64,000 nt of DNA. It comes from Paracyclopina nana. Taxonomy: Eukaryota; Arthropoda; Copepoda; Cyclopoida; Cyclopettidae. Under the pieces are notes generated by a model. It saw nothing but the letters and a program-made list of their open reading frames with translations, was not told where the DNA came from and did no database searches. The position numbers and the translations under genes were made by a program. This document shows positions 1-64,000 of this stretch, piece by piece. The number at the start of each line of letters is the position of its first letter. Position 1 is the first letter of the stretch. The stretch spans positions 868,001-932,000 of the forward strand of contig JAGUCH010000003.1 of NCBI GenBank assembly GCA_019096065.1, written 5' to 3'.

Positions 1-717
1 AAAGAGTTGCCTCAAGAGGCTGAAGAGATTGAAGTGATTGAAGTAGAAGGAGATGATGCATCATGTATAGAAGTCGTGTCTCCTCCACTCACGTGTGAAA
101 GAGAAGAGCCTTTAACAGCCCATCATACAGAGGTTCCAGTCGAAGAATCTCAAGACTGCCAGATAGATGTGTCCAATGAGGAGATATTGCGCTCGTTTTC
201 CGCAGAGCCGACCAGGAACTTTCTGTTGGACCTTATCAAGACCGGCTTCTCTGATAAAGATGTCATGAGCAAAAGGCATAATATGGTATTATACGGCAAA
301 TCGGATTTCCGATTCGGCTCAGAAATCATGAAGCTCGGGAACATTTTGTTCCTGAAATATGACCACGACATCGATCTGGCTCTCATGGAGAAGGCCATGG
401 ATATTTTCGACCAAAGCTGCTTGGCCGATAGGAACGACTTTGAGCTGAGGAACAAGTACTCGAAGTACGTTTTGATCCCCGAGGCCATTCTGTTGCATTT
501 ACGGACCAAGCATCATATGTCATTCGATGAAGCTGAGCGCTATTTTGTGAACACCACGTCGTGCATTCGGGGAAAGTCGTCGTCGATTGTCTGCAAAGAC
601 GACTGGAACTCCAATTCCACTTCCATTCAGGCAATGAATCCATCTGAATACTTCAATGATAGTGAAGATGTCATCAATGAGGAGGAAGAGGACATGATTC
701 CTGATGACATCGACTGA
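1..717 (+). CDS. Unrecognised acidic protein, 5'-partial (last exon)
   Basis: The frame is open from the left window edge, so the start lies outside, and it ends with TGA at 715-717. The visible 238 residues begin with an acidic stretch rich in Glu, Ile and Val. A compact, probably helical middle follows (about residues 60-180), which contains NMVLYGKSDFRFGSEIMKLG and two Asp/Glu-Lys-rich segments. The protein ends in an acidic tail (EEEEDMIPDDID). I see no zinc finger, membrane segment or catalytic motif and do not recognise the family. The codon use and charged composition look like a real nuclear or cytosolic protein. The next gene, on the same strand, starts only 135 bp downstream. The coding call is fairly safe; the function is unknown. 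Confidence 0.7.
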   Translation, partial: KELPQEAEEIEVIEVEGDDASCIEVVSPPLTCEREEPLTAHHTEVPVEESQDCQIDVSNEEILRSFSAEPTRNFLLDLIKTGFSDKDVMSKRHNMVLYGKSDFRFGSEIMKLGNILFLKYDHDIDLALMEKAMDIFDQSCLADRNDFELRNKYSKYVLIPEAILLHLRTKHHMSFDEAERYFVNTTSCIRGKSSSIVCKDDWNSNSTSIQAMNPSEYFNDSEDVINEEEEDMIPDDID

Positions 718-852
718 TGATTCCTAGCAAAACACGTGATTCTGAACATTCGAAAAAATCAAGATTAAAAATAATGCAAATGGATTTTTTCTACTGAAAC
801 AGCGTTATATATTGTGCATAGCTAATTATAACTAACGTATTCCTTTATAGCC

Positions 853-3028
853 ATGTCACGTGGATTTATCAAGCCCAACTTGGACTCGGATCTGGTGTTC
901 AAGGAGGACCGCGAAGACATTGATGTGCACAAGGACACTTCGTTCATATTCAACCCTGTCCAATCTTGGTCACTCAATGCGCAACGATCGCGGCTGCCAA
1001 TTGCCAAAAATCGCGATCACATCTTGTACATGCTGGAAAAGCACCAGGTTCTTGTCATTGTGGGTGACACAGGATGCGGAAAGTCCACCCAAATTCCCCA
1101 ATACCTGGCCGAGTCAGGGTGGGCAAATGACGGACTTGTCATTGGAATCACCGAGCCAAGAAGGGTAGCGGTGACGACGCTAGCTGCTAGAGTTGCTGAG
1201 GAGTCGAAAAGTAAATTGGGACATCAAGTTGGTTACTCCATCAGGTTCGACGAGTGCTTCAACCGCGAGGTCACCAAGATCAAATTCATGACAGAGGGAA
1301 TTTTGATTCGTGAAATGATGGGCGATCCTCTGCTGAAAAGTTACTCAGTGATCATCCTTGATGAAGCTCACGAGCGGACTGTCTCCACCGATATCCTAAT
1401 GGGGCTCCTCAAGAAGATTCTCAGGAAAAGACGCGAATTAAGAGTCATCGTGAGCTCGGCCACAGTGGATGCAGAATACATACGGGACTTTTTTGGGCCT
1501 GAAAAGTCTGCAATCCTGAGCATTCATGGCAACGCATACTCAGTGGATGTCTTCTACTTGGAAAATCCATGTCCGGATTACGTGAAAGCTTGCGTTGACA
1601 CTGTCATAAAATTGCACCAAGTGGAACCCCCTGGAGACGTTATTGTATTTTTGACAGGTAATATTTCTAATATTTCATGGTCGCGAACTATTTATTTCTA
1701 AAAATAATATTTCAGGCATGGATGAGGTTGACCATTGCGTTTCACTGCTGAAAGAACATGCAAGGGCGGAAGATTCAGCAAAGACCAAGCACGGGCTGAA
1801 AATTTGGGCCTTGCCCATGTACGGATCTCTCCCACCCCAGGATCAGCTAAAAGTATTTCGTCCTGGAGGTCGAGGAACGCGAAAAGTCATTGTGGCCACT
1901 AACATTGCTGAAACCTCGATCACCATAGAAGGCATATCGTACGTGGTGGACTCGTGCTTTGTGAAAATGAAGTGGTACAACCCAGAGTCTAACGTGGACG
2001 CTCTCATCATCACGGAGATCTCCCAAGCCTCTGGCCAACAAAGAGCTGGCCGAGCGGGGCGAACTCGGCCTGGGAAATGCTATCGTCTTTGCCCTGAAGA
2101 AGAGTATCTCAAGCTACCTCTGAATACACCCCCAGAAATGCAGAGGACAGACTTGTCCATGGCTGTCCTCCAACTCAAAGCACTGGGAATCGATAACATT
2201 GTCAGGTATTATTGAAAATCAATCTATAACTGATATCCTGAACAAAATTATCTACGTAGATTTGACTTTCCGAGTGCTCCACCATCGAAGAACTTGATAG
2301 CCTCACTGGAGCTGCTATTTGCATTGGGAGCCTTGGACGCTAAGGGCAACCTTACGAAACCTCTTGGAGATCAGATGTCAGAGTTGCCAATTGCACCCAT
2401 CTTGTCAAAAATGCTGTTTAGCTCTGGTGAATTCAACTGTGTCAAAGAAATGGCCATCATTGTAGCCATGCTTCAGGTGGACAACGTGTTTCTCAACCCT
2501 CCTGGCCAAAGTGCAAAGGCCAAAGTGGCCAAACGCAAATTCGAAGTGGCTGAGGGAGATCTGCTCACCCTCCTCAATGTTTTCAATGCGTTCAAAGCTG
2601 TCGACAAGAGCGTTTTGAAGCATTGGTGCAGTTCCCATTTCTTGAAGTACAAAGCACTTGTAAGGGCTGACCAGCTTTATCAGAGGCTAGAAAAGACTCT
2701 TAAAAGGCACGGTTTACATGTGGATGACACTCAAAGGTTACGGCCAGGGGACACAGACGATGTCAGGAAGTGCATTGTTTCAGGGCTGTTTCCCAATGCT
2801 GCATACCTGCACGCAAGTGGGACTTTTCGCACAGTCAGGGGCGACATGGAAATAAGCATTCACCCCTTGTCCGTTTTGTATCCATTAAAGCAACCAAGTT
2901 GGATTGTGTTTGCCGAAATGGTGCATTCCAACAAAGTGCTGATGAAAGATTGCACTGTGATCGACCCTGCTTGGCTGGAAGTTCTGGCCCCACACTACTA
3001 TGAAAAGAGTTCCGGAATGCATCGTTAG
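853..3028 (+). CDS. DHX35: DEAH-box RNA helicase DHX35
   Basis: Exons are 853-1657, 1716-2205 and 2260-3028, all with GT-AG introns of 54-58 bp, giving 687 residues (human DHX35 has about 700). The protein is an ATP-dependent DEAH/RHA helicase found in catalytically active spliceosomes. Visible motifs: Walker A GDTGCGKST (residues 71-79), DEAH (170-173), SAT (201-203), the ATNIAETSIT motif in exon 2 and QRAGRAGR (377-384). Exon 3 carries the winged-helix/ratchet and OB-fold regions up to the C-terminus. The ATG at 853 has a good context and directly precedes the conserved N-terminus. The exon joins restore family sequence, for example ALGIDN-IVRFDFPSAPPS. A poly(A) signal follows at 3052. The identification is secure. 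Confidence 0.96.
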
Positions 3029-3051
3029 ACCTATGCTTTTTCAGAATAATG

Positions 3052-3057
3052 AATAAA
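3052..3057 (+). terminator. Poly(A) signal of DHX35
   Basis: AATAAA lies 24 bp after the DHX35 stop codon, in an A/T-rich stretch just before a dispersed repeat begins. Confidence 0.6.
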
Positions 3058-3085
3058 TCAATTATGACAGAGCCGGACTATTGAA

Positions 3086-3690
3086 CACAAATAGGGAACA
3101 AAAGACAAACAAAATGCAATAGATGGTCCTTTAGCGTGCGTGTAAGCGCGCGTAGCAATTGCGTAAAAATATCGCTTCTGACTAAAAGTAAACAAAACGT
3201 TTTTTGGAATTGTTGGGAACAAAATGGCAAAGAAAGTGCTCATTTTGAGCTTGTAACAGTACAATTGATTCCAGGAACAGATTGGTACCATTTTGAGTAA
3301 GATTCTTAAAAGTCAAGGAATTTAGGATCATGAGTCACATCATATCCAGACCTGAGCATGATGGATCAAATCAGAGGAAATAGCCTTACTTTTTGTAGCT
3401 CTGCTCTGTATGAGTACAAAACAAAAAAGTTCATCTTGTGTGGGTTCAATAAAAATGGCCAATTTTGCAGCAAATTAGCCATTACTTGTAATAAGTTGAG
3501 GAAACAGAATTTTCTGGTAATCATGATTGCCATGCTATAGTTGTTGTACTGGCATGGAAAAACTGGGAAAAAGCAAGCCTTAAAGTAGCAATGTTGCAAA
3601 TAGTTCTTGCAAAAATTGGCAAAATCTTTGATTCTTAATGCTGAAAAATAGGTGTTCAATATAAATGAAAAGCTTAAAATTGCGGGTAGT
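3086..3690. repeat. Dispersed repeat, copy 1 (related to 31585-32330)
   Basis: About 600 bp between the convergent DHX35 and PSMD12 3' ends is recognisably similar, in the same orientation, to 31585-32330. Shared blocks include GCAATAGATGG, TTGAGCTTGTAACAGTACAA, ATATCCAGACCTGAGCATGA and GCTATAGTTGTTGTACTGGC. The two copies have diverged by many substitutions, and the second carries about 150 extra bp near 31990-32145. No coding frame is conserved between them. The rest of the interval 3029-3923 is 3' UTR and unremarkable A/T-rich DNA. Confidence 0.7.
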
Positions 3691-3923
3691 GTCTGTTTCT
3701 TCTGTGAAACCAATTCAGCATTAAAGCAGAACAGAGATTATGAACACTTTTAGTTACTGCCTCCCAACGCACGGCAGAGTGCGACCAACCAAAATTTATG
3801 CCTCACACCACCAGCCTGAATATGCCTCTTCTATTATCACCCTATAGTGATAAATAATTAAAACAACAAATCTCTAGGCCATCATGGTGGCAATATTTAA
3901 TTTACAAAATGTGCAGGAAACGG

Positions 3924-5498
3924 TTATTTTTTGTCATCAGAGATGGACAAGCCAAGCATATGCTTATGGACCATTTCCTCTCTGTTGATCAAGTGAGTCG
4001 TTTTCATGACAAGTCCCATCAAATCATTGATATTGTGGGACCACTCGTTCAGCATTTCGTTGGGGTCTTGATGCTTGGTGAAGTAAACAACACCGTCCAA
4101 CCTGTCTACTTTTGCTTCCACCGACTTGTCAACAACCATTTTGCTCAAAAAGTCCTCCGTCTCTGTCATCTTCAAATCGAGTAGTTCAGCCATGCGTTTC
4201 AGAGTCACTCTAGTGTAATATTTGGCCATGATGCGAATGTTGTGCTCTACAACACGAGATTTCAGATCATCCCATCGTTTGCGGCCTTCTTCGGTCTTCT
4301 CAGTGAAAACTTCGGTAGGAGGGCTTGATTTCGAGCCGTGCCTCAGTTCAGGACCGAAGATTTGCACAAGTTTCTTTTGGTCAATCAACTCCTGCAAAAT
4401 ATGTCACGTTAGACATTTTGGAATAGGAGAACTAAATGCATGAAATGTACCTGATTGATGAATTGCTCCAGCAGACTTTTATACTTGGGGATCTCATTGA
4501 GGGCCTTCTCCTTGAGAATGATGTGGATCAAGTTGGACTGCTCATTGTCAAATGGGCTCAAGATGATGAAAAGAGCAACATTTTTCAAAGTCTGCAGCTT
4601 TTCCACAGGATCTTCCTGAATAGCTGGGGTGTCATAAATGGCTCGATAATGTCGGCAGATATTGAAGTAGGAGCACTCGTGCTCGTCCATTTCAATCATG
4701 TAGCGATAGAACTTGAGCTTCAAGTCCTGGTGCTGATTGTTCTCAAAGAAGCGCACACTGACTTTCTTGCTGATGATTTGAGTGCGAATGTAGTCCTTGG
4801 TCGCCAAGCATAGTCTCATTTGCTCCAAGATCAATTCAACCTTTTCCTTCCTCTCCATTGAGCCGTATGTTTCAACTTGGAGCTCGTGCATGATTTTGGC
4901 TGCCTCAGCCACAAGTCCGTCATTTTCCTACGTAAAAATCTAGCTGTCAAACCTACAAGGACTTTAATTTCAAAATGGTTACCTTGATGGTGGCAAGTCT
5001 GTGAGTCAGCCTGGCACGCTCGACCTCGACGTAAATTTTTCCCTCAGTGACAGTTCTCAAAGTGTTGATAAGTTCCAGTTCGATTTCTTTGGAGGGCAAC
5101 TTGGATTCAGCGATCCATTTGCAGCACTCCTGCACCATCTTGACCACCGCCTGCTTCAATTGACTGCGCTTTTTGGTCAGCATGACAATTTGCTCATTCA
5201 AAATGGTCCAAGCTTTGGCGTCGTAGCAAATCTGCACAATGCAAACTAAAACCTTGGCAGTGGAATGAGTATCGGCTCCAGTCCTGGTCATCTTTTCCAA
5301 GTTCATCAACATCTCTAGAGCTTCCGAAAGGTTTTTCTTCGCAATCTCTTGAGCCTCGGGAATCTTTTTGGCAACGGTCTCAGAATGGTCAACCTCCATT
5401 TTGACCGCTTTCCCGCCTTCCATGATGATATCGTTGATTTTTGCCTCAATGTCATCGGACTTGGGCTTCTCGGAGCTTTTCTTGTCTTCCCCAATCAT
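3924..5498 (-). CDS. PSMD12: 26S proteasome non-ATPase regulatory subunit 12 (Rpn5)
   Basis: Exons on the minus strand are 5498-4983, 4927-4451 and 4391-3924, all in phase 0, giving 486 residues. Rpn5 is a structural subunit of the 19S lid that contacts Rpn11 and the base. Family landmarks: [23 protein letters not shown] at the first junction, split in sequence as [15 protein letters not shown], then [37 protein letters not shown] and the C-terminal PCI domain ([28 protein letters not shown]). The N-terminus is about 30 residues longer than the human protein, with a charged Lys/Glu/Asp-rich leader. An internal ATG close to [10 protein letters not shown] would give a more usual length. It is convergent with DHX35 and divergent from C1D. 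The identification is secure. Confidence 0.96.
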
Positions 5499-6443
5499 TT
5501 TGACGACTTTTCACTTCTCCTTCAGTAAGATGAGATTTGTAAATTCTGCTAACTCACGAATTGTTTACAACGCAGCCGGCAGTTTTGCATACTTTGCTTA
5601 CGATATCGTCAAAAGCTTCGGAAAACGGCCAGATTGTAAATGTTAGTGGTGCGTGCGAGAAGCCGAGAACTAGTAACCGGGGTTCCATCCTGAGCAGCTT
5701 GTTTTCACAAAAACAGCCAAATGCTTACAGAAACGTCATCTTTTTTAACATTAAGAAAAACCGTAATCTGGTCATGTCGTACAAATAGGGAAACGAGCTG
5801 GTTTAAATTAGGTCAATTTAAACTTAACCTGGAGACCATAAATATGTGCCATAAGTAAGCCTTGAGTTAGGCTGATAACTGACGTACGATTTTAGTCTTT
5901 AACCAACATCTATCTTAGCAATGTAAAGTGAAAAATGATTCTGTTAACATTTTTGGAAAACTAGCGTAATCATCTTTGATTTTTGATAAAATAAGCCGAG
6001 TCAAATTTCAGTTGTTAATGTTTACAAAAATTCCTTCCAATTTGGCACATAACAAGCACGTATAAGTCTTTAGCAAGTAGCAGTAATAGCCTCAGAAATG
6101 CAAAGTCACAGAACATGATTTCCATTTATCAAGTTGAAAGCATTTCTCGAATTCATACGAATTAGGACAAATACAAGGGCACATGCAAGCATTCATTTAA
6201 TTTTTTTATGCGCGTTTTTGTAGTATGTAATTGTGTGCTGGTTGTGTGCATTGTTTGCCTTGAGTGCCAATTGCGCGCATTGTGTGTGTATTTTAGTAGG
6301 AGCATATAAAAGATACTCGGGTTAACTTCGATCTGTTTTATTCTCAAAATTTGTTTACTTTGCTATGATTTAAAAACGGTGCGTGCAAACTGCAAATTGT
6401 GCGAAAAGACGTGAACTTATCGTCTTCTTCCACTAAAGAAACC
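5499..6443. promoter_or_regulatory. Divergent intergenic region PSMD12 / C1D
   Basis: This 945-bp gap separates two head-to-head genes and should hold both promoters. It is A/T-rich, with a GT-rich patch at about 6205-6300 (repeated TGTGTGC-like words). I see no gene in it. Confidence 0.5.
6305..6310 (+). promoter_or_regulatory. TATA box for C1D
   Basis: TATAAA in the context GCATATAAAAGATACTCGG lies about 135 bp before the C1D start codon. Transcription would start near 6335. Confidence 0.5.
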
Positions 6444-6878
6444 ATGACGGCCGCCAAAAGTGATTTTCCTCAAGAGCTCGTGGCTCCTGTAAAAGGGTTC
6501 CAAGAGTCGTTGAATAACTTAAACAAGGTGCTCACCACGTTCCATTCAGTTCCTTCTCAAGAGCTTGCTGACAAGCACGAGCTCGACTCGTTAAGCAAAG
6601 CGAAATTGGAGTGCGTTTCGGCATTCGCTCTTAGCTCACTCGTGTGGATGTGGCTAAGGACTAAGGGTGAAAATCCGAAGGAAACTGGCGTTAAAGTTGA
6701 GCTGGACAGAGTGAAAAATGCCATGATGAGGCTGAAGGAAATCCAAGATAAAGCCAAAAGGAATCCTGTTGATGGCCAAGCAGCTGAAAGGCTTGTCAAG
6801 GGAAGCCTTTGGCAGCCCAAAAAGAGGGAAAATGAAGATGCCAATACTGGCCGCAACACAAAAAGAAGCAAAAAATGA
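6444..6878 (+). CDS. C1D: Nuclear nucleic-acid-binding protein C1D (Sas10/C1D family)
   Basis: This is an intronless 144-residue frame (human C1D has 141). C1D/Rrp47 is a cofactor of the nuclear RNA exosome that binds the Rrp6-type exonuclease and takes part in 5.8S rRNA and snoRNA 3' processing. The Sas10/C1D helical domain covers residues 10-100: SLSKAKLECVSAFALSSLVW, the TKGENPKE turn and VKVELDRVKNAMMRLKEI. The C-terminus is a Lys/Arg-rich tail ending KRSKK, suited to RNA or DNA binding and nuclear import. I chose the ATG at 6444 (context ACCATGA). The frame is open further upstream, but only with a GTG. It is tail to tail with AFG3L2, 165 bp apart. Confidence 0.92.
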   Translation: MTAAKSDFPQELVAPVKGFQESLNNLNKVLTTFHSVPSQELADKHELDSLSKAKLECVSAFALSSLVWMWLRTKGENPKETGVKVELDRVKNAMMRLKEIQDKAKRNPVDGQAAERLVKGSLWQPKKRENEDANTGRNTKRSKK

Positions 6879-7043
6879 TTTTTCTATGGTTGACATTTCA
6901 CAGAATTATGAGAAGAACTCACGGAATTGACCAAATTTAGAGGTGGTTTTTTTTTCATTTTCATAGATTAATGCACAATCGCTCACATACACTTACAAAC
7001 AAACTCTGTGTCTGAATGGAATTACTCTTTATCTGAGGGGAGC

Positions 7044-9653
<2,610 letters not shown>

Positions 9654-10299
9654 TCTTAAGGGCTTAAGCTGATGTAACTTTTCAGTGGTAGTCTGTCTCT
9701 TGTAACTTTTTTGCTTTTGTAATGTTTATTTACTAGCAAAATGAGCGATCGACATCGAGACCAACGAAGTTTTAGAATTTTTCTATTTTCTGCTATTTTC
9801 ATAATTTATGGACTCTCATAGTGTGTTAAGCTAGTTAAAAAAGTTTAATTCAATAGCAATGCAAAGATTACAGTTCAATAGAAACTATAAGAATGGTTTT
9901 GCAAGTTATATGATTTGAAAGATGCCTGAAAAAACTAAACTCAGCTAAGTTTAGCCTGGAAATTAAGCGCTGCGTTGCACCTGTTTTAAGTCAAATATTT
10001 TCAAAATATGGCTTTTTCCGTCAATTAACGCGGAGAAAATTTGGCCTACATCGAATTGCCTACGTTTACCAAGGAACTTTGGCGAAAAGAGGCGATCAAT
10101 TGTTTCGGCCCCGCCGCGGTCCCATCTTGGAAGAGTTTCATGGTGTAATGGAAGCGTGAATGTTCTTGTCGTTAATATCAGCATTTACTCAGTGAATCGT
10201 CGCCCATCATCAGCACTTTTTTCCCACGGTCATTGTCAGGTAATGAAAGATTCCAGCTTCAACCCTTGATGGTCTTTTTATCGTCGGTGAATTTCAGTG
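9654..10299. promoter_or_regulatory. Divergent region AFG3L2 / zinc-finger gene, with a likely 5'-UTR intron
   Basis: This is 646 bp between divergent genes. On the plus strand a donor (CAG|GTAATG, about 10239) and an acceptor (TTTCAG, 10291-10296) fit a 57-bp intron in the 5' UTR that ends three bases before the start codon at 10300. No other coding potential is convincing. Confidence 0.45.
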
Positions 10300-13200
10300 A
10301 TGAACGTCGACTCCTCCATTCCTGCAGATACCGAAGAAACAGGTAAAGTTACTCCAGATGATGATCAAGTTGTTGTTGCATCCGGTGAAGCCGCCGGTAA
10401 TGAGTCTGAAAAAGGTAATGATGACCTCGACATCATGGAGGGCATTCACATCAACGCCGAAACGGCGGCTGCGATCGATTCCATAGTCGAGCGCCTCGAT
10501 GTCGGCGATCTTCAGGATGATGTCGACCTTGGGCTTGATGTCATCGATGATCTCTCGGATCATAACGAAGAGCCCATGTCATCCAGGTCGCCAGACTTGG
10601 CGGAAACGCCAGCTCCGGACAGGGACATTGAAAGTCCCCAAGACATCGAAATCGAAGACCACACAGAAGAAGATCATCAAATTGTCGAACCGCGTCGCGC
10701 GTTGGTTCAGTTCGGTCGCCGCGTTCCCGTTCTTAGATTGCGCAAATTGATGATAAGCAAAAGTTGTATTTGTTATAATGGTAGGGTTGACTTGAAGTTG
10801 TTGAAAAGAGTGAGTCCGGAATTGTTTAAGAGAGCCCCTAAGAGTGTAGTAGTAGCTGCTTCTGCAGGAAAGTCCCCAAGTGCGAAAAGGGAGCGCGTCG
10901 TTATTCCAGCTCACAGTGATACCAGCAGCAAGAAGGTGAAGAAGCAAGCTCATCATGTCAAGAAAGAAGCTATCTCATCAGGCTCGGATTCATCGGACTC
11001 GGATCTGGAAGAGCTCCGGAGAAAAATCTTGAAGCCTAACGCCTACACGAAGCCCGAGTTGCCAAAGAAGGCTGCGGAAAGGTCTTTGCCCCAGCCCAAC
11101 AAACCCAAGCCAGCTTTGCCTCCTGGTGGACTGTTCAAGCCATGCTGTGTCAAGTTAGTCAGGCTGTCCAAGAAGGAAATTGAGAAGTGGACTAAACCCG
11201 AGCGTAAACGCTCCAGATCCAGATCAAGGTCTGTGCCCAGGAAAAGATCTTTGTCCTCAAGCTCCAGCACTGCTGGATATGTCAAACGAGCCAGGAAAAT
11301 CTCCATCGATGATAGCAGTTCCGATGAGGATGTAAGGAAAAAGAAGACAGATGACGAGAAAAAGCACATGGCGCCCAATCCTCTGTTTCTGTTGAATAAC
11401 AGTAAATCTGAGGAGGATGTCAAAAAAGTGATCGTTGAACAACTATTCACGCTTCTCAACAATGAGGACAAGTCCAAGAAAGAGCCAGAGGTCAAATCCG
11501 ATAAAGCCAAAGTTGACACGAGTTCCGCGTCAGTCAAGGCTGTGAAAAAAGAACCTGATCTAGAGAAACTCAAGCAAGATTTGCCCGTCTTGTATGCTAA
11601 CAATAAGGAGTCTGTGGACATACGAACTATTGCTGAATACCGCTCGTTTGCTGACCTCCTTAAAATGGAAATGGGGGCTGGCTCCTTGGCATTTTTGGGA
11701 AACTACAGAATCACCCTCAAGGAGCTGGAGGCCATTGTCCATAAAATCATTAGCCAGCTGGAAACTGTGAGGCCCCTACAAAAGCCATCTACATTGCCCC
11801 AACCCTCACCGTACGAAAAGGTCAAGTTCAAAATCAAGGATGTCCAAGTCAAGCTGACCGACATAAAAGGAGAAAAAGCCTGCATGAAGGCCATGGACAT
11901 CTACAAGGCTGAAAAGGCTGTAAGGATCCGCCAGAAAAAGTCCAGGCTCCTTCGCTACTTAAAGCTTGTAGGTGAAAAACGGAAATTGGAGTCGTTCAAG
12001 AGGAGACCCATTGCTGTCCACTCGGATGATTCCGATGACAACTATGAGGGTGTTGGCAGCTCTGCAGGATCAGCAAAGCATCATGAGGACCTCAGCCACC
12101 TTGGAAGCTTCAAGTAAGGTCTTTTCCTTATTGATATGCTTTCATTTCTTAACGATTATTTTTTGCTCTTCTAGAATTCCTAAAAAGTCTGAGAAGCAAC
12201 CTTCGGATTCCAAAAAGAGCTCTCACATTTCATCTGGTTCCACGTTGCAAAAGCCATCCAATATGAAGACCAATCAGTACAATCTTTCGTATGGAAAACG
12301 TCCCCAGCATCATCAGTCTCAAAAGCCCAACAGCTCCCAGCCCAAAAGGTCATTCGATGTTGACTTGTTCAAGGCAAAGGAGCCTGCCAAGTTCAATGTG
12401 ATGGATGTGATTTCTGGCATGAACTCTTTAAAGAAGGATGAGAAAAAGGACTCTTCTTTTGTGGCCAACAAATCAAAATCTGCTACAGCCAACAAGGGAC
12501 CTACGCCTACAAGGCCAAATGAGGAGAAGGATGACGAGCTTAAGAAGATTTTATCGCAAAAGTACGTTGACCATCAGGGGAGATCTTTCTTTGGTGTCAC
12601 GACTTGGAGTGACAATGGCGTTCAAGTCTTCAAGTGCTACATTTGCAACGTCAGTTTAGAGGGCAAGCCCAATCTCAAGACTCACCTAGGAGGTCGACGG
12701 CATGCCTTTAATCGCACCAAATTCCGAGAGATGGAGGAGACCGTGAGCAAGGATTTCGCGTCCGTGCCTCATTACAGGCATAGGAGCAATGCTCCGGAGG
12801 CAAAGCCCTCGTCGTCACGAGTGGAGGCTCCTTGGACCTTTTCCCCGTCAGAGGCTGTTGACGACTACAATGAGCCACTTCCTGATATGAATGATGATGA
12901 TCATGAAGATTACAGACCCTCCACTCCTCTGGATACAGCTAGCTCTCCTCCACCTTCAGAGTCCAGGTTTTCTGCGCCCACTTTATCCTTGCCGAAACCG
13001 GTGCCATCACTGCCAAAGCCAGTTCCTACAATTCAGCCAACTTCATCTGTGAACAAGAACATTTTCCAGCCCACTGGAACGAACGTCCCGAATCCAAGCA
13101 TTTTCAGCTTTGAGACCTCCGCTAGAGTCAAGCCTGAGCCAATTCCGGGTCTGGGAGATGACCTCAATAGGTCCTATGGGAGAGAGCAAGCTTCTGCGTT

Positions 13201-16200
13201 GCAGCAGCAGTACCCTGATCCAGGCCCATCGTATGAGCCTGACGAAAGGGCTGTCACCCCACCCATCAACGACGATGACTTGTTCCCTGATCCACCTCAG
13301 AAATTGCCAGAGGATTATGCTACTGAACCTGTCCCCGCGCCTGTGCCCGCACCTGTCCCAGCCCCTGTGCCTGCTCCGGTTCCAGCTCCAGTTCCTGCTC
13401 CAATCATAGGGCAATCTGAGAAATCGGCCAGCCTGTCATTGTCAAACTTGAAAAAGCTCCCATCAGCCATGTCACTGCATGACAGAGTTGTCAAGGGTCT
13501 CTCGAGCAATCCCAATGAGTGGCAACGTGCGAGGGAGGCTAGGGACAAGGTCGCTCAAGATGACGAGAGTGAGCCCTATGCACCACCTGGCCTCAGTGAT
13601 GATGATGACGACGAAGCCCCCTATGAGCCTGGAAACACTACTCCTGTTTGGAAGAAAAAGGGATCTTCTGCCGAGGGAGCGAGGAATCTCACAGACTTCC
13701 AAATTGACACCACGAAGAGCTTCTTTGACCAGGACTCGAATTTCAGGCCTGGCCCTGTAGGTACTCCTGGCTTAGGAGGACTCAGGATCAAGCCCCTGGG
13801 CAGCCTCATTCAGCCCAAAGAAGAGCCTCTTGATCCTCAGACACCGCCAGACAAAAGCAAAGGCTTGGGCGCGTTCTTTGACAAGGTCATCTCAGCATTG
13901 AAGGGGAGCAAGAAACCAATGCTTCCTCCATTGCCGCCGCCACTTCCACCAGATCCAAGTCTGCCACCTCCACCACCTCCGGAAGACAATGGCGGCGGAG
14001 TGTCTCCTCCTATGGCGAGCCACGATGAAGAAATGATGGCTTTCGACCAGTCAATGCTTGATGACGACATGGTCTTGGCCATTGTATCTGAGCTGGACAA
14101 TGACATGGCTGAGGAGGAGAAATTAGCAAAAGCTAAAGAGAAGCTCGCGCAAATTTTGCAGAAGAAAGTTCTCATACCCAAGAGTCTGCACCGGCCTGGA
14201 CCAAGGTCAAGACAAGCTTGTCCTCCCGAGCCGGCTTACAGGGCAGGTCCCAGGTCGAGGCTTGTTGCCCTGAATCCCAACATCTTGAGCCAGCCTCCGC
14301 CTCCGCCTCCAGAACCAGTGCCACCTCCAAGGGTGGCGCCAAAGATATCGGAGGATGACATTTCGAGCTTCATGAGTCAGTGGTGTGATCCAATTCAGGA
14401 TAGCTCCCAATCCACGTCGGCTGCTCCCGAAGTGGAGGAGCCCACTTACTCGTCAGCTCTTGCCAAACTCCGAGCGAAAAAGGCTGCAAAAATGGGTAAC
14501 GCGCCTGGGCCAGCCTCGCGAAAGGATTTTCATGCGAGGCCACCTCAGCCATCGTTCCAACCCATTCCACATGGACAGCCAAGACCTTTGATGGACATAA
14601 AGCCTGAAATCGTCAGAGCAGCTCCCATTCCGCGGCTGATGAGCTTGAAGTTGCCCGATGAGTCCACTTTGTTCGAAAGACGTCAGCGAGGCGAAGATGT
14701 TGAATACGAGTTCAACAAAGGCATTTTCCGCTCTTGGAGCAATTTGATCGACTCTCGCTGGAAAACCCTAATGGGGAACATGTTCGACGAAATATGGGTA
14801 AGTCTTATTTCTGATTTTCCTACTGTTTTTGATGAAGCCGCCAAAATGTTAAGTTAAAAATGCCAATTACTCGCGTTCGACAATCACGAGAAAATGCACG
14901 GTATTTTGGAGTTTCTTGACTTTGAATTTTAATTATAAATAACAATGCAATGGTATTTTCAATAAAACATTGCTTTCCTTTTATTTATATATTTGATATT
15001 TTCATAATTTCACTAAAGGTTTCTTCGCCGTTTGAGGGTCATTTTTTTACCATGATTCTTAAGTTGAATTAACGCGGTAATTGAGCCGTAAAAAGCCACC
15101 TCAAGAAAAGCGGAAATGGGTAAAATGACCAGCGTTTGGTTCCAGTGACTTGATAATTAATTTTCCATTTCCTTCTTGTTGCAGGTTTCCCATGTGGACA
15201 AAAATACCTGCGTATTAAAACTGACACTGGCGGCTTCATCAATTACACTAAAAAAATTATTGCCATCTTTTCGCTCTACCGTTCATGTAAGCTAAATCTG
15301 ATTTTTGTGCCCTTTAGGAAAAGCAGAAGGCGTTGTCTCAGCGGACTGATCTTGGCGCAATCTTTGCCGACCCCAGCTTGAACGAGAACTTTGTGGACCC
15401 CGAGTCCGGAGAGATCAAGCCCATTTTCTCGTACAAGGAGGAAAAGGGCTGCATTTTCGTGCGCTGCGAAATCTGCAATCTCACAGCAGTCGGAAAATCC
15501 AACCTTGACGCTCACAGGGAAGGCAAAAAGCATAAAGCGAATTCTGAGAAATTCGAAATGTCGAGTAAGTAGAAAGCTATTCTAGTAAAGTATAGATTTT
15601 TTTATTTGCCCCTTTTTTCCATTGAAGGCTCGGATTTGGCTCCTCCAGGCGAGGAAGCGTTGCTTCCCAAGGAACCGGTGATATTCCAGCTCTTTGATAA
15701 GTTTCGCGAGGCTCCGCTCATTGGGCTGGAGTACATCGTGGAAATCATCCACGGGCCCAACGTGGATCCCACCTACGAGTGCTTGCTATGCATGACAAGT
15801 TTGGACGCGAATGGCGTCGTCTCTGACGTCGTCAGTGCCAAGCACAGGCTCAAATATCTCGTAAGCAGAATTTAAGCTTCTATTGTTTTGTTAGCCTCTT
15901 TAAATTCTTTATTTTCACTCTAGGAAAAATTCTACCCAGTTGCGCGAGCCAAGTTCGCTCAAGTTCCCAATATGGATGTTTGGGAAAGACCCACGTTCGA
16001 CTTCTTGGAGAGCGTTTCCATGAGAATCGAGGAAAAGCATGGCCGACTTTCAGTCACTGTGCTGACCAAAGCTGACTATGACCAAAATAAGGAATCTGTC
16101 CTCCGCAAGATCGAGAATGGCACTCACTTCAGGTATGCTTTTTCTGGCCATTGCCCCTTGTTGCTTTGCTGGTAAAAGGCACTTTTTGGAAAAGGCACCT

Positions 16201-19200
16201 CCATAAATTGGCACTGCAAAAAAAGGCTCTGCTATGAAGGGCACCATTAATTTAAAGGCCCAAAAAATGCTTTTAATATAATCAAGTTAATTTTTTTTAT
16301 TTTGGTTTGAAATTGAAAAAGTTGCCATTGCATTACCACTAAAAGTTGACATTATCTCATGTCCCATAAAGTGCGTTCCTGCAGTAACTCATTACTCAAG
16401 TAAAGTTAAGGAGTAAAAGTTAACTGGGTTCAGCTCCGCTCTCATATCTATACAGGCACACCATAATTTTACATGGGCTAATTTCGCCAAACAGAGTTTG
16501 GTGGCTAAGTTAAGCTGCCAATCTCAACTTGCTTGCTAAGTTAAGTTGCCAAACTGAACTCTGCTTCAAAAAGCGTTCTCAAGTTTGTAGCTGCTGAAGC
16601 TTGCTTGCAGTATTGAGTAAAGCTTACTTTGCTCATCAGCTGCTGATATATTATGCAAGAGAAGAGATTAGGAAAGAGATTAGAAAACCAAATTCTTCTA
16701 GCAAAAAAACATGAAATGTATTTATCCAAAATGATTTTGTACAAATTACCAATCTCATATTTGAGATGGGTGCCTTTTGCAGGGAGTGCCAAATCATAAT
16801 GGTGCCTTTTACTGCTGTGCCTTTTACCAGTATACCCCTGGCATGCATCTCGAATCATGCCCTAAAAAGCCCCTCTATTTACTCCCAATGAAATGACTGA
16901 ATTATCTCGATCTTCGGCTATGCCAGTAAAACCTGGAGAATCGCATATTTTCTCTTTATCGCGTCTTTTCGCTGAACTTCACCACCGTTTTCACAAATTA
17001 AAAGAATCCATAACTATCAGCATCATGTCAAGCTGTCACATCTATAGTTCACGTAAGTTTGATTTTTATGAGACGGGTGCAAAAAACGCTACTACAAGAT
17101 TCTATGGAAAAAGATCATATGAAAACCAAAGTCACCTTTTTTTCAGGCAATCTCCGGAGCAAGACTTCCGAAACTTGCCTGATCCGTTTGGCTCATATCG
17201 CTCAAAATTGAGCTACAAAGACTTTGGGCCTCCGCCAAGCACCGATCCCAAGAGTCTGGGTCACATTCAAGACCCTGAAATGCACAATTTAATGCAGAGA
17301 GAAATCTCAAGGTAGCAGCTGGACAGTGTGGTGATATAAACTTTTTTTAAGCTGGGGTGGGGTTAAAAGATCTATGCTTTTTTTTTCTTTCCGGACTCAC
17401 GCAAAAAAACATGATATTCAAACAGACCGTAAAGCATACAAAAATAAATACTGCAGTCAATATGTTAAAAGAGAGTAGTTGGGGCTCACGTCGTTCTGCC
17501 TATTGTTTAGATTCAGGGAAAAAGAAATGTCTAAAGTTGAAGAAGGAGGGAAAAACGAGCCCGTCAAAGCCGCCAACGAAGCTGTAGTCATCAGCAAAGA
17601 TCCAGTTTTGGTTGAGCCAAAAGTGGAAGCTTTGGAGTCATCCAAAGATGACCGTGCTGCTACTGCGTAAGTGTTTTAACTGTATTTCAATAATGATTCA
17701 ATCCAAACCCGAAGAAGGGCGAAAAATCTCACTTAAGATCTCCCCATTTCATTGCTGCGGAAAGCACGCCGGGAACTTTTCATTTCGAGTGCGCGCTGTC
17801 ATTTAGCGCGCGCTCCTTTTTGAGCGCACGCTTTTTCGGCACGCGCCCTACTTAGAGAGCTATTTATATTTTATAATCAACTTTAATAATGGCTCAATTT
17901 TAAAAAGTATTGATGAACTGATATAATTAAGATAATTAAAAGTCCTAAGCATATTTTCACACTTTCTTAATTTATGTTTTGCCAAACCATTTACTATTGC
18001 ATTTAGCTTGGCAAAATTGGCTGACTTGCGGTCGAATTTGAGCTTTGAAGAAAAGAAAGAATACGAAAAGTACCGATCAGCACCAGAAAAGCTGAAAGAT
18101 GATGCCAAACCTAAAGAAGAAAAGGAAGCTGCTCCTACTGCAGCTGCGTCAGGTCCAACGGATCCCATCAGTGATGACGAGATAATCGAGATTTCCACTG
18201 TTGAAAAGAGCAAAGACAAAGGTGCAGTTTGACCCTTTTTCCTCTGTGTGTATCTATCATGCTAAATTGATGCTCCGTCCGCAATTAGATGCAGATCCAG
18301 TCTTGCACCGAAGGCTGAAAATGGGCCGAAGGCCAGCTGCTGGCAATCCCCTCTATGACAAAGGCTTCTCCAACCTGAAGGCTCACTACAGAAAAGATCT
18401 GGTCGAAGAGGACCGCGGCCGCAACCGAGACAAGAGACCCGACTTTGATCGGCGTCGTGGACGATCGAGATCTCGATCGAGATCTCGAAGTCGCGAAAGG
18501 CGAAAGCGCCGATCTGACTCGCCCTACAGCATTGCCTACGACAACTGGAAGAGGTTCAAGCAAGCTGAAAGGGTAAGATTTCCACTTATTCTTGCAAGCT
18601 TCTTTTTGCCATCTTAGTGTAGCTCTTTTTATTTTCATTTCACTAGCAAAGCCTGTTAAAGGAAAAAAGGAGGATTTTTAAAAGGGAAAAAATAAGTAAA
18701 GCTAAACTCGCCCGAGCCTGCGAGGGCTGTAATTTTATGAGTGCTGATCTGTTTTTAAATCCTCTATCAGCCCTTCAAAAGCCCTATTTTATGTTCCCCA
18801 GCTCGGTTTATCAATTTTTATTGGCTATAATACGATTTTTGATTGTTTTTGGTGAAGTTAATGATAGGCTGACCAATGCCCTATAAAATGCTTCTCGGTT
18901 TTTTAGCTATGTGAATGTCACGAGCTCCCACATGCTAGCCTTATTTCATAGGTGTTCCAATAGTTGGAGCATTGGTTTCTAGATTCAGCCAACAAAGGTT
19001 CAAATCCTAGTCATGCCTTAACCTTTTTCTAATTTCATCAATTCGCTTAAACATTGATAAAAAATTACATCTACACATTGCTTAGCGGTTTGAGTGTAGG
19101 TTTCTTTATCCAACCGTCTGAGGTTCGAATCTACGTCGAGCCTTCATTTATTTCTAAATTATTTAGAATTTGATTACTTTCATGGAATAGTTGAGGTATG

Positions 19201-22200
19201 AAATCAGTTTATGTCCCCCGAAATTGAATCCTAAGCCATAAAGTATTTTATATACTGTAATACGATTTCCTCGTGTTATAATTCAGTTTACCGATCCGAC
19301 TCAGCTCTTTTATATCACAGTTCTTTCTAAGCAATTTGGGGGATATTAAATACTTAACAGCCCTTGAATCAAATTTGAGGGATTTTATGTAATTTAATGC
19401 CTCTCATATTCCATGGAAGTAATCCAAATTCCAAAGAAGTTGGAAAAAAGAGGGGATCAACCAAGATTCGAACCTCAGACAATTGGATTAGCATTCCAAT
19501 GCTCTAACCACTGAGCTATGGAAACATGAAAATTGCATGCATAAAACCTCGACTCACTTTTGACCTCGCTTCGCTCGGTTAAAAAAAGATTCGTCTTGGT
19601 TTTATGTTTACCATACGAGCGCAATTTTTACCGCACCTTTTCAGTCCCGAAAAGCAGCAGGTAAAATACTAATAACTTTGTCATGTCGGACATTTTACAA
19701 CTTGACAAAATCTGTCGGACATTTTACAACTTGGCAAAATCTGTCCGACATTTTAGGGGGAACTTTTTTTGTCCGAAAATCAAGTTGTAAAATGACCGAC
19801 ACATCTAGTTGCAAAATGTCCGACATCTACTGCGTTTTTTGCCCGACAGATTTGTCATGGTTGTAGAATGTACGACAAATAGAATGTTAAATGTCCGACG
19901 GGATTTTTCGAGTTGCAAAATGTCCAACACAACCCAGATGTAAAATGTCCGACAGATTTTGTCAAGTTGTAAAATGTCCGACATGACACAGTTGTAAAAT
20001 GTTAGACACAACCAAGTGAAAATGTGACTTACTTTGGTATTAGAATTGCATTTCTAAAACTTTCTTGAAATTATCAACAACCGTCCAAAATGTGTCGGTC
20101 ATTTTGCAACTATATCAAATGTGTCGGGCAAAAAATGTACCCGTCGCCAAAAATGTGTCGGTCATTTTATAACTATACCAAATCTGTTGGACATTTTACA
20201 ACTTGATAAAATGTGTCGGACAAAATGATGGAGCCCACATTTTACATATGGGTCATGTCGGACATTTTGCAACTTGACAAATCCTGTCGGACATTTAACA
20301 TTCTATTTGTCGGACATTCTACAACCATGACAATTCTGTCGGGCCAAAAACGCAGTAGATGTCGGACATTTTGCAACTAGACTTGTCGGTCATTTTACAA
20401 CTTGATTTTCGGACAAAAAAAGTTCCCCCGAATTGAAAGCCCGGTTCCAACATGAAAATCAGTAGTTTGGACACCTTACTTATACTTATACATTCTGTCC
20501 GATTAAAATTGGACGGTGCAGGAATCAAAAGTTTGTGCTATAAATTCATGAATTTCGAGGCGTAATGGGTATCGTTGGAAAGCTTAAACATTTTGACATC
20601 TTTTTTGTTTTCCGACAAAATGAAAAATATTAATATGAATTCCGCGTGATAGCAAAACATAAACTATGCATCAGCTTTTTTCATGACAATTTTTTGGGTT
20701 GCCTCAGGAAAATTAAATTTTCTGGGTTTTTCCCCGTTTAAATTGATTTTTCTATTTTTACAAAAAAGATGAGAAAAGACTCAATCTTTCTACCGATACA
20801 TTTATAAGTCCTGTATTTCTTGAATATATGACACAAAGTTTAGATTCCCATACCGTCCAATTTTTAACGGACAGACTGTATGCATAGTATGGTTCATGCT
20901 GGCTCGCACGCTCAGCTGCACCATTCTTTATTGGTTAATCGAACTTATACAATACTTATTTTGTTGTTGCAACATATTTATGTGTATGGGATGCTTTCAG
21001 TTCGAATAACAAGAGTTTTTTCTATTGCTTTTGTCGATAAACTTTTTACAAATGAAAAAAGCTTGACTTGATGCTAATGTACATGTCGGACATTTAACAT
21101 TCTTTTTGCTGGACATTCTACAACTATGACAAATCTGTCGGGTGAAAAACGCGGTAGATGTCGGACATTTTACAGTTTGATTTTCGGACAAAAAATTTCC
21201 CCCGTATTTAATATCCCCCAAAATAATTGGTAAGACCTGTGACATAAAAGAGCCGAGTCGGTTTGTTGAATTGAATTATTTCATGAGGAAATCGTATTAC
21301 AGAATATGAAAGGCTGGCTAACTTTTTTCTTTATGATTCGGAATATTTATGCAACTAAGGAAGATGGCAAAAAAGCATGTTCTTCGTTGCTCATTACATT
21401 TCGCTCCTCACAGGTTATGTTCGAAGCCGTGAATCGAAAAAGGGAGATTTATGACAAGCGTCCAGAGGATCATCCTCAGTATCCAGAGGAGTGGCGTATT
21501 TTTTGGGAGAAACGCTACAAAGAGGTGCAAGCGCAAGGGCGCAACGCGGACGCGTACAACTACAAGCCCGACTGGATTCCTTATTGGGCCAAAAAAGTGG
21601 AGGAGCTCTACAGGAATGAGGTCCTTGTCAAGACTCAAGACTTGCTGACAAAGTACAACCTTACCAACCCAAATGAGCCTGTCAGGGCCGACTTTCCTGC
21701 CAAGAGGCTTCGGCCTGATCCGGTCGAGGAGCGGTTCAGGAAAAGGTCACGGAGCCGATCTCGAGATCGAGAAAGGTCAACTCGTCATCGGCGATCTTTC
21801 AGTCCAAGCCGGAACGATCACCATGGACGAGGAAGCCAAAGCCGTCGAAGCAACAGTCCTGGTTACAATGGCTACGATCGGTACTCCGGAATCTCCGAGT
21901 TGGAAAATATCCGGGATCGAGGGTTGTCACGAACCCCACCAAGATACCGAGAACCTTTCGAGGAGATGTCGCGGGTAACCTTAATTTTAAAGTTAAATTT
22001 AAAATAATGTATCATTATTGTTTTATTTATTTTCAAAACATACTATTTCAACTTTAAAAAATTCCGTTAAAGTGCCTGAGTATATAATTTTTGTTGTTAA
22101 AAATATTGCGATTATGCGTAGGGTCGTTTGGATTTAAAGGAACCCCCGCGTATTATGGAAACTTTGAGGCTTGTCACCGCCCTCGAAGATCTCTTGGGTA

Positions 22201-25200
22201 GCCTTGGGCCCCAAATCAATGCCTTAATGAGTAGGTGTCTCTCGCTTGAAACGAAGCGGAAGGACTCGAGCAACCTTTTGCTTGAGGATGCCAATGCGGC
22301 GGCCATCTTGGAATTGACCAAGGAAAAATTGGCCGGTCAGGTTGTCGCAGGTAAAATAAGTTCTTCATCTTGCCCCTCAATCATGTAATTTTCGAGGTCA
22401 TTGAGCCAACCTTATGAGTTCATGTCGCCTTTCTGCCGATCTGGTTTTAAGCGCTCTTTTTAATATGTCGTTTAATTTTCAAAGGTTTGCTCTTGCCAAA
22501 TCAAGAAGATACCGTCAAGGTCTGTATGAACAAATTGAATTGCTTGCTCATGCATGCCACCAAAAAACGACCTGATGGGCCACCCTCAATCAAAGGATGC
22601 ACCATATTTTCCGAGGTGGACGAAAAGGAAAACCTGAAGAAGTTCTTTGCGGAGAATTTGGCCAAGCAAATGGTGCTCAGGGGAATGTTTGATTTCTCCG
22701 AGTGGGAGCTGCATAAACTTGTCTACGCAATTGCTCAGAAAACCGCATTGGATGACGGAACTTTGGCGCCGCCACCAAAGGCTCCGCCACGTCTGCCTAC
22801 TCCTCCGCCGCCGCAGCCACCGCAACAAAAATACGGAGGTTACTACGGCGGTCCACCTGGATACCCTCCGGTGAACCAAATGTATGATTCCTTTGCATTC
22901 ATTTACACAGTTCGTAGCTTCGCAACTCGAGAATTGGTGATCACAAAGATGGCTTTAAATAGCCTTCAAATCGATAAAAATTTTCTTAAACCAATTAGAT
23001 TTTTCATATATTGATTAGATTTTAATCAAATTGGGATGAAAATCATTTATAATTGTGCTGAAGGAGTGTTATTACAAAACCGGTCGCAATCTTAACTTAG
23101 ATGAATTCAATCTTGTAACATGCATATATTTTCTGATAGGCCTTGACTCTTCAGGAGTGCAAATGGTTAAATCAATTTCCGGCAACCATCACTACACAAA
23201 TATTTAAAAAAACTGCTGCCACTTTGCTAGCTCATTTTTTTGGGAAAATAACAAAATAGACCCACCCTAAAATTTGAAAATGCAGAAAAAGTTATTTCAA
23301 TGACTTATAGCTAGAATCCTTTGTTCATGAGATATCTGCTAATTTTCATTATCAGAAAATGTCATCACTCTATCACACTTTTTGCTTCATTTTTTAGGAT
23401 GTTACACATTTATTAAAATGAATTTATCTTTTCTAAATTCTTATGTAGCGATGGGTGCCGGAAATTGGTTCAACCATTTACATACCCTTAGCAAGGTTGC
23501 AAAGCTTTCCAAAAATATAAGTAGTTGTGGTAATCGAATTTTTCTCTGTTAGAGTGGTTACCATCAAACTGTGCATGATAGCAAAACGTGGGATTTTCAG
23601 TGGGGGGAATGCTTAAAGAAGTATTTCATTCTCTTAGTTATGACACACTTTGAAGATATTTCAAAACTATAATTAATCTGTTTCAATCCAATTTTGTAAG
23701 ACCTATTTGCAGAAAACCAAGACAGCTAGCCTGCATTCCATCCAAGTACAAAAACTGTAGCATGAGAAACACCATTTCCTGAAAGCAATGCTTCAGGCGA
23801 AAATCAAAATATATGGCTTTTTTATCAAAAAAGTGGCCAATTTAGAATCATACCAATTTAGTCACCACAACCGGTATTTGGCCGGTTTATTTAGTGCAGC
23901 AGTGCAGCCAGTGCATACCGTTTCTCACGACTCAATCGGTTTTTGTCCAAAGCTGCAAGTTAGTTGTGAACCCTTGAGCTATTTGATAAACGAAATGTAA
24001 GGCAATTTTCATCATAATTCAATCTGTCATGCCAAAGACAGGTTTCTGGATATGAAGTGACTGAATTAAGCAAATTGCCTTGACTTTCATGAAAATTGAC
24101 CAAAAGTATACCAAATGAATCCTAGAACAATTATAAAAGCTGCAAGCTTAGTCACAGCTCTTTTCTTGGTCAGTTGAAGGAGGAAATAGGCAAAAAACAT
24201 TTGTTTACTTTTGAAAAATGATGCTATGACATCATAAATGGGTGGGCCGCCATTGGCGTAAGAATTTACCCCAGAGACTTATATAACAAGAGAAGTGCTA
24301 CTGGGCGAGGCTTAAGGGGGTGCGTTTGCAGATCTGCTGCACACTCCAAAAGAGACTTCAATGGAATATTGGTCGCGGCTGGCTGAATTTGGGCCGGGGC
24401 AGACTTTTGGTTGCTAATAACTCCTAAATGAGTCCACTTAGCCGAAATAGTCCTATTTTACGAGCTGTTCAATTTTGCTAGGGCTATCTTTTGTCTTTTA
24501 TAAGTATTTCCCCAACTATTAGGAATTAAAAGTTGTAAAACAGAGGAGCCAGTTGGCGTTTTCCTTTCTGGATCAATACAGCCCGCTGGCAATTTTATTA
24601 TAACAGCTGACCCAAATGTTTTCAAAATCACTTGTAGCACTTGGCGCGCACTCGCGTGCAGTGAGAATGCAAGAAGTAGCACTTCTCTTTCTATATAAGT
24701 CTCTGATTTACCCTACTTTCATAATGGCTGCTGTGGTGGGATGGCAGTGTTTTAGACACTTCCTTTTAGAGACAAATTGTACTGCATTTTTGGCACTTCT
24801 TGGATCAAAACAGGAACTAATAAAACTAATAATTCAGAGGTCCACCTCATGCTACTTTGGCAGATATGCAAATATGCAAAAATACCGAATATTTCCTTTT
24901 GATTCAATCAGAACTCGATTTTAGTTAAATATTCAAGTACTTATTTCACAATTACTTAATTCCTTGACAATTTATTGTTCATCAAAGTTGTTTATTGCCT
25001 TCTTTTGAAGCATTTTATTTTTCCATCACTACTAGCTGCTCGGTTTGTTTTACTCTTATCTGTACAGCTCTGATAGTAGCAGCTCTCTCCAGCTGATTTG
25101 TTTGGGCATATTCTCAATTATTCTGTGGTTTTATTTTGTCTTGTGACCCCTAGCAATAATTTTCGCCCTATTTTAATGCGCTAGTTTTTTGTATTATTAT

Positions 25201-28200
25201 GCAGTCTTTGTGATCATCTATTCTAGCTCTTCTTCAGTGTGCTTTTTCGTTCTTGGGATTGCGCAACTGTTAACGTTACGTTAAAGAGCGAAATTAATCT
25301 GAAATCCTTATGTTTGACCTGATTGGCATGCCTCTCAATGGCCAATGAGGATAGATTAAGGGTACATTTTTGTCCTGTCTTTTTCGGAGCAAATTAGGAT
25401 TCCGATAAATCGAGCCTATGCTCCTAGGGCGTGAAAACAGCTCGACTCTGAGCCCGATCTTATTTGCTCCGATATTTGCTGGACAGCCTGTACAAGAAAA
25501 ATTAATAGCTGAATATGGCTTTTTAGATCATGTTTTTGTTAATGATTTTAGGATGGGCCCTGGTCCAAGTAGTGGCTATGATCAACCTCCTGCTCACGCC
25601 AAGCAGCACGAGGGCAATAATGGCCCCGCCTATTCCACGCCCATTTATGCTGACAACAAAGGTGGCGTAGATGAAGACTATGACGAGTTCGATGACCTCA
25701 CCGTAGAGGAACTAAGGTCGTTATTGGACAACTTCAAGAACCTGTCCAAAGGCGAGCAAATGGACTTAATTCGCTACATGCGCAAATTGGAGAGCACCGA
25801 CCCTGAAAAGGTCAAGTTGCTCAAGCAATCGGTCAAACCGGGGTCAAAAGATGACCAAAGGTGAATAAACTTTGTTTATTAAGCGCGCGCGCGCATCAGC
25901 TGAAATGTAACAAAAGCGCACGCGCACCAGCTGCCTTTTAACAGACTGATTTTTCATCGCGGGGCTTCGTTTGATACATCGATTCGGGTTTGATTTATCA
26001 ATTTTGGGCCCAAACCCCTTGTCACCATGTGGTTTGATGGGGTTTCAAGTTTGGCGGCCCCCAGGATGCTCTAAGGGGGTCAAATGGGGCCTGGTCTTAT
26101 CAGCTGATTGAAACAAGGCAAATCTTTGCGGGGGCATGGCTGGAGGAGTGGAGGGCAGCCAAAATCAACTATGCCCCAATTCTTGAGGCCCCTGGGGGGT
26201 GTCCAGATGCCAGGGGAAAAAAGTTGGAAAAAGTCCTCGACAAGGCCAAAAAAAGCCAAAATTTGCATTTTCGGACCCAACTTTGAGGCCGATTATCTCC
26301 AAAGGCTACGGATGGATTTTGGATTTTTTTGCTCCAAATGGCAGATAAAGATCCAAATTAGTACCAAGAAAAAATTTGGGATGGTGTTATTCCTCGTTTG
26401 TCCGCTACAAGCTCTCAAAGTTGGACAAAATTCACTTTTTCACAGTAGTAACAAAATGGCTACTTTTCTTCTGTCAAAAATTCTCGATTGGTCACAGTGG
26501 CCAAGTTGATGGCTGGAGTGTGGGCCATTTGGTCTGGAGGACACCTCTAGGGTCTCAGTGGTTGGTATCAGGTCCAACTTCCTTGGTAGGGCTAGGCCAG
26601 GCCCAGCCAGGAGCCTTGGAGCCGAGCCATCGCGACGGCCATTTCGATTCAGTGGCAATTCCAAGGGCCTTGCTGCCAATTCTGGGGACAGATTGTTGAC
26701 CATTTGGCCTTGATCACTCCTTTAGGGTCCCAACAGATGATTTCAAGGCTAACAGTCAAGGTACAGCAAGGTCAGCTTGATCCAGGGGGCTCGGAGTTCA
26801 CTTGTGGCATTGGTGATTTGGCTACAGAAAGTCTTCGAGGGCCTCGATGGCCAAGTTCTCTGATCAGGTGAGGATTTTTTGAGCTGTATCACTCCTTTGG
26901 CATCCCATGAGATGATTTCAAGTTCAACTTTGATGGTGATCATCAGCTGACTGCTTCCAGGGCTACCAGAGCTTATTTGCCAACTCAGCTGCCAATGGTT
27001 CAATGAAAGGCAGCATGGATCACAGCCAAGACCAAGGTTGGAAAGTGGATTTTTTAGGCTGAATCAACTCAAATGGATGCAAGGAGATGAAAGAAAGTCT
27101 ATTTTTCATGGTGTTATGCTCCTTTCTTCAACCAGGAGTGCCAAAGCTTCATGGGAACAAAAGTCGAAAATGGCTTCAATAAAGAGCTCCTTTGATTGCA
27201 GCCAAGACGAGCAATGGCAAGTCACTTTTTTGCTCCAGCTCAGCTCAGTTGGTGCCAAGGAGGCTGTGGAAGGTGTAAACATTCAGGTGTTGTGCACCTT
27301 TCATGAATCTGGATATGCAAAACTTTACTGTGACAGCCAGAGCTCTTATAATAACAACTGCTACTCGCAAACGGAAAACGCTTCGCGCTCAAAAATTCAC
27401 GGATGGAACTCGACTTTTTTGGCCTGGATCACCTCAGTGGGTGCCAAAGAGAATTTAGAAGGTGTAAAATTTCAGGTGTTATGAAAAATGGAGAACACCC
27501 GAAATTTTTCACATTCCACAGCCTCTTTGGCACCAATGGAGTTGAGCTGGACCAAAAAAGTCAAGTTCAATCCGCGATTTGCTGTGCGCGAGCCCATTTT
27601 CATCCGCGAGTAGTAGCATATAGTATAATAGTGGCCATCACTCCATAAAACTTTGCCCAGTCCAGAATCATGAAATATGGAGAACACCCGAAATTTTTCA
27701 CATTCCACAGCCTCTTTGGCACCAATGGAGTTGAGCTGGACCAAAAAAGTCAAGTTCAATCCGCGATTTGTCGAGCGCGAGCCCATTTTCATCCGCGAGT
27801 AGCAGCATATAGTATAACAGTGGCCATCACTCCATAAAACTTTGCCCAGTCCAGAATCATGAAAAATGGAGAACACCCGAAATTTTTCACATTCCACAGC
27901 CTCTTTGGCACCAATGGAGTTGAGCTGGACCAAAAAAGTCAAGTTCAATCCGCGATTTGTCGAGCGCGAGCCTTTTTCATCCGTGAGTAGCAGTTGTTAT
28001 TATTTGAGCTCTGGCTATCACATGAAAGTTTTGCGCATCCAGAACCATGAAAGGTGCACAACACCTGAAAGTTTACACCTTCTAAATTCTCTTTGGCACC
28101 CCCTGAGCTGAGCTGGAGCAAAAAAGTGACTTGCCATTGCTCATCTTGGCTGCAATCAAAAGAGCTCTTTATTGAATTTATTTTCAATTTTTGTTCATAC

Positions 28201-29677
28201 GAAACTTTGGCACTCCTGGTTGAAGAAGGGAGCATAACACCATGAAAAATAGACTTTCTTTCATCTCCTTGCATCCATTTGAGTTGATTCAGCCTAAAAA
28301 ATCCACTTTCCAACCTTGGTCTTGGCTGTGATCCATGCTGCCTTTCATTGAACCATTGGCAGCTGAGTTGGCAAATAAGCTCTGGTAGCCCTGGAAGCAG
28401 TCAGCTGATGATCACCATCAAAGTTGAACTTGAAATCATCTCATGGGATGCCAAAGGAGTGATACAGCTCAAAAAATCCTCACCTGATCAGAGAACTTGG
28501 CCATCGAGGCCCTCGAAGACTTTCTGTAGCCAAATCACCAATGCCACAAGTGAACTCCGAGCCCCCTGGATCAAGCTGACCTTGCTGTACCTTGACTGTT
28601 AGCCTTGAAATCATCTGTTGGGACCCTAAAGGAGTGATCAAGGCCAAATGGTCAACAATCTGTCCCCAGAATTGGCAGCAAGGCCCTTGGAATTGCCACT
28701 GATTCGAAATGGCCGTCGCGATGGCTCGGCTCCAAGGCTCCTGGCTGGGCCTGGCCTAGCCCTACCAAGGAAGTTGGACCTGATACCAACCACTGAGACC
28801 CTAGAGGTGTCCTCCAGACCAAATGGCCCACACTCCAGCCATCAACTTGGCCACTGTGACCAATCGAGAATTTTTGACAGAAGAAAAGTAGCCATTTTGT
28901 TACTACTGTGAAAAAGTGAATTTTGTCCAACTTTGAGAGCTCGTAGCGGACAAACGAGGAATAACACCATCCCAAATTTTTTCTTGGTACTAATTTGGAT
29001 CTTTATCTGCCATTTGGAGCAAAAAAATCCAAAATCCATCCGTAGCCTTTGGAGATAATCGGCCTCAAAGTTGGGTCCGAAAATGCAAATTTTGGCTTTT
29101 TTTGGCCTTGCCGAGGACTTTTTCCAACTTTTTTCCCCTGGCATCTGGACACCCCCCAGGGGCCTCAAGAATTGGGGCATAGTTGATTTTGGCTGCCCTC
29201 CACTCCTCCAGCCACGCCCCCGCAAAGATTTGCCTTGTTTCAATCAGCTGATAAGACCAGGCCCCATTTGACCCCCTTAGAGCATCCTGGGGGCCGCCAA
29301 ACTTGAAACCCCATCAAACCACATGGTGACAAGGGGTTTGGGCCCAAAATTGAAAAATCAAACCCGAATCGATGTATCAAACGAAGCCCCGCGATGAAAA
29401 ATCAGTCTGTTAAACAAAATCGCACGCGCAACAGCTGTTGGTAATTAAAGGAGGCATGACTTCATAAGGTTTGCTCAATGTAGCTTCTTTTTCTCTGTGT
29501 ATTAGCAAAACTCCCATTAAAAACAATGACAGCCGGCCAAGTTCACAAGCATCTAGCTCTAATTCGGGGTCTAGAAGTTTGCTCGGAGGGCCGCCCCCTC
29601 CGCCTCCACCTCCAGAAGAGCAAGCTTATCCTCCTCATCAGGGTCGATATCCGCAGCAAGGAAGAGGCCATTATTAA
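10300..29677 (+). CDS. Large RS-rich protein with matrin/U1-type zinc fingers
   Basis: Fourteen exons: 10300-12113, 12175-14797, 15318-15564, 15628-15860, 15924-16132, 17147-17311, 17511-17666, 18007-18221, 18289-18572, 21414-21974, 22122-22350, 22485-22881, 25552-25860 and 29506-29677. Phases agree at every junction, and the total is about 2,537 residues. Features: acidic N-terminus, Ser/Arg/Lys-rich segments, a C2H2 finger (CYICNVSLEGKPNLKTHLGG, about 757-782), an Ala-Pro-Val-Pro run near residue 990, proline clusters, a second finger (CEICNLTAVGKSNLDAHREG, about 1526-1552) and a degenerate CLLC...H module at about 1610. RS repeats lie at about 1945 and 2092, a Trp-rich segment (EEWRIFWEKRY, DWIPYWAKK) at 1995-2045, and a helical region before polyproline stretches. 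Fingers of this kind with RS repeats suggest a nuclear RNA-processing role. I do not recognise a vertebrate orthologue. From memory it may match insect proteins called CG7065-like, but I am unsure. The gene could be two genes if the 520-bp intron 2 is misjudged. Confidence 0.78.
14798..15317 (+). other. Intron 2 of the zinc-finger gene
   Basis: This 520-bp intron has a GTAAGT donor and a CCCTTTAG acceptor. It contains an AATAAA near 14960 that could allow early polyadenylation after exon 2, giving a shorter protein with only the first zinc finger. Otherwise I see nothing in it. Confidence 0.5.
16169..16830. repeat. Foldback (MITE-like) element in intron 5
   Basis: The ends are inverted: CTGGTAAAAGGCAC at 16169-16182 and GTGCCTTTTACCAG at 16817-16830. 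Further inverted GGCACC/GGTGCC words lie just inside, so about 80-100 bp at each end could pair. The middle contains a short direct repeat of TAAGTTAAGYTGCCAA near 16506 and 16540. No target duplication is evident and there is no coding frame. Confidence 0.6.
17667..18006 (+). other. Intron 7 of the zinc-finger gene
   Basis: This 340-bp intron has a patch of alternating GCGC words at about 17785-17850 (GCGCGCGCTC, GAGCGCACGC) that could form small hairpins. Similar GCGCACGCGC words flank the palindrome in intron 13. Nothing else is visible. Confidence 0.4.
18950..19020 (+). repeat. tRNA-like module (degenerate)
   Basis: It has a B-box-like GGTTCAAATCC and an anticodon-arm-like TTGGTTTCTAGATTCAGCCAA, but a poor A-box and no paired acceptor stem. 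It is related to 55370-55440. I regard it as a SINE head or tRNA pseudogene, not a functional tRNA. Confidence 0.5.
19075..19145 (+). repeat. tRNA-like module (degenerate)
   Basis: It contains TTAGCGGTTTGAG (A-box-like) and GAGGTTCGAATCT (B-box-like) at the right spacing. The acceptor stem does not pair, so a SINE head or tRNA pseudogene is the best reading. Confidence 0.5.
19463..19532 (-). repeat. tRNA-like module, SINE head (minus strand)
   Basis: Read on the minus strand it gives ATAGCTCAGTGGTTAGAGC (A-box) and GAGGTTCGAATCTTGG (B-box), with an anticodon arm TTGGA-ATGCTAA-TCCAA. The acceptor stem is not complementary and the T stem is imperfect. The sequence following it on the minus strand is shared with the body after the tRNA-like module at 55505, as in a tRNA-derived SINE. 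Confidence 0.6.
19678..20430. repeat. Array of inverted TGTCGGACATTTT words
   Basis: About 750 bp is built from variants of TGTCGGACATTTTACAACTT and its reverse complement. The left block (19733-19910) and right block (20240-20425) are mutually complementary over about 170 bp, including the unusual segments CTACTGCGTTTTTTGCCCGA and CCCCCTAAAATG-like ends, so the whole forms a long foldback. A third partial block lies at 21083-21195. There is no coding frame, and there are no unique spacers as in CRISPR. Confidence 0.75.
20491..20878. mobile_element. Small TA-flanked inverted-repeat element (Tc1/mariner-like MITE)
   Basis: The 388-bp segment begins CATTCTGTCCGATTAAAATT and ends with the reverse complement of CAGTCTGTCCGTTAAAAATT, each followed inward by GGACGGT. 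It is bordered by TA on both sides (20489-20490 and 20879-20880). TA duplications and short inverted ends fit Tc1/mariner-type non-autonomous elements. It contains no transposase and is nested in the larger intron-9 element. Confidence 0.6.
23138..23505. repeat. Inverted-repeat element in intron 12
   Basis: About 60 bp at each end is inverted: AATGGTTAAATCAATTTCCG on the left (from 23162) matches, in reverse complement, CGGAAATTGGTTCAACCATT on the right (to about 23480). Weaker pairing continues outward to CCTTG/CAAGG. The size and the lack of coding sequence indicate a MITE. The element boundaries are approximate, and no target duplication was found. Confidence 0.6.
24272..24705. mobile_element. 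434-bp hAT-like MITE, copy in intron 12
   Basis: Terminal inverted repeats of about 30 bp begin CAGAGACTTATATA, with the two ends differing at two positions. The element is flanked by a perfect 8-bp duplication ATTTACCC (24264-24271 and 24706-24713). An 8-bp duplication and a CAG terminus are typical of the hAT superfamily. It has the same length and near-identical sequence as 32509-32942. No transposase is encoded, so it is non-autonomous. Confidence 0.85.
25942..29409. mobile_element. 3.47-kb palindromic transposon with TTAA duplication, in intron 13
   Basis: The element starts CAGACTGATTTTTCATCGCG and ends with the exact reverse complement. It is bordered by TTAA on both sides (25938-25941 and 29410-29413). 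The terminal inverted repeats are very long: about 1.3 kb of each arm (25942-27225 and 28110-29409) is nearly identical, with one mismatch in the first 130 bp. The centre is a 189-bp satellite. TTAA duplication is the mark of piggyBac- or Kolobok-type cut-and-paste elements, but no transposase is present. It lies inside a transcribed intron, so the pre-mRNA could fold into a long hairpin. Confidence 0.85.
27491..28057. repeat. 189-bp tandem satellite in the palindrome centre
   Basis: Three units start at 27491, 27680 and 27869, each opening GAGAACACCCGAAATTTTTC. The first two are nearly identical and the third drifts at its far end. The period of 189 is 63 codons, so one minus-strand frame stays open through all three units. 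Diverged units of the same period occur in opposite orientation in the left arm (27220-27480). I see no start context, splice signals or known domain and treat it as non-coding. Confidence 0.8.
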
Positions 29678-30162
29678 AAAGTGGAAAGACTTGAATCTGA
29701 AATACAAGTTCTTATGTTGTACTCATTTCCTTCACTTGCTATAAGTCTTCATTCAATTTACAAATAGAGAGAATTTTTGCACTGTCATACGTTTTCCTTG
29801 TGTTATAATTCACTTAACCGACTATTTATGTTACAAGATTTCTCGACAGTTTGAGGGACAATAAGAATTCGCCCTATTTCACAAGCAACTCCTCTAACTA
29901 CAAAGAAACAATTTACTGAGCGCACACTCGTAGCTACTAGAACAAGGAAAATTTGTTTTTTTGTGCACCAATTTTTAGCATTAATATGTTTTTCCGATTG
30001 CACATTATATGAAGAAAAGGAAAAATAAAGGACTTTTTTCATTGCTCTGTTAGGCATTTGAAACAAAAAAGGTTCATCATCTAAATTGTCTGAATATCAC
30101 AGCTGAGAAAATTATGAAATAAAACAGACTTATGAGTTTATCAGATATACAATGGGTTCACA
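29678..30162. other. Region after the zinc-finger gene; relic of a composite end
   Basis: It holds the 3' UTR and A/T-rich DNA. At about 29781-29833 there is a decayed copy of the end sequence seen at 19247 and 53077 (ACTGTCATACG...CTTGTGTTATAATTCA). No gene is visible. Confidence 0.5.
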
Positions 30163-31246
30163 CAGAGACTTAGATTACTAGAGAAGCGAAATTACGTGAC
30201 GTCATAGGGGGTGCGTGCCTCTTTTTTGGGACGCTCCAAAAGAGAATACTATGGCTTTTTGGCGGTGGCTGCCTGAGTTTGGGCTGGGGCTGACTTTTCA
30301 TTCCAAATATTTCAGAAATGATCCATTTGTGATCAATGTCATGTATAGTTTGAATGTAAGTTGACCAAGTGCCTCTAACTTTCATTTTTGACAGTTTTAA
30401 GGTTCTTATTGAAAGTTTCAACATATTTAAGAATCATTTTTATGGTACAGCCATTTTTTCGTTGTTAGCTATGCGCCCCTGGAAATGGCCAAACGATTAC
30501 AGATAAAGTCAATTCTTCGATTTATATGATTAAACTTGCGAATCTGGTTACTCTGATATCATTTGACGGAAAATCTCGGCCCCAAGGAAACCAAGCTAGT
30601 ATGTCTAATCTCTTTCTGATATAGCGCTGATTTCGGCGTAACCCAAAATGGGATTTTTAATGTCAAAAAAATGCCGAGTGTGGCATTTTTTGAAAGTATA
30701 CGTCTGTAATAAAGTAATGAAAAAGATAACTTATTGAAGCGTAGCAGAAAAGTGGAATGTTTACATTTTTAATTCGCTTCTCTTATAGACAAAAGTATCA
30801 TAACAATGATACGCCATCAAGTGACATTACTGGAGAAATACTTGGGATTTCAGGGTTCACGGTTTACACAACCGTACTACTTTTTTGAGGCTGAATTTAA
30901 AAAGAAGAATCAAAATAATCTCCAGACTTCTCAATTGGAGTGCCAAAAAACTTGCTCCATTGATCTTAATGATTTCTAACAGTTTAGAAAACTTGTAGCC
31001 AACACGAAACTAAAAAAATTGCTAATGCACACAAAAATTGCCCTAAGATCGGTCCTTTTTTATCCTTTTCTTGTTAGCCGATGTAAAAGATCCAAAATTC
31101 ACTGCACGCTCACATCAAGGGATCTTGTAGCACTGAATTTTGAATCGACTACTCCCTAATCCCAAATGTTTCAACTTTCCCTCCGCTAGGCGTGCTACTT
31201 GCGTTTGTTATTGTTATGTTACTGTTGTGAATAATCTAAGTCTCTG
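30163..31246. mobile_element. 1,084-bp hAT-like non-autonomous element
   Basis: The 15-bp terminal inverted repeats CAGAGACTTAGATTA are perfect, with a perfect 8-bp duplication GGTTCACA outside (30155-30162 and 31247-31254). The left 200 bp is related to the 434-bp elements (shared words GGGGGTGCGT, CTCCAAAAGAGA, TTTGGGCTGGGGC), so it is a longer relative. No long coding frame remains. Confidence 0.85.
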
Positions 31247-31584
31247 GGTTCACAGAAAAACACCTTCCAAAAGCCTTGCATTTGGGCCTAAGAAATTTAA
31301 AAGAGCTAATTACCCTCGTTTCAGAAAATTCTTAGACCCCTAAATGCCAGAGTTATCAACGGTGGTTGGAAACGACCAAAGTGGTCGTTTTAGACTTGAT
31401 TTGATCGGAAAAAAATTGGTGATCGGAAAAGTGGTCGTTTTTGAAATCAACCAAAAATAAAAAAAAATACGCACTTTTACAATTCCAATTTTTACAGGCA
31501 TATTTTTCCTTTTGGAAACAATCTAAGCTGGAGAAAACGCTTAAAAACGCTTGATCTCTAAAGAAATATAAAATCAAAGCTTGA

Positions 31585-32330
31585 CTTTCATGAACAATGG
31601 GGAGCAAAAGACAGACAAAATGCAATAGATGGTGCTGAATTTTTGGTTCTTTGGCGTACGAGTAAGCGTGCGTAGCAATTGCGGTAAAAATAGCGCCTCA
31701 AACAAAAAGTAAACAAAAAGTTTTTTAGAATTATAGGCAACAAAATGACAAAGAAAGCTCTCTTTTTGAGCTTGTAACAGTACAATTGATTCAAGGAACA
31801 GAATGGTACCATTTTGAGCAAGATTCATGAAAGTCACGATGATATCCAGACCTGAGCATGAAGGATCAAATAAGACAAAATAGCCTTACTTTTTGCAGCT
31901 CAACTCTGTGTTAGTTCAAAACAAACAAGTTCATCTAGTGTGGATTCAATAAAAAGAGCCAGTTTTTTGACTAATTAGCCATTTTTGTCAACTTGGCGGT
32001 GGGTTCACTACATACGACAGTAGTAAAATTCCAGATCACTCATGGCTTCGCCACTCGGTGATCTTTCATTTGACTACTCATGAGCGAAAAACCCTATATG
32101 GACTCGTCATCAGGACAGAATTGTTACATTTCTTACAATGAATTGAGGAAAAAGTATTTTCTGGTAATCATGATGGCCATGCTATAGTTGTTGTACTGGC
32201 ATGGCAAAAGCTAAGAAAATTGGAAAAAGCCAGCCCAAAAGTAGTGAACTGTCCCTAATTTTTAGAAATAGTCCTCAAAAACTTGGTAATATCTTTGAAT
32301 CTAGGGCTTTGAAAATAGGTATCTTTAGCA
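31585..32330. repeat. Dispersed repeat, copy 2
   Basis: It is similar to 3086-3690 over most of its length but carries about 150 extra bp near 31990-32145. Inverted GACTTTCATGAA / TTCATGAAAGTC words at 31581 and about 31823 suggest that its first 250 bp may itself be a small mobile unit. Confidence 0.65.
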
Positions 32331-32508
32331 TAGGAAATCTTTTAAACTACAAGTAGTTTAGAGAACCAAGGAGAACCAAAAGATACTCCACCTCTATTCA
32401 GAGAACCAGCCAATTTATATTGTGAGCCCACCTAGACAAGGCAGTTCTCAGCCCTCCATGGTTTCGACTAAAATCCGCTATTAGAAATATGGCGCTTCTA
32501 GTTTCGCC

Positions 32509-32942
32509 CAGAGACTTATATAACAAGAGAAGTGCTACTGGGCGAGGCTTAAGGGGGTGCGTTTGCAGATCTGCTGCACGCTCCAAAAGAGACTACAATG
32601 GAATTTTGGTGCGGGCTGGCTGAATTTGGGCTGGGGCAGACTTTTGGTTGCTAATAACTCCTAAATGAGTCCACTTAGCCAAAATAGTCCTATTTTACGA
32701 GGTGCTCAATTTTGCTAGGGCTATCTTTTGTCTTTTATAAATATTTTCACAACTTTAAGGAATTAAAAGTTATAAAACAGAGGTGCCAGTTGGCGTTTTC
32801 CTTTCTGGATCAATACAGCCCGCTGTCAATTTTATTAGAACAGCTGACCCAAATGATTTCAAAATCTCTAGTAGCACTTGGCGCGCGCTCGCGTGCAGTG
32901 AGAATGCAAGAAGTAGCACTTCTCTTTCTATATAAGTCTCTG
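32509..32942. mobile_element. 434-bp hAT-like MITE, second copy
   Basis: It has exactly the same length as the copy at 24272-24705, the same CAGAGACTTATATA ends and only scattered differences. Its perfect 8-bp duplication is GTTTCGCC (32501-32508 and 32943-32950). It is inserted inside the 1,900-bp element, so it arrived later. Confidence 0.88.
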
Positions 32943-33645
32943 GTTTCGCCCTATAGCTTCCGTAGAATCAGGCTTACTTTTGCTCAGTGCTGGGACATCA
33001 ATATAAAATACCGATTTCATGTAAGATATTTAGAAGTGACTAATTCTTTTACGCAAAACATTGCCAAACAATGCCGAGCGAAGAAAAAAATGACATTTCA
33101 TGCAAAAATTGCGTGAATTTTTTCCGTTTTTTGGTAGGGGCTCGGAAAAGGGGTTGATTTTTAAATGGTCTGGAAATTGTGGTCGCAAAAGTGGTCGTTT
33201 TGGGCCAAAAAGGTGGTCGGAAGCCTTAAAATCCGTTGATAGCTCTGCTAAATGCAGCGCTTTTTTTGGAAAAACTAGGGCTATTTTAGAATTAGATCAA
33301 AACATGAGCCTCCGTATTTAGAAGGGTTCAAGACTTTCCTCCGCGACTTCGTAGCACTTCGAAATAAGGTGAACCGTAGAGAAAAACGGGTGTACTCATT
33401 TTGTTCCGTTCGCTCCATAGGAATCCCCTAGAGCCCTAGATTTTGATGAGTAAATCGCTCTCAAAACTCAGTTCACAAAAACAGCCTAATGTGGCCGGCC
33501 GGCCTACGGAAGCACGACTTCCGCCCATTTTTGTTCCATCGTTTTTTATTTTATGTTATACTACTTTTTATTTGGCATTCGGTAATTCTACCAAGAAAAC
33601 AAGAATACCTCAAATTTTCCTTCGGATCTGAGCTGTAGTTTGAGC

Positions 33646-33676
33646 CAGAGACTTATATAGAATATATAAGTCTCTG
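33646..33676. repeat. 31-bp residual palindrome of two hAT-like ends
   Basis: CAGAGACTTATATA, three bases (GAA), then TATATAAGTCTCTG: the two 14-bp ends of the 434-bp family joined directly. The flanking octamers (GTTTGAGC, GTATTTTC) do not match. Confidence 0.7.
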
Positions 33677-33684
33677 GTATTTTC

Positions 33685-34135
33685 AGCTTGATCAAGCTTC
33701 TAGCTTTTTGAAATGTGTTCGAGCGATCCCAAGCTTTGAAAATACTTATCAAGCTCTTTCAAGCTCAAAATTTGACATTTCAAGCTTTTTTCAAGCTTTT
33801 CACTTTTTTAGTACTTTAAGATAAAAAATGGCTATTAGTAACCAGATTTGACAAAATTATCCAAAAAATTTAAAAATTGACAGCAATAGCTTTAACTTTG
33901 ATTATGTACTGCATTCCCTTAACTATTTGTTAATTTTAAAATCAGCCCTTTTTTCTTTTGATTAAAAATAGAAAAAGTTGGAAGTTTTTGGTGTCAAGCT
34001 TTTTCAAGCTTTGCATTTTTTTGGGCGTCAAGCTTTTCAAGCTTTTCATAATTTGGTTCAAGCGATCCCAAGCTTTTTGCTTATGAAGCTCAAGCTGGGT
34101 TTTAGTTTCAAGCTTTCAAGCCAAGCTGACACTCG
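33685..34135. repeat. Degenerate TTCAAGCTTTT-rich repeat
   Basis: Words like CAAGCTTTTTCAAGC recur many times in two blocks (about 33685-33800 and 33995-34130), and both blocks contain CGAGCGATCCCAAGCTTT-like segments. There is no coding frame. From here to 34497 I see nothing further. Confidence 0.6.
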
Positions 34136-34497
34136 TTCCATCACTAAGTCTAGTGCACCAATGGTACAACATACTGTGATCAGTATTTCACCTCAATTTT
34201 ACCCACTGCTTAAAAACCATCATGGATTTGTAATCCTTACGCTTCACGCATGCCCAGCTCAAATGATCTAAGGTGCATTTATGTTGCCCCGTCTTAGTCT
34301 CAAACTATTATATTAACTCGCGAATTGGATTAGATAGCTGAAAACCTCCTTATAGTAATGCTACACCTTAATTTGCAGTATTTTCCCCCACAATTTTACA
34401 CCACTGTAACACCCGACAAAATGGACCATGCTTAAAACAGCTGTGTTATCATCATATTTTACAACTGTTTGAACTGCATCAGCCATTTTTTTAAAAA

Positions 34498-36590
34498 ATG
34501 TTATCCCTTCAAAAAGGTGTTGTTTTGATACTGTTCATCTATTTTGTGTTGATATGGAATGAGCTGTTAGACTTGGAAGATTATTACAAGTCATTAGGTA
34601 AGATCTCCTATGTTTTCATATTTGCTAAAATTACTTTCTTTCATATAAGGGAGTCATCTGCACCAAAAAGTAGAAAGGAGGGATCTTTTAAGAAGAAAAA
34701 ATTCAGTTCTTGATTGGTTTAATGAAACCAATAATGAAAATATGGATGGAAAAAATTTGCTTGTTCCCCCTGACATCAAGTGGATTGATGACTTTGATGC
34801 AGCCAATGATGATGTGCTAAAATTAAGCTGCAAGGAAAAATTTCAAGCAATTAAAAGAACTAAAATAATAATAATTGAGCTTGAAAAGTTAGCCTATGGC
34901 TTTTTGCAGTTAATTTTTGTTGATAATTTAATTAAGAAATATTTTCCTGGCTTTATCTATTTTAGTTCTTTTACAGAAAGTCTTTTGTACCAAAACTTCG
35001 AATTAAGCTGCCCTCTTTTAGACGCACCTTCAAATTTAGAGTGTGAACAAATTGAAGACAACTTTGCCAACTTTTTTAAAGAAGAAAACGTGAAAGAAAG
35101 GCTGAGAAGTTGCTCAAGTTACTTTAAAAAAATAGCTACTGTTTCTGAGGCTGAAGTATACCATGAAAAAAAGGCTATTTTGCTATATTTCCTAACTTAA
35201 TTGTTATTTAGATTACCAAATCAGAAGTGGAATTACCTTTGGCCTTTTCTATCATAACACATGGAAATTTGGGCATTTTAGAGGCAATTTTGGCCTCTAT
35301 CTTTCGGCCTCATAATGCTTACTGTATTTTTGTGGATACAAAAGCGCCGGAAGATTTTTTGGACTCGGTTTCAGACCTAATAAGTTGCTATAAGGCAAAA
35401 TTTCCTGATAGCATCATATTCATTCCGGAAAACAGAATACCCATTTTTTGGAGTGATTTCTCACTGCTGGAAGCAGACCTCATATGCATTGAGCTTTTAC
35501 TTGAGCACCATGCACAATGGAAGTATTACATTAACCAAGCTGGAACAGCCATGCCAACTGTAAGCGAATTTTCTTAAGGATTATATATATTCTTCTAGCT
35601 AAAATAAGGGAATGTCATTAATTATAACAACCTTGAGATTTAGGCTTTGAGGAACTGATAGGTTTTTTAGGATTCAGCAAAAACTTGAAATTTTGGGCTA
35701 TTTTTTATGATATGTTCTAGTTAAACTTTATTATATTTTCCACTGAAAAAGGTCTCAATATGGAAACTGGTTGAAATACTCAAACATCTAAATGGCAAAG
35801 ACAGCATCCGAAGCAGGCCTTTCCCCCAAAAATACATAGACAGAATAAAATTTGTCTACAAATCACCAAATTTGAAGTGAGCTTTTTAGAAGTGAATAGA
35901 AAAACCACAATGACAATCGGTTTCTTTTAGAATAAATTCCAAATCTGGCGTCCAGCAAGATCTCTCCAATAATGAATTGCAAATGAATGATCTGACTCCG
36001 AAAAAAACCTACAAAAAGAAAGAGAAGCCCCCGTTCAATTTAACAATTTTTAAGGTTTTCTAAGACTCTTATTATCAACAATGGAGAGTAATTTTTTTAA
36101 ATGATATTTTATGAAGGGTTTGAAGGAATCTGTAATAAGCCGCAAGTCAGCCGACTTTTTTGTGCATTCTGAAGTTGCGAAATCTTTCAAAAATTGGTGC
36201 AGAGATGTCATTTTTCCTGAGGAAATATTTTTTCAAACATTATGCCGCATTGACCAAGAACTTTACAGAGCTACATCACTAGTTAAGCAAGGTCAGTATA
36301 AGTCATGCTTTGGAATGCAGGCAATAAAACCATAAATAATGTTATTTTTTATAGACAAAAATGAAGCATTGGATATGAACCGTGGACTGTGCATCCGGAG
36401 AACTTTATGGGAAGATACAGTAAAGAAATGCTATGGGAAAATGCGACGATACATCTGCAACGTTTCGATTCTTGATTTTCCAGAGGTTTTCCAGAAAAAA
36501 TGTCTTTTTGTTAACAAATTCAGCTCCACTGTTGATATAGTTGGTCTGGCTTGTCTGCATTATCATGTTGTTAATAGTTCAAACCAATAA
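34498..36590 (+). CDS. Core-2/I-branching beta-1,6-N-acetylglucosaminyltransferase-like (GT14)
   Basis: Seven exons: 34498-34597, 34650-35155, 35212-35559, 35752-35876, 35931-36054, 36117-36291 and 36355-36590, giving 537 residues. It is a type II Golgi protein: a short N-terminus, one hydrophobic anchor (VVLILFIYFVLIW), a stem, then the Branch domain. Family landmarks: LKLSCKEKFQAIK, LPLAFSIITHGNLGILEAIL, YCIFVDTKAPEDF, WSDFSLLEADLICIELLL and WKYYINQAGTAMPT. The later exons match the SAYFVVSREYV and WAQDTYSPDE regions of the family. GT14 branching enzymes add GlcNAc in beta-1,6 linkage to O-glycan cores or poly-LacNAc. The exact acceptor cannot be inferred. The gene is A/T-rich and stands next to repeat-dense DNA but is intact. 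Confidence 0.88.
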
Positions 36591-37682
36591 TAAAAATTCA
36601 TTATTCAAATATATGTCATGCTACTCCTCTTGCCTGAAAAGGGTGAAAACTTCAAAAAATGCTGAAAAAAGTTTTTCTTAATGATGCACTTGATGTTCTA
36701 TAAAATATCGATCGACAAAGTGTTGAAATCGGTTTTTATGTGAATATGAAAAACTGAATATTGGGCTTTGCTCACGGAGGCTCTGGTAGTAATGATTTTT
36801 GCCGCCAGGAGGATCTATTTCCACCCGCCCCGCTACTAGCCCCGATCTAAAAATATTGAACCTCCGATCAATTTTAAAAGCATCCAGATTTGATATATTT
36901 CAACTACTTCACTAATATTTCAGTCTTCTAATTTTTGAAAAGCAAGTTTTAATCTTGTTTTGTAGTCATTTTAAGGGCAAATTCAGTTATAATTGCATGC
37001 GTTGTAGGGCCATTTGCCCAAGAAAATCCAGCTTGATACACGGTGGAGCTATCTGGAAAGGGCAGAAAATCGCGACTTTCTTGACAAAAACGCCAAATAT
37101 TTCGTTTTTTAAAGTCAAAAAGCCAAATGATAACGATTATGCGACGAACTAGTTTAAGCGACTTTGAAAAAGAATCGGAGGTTACTTCTAATGCCATCTT
37201 TTTTACATTATTCGGAAAAATGTAACTACACCGTGAGCAAAGCCCAATTGATAGTGAATTAATCTTTTTTCGATTTGTCGAATAATTTTAAGCAACTCCG
37301 ATGCCTTTTACAGAAATATGGAAATGTGTGCAGAGTCCATACAAGTGTTTGAGGCCATGATGGAAGATTGTGGATGAAGTAAGGAATGTCCAACATTAAA
37401 CCTAGCAAGCAACATGAATGTTGAATTGGAATTTGGACTGCCATTTTAAATTGCCAAGAATGAGATAAGCGTTCAAGTGAGTGGAGCCAATAACTTGACA
37501 AAGTGGACGAATTTGAAAACAATAATTGGGTAAACACAAATTCATCAAGGTCAATAATAATTGTAGCCAAGTTTGGCAGGATCATCTTTATACCAAAACA
37601 TCATGATGACTTGGACAATTATGCAGCATTGATGCAATACAAACTTAATGCTGAGCTGGCATGAAAAAAAAATGTATAGTGC
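36591..37682. other. Convergent intergenic region with a MITE
   Basis: This holds the 3' sequences of the GT14 gene and C1QBP. Apart from the inverted-repeat element at 36760-37248, I see only A/T-rich unique DNA with no convincing gene. Confidence 0.5.
36760..37248. repeat. 489-bp inverted-repeat element
   Basis: The 18-bp ends ATTGGGCTTTGCTCACGG and CCGTGAGCAAAGCCCAAT are perfect inverted copies. A second inverted pair (AACCTCCGAT / ATCGGAGGTT) lies further in. There is no coding frame and no clear target duplication. Confidence 0.65.
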
Positions 37683-38532
37683 TTATTTGGCAAACTTCTG
37701 AAGATCCTCCAACATCTGGATGTACAAGCTGTGTTCATAAGCCGAGCAGTAGTCGGAAAGCTTCTCCACAAAGCTCTTGTCGATTCCTCGCTCTTCCAGC
37801 ATATTCATGAACAAATCATAGAGGTATCCATCCAGAATGTCCCCTGCGACTGCATACTTTTTCTCGGACCAATTTTCCCCCTCAAACATGGTGACTTCGT
37901 CAATTGTGAAAGCGTCGTCAATCTGCTCTTCATCCTGAGATCCTTGGCCTTGTTCATCGCTGTAGATGTACGAGCACGAAAAGGACAAAGTTTTGCCGTC
38001 ACTTTTGACAATGTCCACCTCGAAGTTGGGCCTCGACTTCATCTCAGGAGCTTCTTGGCTGCCGTCATCAGGCTCGGCACTGTCTACTGTGTGGTTCACA
38101 TTCAGTTGAACGACAACCCTGCAAATTGAAAATTAAATCATGATTCGCTAAAAGAAGCCAATGTCATTGTTCTTTTACTTTTCACTTCCAATAGTTTTGG
38201 TGAATGTGAGGTCAGCACCTTCCTTCTTCACCTCAAATCCAGGAATATCAAGGGCCCTCTTTTGGTTGCCTTTTTCAGCTGCAATTTCCTCAGCAAGGAA
38301 AGAAGCCAGCTCAGAGTCAGCTGAACAATGAATAAAATTGAAGATTTGGCCTTAATTGTTTTCATGGCTTTTAAAACTCACTTTTTGAAGCTAACGTTCT
38401 CACTGGCATAGTCATCAGTTGTGGCATTTTGGAGACCGTGGGCATCACGAGGGAGCTCACTTTAGAGGCAACCTTGGACGAATGGTGAACATTCATCAGG
38501 CAAATTCTGCCGATATTTCTGAGTGATGACAT
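37683..38532 (-). CDS. C1QBP: C1q-binding protein / p32, mitochondrial matrix (MAM33 family)
   Basis: Exons on the minus strand are 38532-38382, 38320-38179 and 38118-37683, giving 242 residues. p32 is an acidic doughnut-shaped trimer of the mitochondrial matrix, needed for mitochondrial translation and ribosome function. Exon 1 encodes a basic, Ser-rich presequence with no acidic residue (start ATG 38532). Mature landmarks: ELASFLAEEIAAEK, RPNFEVDIVKSDGKTLSFSC, acidic loops, and the C-terminal helices GYLYDLFMNMLEERGID and YEHSLYIQMLEDLQKF. Introns are 59-61 bp. It is divergent from COQ5, which also encodes a mitochondrial matrix protein. Confidence 0.93.
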
Positions 38533-38918
38533 GATTCCAAATATCTGTAACTTTCTGCAAATGGCCAAATGCCCGCAGTCTTGGCTCTGATGTTCCTTGC
38601 CGCAAAATGTAAATAAACAACAGTAAAGTGATAAATAAAAAAGTGTGATATAGAGTGAAACTTTTGCTTTGAGATCTTCTGAACAGTTGTTGTGTTGTAT
38701 CAGGAATTGAGCTACTCTTGCGTAAGCTACTCTCAAAAGTAAACAAAGATCTAAGCGCTCTCAATAAAAATTTCGCCAAATCACTTGGTGAAACGCCAGA
38801 ATAGTTAACTGAACAAGTATTTCGAGTGTGTAGACTTTTTTGAGCCAAATTCACCTTTCAATTTAATCTGAAAAGTTCAAAAGAATTGAAAGTTTGTGTT
38901 TCATTGTAGTGAGTAGCC
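38533..38918. promoter_or_regulatory. Shared divergent promoter region C1QBP / COQ5
   Basis: This is 386 bp between the two start codons. No TATA box is obvious, and I cannot pick out specific factor sites by eye. Confidence 0.5.
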
Positions 38919-39835
38919 ATGGCCTCGATTCGCCCTCATTTGTCACTGTTGAGGCCTCTAGCAAAGTTTTGGTCGAGGAGCTCGATAAAAATGATTTCAA
39001 CCACACCTGTGGCAAGGGAAAATATGTACTCAAACGAGAAGAAAACCCATTTTGGATATCGTGATGATGTGTCTGAAAGGGAGAAAAAGGAGAAGGTTCT
39101 CAGTGTGTTTGACAGCGTAGCAGAGTCCTATGACAAAATGAACGATGCCATGAGCCTGGGTGTGCATCGCTTGTGGAAAGACTATTTTGTCAACACCCTA
39201 GACCCGCCCAAAGATCTGAAGCTTCTTGATGTGGCTGGAGGAACAGGTGACATATCCCACAAAATGTCAAGCTATTCATAGTCATGTCTTTTCATTTATT
39301 AGGCGATATCGCATTCAGAGTGCTTGAGCGGCTTGGGCCTTCCGGACATGTGACCATATGTGACATCAACTCGTCCATGTTGGAAGTGGGGAAAAAGCGA
39401 GCATTGGGCAAATTTTCCAATTCCCAAGTCGATTGGGTGGTGGGAGATGCCCAGCTTTTGGAGTTTCCTGACAACTCCTTTGATGCTTATACTATAGCGT
39501 TTGGCATACGGAATGTCGTTGACATTCCAAAGGCTTTGAAGGAGGCCCACAGGGTTCTCCGGCCAGGTGGCCGATTTTTGTGCCTTGAATTCAGCCACGT
39601 GGAGAACCCGATCATTGAGCAGATCTATGACATCTACTCGTTTCAGTGCATTCCGCCCATGGGCAAAGTTTTGGCTGGTGACTGGGACTCTTATCAGTAC
39701 CTAGTGGAGAGCATAAGGCGATTTCCTACTCAAGAAGTGTTTGCCTCAATGATCAGAGATGCGGGTTTCAGATGTGTGACTGTTGACAACTTGTCATTTG
39801 GCGTGTCTGCAATTCATTCTGGATTTAAGATCTAG
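38919..39835 (+). CDS. COQ5: 2-methoxy-6-polyprenyl-1,4-benzoquinol methylase, mitochondrial
   Basis: Exons are 38919-39246 and 39303-39835, giving 286 residues. COQ5 is the SAM-dependent C-methyltransferase of ubiquinone biosynthesis, acting in the matrix-side CoQ complex. It has a basic, Ser-rich mitochondrial presequence (about the first 30 residues), then [37 protein letters not shown], and the SAM-binding motif [14 protein letters not shown] split by the intron. The ubiE/COQ5 signatures [20 protein letters not shown] and [13 protein letters not shown] follow. Its length and motifs match the family. Confidence 0.96.
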
Positions 39836-40223
39836 TGCCGAAATATAACAAACAATGTTTCTATTTTTCACACATTATGCTTACATTGTCATCGCACATA
39901 TGTACTACATTTCCTTGCCGTAAGTACGTTCGCAGATATCAATCAAGCCAACTGTGCTGTTTTTACGAGCTACATTAGCAGAAAAACCAGTAGAAAGCCA
40001 CACCAACAGTAGAATCTTCCAGATAATGCTTTCTAAGGTATCATGAAGGCAAGACAGCTCTTAGAATGATATAATTTTATTATTCACTGTTATTATTTTA
40101 ACTTCATTCAGAATGGTGGGAAACTGCCGAACGGAATGGGAATGCGCAACTGAACAGTCATGGGGTTAGTTTTAGCGTGTGTACTGGGATGACAAAAAAT
40201 GCAAATTAAGATCTCGGTTTGCT
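39836..40223. other. Convergent 3' region COQ5 / DYNLL1
   Basis: This is 388 bp of 3' UTR-like A/T-rich DNA with no gene or repeat that I can see. Confidence 0.4.
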
Positions 40224-41521
<1,298 letters not shown>

Positions 41522-42382
41522 ATGCCGTCAAACGAAACTCGCATTTATGTCGGAAACCTTCCTCCCGATATTCGCTCCAAGGATATCGAGGACTTGTTCT
41601 ACAAATACGGCAAAATAGTGTTTATTGACCTCAAGAACCGGCGTGGACCACCTTTTGCTTTTGTCGAGTTTGAGGACCCTCGTGATGCAGATGACGCCGT
41701 GTATGCCCGAGACGGATACGACTACGACGGCTACAAGCTCAGGGTCGAGTTTCCTCGCGGAGGAGGCGGAAGCTTTCGAGGCAGCCGAAGTGGAGGTCGA
41801 GGTGATAGTGGAAGCAGCTCTCGTCAAGGAGGCCGAGGTCCTCCAGCCAGACGTTCGCAATATCGAGTGGTCGTCTCAGGTACAAGCTTAAAAATTGACC
41901 ACTGTTGCCACTGATCTATTTCCTTTGGTTTAGGACTGCCTCCCACTGGAAGCTGGCAGGATTTAAAAGATCATATGCGAGAAGCCGGAGATGTTTGCTT
42001 TGCCGATGTCTACAAAGATGGAACTGGCGTGTGCGAGTACGTGCGCTATGAGGACATGAAATATGCGTTGAAAAAGCTAGATGATTCCAAGTTTCGGTCT
42101 CACGAGGTGAGCTTCATTCCACTCGTCTTTCTGGGGCTCTAGCTCATGTTTGTCGTATTTCAGGGTGAAACCTCGTACGTACGAGTTAAGGAGGATTTGT
42201 CGAGCGGCAGCGGCGGAGCAAGAGACTCTCGTTCTAGAAGTCGCTCTCGCTCCAGGTCTCGATCCCGGTCAAAGTCGCGTGGATCTCCCACGTATTCTCC
42301 AGTGAGGGATCGTCGCAGCCGCACCAAGTCGAAATCCAAGTCTCGCTCCAAGTCGATGTCACGGTCACGATCCAGATCATAA
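41522..42382 (+). CDS. SRSF1: Serine/arginine-rich splicing factor 1 (SF2/ASF)
   Basis: Exons are 41522-41879, 41934-42106 and 42164-42382, giving 249 residues (human 248). It is an essential splicing factor that binds exonic enhancers and promotes 5' splice-site selection. RRM1 covers residues 6-80 ([27 protein letters not shown]). A Gly/Arg/Ser linker follows, then a pseudo-RRM2 with the invariant SWQDLKDH (spread over the intron after VVVSG) and a C-terminal RS domain. The ATG at 41522 starts [12 protein letters not shown]. The frame is open a little upstream, but only with a TTG. Confidence 0.95.
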
Positions 42383-43074
42383 ATGCGATCATATCCTCCA
42401 ATTTTGGGCATTTTTCACCTTGAAAAAATTTAAATTTCAAATCATCTTTTTCTCTTTCTTTCTGTAAAGACAAACTCCTCCACCAATCACATCTGCAGCT
42501 GATCACTGAAGGGAAGATCACAAGCACTGAAGATAAGGATTAGGACAGGATCCCGTGACCGAGGGTAAATAATCAATAAATGACCTGGCTAGCTGCACTA
42601 GCATTAGTATGATTTCGATGAAACCTTCCTGCATGACAATTCTGTTTTCCCTCTTCTTATGTTAAGTTTCGAATGATGTTGTTTAAAATGCATTTTCTCT
42701 CTTGTTGTTTCAAGATCAAAAAGGATCAGCAGGATTCAGTCAGGATAAGGGATTCTTCTGTCCGGACCTAGGATTTAACAGGAACTGAATCCGGTAAAAA
42801 AAATCATCTTTTCTCTCTTAAAACCATGCAGCAGGAACAATGGTGGTTCTACTTACTGCTACTAGCTTGCTCTTCTTAAACAGTTTTTTTAACCCGATTT
42901 TCGTTTGCTGATTCCGGATAAGGACAGGATTTTCACGAATCTACTCACAACAGGAGAGGAAATTCAAAAAAGGTACTGCTTTCACGCTATCAGCATCCTT
43001 GTAGTTAAGCAAAATCATGATGAAACTAACTTCATAGCTTTTGTCAACAATGGTAATAAACGAACCGCCACTCT
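42383..43074. other. SRSF1 3' region and POLR1B 3' flank
   Basis: An AATAAA at 42575-42580 could end SRSF1 transcripts. The words GATAAGGA...GGACAGGAT recur at about 42531-42553 and 42916-42936, with a related CAGGATAAGG near 42743. No coding sequence was recognised. Confidence 0.4.
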
Positions 43075-46000
43075 TTATTCATACTTGGTTTCCACTTTGA
43101 TCTTGATGTTGACAGCCGCTAGTTGTGACACTAGATGCAGAAACACGTAGGGAACAGACAAGTCTCTCACGGTTGAGCTGCCGTCCTGGCAAACCACGCA
43201 CTCTGCTTTCAGCTCACGGTAACGATTTGCGGCCATGGCACTCTGAACAGCATTTTTGCTAGTAGGAAAAGCCACCCTTGGGCTCAATAAGCTTCCACAC
43301 TTGATGCACACTTTCACTCTCGTTTTGTCTGATCCGTGGAACAGCCGATCCTGGAGCAAAAATATTGATCCGTGTGACAAGAGACAATCTCGCTCCATCT
43401 CCCCAAAACGAACTCCTCCTCCTCTCCTTCGTCCTAACATTTAAAGAAGAAATATTTTAGAAAAAGCCATAGCTCAATCAAGGCATGTTTAGTACCTTTG
43501 ATGGGTTGCCTCGTCACCATGTCCACGGGCCCCTGACTCCTGACCTGGAACTTGTCACTGACCATGTGACGCAGACGTTGGTAGTGAATGACGCCAAAGA
43601 AGATGTCGGCAGTCATAGGGATCCCGTCGGTGCCAGAGTACAAAAGTTCAGTGCCATAATAGTTGTAGCCAGCAGCTTCCAATTGTTGGCCGAAATAGTC
43701 AATTGCATCGTTGTCCTTGAGGTCATCCGACCCGAATCTGAAAGGCGTGGCGTCATGCACAATGCCATGCAGGGCTCCGGACTTGCCAGCCATGTTTTCG
43801 CACATCATGGCAATTGTCATCCGAGAGGGGAATCCGTGAGGGTTGAACACAATGTCAGGGACAAGGCCACTCTCCGTCCAAGGCAAATCCTCAGTGGGCC
43901 ATTGCTGACTGCAAATGCCCTTTTGGCCAGCCCTGGAAGCGAATTTGTCACCTATGTTTGGCGACCTCTGGATCCTCAAGCCAATGTTGACTCGATTCAA
44001 GACTCCGGTTCCGGTGTCATTGCCACAGAGCTTGATGTTGTCCACAAAGGCCACCTCAGAGCCTTCATACTTTTTGATCACATAAGTGGCCTCAGCATCG
44101 TTTCTGTAGCAGTAAAAAGGGTCACCATTGGTCAGCCTCGTTCCAGGATAGGGGAGACCATCCGCATCGACGAAAGCCTCCAAAAATGGTTTCTTCGGAT
44201 CGCGTTCAAACACCAAATCGCATTGATCTCTCTCGGATGGATTTCGCGGCTTGCGACCTCCGGACACTGTGAAGAGGTCCACAAAATAGGACTTGTACAC
44301 TGTACCATAAGCGAATCCTCGCTCAAGGGAAGCCCTGTTTATGATCATGGCGTCCTCCATGTCATAGCCTGTGTAGGAGATGACAGCCACAACAGCATTG
44401 GTGCCCATGGCATAGTCATCGAGCTCAATGGCATCATAATGGCTGGGCCTGAACAATGGGGATTCGGGCGTTTGCAGACGGTACATTTTGGTCTCGGAAT
44501 TGATGTGCCAAGTGTGGGTTGGCGTGGCCAAGGTTTGCTTCCCCATTTGGCACTGGTACATATTCCTGGGGCTCTGGTTGAAGTCAGGCAAAGGGATTGT
44601 CCTAGCCAAATTGCTGAGGAACGCACTCCTGTTCAACTCCTTGTGGGTCGGGTTCATTTTGAGGTCCTCGTCATCCCAATTCGAAATGATGATGTCGAGG
44701 TAGACTTGCTCCAAAGTGCCAATCCATTCGACAGTGTTGAGAGCAAGGTTGAGCACTGGTCGCATCATCCTTGAGGCTCCCGAGAAAATGTACAACCCTG
44801 GATATTGGCCATTGACCCTCCTTGGAATATAGGCCAGCTCAGTCATGGGACTGATTCTCGAGTCGTTGGGATTCACCTTGATGGTCCTCAACTTTTTCAC
44901 TTTTGAGTCCATCTCTTCCGACTTGAAGTAGCCCAACAACTTTCCATCCAACATGACAGGGAAGGCAGTCGATGGAACCTTTCCCCTGACAGGAATCATG
45001 TTGAGATCGCCGAGTGCCTGTGGAATCCTGGACGAGTCTTCTGGCTCTGTGGTGACAAACACACTCATAGTGAGATGATTGAGGAGTCCACACGGTGCCC
45101 CATCAGGAGTGTGAACTGGACAGACAAAGCCCCAGGCATCAGGAAGTAGAGCCCTAACCTCAGTGGTTCTCATTTCTTGGAAGAATGATCCCCTGTGAAT
45201 GGCCCTGAAGTGAGACATGTAGCGCATTCGATTGATGTTTTCAGCCATGATGGTCAAGCCCTTGTTCTGCATTAGGCCCAAACCGGAAACACTGGGAAGG
45301 TTGCCAGTGCCGAGGAAATTGTCAAACATCCGCTCTAACGTTAGAGTCTGGGTGAGACACATTGCCATGGTGGGTGGATTCAAGTCAAATGAATTGCTCG
45401 ACAATTTGGCCTTTTTCAGAATGGCAGCTTTCAATGTCAGCAGCCATGTCTCCAACTTTTCCTTCAAAAGTTGCAAGTAGAGGTGGCCACCGAGGACAAT
45501 TTCATGCATCATGAGGCAATCCACCCCTTCGACAATGCACTTGTCTTGCACAAGCAAAAACAGTTTCTTGACCATGAAGCAAATCAGGTTGAATTTGTCT
45601 TCCTTGTTGTTCAGGTGAACAAGGACGGATTTGCGCATCAAAAAGTTGCAAATGTCAGTGTTGTCATACCTTTCAGGCACCATATACTTGACACGTTCTC
45701 GGAAGCTTTGCCCAATGTAATCTCGAATCTGCTCTGGCGAAAAAAGACCCTCTTCTTGGGGCTCACCAAGCATGTTCTTCAGACAACCACGATAATAATG
45801 ATCCTCGGGGTCAGTGCCTGCGCACAACTGTTCATAGATATATGCATCTGACCGGTTGGACAAGCACTTGAGCACCATGACAACAGGAATGAAAAACAGC
45901 TCCCTGCCCACGTTGAACATGAACTTGGCCGTGCCAGTGGTGACAAAGTGAATGACATTCTTCACCGTGGTCAAGTCCGGCTTGCAGCAATCAATCGCCA

Positions 46001-46691
46001 CTCCCAAATCAGAAAAGTTCTTGCCTCTGTTTTTCCACGAAGGGCGTTGCATGGCCACAGGATAGTTCCTTCTTGTCGTTTGGAGCATTCGTAGCATTCT
46101 TTCGTGGCCGCCAACTACAAAGTATCCTCCCCATTCCGACTCCTGCTCACCTCTTGATATCAACTCCTCGGGGCTTAGACCGTTCAAATGGCAAGCATTG
46201 GACCTCAGCATGATCGGCAGATTGCCGAGGATTTTCTCAATGGCTGGCTGAGTGACACCATTGATGGAGAATGATGCCTTGACAATGCAGCGTCCTTTAT
46301 AAGTTATTCCACGTTGCCTGGCCTCTGCGGGGAACACTCGCACGTCCATCACGCCCACCGAGCCGGGTGGCACAGAAGGAGGCAGAATTCGGCAGTCATC
46401 TATTTTCAAGGTGATGGTTTGGCTGCCACATTCAGGGGGTAGATTGAACTCAAGCTCGTCAATGTCTGCCACAGCATAATCCAGACCTTTCTCGAGCATA
46501 TAATTGAATGATCCGACATGTGGAGCGCCTAAGGATTGCAGAAGGATGTTGTGCTCCTTCTTGGGCTCGCCAAAATTATTGGTGAGGTTGCTCAAGTTTG
46601 GCTTCGATTTGTGGATATTGGAGGCAAGAATTTCACAGTGGGCCAACTGATCGGCAAGAGAAGTGCCACTGTCCTTCTTTTTAGGCGACAT
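43075..46691 (-). CDS. POLR1B: DNA-directed RNA polymerase I second-largest subunit
   Basis: Exons on the minus strand are 46691-43496 and 43433-43075, giving 1,184 residues. It is the catalytic beta-like subunit of RNA polymerase I, which makes rRNA in the nucleolus. Family order is complete: protrusion and lobe (GGYFVVGGHERMLRMLQ, QRPSWKNRGKNFSDLGVAI), fork and external regions (RAIHRGSFFQEMRTTEVRAL, PVHTPDGAPCGLLNHLT), hybrid-binding region (GYDMEDAMIINRASLERGFA, GDKFASRAGQKGICSQQWP), the anchor (GGVRFGEMERDCLLSHG) and the C-terminal zinc ribbon (CIKCG...CVVC). The start is ATG 46691 (MSPKKKDSG). The frame is open upstream without another ATG. It is head to head with PDPR, 263 bp apart. 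Confidence 0.96.
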
Positions 46692-46954
46692 CTTCCAAAT
46701 CTCACAAGTTTTAGTAGCACGTTTTTCCCGCAAGCATCTGCATGCCTTTTTGTTATTGTTTTGGTTCGAAAAACAGAGTGACTAGATATTTTTTGGTAAA
46801 TTGCCGCATTTAGCGAACAATTTAGAAGAGCTTTGGCGACTTTCAAATCGAAAAATCTTGAAGCTGCGTGGGCTGTCATTTTGCGAAAAATAATTTTCTC
46901 GTCAAAGTGTCGAGGCGCTTTCTCTCCATAATGTCGGTCAAATAAGCTGCAAAG
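46692..46954. promoter_or_regulatory. Bidirectional promoter region POLR1B / PDPR
   Basis: This 263-bp gap between divergent start codons must contain both transcription starts. I see no TATA box. Confidence 0.5.
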
Positions 46955-49900
46955 ATGGCCATGTACGCAAGAAATATTATCCCAAAACTGCGGCTGTCCT
47001 CCTCTCCGAGTCGCCATTGCAGCCAGGGACCCACCGTGACTTCATACAAGTAAGAGCAGCATATTTATTCTCAACAGGCTTGTGAAAGCATCGTCAATTC
47101 TCTAGGAACGTATCTGAGCCTGAAGGCGGTATTTACTCTGAAAAGAGTGATTCCAATTTGATATTTGCAAGCGAGCTCGACAGGCCGCTGTCAGAGCTTC
47201 CAAAAGAGGCCAAAGTGGTCATTTGTGGCGGGGGTGCTCAAGGGGCAGCCATAGCGTACAAATTAGCTGTTCGAGGCCTTGGACATGAAACTGTGCTACT
47301 CGACCAAGGAGTGCTTGGAGGAGGGACAACTTGGCACTCCTCTGGGCTGATCAGCTTGATGAAAAACTCCAGCGTGGAGACAAAATTGACCAAGTTGAGC
47401 AAGGAGCTGTACCTTGAGCTTGAGGAGAAACATGGCTATTACACAGGGTGGAAGCAGGTTGGCAGCCTGTACGTCGCACAACGCGAGGACCGCATGCAAT
47501 ACTACCGCAGGCTCAAGTCTGAATCAGTGGCGAGAGAAGTCGAGTGCGAATTGGTCACTCCTGCAGATTGCAAGGAGCTTTGTCCTGCCATGGAAACTAG
47601 CGACCTCAAAGGAGGGCTGTGGGTGCCCGGTGACGGAGTGGCGAACCCGTATGAAATCTGCCTTGCTCTTTCTCATCTTGCTACGAAGCACGGTGTTAAA
47701 ATAGTGCAGAATTGCAGGCTTGAGCAAGTTTTGGTCTCCAATGGAAAAGTGTCGGGAATCAAGACTAGCCAAGGCACGATACGGTGCGAAAACTTTGTCA
47801 ACTCTGGTGGGTTTTGGGCGCGACACATTGGCACCTTGTCCAGCCCACGTGTTCAGGTTCCCTTGCACCCAGCAGAACACTACTACCTTCACTCCAAGCC
47901 AATCAACTTTTTGTCATCGAATTCACCAGTTGTCAGAGATCCCGATGGTCACATTTACTTCCGAGAAAACGGAGGTCGAGTGCTTGCTGGTGGATTTGAG
48001 CCAGTGGCAAAACCAGCCTTTGAAGATGGGCAGCTGCCCACTTCGTCGGCTTCCAGACAGCTTCAAGTTGATTGGGATCATTTTTATGTCCTCCTAGAGG
48101 CTGTCCTCAAAAGGCTTCCTCCCATGGAAGATGCCATTCTTGGTACGCTCACCAACGGGCCCGAGGCTTTCTCCCCCGATGGTCAGTGGATCTTGGGCCA
48201 GGCGCCCGAGATTCAAAACTACTTCGTGGCTGCTGCCATGAGGTCAATAGGCGCTGGAGGTGCGGGAGGTGTTGGAGAGGCCATTGCCAACCACATTTTA
48301 GAGGGCCGGCCTCCATTTGACATGTACAATCTGGACCTCCAGCGATTTCTGCCCATGCACAATAATCGCAAATTTCTCCGGGATCGTGTGCACGAGGCCC
48401 CAGGAAGGGTGTACACGATTCCATACCCCTTTCAAGAGTTCCGAACTGGCAGGGCTCAAAGAACCACGCCAATATTCCCCAAGTTGAGAGCTTATGGCGC
48501 AAGGTTCAATCAGGTCATGGGATATGAAAGGGCCATGTACTTTAAGAAAGAAGAGGCCCCTCTGGATCTCAGCTACTTCGGGCTTGGCGAAGACTTCAAA
48601 AAAGCCTCTGACCCCATCACGCAAGATCAGTCAGTGAGCATCGCCGAGACCAAGACCTTTTTCAAGCCTCCTTGGTTCAATGAAGTGAAGAAAGAATTCC
48701 ATGCTGCCAGGGCCAAAGTGGCTGTTTGCGACTACTCATCTTTTGGCAAATTTGACCTGTGGTCTTCAGGCACTGAAGTTGTGGACTTTTTACAAAAATT
48801 GTGCTCAAATGATATTGACATGCCTCCAGGTAAGCCCTTTATTTCTGCTGATGATTGCCATTATGAAGTAGAGTTTTTTTGCTACAGGCCTAATTAGGCA
48901 CACCGGGATGCAGAACAGATTTGGTGGCTATGAAAATGATTGCTCAGTGGCCAGGCTGGACGAGAACCGATTCATGCTCATGTCTCCCTCTATACAGCAA
49001 ATGAAATCCTATGCATGGATGAGGGCTCACTTGCCTTCCAATGGATCGGTCTACTTGCAAGACGTCACGTCACTCTACACTACATTATGTGTCATGGGTC
49101 CTTATGCGATGGACACTATGGCTAAATTGACTGACATGGACCTATCTCAAGCTTCTTTCCCAACGTTTACATGTCGTCACATGGATGTATCATGGTAAAC
49201 CGTTGTTCATCTTGGTATTCAGACATCTTATGAAAATCTTCCTTTTTTTCCAGCTGCCCTGAAATTCTGACCATGAACTTGACCCATACAGGAGAGTCTG
49301 GTTACGTCCTCTACATTCCCAATGAGTTTGCTGTTGAGATTTACGACTCCATCCTTGAGGCTGGACAGGAATTCGGCATCATGAACATTGGCTACTTTGC
49401 CATGAGAGCTCTTCGCATTGAGAAGTTCTACGCGTTCTGGGGCCAAGATATGGACTCGTACACGACACCCGTTGAGTGCGGACGAACATTCAGGACGAAG
49501 CTATTGACGGACATAGATTTCATTGGGAAAAAAGCCATCTTGAGAGAATCCGAGACCGGCCCCAAAAGGCTGTTGTGCCTATTCATGCTGGATGATACGA
49601 CGCACAACAACGATACCGACCCGTGGCCTTGGGGCGGTGAGCCCATTTTCCGCAATGGGCAGTTTGTCGGGACTGTCACAACCTGTTCATACGGATTTAG
49701 CCTGAACAAGCATATTCTCATTGGGTTTGTGACCAAGCCCGATGAGAATGGTGTTAAACAGATCATCGATCAAAAACACGTCAAAGCTGGCGAGTATGAA
49801 ATTGAAATTGCTGGCAAGAGGTATCCTGCAAAGGTACGTCCTTACTAATCGAGTAGAAATCGGCTTTTTCACATTTAGGGCCTTTTTTGCAGGTGCGAGT

Positions 49901-49976
49901 GAATGCTCCAGCACTACCCGATTTGAGTAACACCCAGCGCCCAAGCGGAGCTTACCAAGCGACGAGATATGATTGA
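46955..49976 (+). CDS. PDPR: Pyruvate dehydrogenase phosphatase regulatory subunit, mitochondrial
   Basis: Exons are 46955-47049, 47106-48829, 48888-49194, 49254-49833 and 49893-49976, giving 929 residues. PDPR is a catalytically silent relative of dimethylglycine and sarcosine dehydrogenases that tunes pyruvate dehydrogenase phosphatase in the matrix. Exon 1 encodes a mitochondrial presequence. The FAD-binding start VVICGGGAQGAAIAYKL follows, then the oxidoreductase domain (WDHFYVLLEAVLKRLP, FVAAAMRSIGAGGAGG). The C-terminal GCV-T-like part has GGYENDCSVARL, MNLTHTGESGYVLYIP, RIEKFYAFWGQDMDSYTTP and PWPWGGEPI. The FWGQD and PWPWGGEP blocks fit PDPR better than the true dehydrogenases. The third junction (VSC-CPEIL) relies on a GTAAAC donor. 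Confidence 0.93.
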
Positions 49977-49998
49977 TAGTGCTTCGAGAAGGTTGCAA

Positions 49999-50004
49999 AA
50001 TAAA
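49999..50004 (+). terminator. Poly(A) signal of PDPR
   Basis: AATAAA lies 23 bp after the PDPR stop codon. Confidence 0.6.
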
Positions 50005-50332
50005 ATGACGATTATTAATGATATCTTGGCTCTTTTTGCTTATCTCTTCATAATTCAAGTTTCCATTGAAAGTGAGAAATGTGTTTAGATATGAGGCGAA
50101 GTGGATAATAGTTCATGGTAAAGAAATTAAAAATTAAATTTCTTTGACTTGATGAAGTTCATTTGGCAATTTGTATTTTCTTGTAAAGTATATTTATTGT
50201 CATTGGGAAGATTCATTTTCAGCGCTTTTATTTATCCAGACCTTGATGCTGACCTTACATCAATTTTGGTTTACGACCTCAATTATGCTTTTCGGTAGCT
50301 GTAAGGAAATCATGACCGGCAATCGATTCTTC

Positions 50333-50340
50333 TATATAAA
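50333..50340 (+). promoter_or_regulatory. TATA box and initiator of the cuticle-protein gene
   Basis: TATATAAA is followed at 50349-50353 by an arthropod initiator-like TCAGC, placing the start near 50351 and giving a 5' UTR of about 47 bases before ATG 50398. Confidence 0.55.
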
Positions 50341-50397
50341 TGCTCCATTCAGCATCCAATGCAAAATCAGTCAAAGGCGTACCAAGCATGCAGTAGG

Positions 50398-52707
50398 ATG
50401 TTTTCGAACTTTGCACCTTTATGGGTAAGTAAAATTGACTAGGGCATGAAATTTTTTAAGTTTAACTATGTTATTCAGGTGCTCTTATGGATGAGTTGCC
50501 TAAGATCCTGCCAAACTAGCAGCGTTGTCAAAAAGTTTATGGATGAAAACCACCTGCAAAGTCCATTCATATCTGTAAGAAGCAAAACTGAAATTGCTCA
50601 AAAATGCAATTTTAAAAAATCCCTCTTTGCAGTTGCAAGGCGACTCTTATGAATTTGGATACAATGTTGATGAGAACGGGACTCACTTTGGCCACGCAGA
50701 GTCGAAATCTCCGGAGCAGACTGTAAGAGAAACAAGCTTTATTTAAGATTTTCATTGATTTGGAGCCAAAATGTAAGGTGGGTGTTTATGAGCTTCTTCA
50801 ACCCGATGGCAGAGAAAGGATCGTGAGCTACACTGCAGATGACATTTTGGGCTTCATTGCCAACGTGAGCTATTCTGAGCCAGATGGAGGCTATGTCTAT
50901 TCAAACAGGTGAATTAATCCTTTTTGCATATAGTGTAACTAAATGAACTTGTATGAAAAATTAAGGTATGGAACGTTGCCACCTCGACCTCCGCACCAGC
51001 ACAAGCCTCACTATAATCTACCTGCTCGGACAGCTCAAGGATATAACCAATATCATCCTGGGCCAAATCATTCCAAGCAGCCAGGAAAACCATCATACGG
51101 CCATAATGAGCAATTGATGTCAAATGTTCTAAGTCCACCACTTCAGCATCATCAACAGCATCCTTATCATCCTCAACAACCAAGTTATCACTCCGCCCCT
51201 CCAGAACCAGAATATCAGCCCAAGCCAATTTATAATTCTCACGAAAACATTAATTACCTCTCAACTCCCAAACCATCATACCACCATCACCCTCAACCAC
51301 AATACCACCATAATACTCGGCCACAATACCACCATAATACTCAACCACAATACCGCCCAACTTCTGCCCCATCGTATCATTTACCCAAACCACAACAGAT
51401 CCATGCTAAACCACATGGACACCCAGGACGTCATGGTCACAACCACAAAAGTCATCAAAAACCACATCGACACCACGGTGGTCATGCACATGTAAAACAC
51501 AATAAGAAGAAACACCAAAAAAAGCAACACAAAAATATCTACATTCCACCACCACCACCTACAACCACCACCGAGATACCAACCACTACTATCCCAGAAA
51601 CCACCACCACTTTTGAAGAAACCACTACGGTAATGACCACCACTGCGCTACCAGAAACCACCACAACAATGGTTGAAACAACTACGCTGCCAGAAACCAC
51701 TACAGTAGCAGAAACCACTACAGTAGCCGAAACCACTACAGTAGCCGAAACCACTACAGTAGCAGAAACCACTACAGTAGCAGAAACCACTACAGTAGCA
51801 GAAACCACCACAGCTCCAGCAACTACAACCATTCCTGCAGAAACCACTACATTACCAGAAGAAACCACTACTCCGCCAATTTTGCCAAATGAAGAAGGTG
51901 ATTTATAAATTGAAGCAATTACATATAAAAAGATTTTTGCACTAGCCTAATTTAAATTAGTGTTTCAGCATAAAGGGGATTTTAAAAGCTCTTTATTTCA
52001 GAAAGATCGGGAAGGGAGATCAAGCAATCTAGGACCTCCAGAACAGCCAATGGACCAAGAAAACGATCAGGTGGAAAGCCTGGACGCAGAAATGGAGTTC
52101 AGCCTGGAAAGCCAAAAACTACTACTAAGAGAAGAGTTGGAAAGCGAAACAACAACGGGAAGCCAAGACCCAAAAAGTCCAAACGAAATAAACGTGACAG
52201 AAGCTCCCTTGGTGGGAGAAAACGAGACCGAAAACCAAGATCAAAATCTCCAAGAAGGAGCAAAAGTGGAAAATCCGCCAAAGGGCTTGGAAGCAAAAGA
52301 GGAAAATCCGCCAAAGGGCTTGGAAGCAAAAGAGGAAAATCTGGAGCAAGTCCTAGAAAAGCTCCTAGAAGAGGTAAACTGATTAAATTATAATTTTAAT
52401 AGCCTGTTAACATTGTAGTGGTTTTGTAGGTAAGAAAGTTCAACCAAGAGGTGGAAAATCGGCTGTTGGAAGCCCTAGAAAGCCGAGACGGAAATCAGGC
52501 CTCAAAAGTCCGAGAAGGAAGAGTCCTTCCACCCCTTCTAAGAGCCTTGCAGCTCCTCTTGGCCAGACCAGAGGCAAGGATCGTGGCAAGAAGGCCAAAA
52601 ACGCAGGGGATCCTGGTAGAAACCCAAGAAACGGAAGGAGGGTCAATAAGGGTCAAGTTCGGGCAAGCAGATCCGGAAACGGCAATAATCGAAGGAAGTC
52701 GGCTTAG
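50398..52707 (+). CDS. RR-type cuticle protein with His-rich, Thr-rich and basic C-terminal regions
   Basis: Exons are 50398-50424, 50479-50574, 50633-50722, 50778-50908, 50966-51897, 52002-52373 and 52430-52707, giving 641 residues. A signal peptide (LWVLLWMSCL) is followed by a Rebers-Riddiford chitin-binding domain (SYEFGYNVDENG, GVYELLQPDGRERIVSYTADD), so it should be secreted and bind chitin. Then come a Pro/His/Gln/Tyr-rich region, a His/Lys block (HGHPGRHGHNHKSHQKPHRH) and a mucin-like Thr region with about six TVAETT repeats. The tail of over 200 residues is Lys/Arg/Gly/Ser-rich, including a doubled GKSAKGLGSKR. In the last two exons the correct frame is set by phase at both junctions. 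Another, acidic frame is also open there. An alternative start without the first splice is ATG 50446. Confidence 0.82.
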
Positions 52708-52906
52708 CAAGGATAGCCAGTTTAGATGTGGCATCCTGAGACAATTTGGAATCATGTGGTTGGCACCATTCTGCCATGTTTCACCAGGAAGAATACTAAC
52801 CATATGAGCTCATAATTATTTGTTATTTGGTGGTGGGTCATTTATTGTTGAATCTCACTTATTTTTATTCATGGTGATGGCTATTTTTGTAATTGTTTTA
52901 GAGTTG

Positions 52907-52912
52907 AATAAA
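52907..52912 (+). terminator. Poly(A) signal of the cuticle-protein gene
   Basis: AATAAA, with a second overlapping AATAAA-like hexamer just after it, 200 bp beyond the stop codon. Confidence 0.6.
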
Positions 52913-53329
52913 AATAAAATTCTCATAGCACTTGTGATACCCAAAAGCACACTTTGAATATATATATTGAATAGCTGAAAGAGGATTTTAGAATGGAAAA
53001 ATACAAGTGCAACTCTATATCACGAACTAAGAGATTTAGTTTTTATTTGTGCCATCCACGAACCTTCTTGGTATTTTTTATATACTGTAATACGATTGCC
53101 TCGTGTTATAATTCAGTTTACCGAGCCGACTCAGCTCTTTTTGAGTTGGGGCTAGTAAAATTGGGTCATTAAATAGCTGACCATGGATTTTAAAATGGAA
53201 AAACACTCATTTTTTGCCTACAAGAACGTGTCCAGCTTTCGGAAATCATGACAATTTTGAGCAATGTTCTTATTTTCACAGCTGTGCGCGGCTCATTATA
53301 AATAGCCTTTTAGTGACTTATTGTCTGAC

Positions 53330-54380
53330 AATTCCCTAGACACATCAATATTTGTCCCACCTTTTTAAATTTGGTCCCACCATGATTTTTCAGTTACCAC
53401 CAAATCATTTGTCTCACCATATTTAGTGCCCCACCATGACAATGGGCCTCACCATATCTATTTGTCCTACCATGAATTATCAATGACTACCATATTATTT
53501 GTCTCACCATACATATTTTGTGTCCCACCCATGACAATAGGACCCATCATTACTGTTAGTCCCACCTTTGATTTGCTCCCACCATGATTTTTCAGTGACC
53601 ACCAAATTATGTGTCTCACCATATTTTGTGTCACGCTATGACAATAGTCCCTGCTACTGTTTTTGTCCCACCCCCAATTTAGTCCCTCCATCATTTTTCA
53701 GTGACCACCATATTATTGGCCTCACCATGTTTAGTGTCCCACCATGACTATAGGCCTCACCATTATTATTTTTCCCACCGTTAACTTGGTCCCACCAACA
53801 TTTTTAAGTATCCACCAAATTATTTGCCTCTCCCACCATGAAATTTTATCCCACCATGCATTTTTGGCTTACAGCATGTAATCTTCTTGACTTATTGTCC
53901 CACCGTTACATGAGTCCCACCCTTAATTTTTGGCCCCCAATGACTTCAACTTGATTGTTTTGTCCCACCTTGCTTTGCATCCCATCATGATTTTTCATCC
54001 AACTTTTTTGAATGTCTCACCTTCAATTTTTGTCCGATCATGAATGTTTGCCCAACCATGATTTTTTTGTTACTTTTAGTCCCACCTCACTTTTTGTCCC
54101 ACCAATAATTTCACCATTACTTTTTATCTCAGCATTTTTTTTTGTTGGTGGGACAAATAGTAATGGTGAGGCCCATTGTCATGGTGGGACACTTAACATG
54201 GAGAGACAAAAAAATGGTGGTCATTGCAAAATCATGGTGGGAACAAATTGAAGGTGGGACAAACAGTAATGGTGGGGCCCATTGTGATGGTGGGACACAA
54301 AACATGGAGAGACACATAATTCGGTGGAACAAAGTGACAGGAAAATCATGGTGGGACCAAATGTAAAGGTGAGACATAAA
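53330..54380. repeat. Array of GTCCCACCATGA words with an inverted end block
   Basis: About 800 bp consists of loosely repeated words such as TGTCCCACCATGACAATG, GGCCTCACCAT and TTTTTCAGTGACCACCA. From about 54146 to 54372 the same words appear in reverse complement (CATTGTCATGGTGGGAC, ATGGTGAGGCCC). The spacing is irregular, so it is not a simple tandem repeat. No coding frame is credible. Confidence 0.75.
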
Positions 54381-55008
54381 ATGTTGTTTGATGCAAGATG
54401 ATCTAGAATGTAAGGTGAACTACCAGCTGAAATTACCTAAACAAGCGGTCTAACTATGCTATGGAATGGCTTCTGACAGAATAAATAGAATTCTGTGGAA
54501 ATAATAAGGCAGAGTTACTCTTTTTGAGTAGAAAAAATTCTGTCACTTATAGAAAGAGCCAAATAAGGACGAATTTGTCGGAGAAAAGCCAAATCTGGTA
54601 GCTCGAATTATTACGTCACTCGCATCAATCTCTAGCGAGCGCTCAACTTCACGCAAGCCTAGGGGGAGGAGAATCTGATTTTGAATTTAGCGCCTTTTTT
54701 ATGTACTTGGACGACTGTGGCGCCCTCCAAGTAATGACAGAATCTTGGTTGCGTGAGGCTAAAAAAAGTTGCGTCAAGGCATGCCTTGGTGGACGGGCCT
54801 GGTTTGATGCAAAATAGGTTGGGACATAAAATGCGATGGGTATATATAATGGTGGACCAATTAAAAAAATAGTTGGTGTGACATGGGAATGGTCAGTATA
54901 AGCCACTGAAGGACTAATACTGGCAAGGCTGTTGGAAAATGTGATGCCGACCACTGTTTAATATAATTCTTGTCGAAATTTTGGCTCAAAATATAGTTAT
55001 TTATTTTG
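54381..55008. other. Unassigned interior of the 2.7-kb composite element
   Basis: About 630 bp between the word array and the foldback. I see no gene, inverted repeat or relation to other parts of the window. Confidence 0.4.
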
Positions 55009-55181
55009 AGCTGGGGCACGTAAAGTAAAGTAATTAAATAGCTGAGCAAGGATTTTAAAATGGGAAAACTCGAGCACAGCTTTACTAACCCGAGCCTGTG
55101 AGGGCTGTAATTGTATGAGTGTTTTTCCATTTTTAAATCCGAGGTCAGCTATTAAATGACCCAATTTTACGTGCCCCAGCT
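55009..55181. repeat. Foldback with AGCTGGGGCACG ends
   Basis: A 173-bp inverted repeat: AGCTGGGGCACGTAAA on the left pairs with TTTTACGTGCCCCAGCT on the right, and pairing continues through TTAAATAGCTGA / TCAGCTATTAA and GGATTTTAAAATGG / CCATTTTTAAATCC. Related half-copies occur at 53133-53200 and 18650-18805. Confidence 0.7.
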
Positions 55182-55369
55182 AAAAATATACAATTTTATA
55201 ATCTGTGATACGATTTTTGAGTGTTTTAATGAAGTTACCGGGCTGCCCCGTGCCCTAGAAAATGCTGATTGGGTTTTAGTTGCTATGTGAATATCTCTTG
55301 CTCTCATGTGCTAGCATCCTATGGTTTGGGAGCAATAAAATAGACTTTTAACATTTTTTCTGAGGTGCT

Positions 55370-55440
55370 CCTACAGCACAATGGTTAGAGCGCTGGGCTC
55401 TTGATTCAGCCATCTGAGGTTCAAACCCAAGTCATTCCTT
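55370..55440 (+). repeat. tRNA-like module
   Basis: It shows ACAATGGTTAGAGCGC (A-box-like), a pairable anticodon arm (CTGGG-CTCTTGA-TTCAG) and GAGGTTCAAACCC (B-box-like). The acceptor ends do not pair properly. It is the best preserved of five such modules but is probably not a working tRNA gene. Confidence 0.5.
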
Positions 55441-55504
55441 AACTTTTTTTGATTTCTTTAACTGGCTTAAATTATGGTAAAGTCCTGTACATAGCATTCA
55501 ATTT

Positions 55505-55788
55505 TCATGATGTTTCCATAACTCAGTGGTTAGAGCATTGGAATTCTTATTCAATTTTTTGAGGATCAAATCTAGGATGATCCTCTTTTTTTAATTTTTT
55601 TGGAATTTGGATTAGTTCCATGTAATATGAGGGGCATTAAATTACTTATATCCCTCAAATTTGATTCCAGGGCTGTTAAGCATTAAATATCCCCCAAATT
55701 GCTTAGAAAGAAGTGTGACATAAAAGAGCTGACTCGGATCGGTAAACTGAATTATAACATGAGGAAATCGTATTACAGTATATAAAAT
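55505..55788 (+). repeat. tRNA-like head plus body (probable SINE)
   Basis: A head with ATAACTCAGTGGTTAGAGC and GAGGATCAAATCT is followed by about 215 bp that matches, in reverse complement, 19245-19462. The shared head-plus-body structure in two places is what a tRNA-derived SINE would look like. The end coincides with the end of the composite element. Confidence 0.55.
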
Positions 55789-56096
55789 GATTATCAAACC
55801 TGTTCTGGTTATTAGTGAGTTCAGGCAAGTACATAAATCCGCATTGATATTAAGTACAAGTGTAAGAAAAATTGGTGCTTAATGTGACAAGGATTCCCAG
55901 AGAGTGTGAACTAGCAGCTACAATGTAGTTTTATGCATGAATTTGACAATGCATTGATACTACACCTGTTTTTTACATTTCTAAGTAAAACTGGCTTAAA
56001 ATAAAATAATTTATTACGCTAGAAAAATTGCATGTACTTACATAAATTTGGCATTGCCAAGATAATAGATAGTTGATCCTAAAACAAAATTAATAC
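55789..56096. other. Intergenic and 3' UTR of the giant repeat-protein gene
   Basis: This is 308 bp of A/T-rich DNA. No repeat or gene is visible. Confidence 0.4.
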
Positions 56097-59000
56097 CTAT
56101 GATTCACTACTTTCAATGGCTTTTACGTTGTCAAGATTATCGCTCTTGTCTTCTGTTGATTGATCCATAGTAGATGCAGCAGCGATTGCATCAAAAGACT
56201 TTGGTGAGGATCCATCCTCCCCCTTATTGAGGGCATTGGACCAAACCTTGTCAATCCAGGAGGCATGATTAGAAACCAGACTATGCATAAAATTAGGTAT
56301 GTTTTGGATGGCATTAGGGAAGTTGTCTGCCACTGCTTTGAATGGCTTCACAGGTTTGGAGGCATCATTGCTCTCTGATACTGAGGATGAAGGTGATGGC
56401 TGTTTATTGCTCATAGGAGGAGGCTGAATGGCCTGCTTCTTTGGCCTGTTGCGCAATAAAGGCCTCTTCAACAAAGGTGGTGGCCTTTCAGTATCAGCAG
56501 ATACTGGAAATTCTGAAGTCTCAGCATATCCATTGATTTTCAAAGGGATGTGATGAATACCTCCCACTCTTCTTGTTTTATTGTGCTTATAACGGTCAGA
56601 GTCAATTTCAAGACGAATGAAATCTGCTCCATATGGATTCTTCAAGTAGCTCTTTCCATATTGGTGATTGCCTTGAGGCTTTGAATCAGCATCCTCTTCC
56701 TGATTTATTGTGGGCAAGTCCCTCAAGACTTGGGGATCCACATCACCTCCAAGTGGGCGATCAGGAAAACTACCCCTATTAGGCAGGTTAAACTCAAGGT
56801 CACCAAAGGTGGGCTTGAGTGGATTGTCATATTCAAAGTCCTCACTTACAGTATATGGTGGCCTGTCATCATGAAGGCCAGGATGCTCAACTAGTCCAAT
56901 ACCTTTGTATCCTCCTTCTAGGACATCTGGACTGTTTGCAGGACTTGATGGTTGTTGGTGAGTTACTTGAGAGTTGGCATGAGGATGGCTGTTGAAATTA
57001 GATTCCCTCATAAAGCCCTCATTGCCCTTGAAATCTTGGAAGATATTGTCATAGGGTGACTTGAGCTGCACATCATGGTGAACATAAGAGGAAGACTTGG
57101 GCTTCAGCTTGTTCGCTCCATATGGAGAGTTGTTGGTGAAAGTTGTTCTGGAAGGAGTTTTGGTAGGCTTCACAGTGAAAGGAGTCTGTGGAGAATCTGT
57201 TGCCCACTGGGACGTCTCAGTTGGGTTCAAGAAAATGTAAGGCTTCTTTGTTGGCTTGACTGTGAAAGGAATCAGAGTAGGAGTGTGCACTTCATTGGGC
57301 CAGAGCTTGACTTGACCTACTGGCAAAGTAGGCCTGACAGTGAATGGAGTTTGTTTCTCTTTCCAAGTCTCTTCATTATCTGTAGCCCATGGATCACCTT
57401 CACTAATCATTATTTTTCTCATTGGCTCTGAGTCACCATCTTCATCATCACCCTCATCATCAGGCTCAATTGAGGACATCCGTTCCTTCAAAATATCTCC
57501 CATGTGAAAGGACATGAAGCTATTTCCCTTTTCACTTAAGTTAATTTTGTTCTTGACTAATTTAGGCAAAATTGATGGGTCTACTCCCATAGGATCATTT
57601 GAGCCCATCTTCATATGAATGAAATTGCCAGCTGCAGACTTGTCCAAGGTTGTTGATTCAATGTTAAAGATATTCCTAATGGGTGTTCTAGTTGGAGAAG
57701 GGGGCTCATCCCAAATATCAAAATTTGGCTGATCTGAGCCCTCAGGGGGTGGCAAGGTTGGCATTGGAGGGAGAACAGGCTTGTTTTTGAGCAAAAAGTT
57801 CATAAGCATACTTTGTGGTTTGTCATTGGCAAAGGAAAAGTTTTCAGCGACAGACTTCAATGTGTCCTTAGAAACTGGAGCAGGATCAAAGTCAGGCTGC
57901 CTAATTTCAGCATTGAACTCATTTTCCCTAAGAATTTCTTGCTGACCAAAGGTTCCATCTTGACTAGAAATGGGACCCATATTGATTTGCATGAAGCTTT
58001 CCCCTGGCAAATTAAGGACATTATTCCTTGGACTTTCATTAGGATCCACAGCCAATTTGAATTGGTTGCCATTCAATGGTTGATTGACTGTAGAGGCTGT
58101 GGATGAAGTCGGCCTTGCTCTCATTAGAAATTCTTCTAGCATTATTCTGGTTGAAGCAGTTGTTGTGGATTCAGTTATCCTGTTGCTTGGAGACTCAGTC
58201 ACTATTTGTGTGGAAGGCTGCTCAGTTGATGTGAATGTTTCAAGCGTAGGCCTCATTATTGGCTGCCTATTCCTCAGACGATTTATCACAGAGAACCTTG
58301 AGCTGTCAAATGTGTTGAGGCTAGAATCAGGGTTGTCATTATTGTTGCCAAATCTTGAGTCTGAGGCACCATTGCTAGAACCAAATGTAGGAGGCAAGTT
58401 TAAGTTTTCATTTGGGAAATTGGGAAAGCTGCTGGTGCCAGGGTTCTCGGTTGCTTCTCTAACAGGTGCAGGAATGAATTGTGGCCTTGGAGGAGGAGGA
58501 TTTTCTTCTCTCAGGCCAAACCCGGTGACCTCTACTTCTTCGAATGGTTCAGGCTGCTGCTCTTCAGCATTGCTTGGAGGTAAGTATGTTGATGATGGTG
58601 GTGGCCTTGCTTTTATTCTGTTCTTCAAATGAACATTCATGGTGAGCCTTGGCCTGTCACCACTGACAAGTTGAAAGGTTCCAGGATTTCTAATGGGAGG
58701 TACAACTAAGCCTGCAGGAGGCTCCTCAGAGATGATTTCGGTCATTTTGGCAATCAACTTGGCATCCCCACGTGATAATTCAGTCTTTCCAATCATTTTG
58801 GCAACTGTCGCAACAGTTTGGATGTCATTCATGGTGACAAAGATGCCAGAGCTCTTCATCATTCTGGCAATCATTTGAGCTTCCCTGTTGGACAAAGACT
58901 CTCCTAACTTGGCACTCATATCAGCCACAACCTTGACCTCTTTCTCAGTGAGGACATTTTCTGCTTTCCTAGCAACCTCAGCAATTTCTCCAATGGCTTG

Positions 59001-62000
59001 AGGGGAAATGTCATCAGATGCTTCCATCACAATTTCAGTCAGCTCTTGAATGTCATTAGAGTCAATCTTGCTAGGGTCAGATTCTATCAGAACCTTAGAC
59101 ATCACCTGGACCTTACTTGAAGTCAGAAGAGGCTCAACTTTCTCAATTTTCTCCTCAAGCTCCCTCATATCAGGCAAATTGATGGAGCCTTTGGTCTTGA
59201 TGCTCTCCAAAGTCTCCATAATCTCTTTGGACATTTCTTTCTCCTCTGAGCTATCCTTGCTGCTTACTTCCTCAGCAATGAATGCAACCAATTCCATTTC
59301 AGCTTCTGATGCAGAAGGCCCCAGCATTTGCACCATTTCTTGCACAATTTTGATATCATTTTGAGAGACATCGATGTTCTGGCTTTTGGCCATTCTCTCA
59401 ATCATTTGCATTTCTCTGGGAGTCACTTGAGGTCCAGCTTGTTCAACTAGATGGATCACAGTCATGACTTGATTCTCTGACAACTTTTTATCCAGCTTCT
59501 CAGCCATATCTCCTATCACATCCACTGCATGCACAGTGAGTTCATCACCAATTTTGCCAGCCACCTCAGCTGCTTTCTGCACATCCTCCTTGTCAGGGTT
59601 GTCCAGCTTTTGAAGAATCTCAGTCATAATTCCCACTTCATTGCTTTCCAATTGAGGCGCTGCTGCTTTGATGGCTTCTTCTAGTTGGTCAACTTCTTGG
59701 CTTGACATGAAGCTTCCTGCTTCATTGGCAATCTGAGCAATTTGTGATGCCTCTGTGTCATCAATGATGCTCTTCTCATCGCTTTGAGCAAGCATGGCCA
59801 CAATTTCAGCCTCAGCATGTGATGTTTCACCTCCTGTATTTTTGACAATTTCTGTCAGAGCTGACACCTCTTTGAGCTCAAGGTCAACTCCAGAGCTTTT
59901 GGCCATTCTCATGATGGTTTGCATCTCTCTGTTGGTGACACTGGAACCCATTTTGGAAGCCAAATTGGAGACCACCATGATCTCTTTGGGTGTGACTCCT
60001 GCAGGAAGTTCTTTAGCTAAATCAGCAATCACAGCAATATTTTCAGGAGGAATGTCTACTTGAGGGTCTTTCACCATTTCAACCACTTTCATAACCGTCT
60101 TCCCATCAGGCTTATCTGTCAGTTCATCTATCAGCTTGACAGCCACTTTAGCTGAGTTCTTGTCAACATTGGCCATCTCTACAATTTCTTTAGCAATTTG
60201 GTTCTCCTCTGATGGCGACAGATTATCATTGTCATTGTTGGCTAACTTGATCATATCTGCCACCTTTTCAGCCATTACTTCGCTTACTGAGGACCTACCA
60301 GGAAAATTGGATTTTTGACTAGAGTCTGTTGTGAGAATGTCCTCATTGGCAGCTTTGGTGATGACAGCAACCAGACCAGCTTCATCATCACTTACGTTGT
60401 TGTTGTTATCCACCAAGTCAATGATGTCTGCAACAATTTTTACATCCTCTGCATCCACAACGTTCCCAGATGCCACCTGGTTAGCCATATTGGCAGCTTT
60501 CTGAAGATCCCCTTTTGACATGGTGTGGCTTCTGCTTTCCTCCATCACTCCAGCTATGACTTTAACTTGCTCAGGGCTCAGCTCTGAGCCCAGCTTTTCT
60601 GCCATTTCACTAGCCATGGCCACCTCTTGACGACTGGGTGGCTCTTCGATGTCAGCCATAATCTTTGCAACCTCAGCAACTACACTGGAATCCACTTTGG
60701 GAGCAATCTCTGCCAGAACTTGGGTCATTGAGACAACCTTGTCAATTGAGAGCTCCGGACCCATTTCATGAATCATTTCAGCAACCTTTTCTATGCCAGA
60801 TGTCTCAATGCCCAACTGAACCATTTCGGCCACATGTTCAGCCTCCACTTGACTGATGTCAGCCTGATCCTCCTTGAGAGCCTCAGCAATGACTTCAATC
60901 ATTTTAGCATCATCTTCAGTTATTGGAGCATCAATCAGAGTTTCAATATCATGGATGACCTTGACATCATTGGGAGTAACATTGGCACCAAAGTTCCTGC
61001 TACTCCTGGCTATTTGGTTCATCTCTGAAGATGACATGGAGGACCCCACATTCATTTGCTTCATGACCTCCAAGACAACAAGGATTTCTTCAGCCTTCAA
61101 AGATGAGCCCATTTCCTCGACCAATTTGGTGACATTTTTCACTTCATCAGCAGTGTTGATATTGTCAGCTGCTTCCACAGCTTCAACAATATCTGTGATG
61201 GTATCTTCGGAGACACTAGGACCCGTCTCTTGGATGATCTCAGCAATGGCTTCAGCTTCCTCTTGTGTCACTTCATTGCCCATGACTTGGCTGATTTGAT
61301 CGGCAAGTGCGGATTTTTCTGTTTCTGAAATCTCGTTGCCCAAGTCATTGACAGCATCTTTGATCTCCTGCATGGGAGCAGACTTGCCCTCATCATCCTT
61401 GTCATCGATGATCATGGCCAATAGATGAGCCTCGCTGTCAGACACTTGTCCTATCTCTTGAACGACCTCGGCAATCATTTGAACATCGTGCACAGTCAAA
61501 TCATCCACTCCAGCCTGTTTACCCATCCTAGTAATCGTCTGCATCTCTCGCACGCTCAAATTTTTGGGACCTCTGCCCATTTTCCCCACCATTTCAGCCA
61601 CGACTTTGACCTCCTGAGTGTCCAGTTTAGCATCCACTTTCTTCATGACTTCAATGACTTGTTGAACGTTGTCTGCTCTCAAGTCGACTGAGGGATCCTT
61701 CACAAGCTCAGCAACTTGCATGATCTCATTTTTGTCAACAGATGGGCCGAGCTCAGCCAAAACTTGCACCATAACCTCAGCATCATTATTGCTCATGGTG
61801 GGATCAGCCTTGGTGATCTGAGATTTGAGCTCTGATTTTTCGGATTGCGCAACATTGGTGCCAAACAGCTTGAGAATCTCTGACAGAAATTTTGCCTCTT
61901 TCTCCGAGATTTTCCCACTTGAGCTGGGCCTGCTTTGGGCATCTTTGTCAGATGAGCTGTCTGAGCTTGTCATAAGACTGATGATGGCCAAGTCAGACTG

Positions 62001-64000
62001 GGCCAAATTGGCCATTTTGTCAGCGCCAAGCATTTCTGTGATGTGCTGGATCATTTCAACGCTTTCTTCCCTGATTTCCTCACTGGTGATTTGCTCCACC
62101 TTGGACACAATTTCTTTGGGGCTGGCTCCTTCCTCGGAAATCATTTCCACAACAATCTCAACAGCCTCTGGACTCAAGACAGCATCAGAGGATGGGAGCT
62201 GGGAATCGACCATTATGGCAATGGCCTCAACTTCATCCTTGCTCAGGGTAGGCTGATCGATACTGACAATGGCTGAAATATTGTGCACGACCTCACGACT
62301 GACGTCCGGGGCCTCTTTCAAAACTGTAGCCATGAGCTCGGCAGTCTCCTTGGTGATATCCTTGTCTAGCTCCTTGATCATGTCAGCCACGATGGCAACC
62401 TCGAGTGAGCTGACCTCGGGGCCCAAATTGGCCATCATTTGAGCCAACATGTCTGCCCCGTGATCCGAGAGGCCGCTTTGAGGCTCAGCTTCACTCGGCT
62501 CTCCGCTTGAGATGATTTGCCTCATTCTCTCTTTTTCAAGGGTGGACAAGGAATCTCCCACCTTGGATTTGGCAATAGCGGCCACCACTTCCAAGGAATT
62601 GTCCGGTGGCAGAGACGTTCCCGGTTCCACCAGTGATGCAATTTCAGCAATGGTCTTGGCCTGAAATTTTTTTCCAATATATATCATTAGTTTTCACAGC
62701 TACGGTCATTTTCAAGGCTAATGTCTTAATGATAACTCTCATCTTGCCATCCATATGGCAAAAACCTCAAACGCCACTGAACTTTTCTTCATTACGATTT
62801 GCAATAATAGTGTATAATGCACACAGTCTTAAATTAAAGAACGCACGTTGCATAATCCCATTTTGGAAAGTTGAGGTTGCATTCTAGCTTTCTGCGGTGT
62901 CGTCTCCAGCACGCAGACAATTCCAAGTAGCATCCAAATTTGTCTCGCGCATGATTCAACCTCAAATCGTTGTCGCGTAAGAATTTTGCGGTGCGATCGC
63001 CATGAGAAAGTGAATTACCTCATCTTTGTCGATGAATGGGCCCATGGCTTCGGACAGCATGGATATCACTTTGATTTGCTCCTTGTTGACTTGGGCTCCC
63101 ACTTCTTGGCTGACATCAACTATGATTTCCACTTCCTTGGGCGATAACACGGGGCCAGCCTCCCTGATCATTTCATTGACCATTTGAACAGTTTGAGGCG
63201 AGACCTGCGAGAGTATCTCAACTTCGTCTTGGGCATCATTTTCGCTCGCAGCATCAGCAATGGGTCTCCGCTGCTTCTTGCGGATGCGCTTCATAGGTGT
63301 CTTCTTGCGCTGGTTCTCCTCCAAATCTTGCCTGAAGATGGTTTTTTGCACCAAGGATTTCTTGGGCGGAGGATCGGTAGCTGGTAATTGCAAGTTTTGC
63401 TTGTTCCTCACCCGATTGAAATTCCTGGTTGGCTCGTACTTTTCACCTGGAGCAAACACAAAAGGCATCAATCATACAATAATCTTATTGTCTTCAATAA
63501 CTTGGCATGGGGAGGAGTGGTAAAATTACACCTTTTGATTTTGCGCCAAATTAGTTGGACACAATGAAAAAAGCAAATATTTGTACTGCACTGCGCAAGA
63601 TAATAATATCAGGTAATAAATAGCATCTGGAAATCTTTTGAAATGGCAGCCTGACACAATGGGACAATCATGTCACGCGCAATTACGCGAGCAAAATATT
63701 GAGTCTTGAGTCCATTTCTCACATTTTCAACTTTCTTACCCTCTATTGGAGTGGGACATCCTTCCGGCTCGGGACAAGCAAACACCAGAGTCTCCAATGG
63801 AGCTGACTCGGGAGCTTCTGTCGTGGTTCCCTCCGTGGGCTGCCTTTGCCTCTTGAGCCTGTTGGGACCCAATTTCCGTGATCTCTTTCTGGCCAATAAA
63901 GCACTGGCAGTGGGCCCGGATTCGTCACTCCGCCTCATGAGTTGGTTGAGCAGTGAGGTTGAGGAGGCCAAACTTTCAGAGAGGAGATCAATTGGAGGGG
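56097..64000 (-). CDS. Giant helical-repeat protein with Pro/Thr-rich tail, 5'-partial
   Basis: Visible exons on the minus strand: beyond 64000 to 63740, 63446-63019 and 62660-56097, giving at least 2,416 residues. The last exon of 6.56 kb is intronless. After a basic segment (RKRSRKLGPNRLKRQRQ) and TTTEAP, a domain of about 1,400 residues consists of short amphipathic units near the pattern LSxxEVxxVAEMVxxLG, grouped into higher-order repeats of about 170-195 residues. The tail of about 880 residues is rich in Pro, Thr, Ser and Asn, with recurring SFMxxxMG and PFTVKPT motifs and basic sites such as RPLLRNRPKKQ. The Thr/Pro-rich tail and the cuticle-gene neighbour hint at an extracellular protein, but the N-terminus with any signal peptide is outside the window. 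I do not recognise the family. Confidence 0.8.
62661..63018 (-). other. Intron of the giant repeat-protein gene
   Basis: This is 358 bp with a GTAATT donor and an AATTTCAG acceptor. Nothing else is visible in it. Confidence 0.5.

Follow-up and report, generated by a model that had tools for sequence, protein, structure and literature searches.

Based on our analysis of the window, a stretch of 64,000 nucleotides of the Paracyclopina nana genome (C3:868001-932000), we propose that the near-palindrome at 25942-29409 is very probably one copy of a family of non-autonomous, foldback-type DNA transposons that target TTAA and whose arms are homogenised within copies. Read directly, the element is 3468 bp long, has one TTAA on either side and ends in identical 14-bp termini, CAGACTGATTTTTC, in inverted orientation; the coordinates, exact inverted termini and TTAA flanks given by the first-pass annotation all proved correct. 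Self-BLAST aligned the left 1539 bp with the inverted right 1538 bp at 96.0% identity with one gap, and an alternative alignment gave arms of 1446 bp at 97% identity, separated by 586 bp. The near-identity claimed for about 1.3 kb per arm holds for the outer 1259 bp, which are 98.73% identical (16 differences), the inverted repeat as a whole being somewhat longer. At the centre lies a 189-bp tandem repeat, present in 2.7-3.4 copies according to TRF. The parts of the element are as follows.

25938..25941, no strand: left TTAA target duplication (read from the sequence; all 20 two-ended copies have TTAA at either end)
25942..27480, plus strand: left palindrome arm, 1539 bp (self-BLAST, 96.0%; outer 1259 bp, 98.73%)
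27481..27993, plus strand: tandem repeat of 189-bp units at the centre, 2.7 copies with 96% matches (TRF, genome search)
27872..29409, minus strand: right palindrome arm, 1538 bp, its inner end overlapping the repeat array (self-BLAST)
29410..29413, no strand: right TTAA target duplication (read from the sequence)

Because of the length of the inverted repeat and the existence of a family, chance can be excluded as the origin of the palindrome. As seen by eye, a 25-bp direct repeat with 2 mismatches hugs the element (25909-25933 and 29413-29437) and has a partial third copy upstream; the insertion target in the window appears to be a short local repeat, rather than a longer target duplication. 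Farther out, the element is flanked by a 300-bp direct repeat (24265-24564 and 32502-32801; 94% identity, 8.2 kb apart), to which a 91-bp stretch at 30231-30321 is related.

The family was traced through the 92 Mb of the genome searched (10 contigs). A search with one arm scored 40 places among 125 candidates at 95-100% identity, including the window's own two, and a pattern describing the end structure found 53 ends in the whole genome vs 1 with the reversed control. By our own count, 44 of these ends are of the window type and 9 are of a diverged type that starts with CAGACC or CAGACTAAG. The window-type subfamily comprises 24 loci on eight contigs, 20 of them two-ended and 4 with one matching end. 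All 20 two-ended copies have TTAA on both sides; 19 are informative, the copy at C3:5072520, whose two flanks are inverted copies of the same sequence, being left out. In these 19, the short flanks inspected by eye, about 10 bp on each side, differ from copy to copy, and a single TTAA in a paralogous stretch on C4 is the unoccupied counterpart of the C3:5072520 insertion site. A mobile element that targets TTAA had been proposed from the window, with a genome-wide search by one arm as the way to check it, and the search indeed returned many dispersed copies with common boundaries and TTAA flanks, rather than copies lacking both. Two pattern matches were rejected as family ends: C7:6808250, a one-mismatch match that lacks an arm match, resembles kelch-type exons by eye and is put down to chance, and C8:345192, a one-mismatch match to a related end pattern, again without an arm match.

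Eighteen of the 19 copies measured are 2999-4904 bp long, and C8_31k reaches 7519 bp. Besides the window copy, 18 two-ended copies, C2_3021k not among them, were analysed for inverted repeats: in 17 the best one spans 1222-2072 bp, the length for C3_5073k including 320 bp of flank, and the self-alignment of the 18th, C2_11340k, runs from end to end. The other copies carry related repeat units and differing centres, and extra sequence with inverted repeats of its own is found inside the 7.5-kb C8 copy and at C4:2114357, where the far end lies behind about 5 kb more sequence. MITEs stay below about 600 bp, and at 3468 bp the window copy is not a short element of this kind; its 1539-bp arms are far longer than the inverted repeats of a MITE, as had been remarked. 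It resembles foldback elements in that long terminal inverted repeats (TIRs) form most of it (arms of 1539 bp in 3468 bp), in that tandem repeats whose number varies between copies lie in or beside the TIRs, and in that the frames listed, most of them judged by eye, show no conserved coding capacity. With TTAA duplicated at insertion in 20 of 20 two-ended copies, it also behaves as a TTAA-targeting cut-and-paste element. Two side observations concern individual loci: a truncated copy on C2 (L060, C2:8810500-8815000) lies just upstream of what by eye is a likely ribosomal protein L32 gene, and a 1.4-kb minisatellite of 9-bp units on C3 (L072, 4442-5841) lies between both ends of a diverged-type element.

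Galileo of Drosophila belongs to the P superfamily; together with Tetris it is the closest precedent for the family described here. Tetris, a foldback element of Drosophila virilis, is likewise non-autonomous, with no transposase found and a foldback architecture; it has tandem repeats of about 220 bp in its TIRs, where our family has units of about 190 bp, and kilobase-size satellite-like arrays derived from its tandem unit, similar to the arrays here (PMC4079207). The same work reports that the repeats group together in 2 of 3 complete Tetris copies, taken as possible homogenisation, and that foldback elements are placed mostly in the Mutator superfamily, with exceptions (PMC4079207). Tetris itself makes target duplications of 8-10 bp, in contrast to TTAA here, and its membership of Mutator was suggested; the two are likened by description and not by sequence (PMC4079207). 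For GalileoN, two patterns of arm similarity are reported, and both also occur in our family; the reverse pattern marks inversion breakpoints there, whereas here it fits a copy with unequal arms that has moved or been duplicated (PMC2775673). Long-TIR piggyBac elements share the TTAA target duplication, but their longest reported TIR is 528 bp vs arms of 1539 bp here, and their reported 5' end motifs are CACTA, CCCTC, CCCTT and CCCAT (PMC10813416), whereas our family ends in CAGAC, which is none of these, and has no transposase found. The foldback kind of element is thus already known, and the distinctive points are the TTAA target and the measurable homogenisation of the arms. In the titles and abstract openings searched, a scope that leaves most subscription journals outside, no TTAA-targeting foldback family is described, a weak indication that the family may be unreported so far. 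The 20 two-ended copies in one assembly let arm homogenisation be measured directly, since it can be read from inherited arm differences, from private substitutions found in both arms and from copies of mixed arm ancestry.

The window copy is a young insertion, its age being relative and not clocked, and expressed as a distance to sister arms of 3 to 7 per 1259 sites. Over these 1259 sites, 5 differences separate its left arm from the right arms of C5_110k and C8_31k, which are identical to each other, while its right arm is 3 differences away from the left arm of C8_31k and 7 from that of C5_110k; the window arms are therefore 0.2-0.6% from the matching arms of the two sister copies. The closest arms are the right arm of C8_31k for the window left arm and the left arm of C8_31k for the window right arm. 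Eleven of the 16 differences between the window arms fall in a block at 1182-1249, and since the same sites differ within both sister copies, this block predates the insertion. Of the changes private to the window copy, two are confined to the left arm and one to the right arm, and one, at position 269, is present in both. The first-pass annotation had offered youth or gene conversion as alternatives; the youth of this insertion agrees with the sister-arm distances, and for the family as a whole both apply and are not exclusive, the window copy keeping its older block of differences.

To compare arms, we aligned 44 arms from 22 copies, three of the right arms being partial (C4_2114k from position 58, C3_9137k from 216 and C2_8811k from 398). 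The arm tree was built by FastTree with the one-armed C4_1980k and C5_7274k excluded; private substitutions were counted over sites 1-1250, four private sites at position 1259 of C2_3021k having been dropped as an alignment edge. Mean arm divergence over the 22 copies is 0.86% within copies and 2.60% between copies. In 12 of the 22, the two arms are mutual nearest neighbours; 2000 random pairings gave 0.45 such copies on average and at most 3. Seventeen substitutions, spread over 9 copies, are private to one copy yet present in both of its arms, vs 37 present in one arm only. From the mutual pairs and the both-arm private substitutions, we infer that arms have been copied onto each other, whether within the present copy or earlier, in a parent outside the sample, where a given both-arm substitution could have been homogenised already. 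Arm-to-arm homogenisation is well supported by these comparisons, while some part of the arm identity could come from assembly or polishing. Since 10 of the 22 copies, the window copy included, lack mutual nearest arms, homogenisation is incomplete, neither continuous nor carried through. Gene conversion or template switching, acting inside one element or between sister chromatids, may be what keeps the arms alike.

A related scheme, which we regard as rather doubtful, is that movement or repair itself makes the arms identical: After excision or a break, one arm would template the other through a fold-back intermediate and so renew the palindrome, and occasional copying into the flank would give an inverted duplication such as that at C3:5072520. 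Recombination between TIRs within elements has been reported in bacterial IS (PMC3004938). It is improbable, on the other hand, that the arms are alike simply because all insertions are recent, with no copying between arms at all. This explanation would account for the window copy, which has 99.4-99.8% arm identity to its sisters and inherited 11 of its 16 arm differences, and for the copies without mutual nearest arms; but in C1_9031k, and likewise in C8_193k, only 1 difference separates the two arms of the copy, whereas their closest other arms, which are each other's, are 99.13-99.21% identical, and parallel mutation would by a rough estimate give about 0.01 both-arm private substitutions rather than 17. 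We thus retain homogenisation within copies. One pair of copies on C7 (L021/L023, C7:3306600-3354800) illustrates the reverse pattern: the two lie about 42 kb apart in opposite orientation and are 99.87% identical over 2999 bp, and their arms differ within each copy and match left-to-right between copies. An inversion by ectopic recombination, the explanation given for Galileo, was rejected for this pair, as it predicts left-to-left matches; because of the left-to-right arms and the 99.87% identity in reverse orientation, inverted duplication or local transposition fits better.

The element sits in a predicted intron, and the features concerned are as follows.

25409..25860, plus strand: open frame with a predicted upstream exon (list of open reading frames; no Pfam match at E 0.01)
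25861..29505, plus strand: predicted host intron, 3645 nt, which would shrink to about 173 nt if the element and one TTAA were removed (GT...AG, in-phase frames)
29506..29677, plus strand: predicted downstream exon with a stop codon at its end, perhaps the last exon (list of open reading frames, in-phase join)

The intron is bounded by GT at 25861-25862 and AG at 29504-29505, and by hand the flanking frames join in phase. The earlier placement in an intron of a zinc-finger gene is in this respect upheld as a prediction from the sequence alone, and the link to the zinc-finger frames is putative. The upstream frames sent to Pfam gave two zf-met matches, of which one passes the cut-off and the other does not, and a zf-C2H2_jaz match that narrowly misses its cut-off, jaz being a zinc finger described as binding dsRNA; some other upstream frames are RS-rich by eye. 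The predicted fold gives 1484 of the 1539 bases of the left arm a partner at or close to the mirror position, with an MFE of -3079 kcal/mol, a value taken without a shuffled control. The predicted intron RNA forms one exterior helix, 25862-29477, leaving about 31 nt outside. We suggest that the element landed recently in a short intron and that the transcript, folding back as predicted, would draw the intron ends close together, so that the host gene is probably affected little or not at all by the insertion. An argument against complete neutrality is that base 25862, within the splice donor, is paired in the predicted fold, and a fold that starts there could hinder splicing.

The first-pass annotation raised hpRNA/siRNA processing and ADAR editing of the hairpin; that the insertion has turned into a regulatory hairpin locus for the host gene, as a source of hpRNA/siRNA or as an editing substrate, we consider quite improbable. 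Its position in a predicted intron, the near-complete predicted pairing and the zf-met and sub-cut-off jaz matches of the upstream frames would suit such a role, provided that these frames belong to the gene that has the intron; but the element is a repeat present at many other places, it inserted recently and gives no sign of being conserved or used, and the zinc-finger frames are only putatively part of the same gene.

Least probable is that the palindrome is an inverted duplication made by the assembly. A structure of the kind that misassembly can yield is seen at C3:5072520, where 1469 bp of flank, TTAA included, recur inverted on the other side of the element at 100% identity. The same end sequence is, however, found at 24 loci spread over eight contigs, 19 two-ended copies have short flanks that are not alike, and the two arms in the window disagree at 16 of the outer 1259 sites and at more inside. 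Moreover, a paralogue on C4 that is 89-93% identical has the plain order with one TTAA (L052/L053, C3:5071016-5077976, vs L074, C4:190900-191350). With the parts ordered by eye, C4 reads X-TTAA-Y and C3 reads X-element-inverted X-Y, which accounts for the C3 junctions as an insertion plus an inverted duplication. At this one locus, either the palindrome provoked the inverted duplication or the assembly is wrong; for the window element we keep to the transposon family.

The repeat units of the centre have relatives of about 190 bp elsewhere in the genome, mostly at 70-77% identity in the array loci listed. From C1:8349066, 191-bp units follow directly after a diverged arm (82.6%) with a TTAACAGACCC end, and in this region (L063 and L068-L071, C1:8347000-8374500, read in parts) array matches recur, with interruptions, over about 23 kb; no second arm was found at the far side of the array in the parts read. 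Comparable junctions between arm and array are present in L065 on C3 and in L064 at 10.42 Mb of C1. Because arms border arrays, it would be reasonable for the element to have given rise to the arrays and not the reverse. A changing number of internal units of about 190 bp may have produced copies of different length and seeded the satellite-like arrays. This would be a second case, beside Tetris, of foldback internal repeats as satellite-like arrays.

The Kolobok and Sola3 superfamilies also use TTAA targets. Both are listed among the superfamilies of insect MITEs. We suggest that a transposase supplied in trans would cut the ends of the element and insert it at TTAA. Stop-to-stop frames of at least 120 aa were listed in 37 loci or pieces, that is, the 24 subfamily loci and diverged relatives, with the window copy and C2_3021k covered in part and the window copy's own frames listed separately; the 116 frames fell into 41 clusters, low-complexity frames left out. 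No transposase was found among the ten frames tested against Pfam, one of which had two weak matches below the cut-off, or by eye among the remaining clusters, where a gene with short exons could escape. Profile searches of the genome with PF13843 (DDE_Tnp_1_7) and with PF20700, which we presume to be linked to Kolobok, gave 0 candidates each, the control genomes being equally silent with both. A search for an autonomous transposase with the same ends had been advised; no such partner appeared through ends with at most 2 mismatches, the related end pattern or the structured end pattern, nor was a transposase recognised inside the long, one-ended and diverged loci that were read. Near a diverged-type end on C3, a 478-aa frame (L075, 3-1436, near 6183000-6184436) matches Monjiviricetes_fusion, a viral fusion glycoprotein, at E 1.4e-37. 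On C2, a protein kinase match at E 1.3e-24 (L076, 4134-4799) lies between two diverged-type ends of the same orientation.
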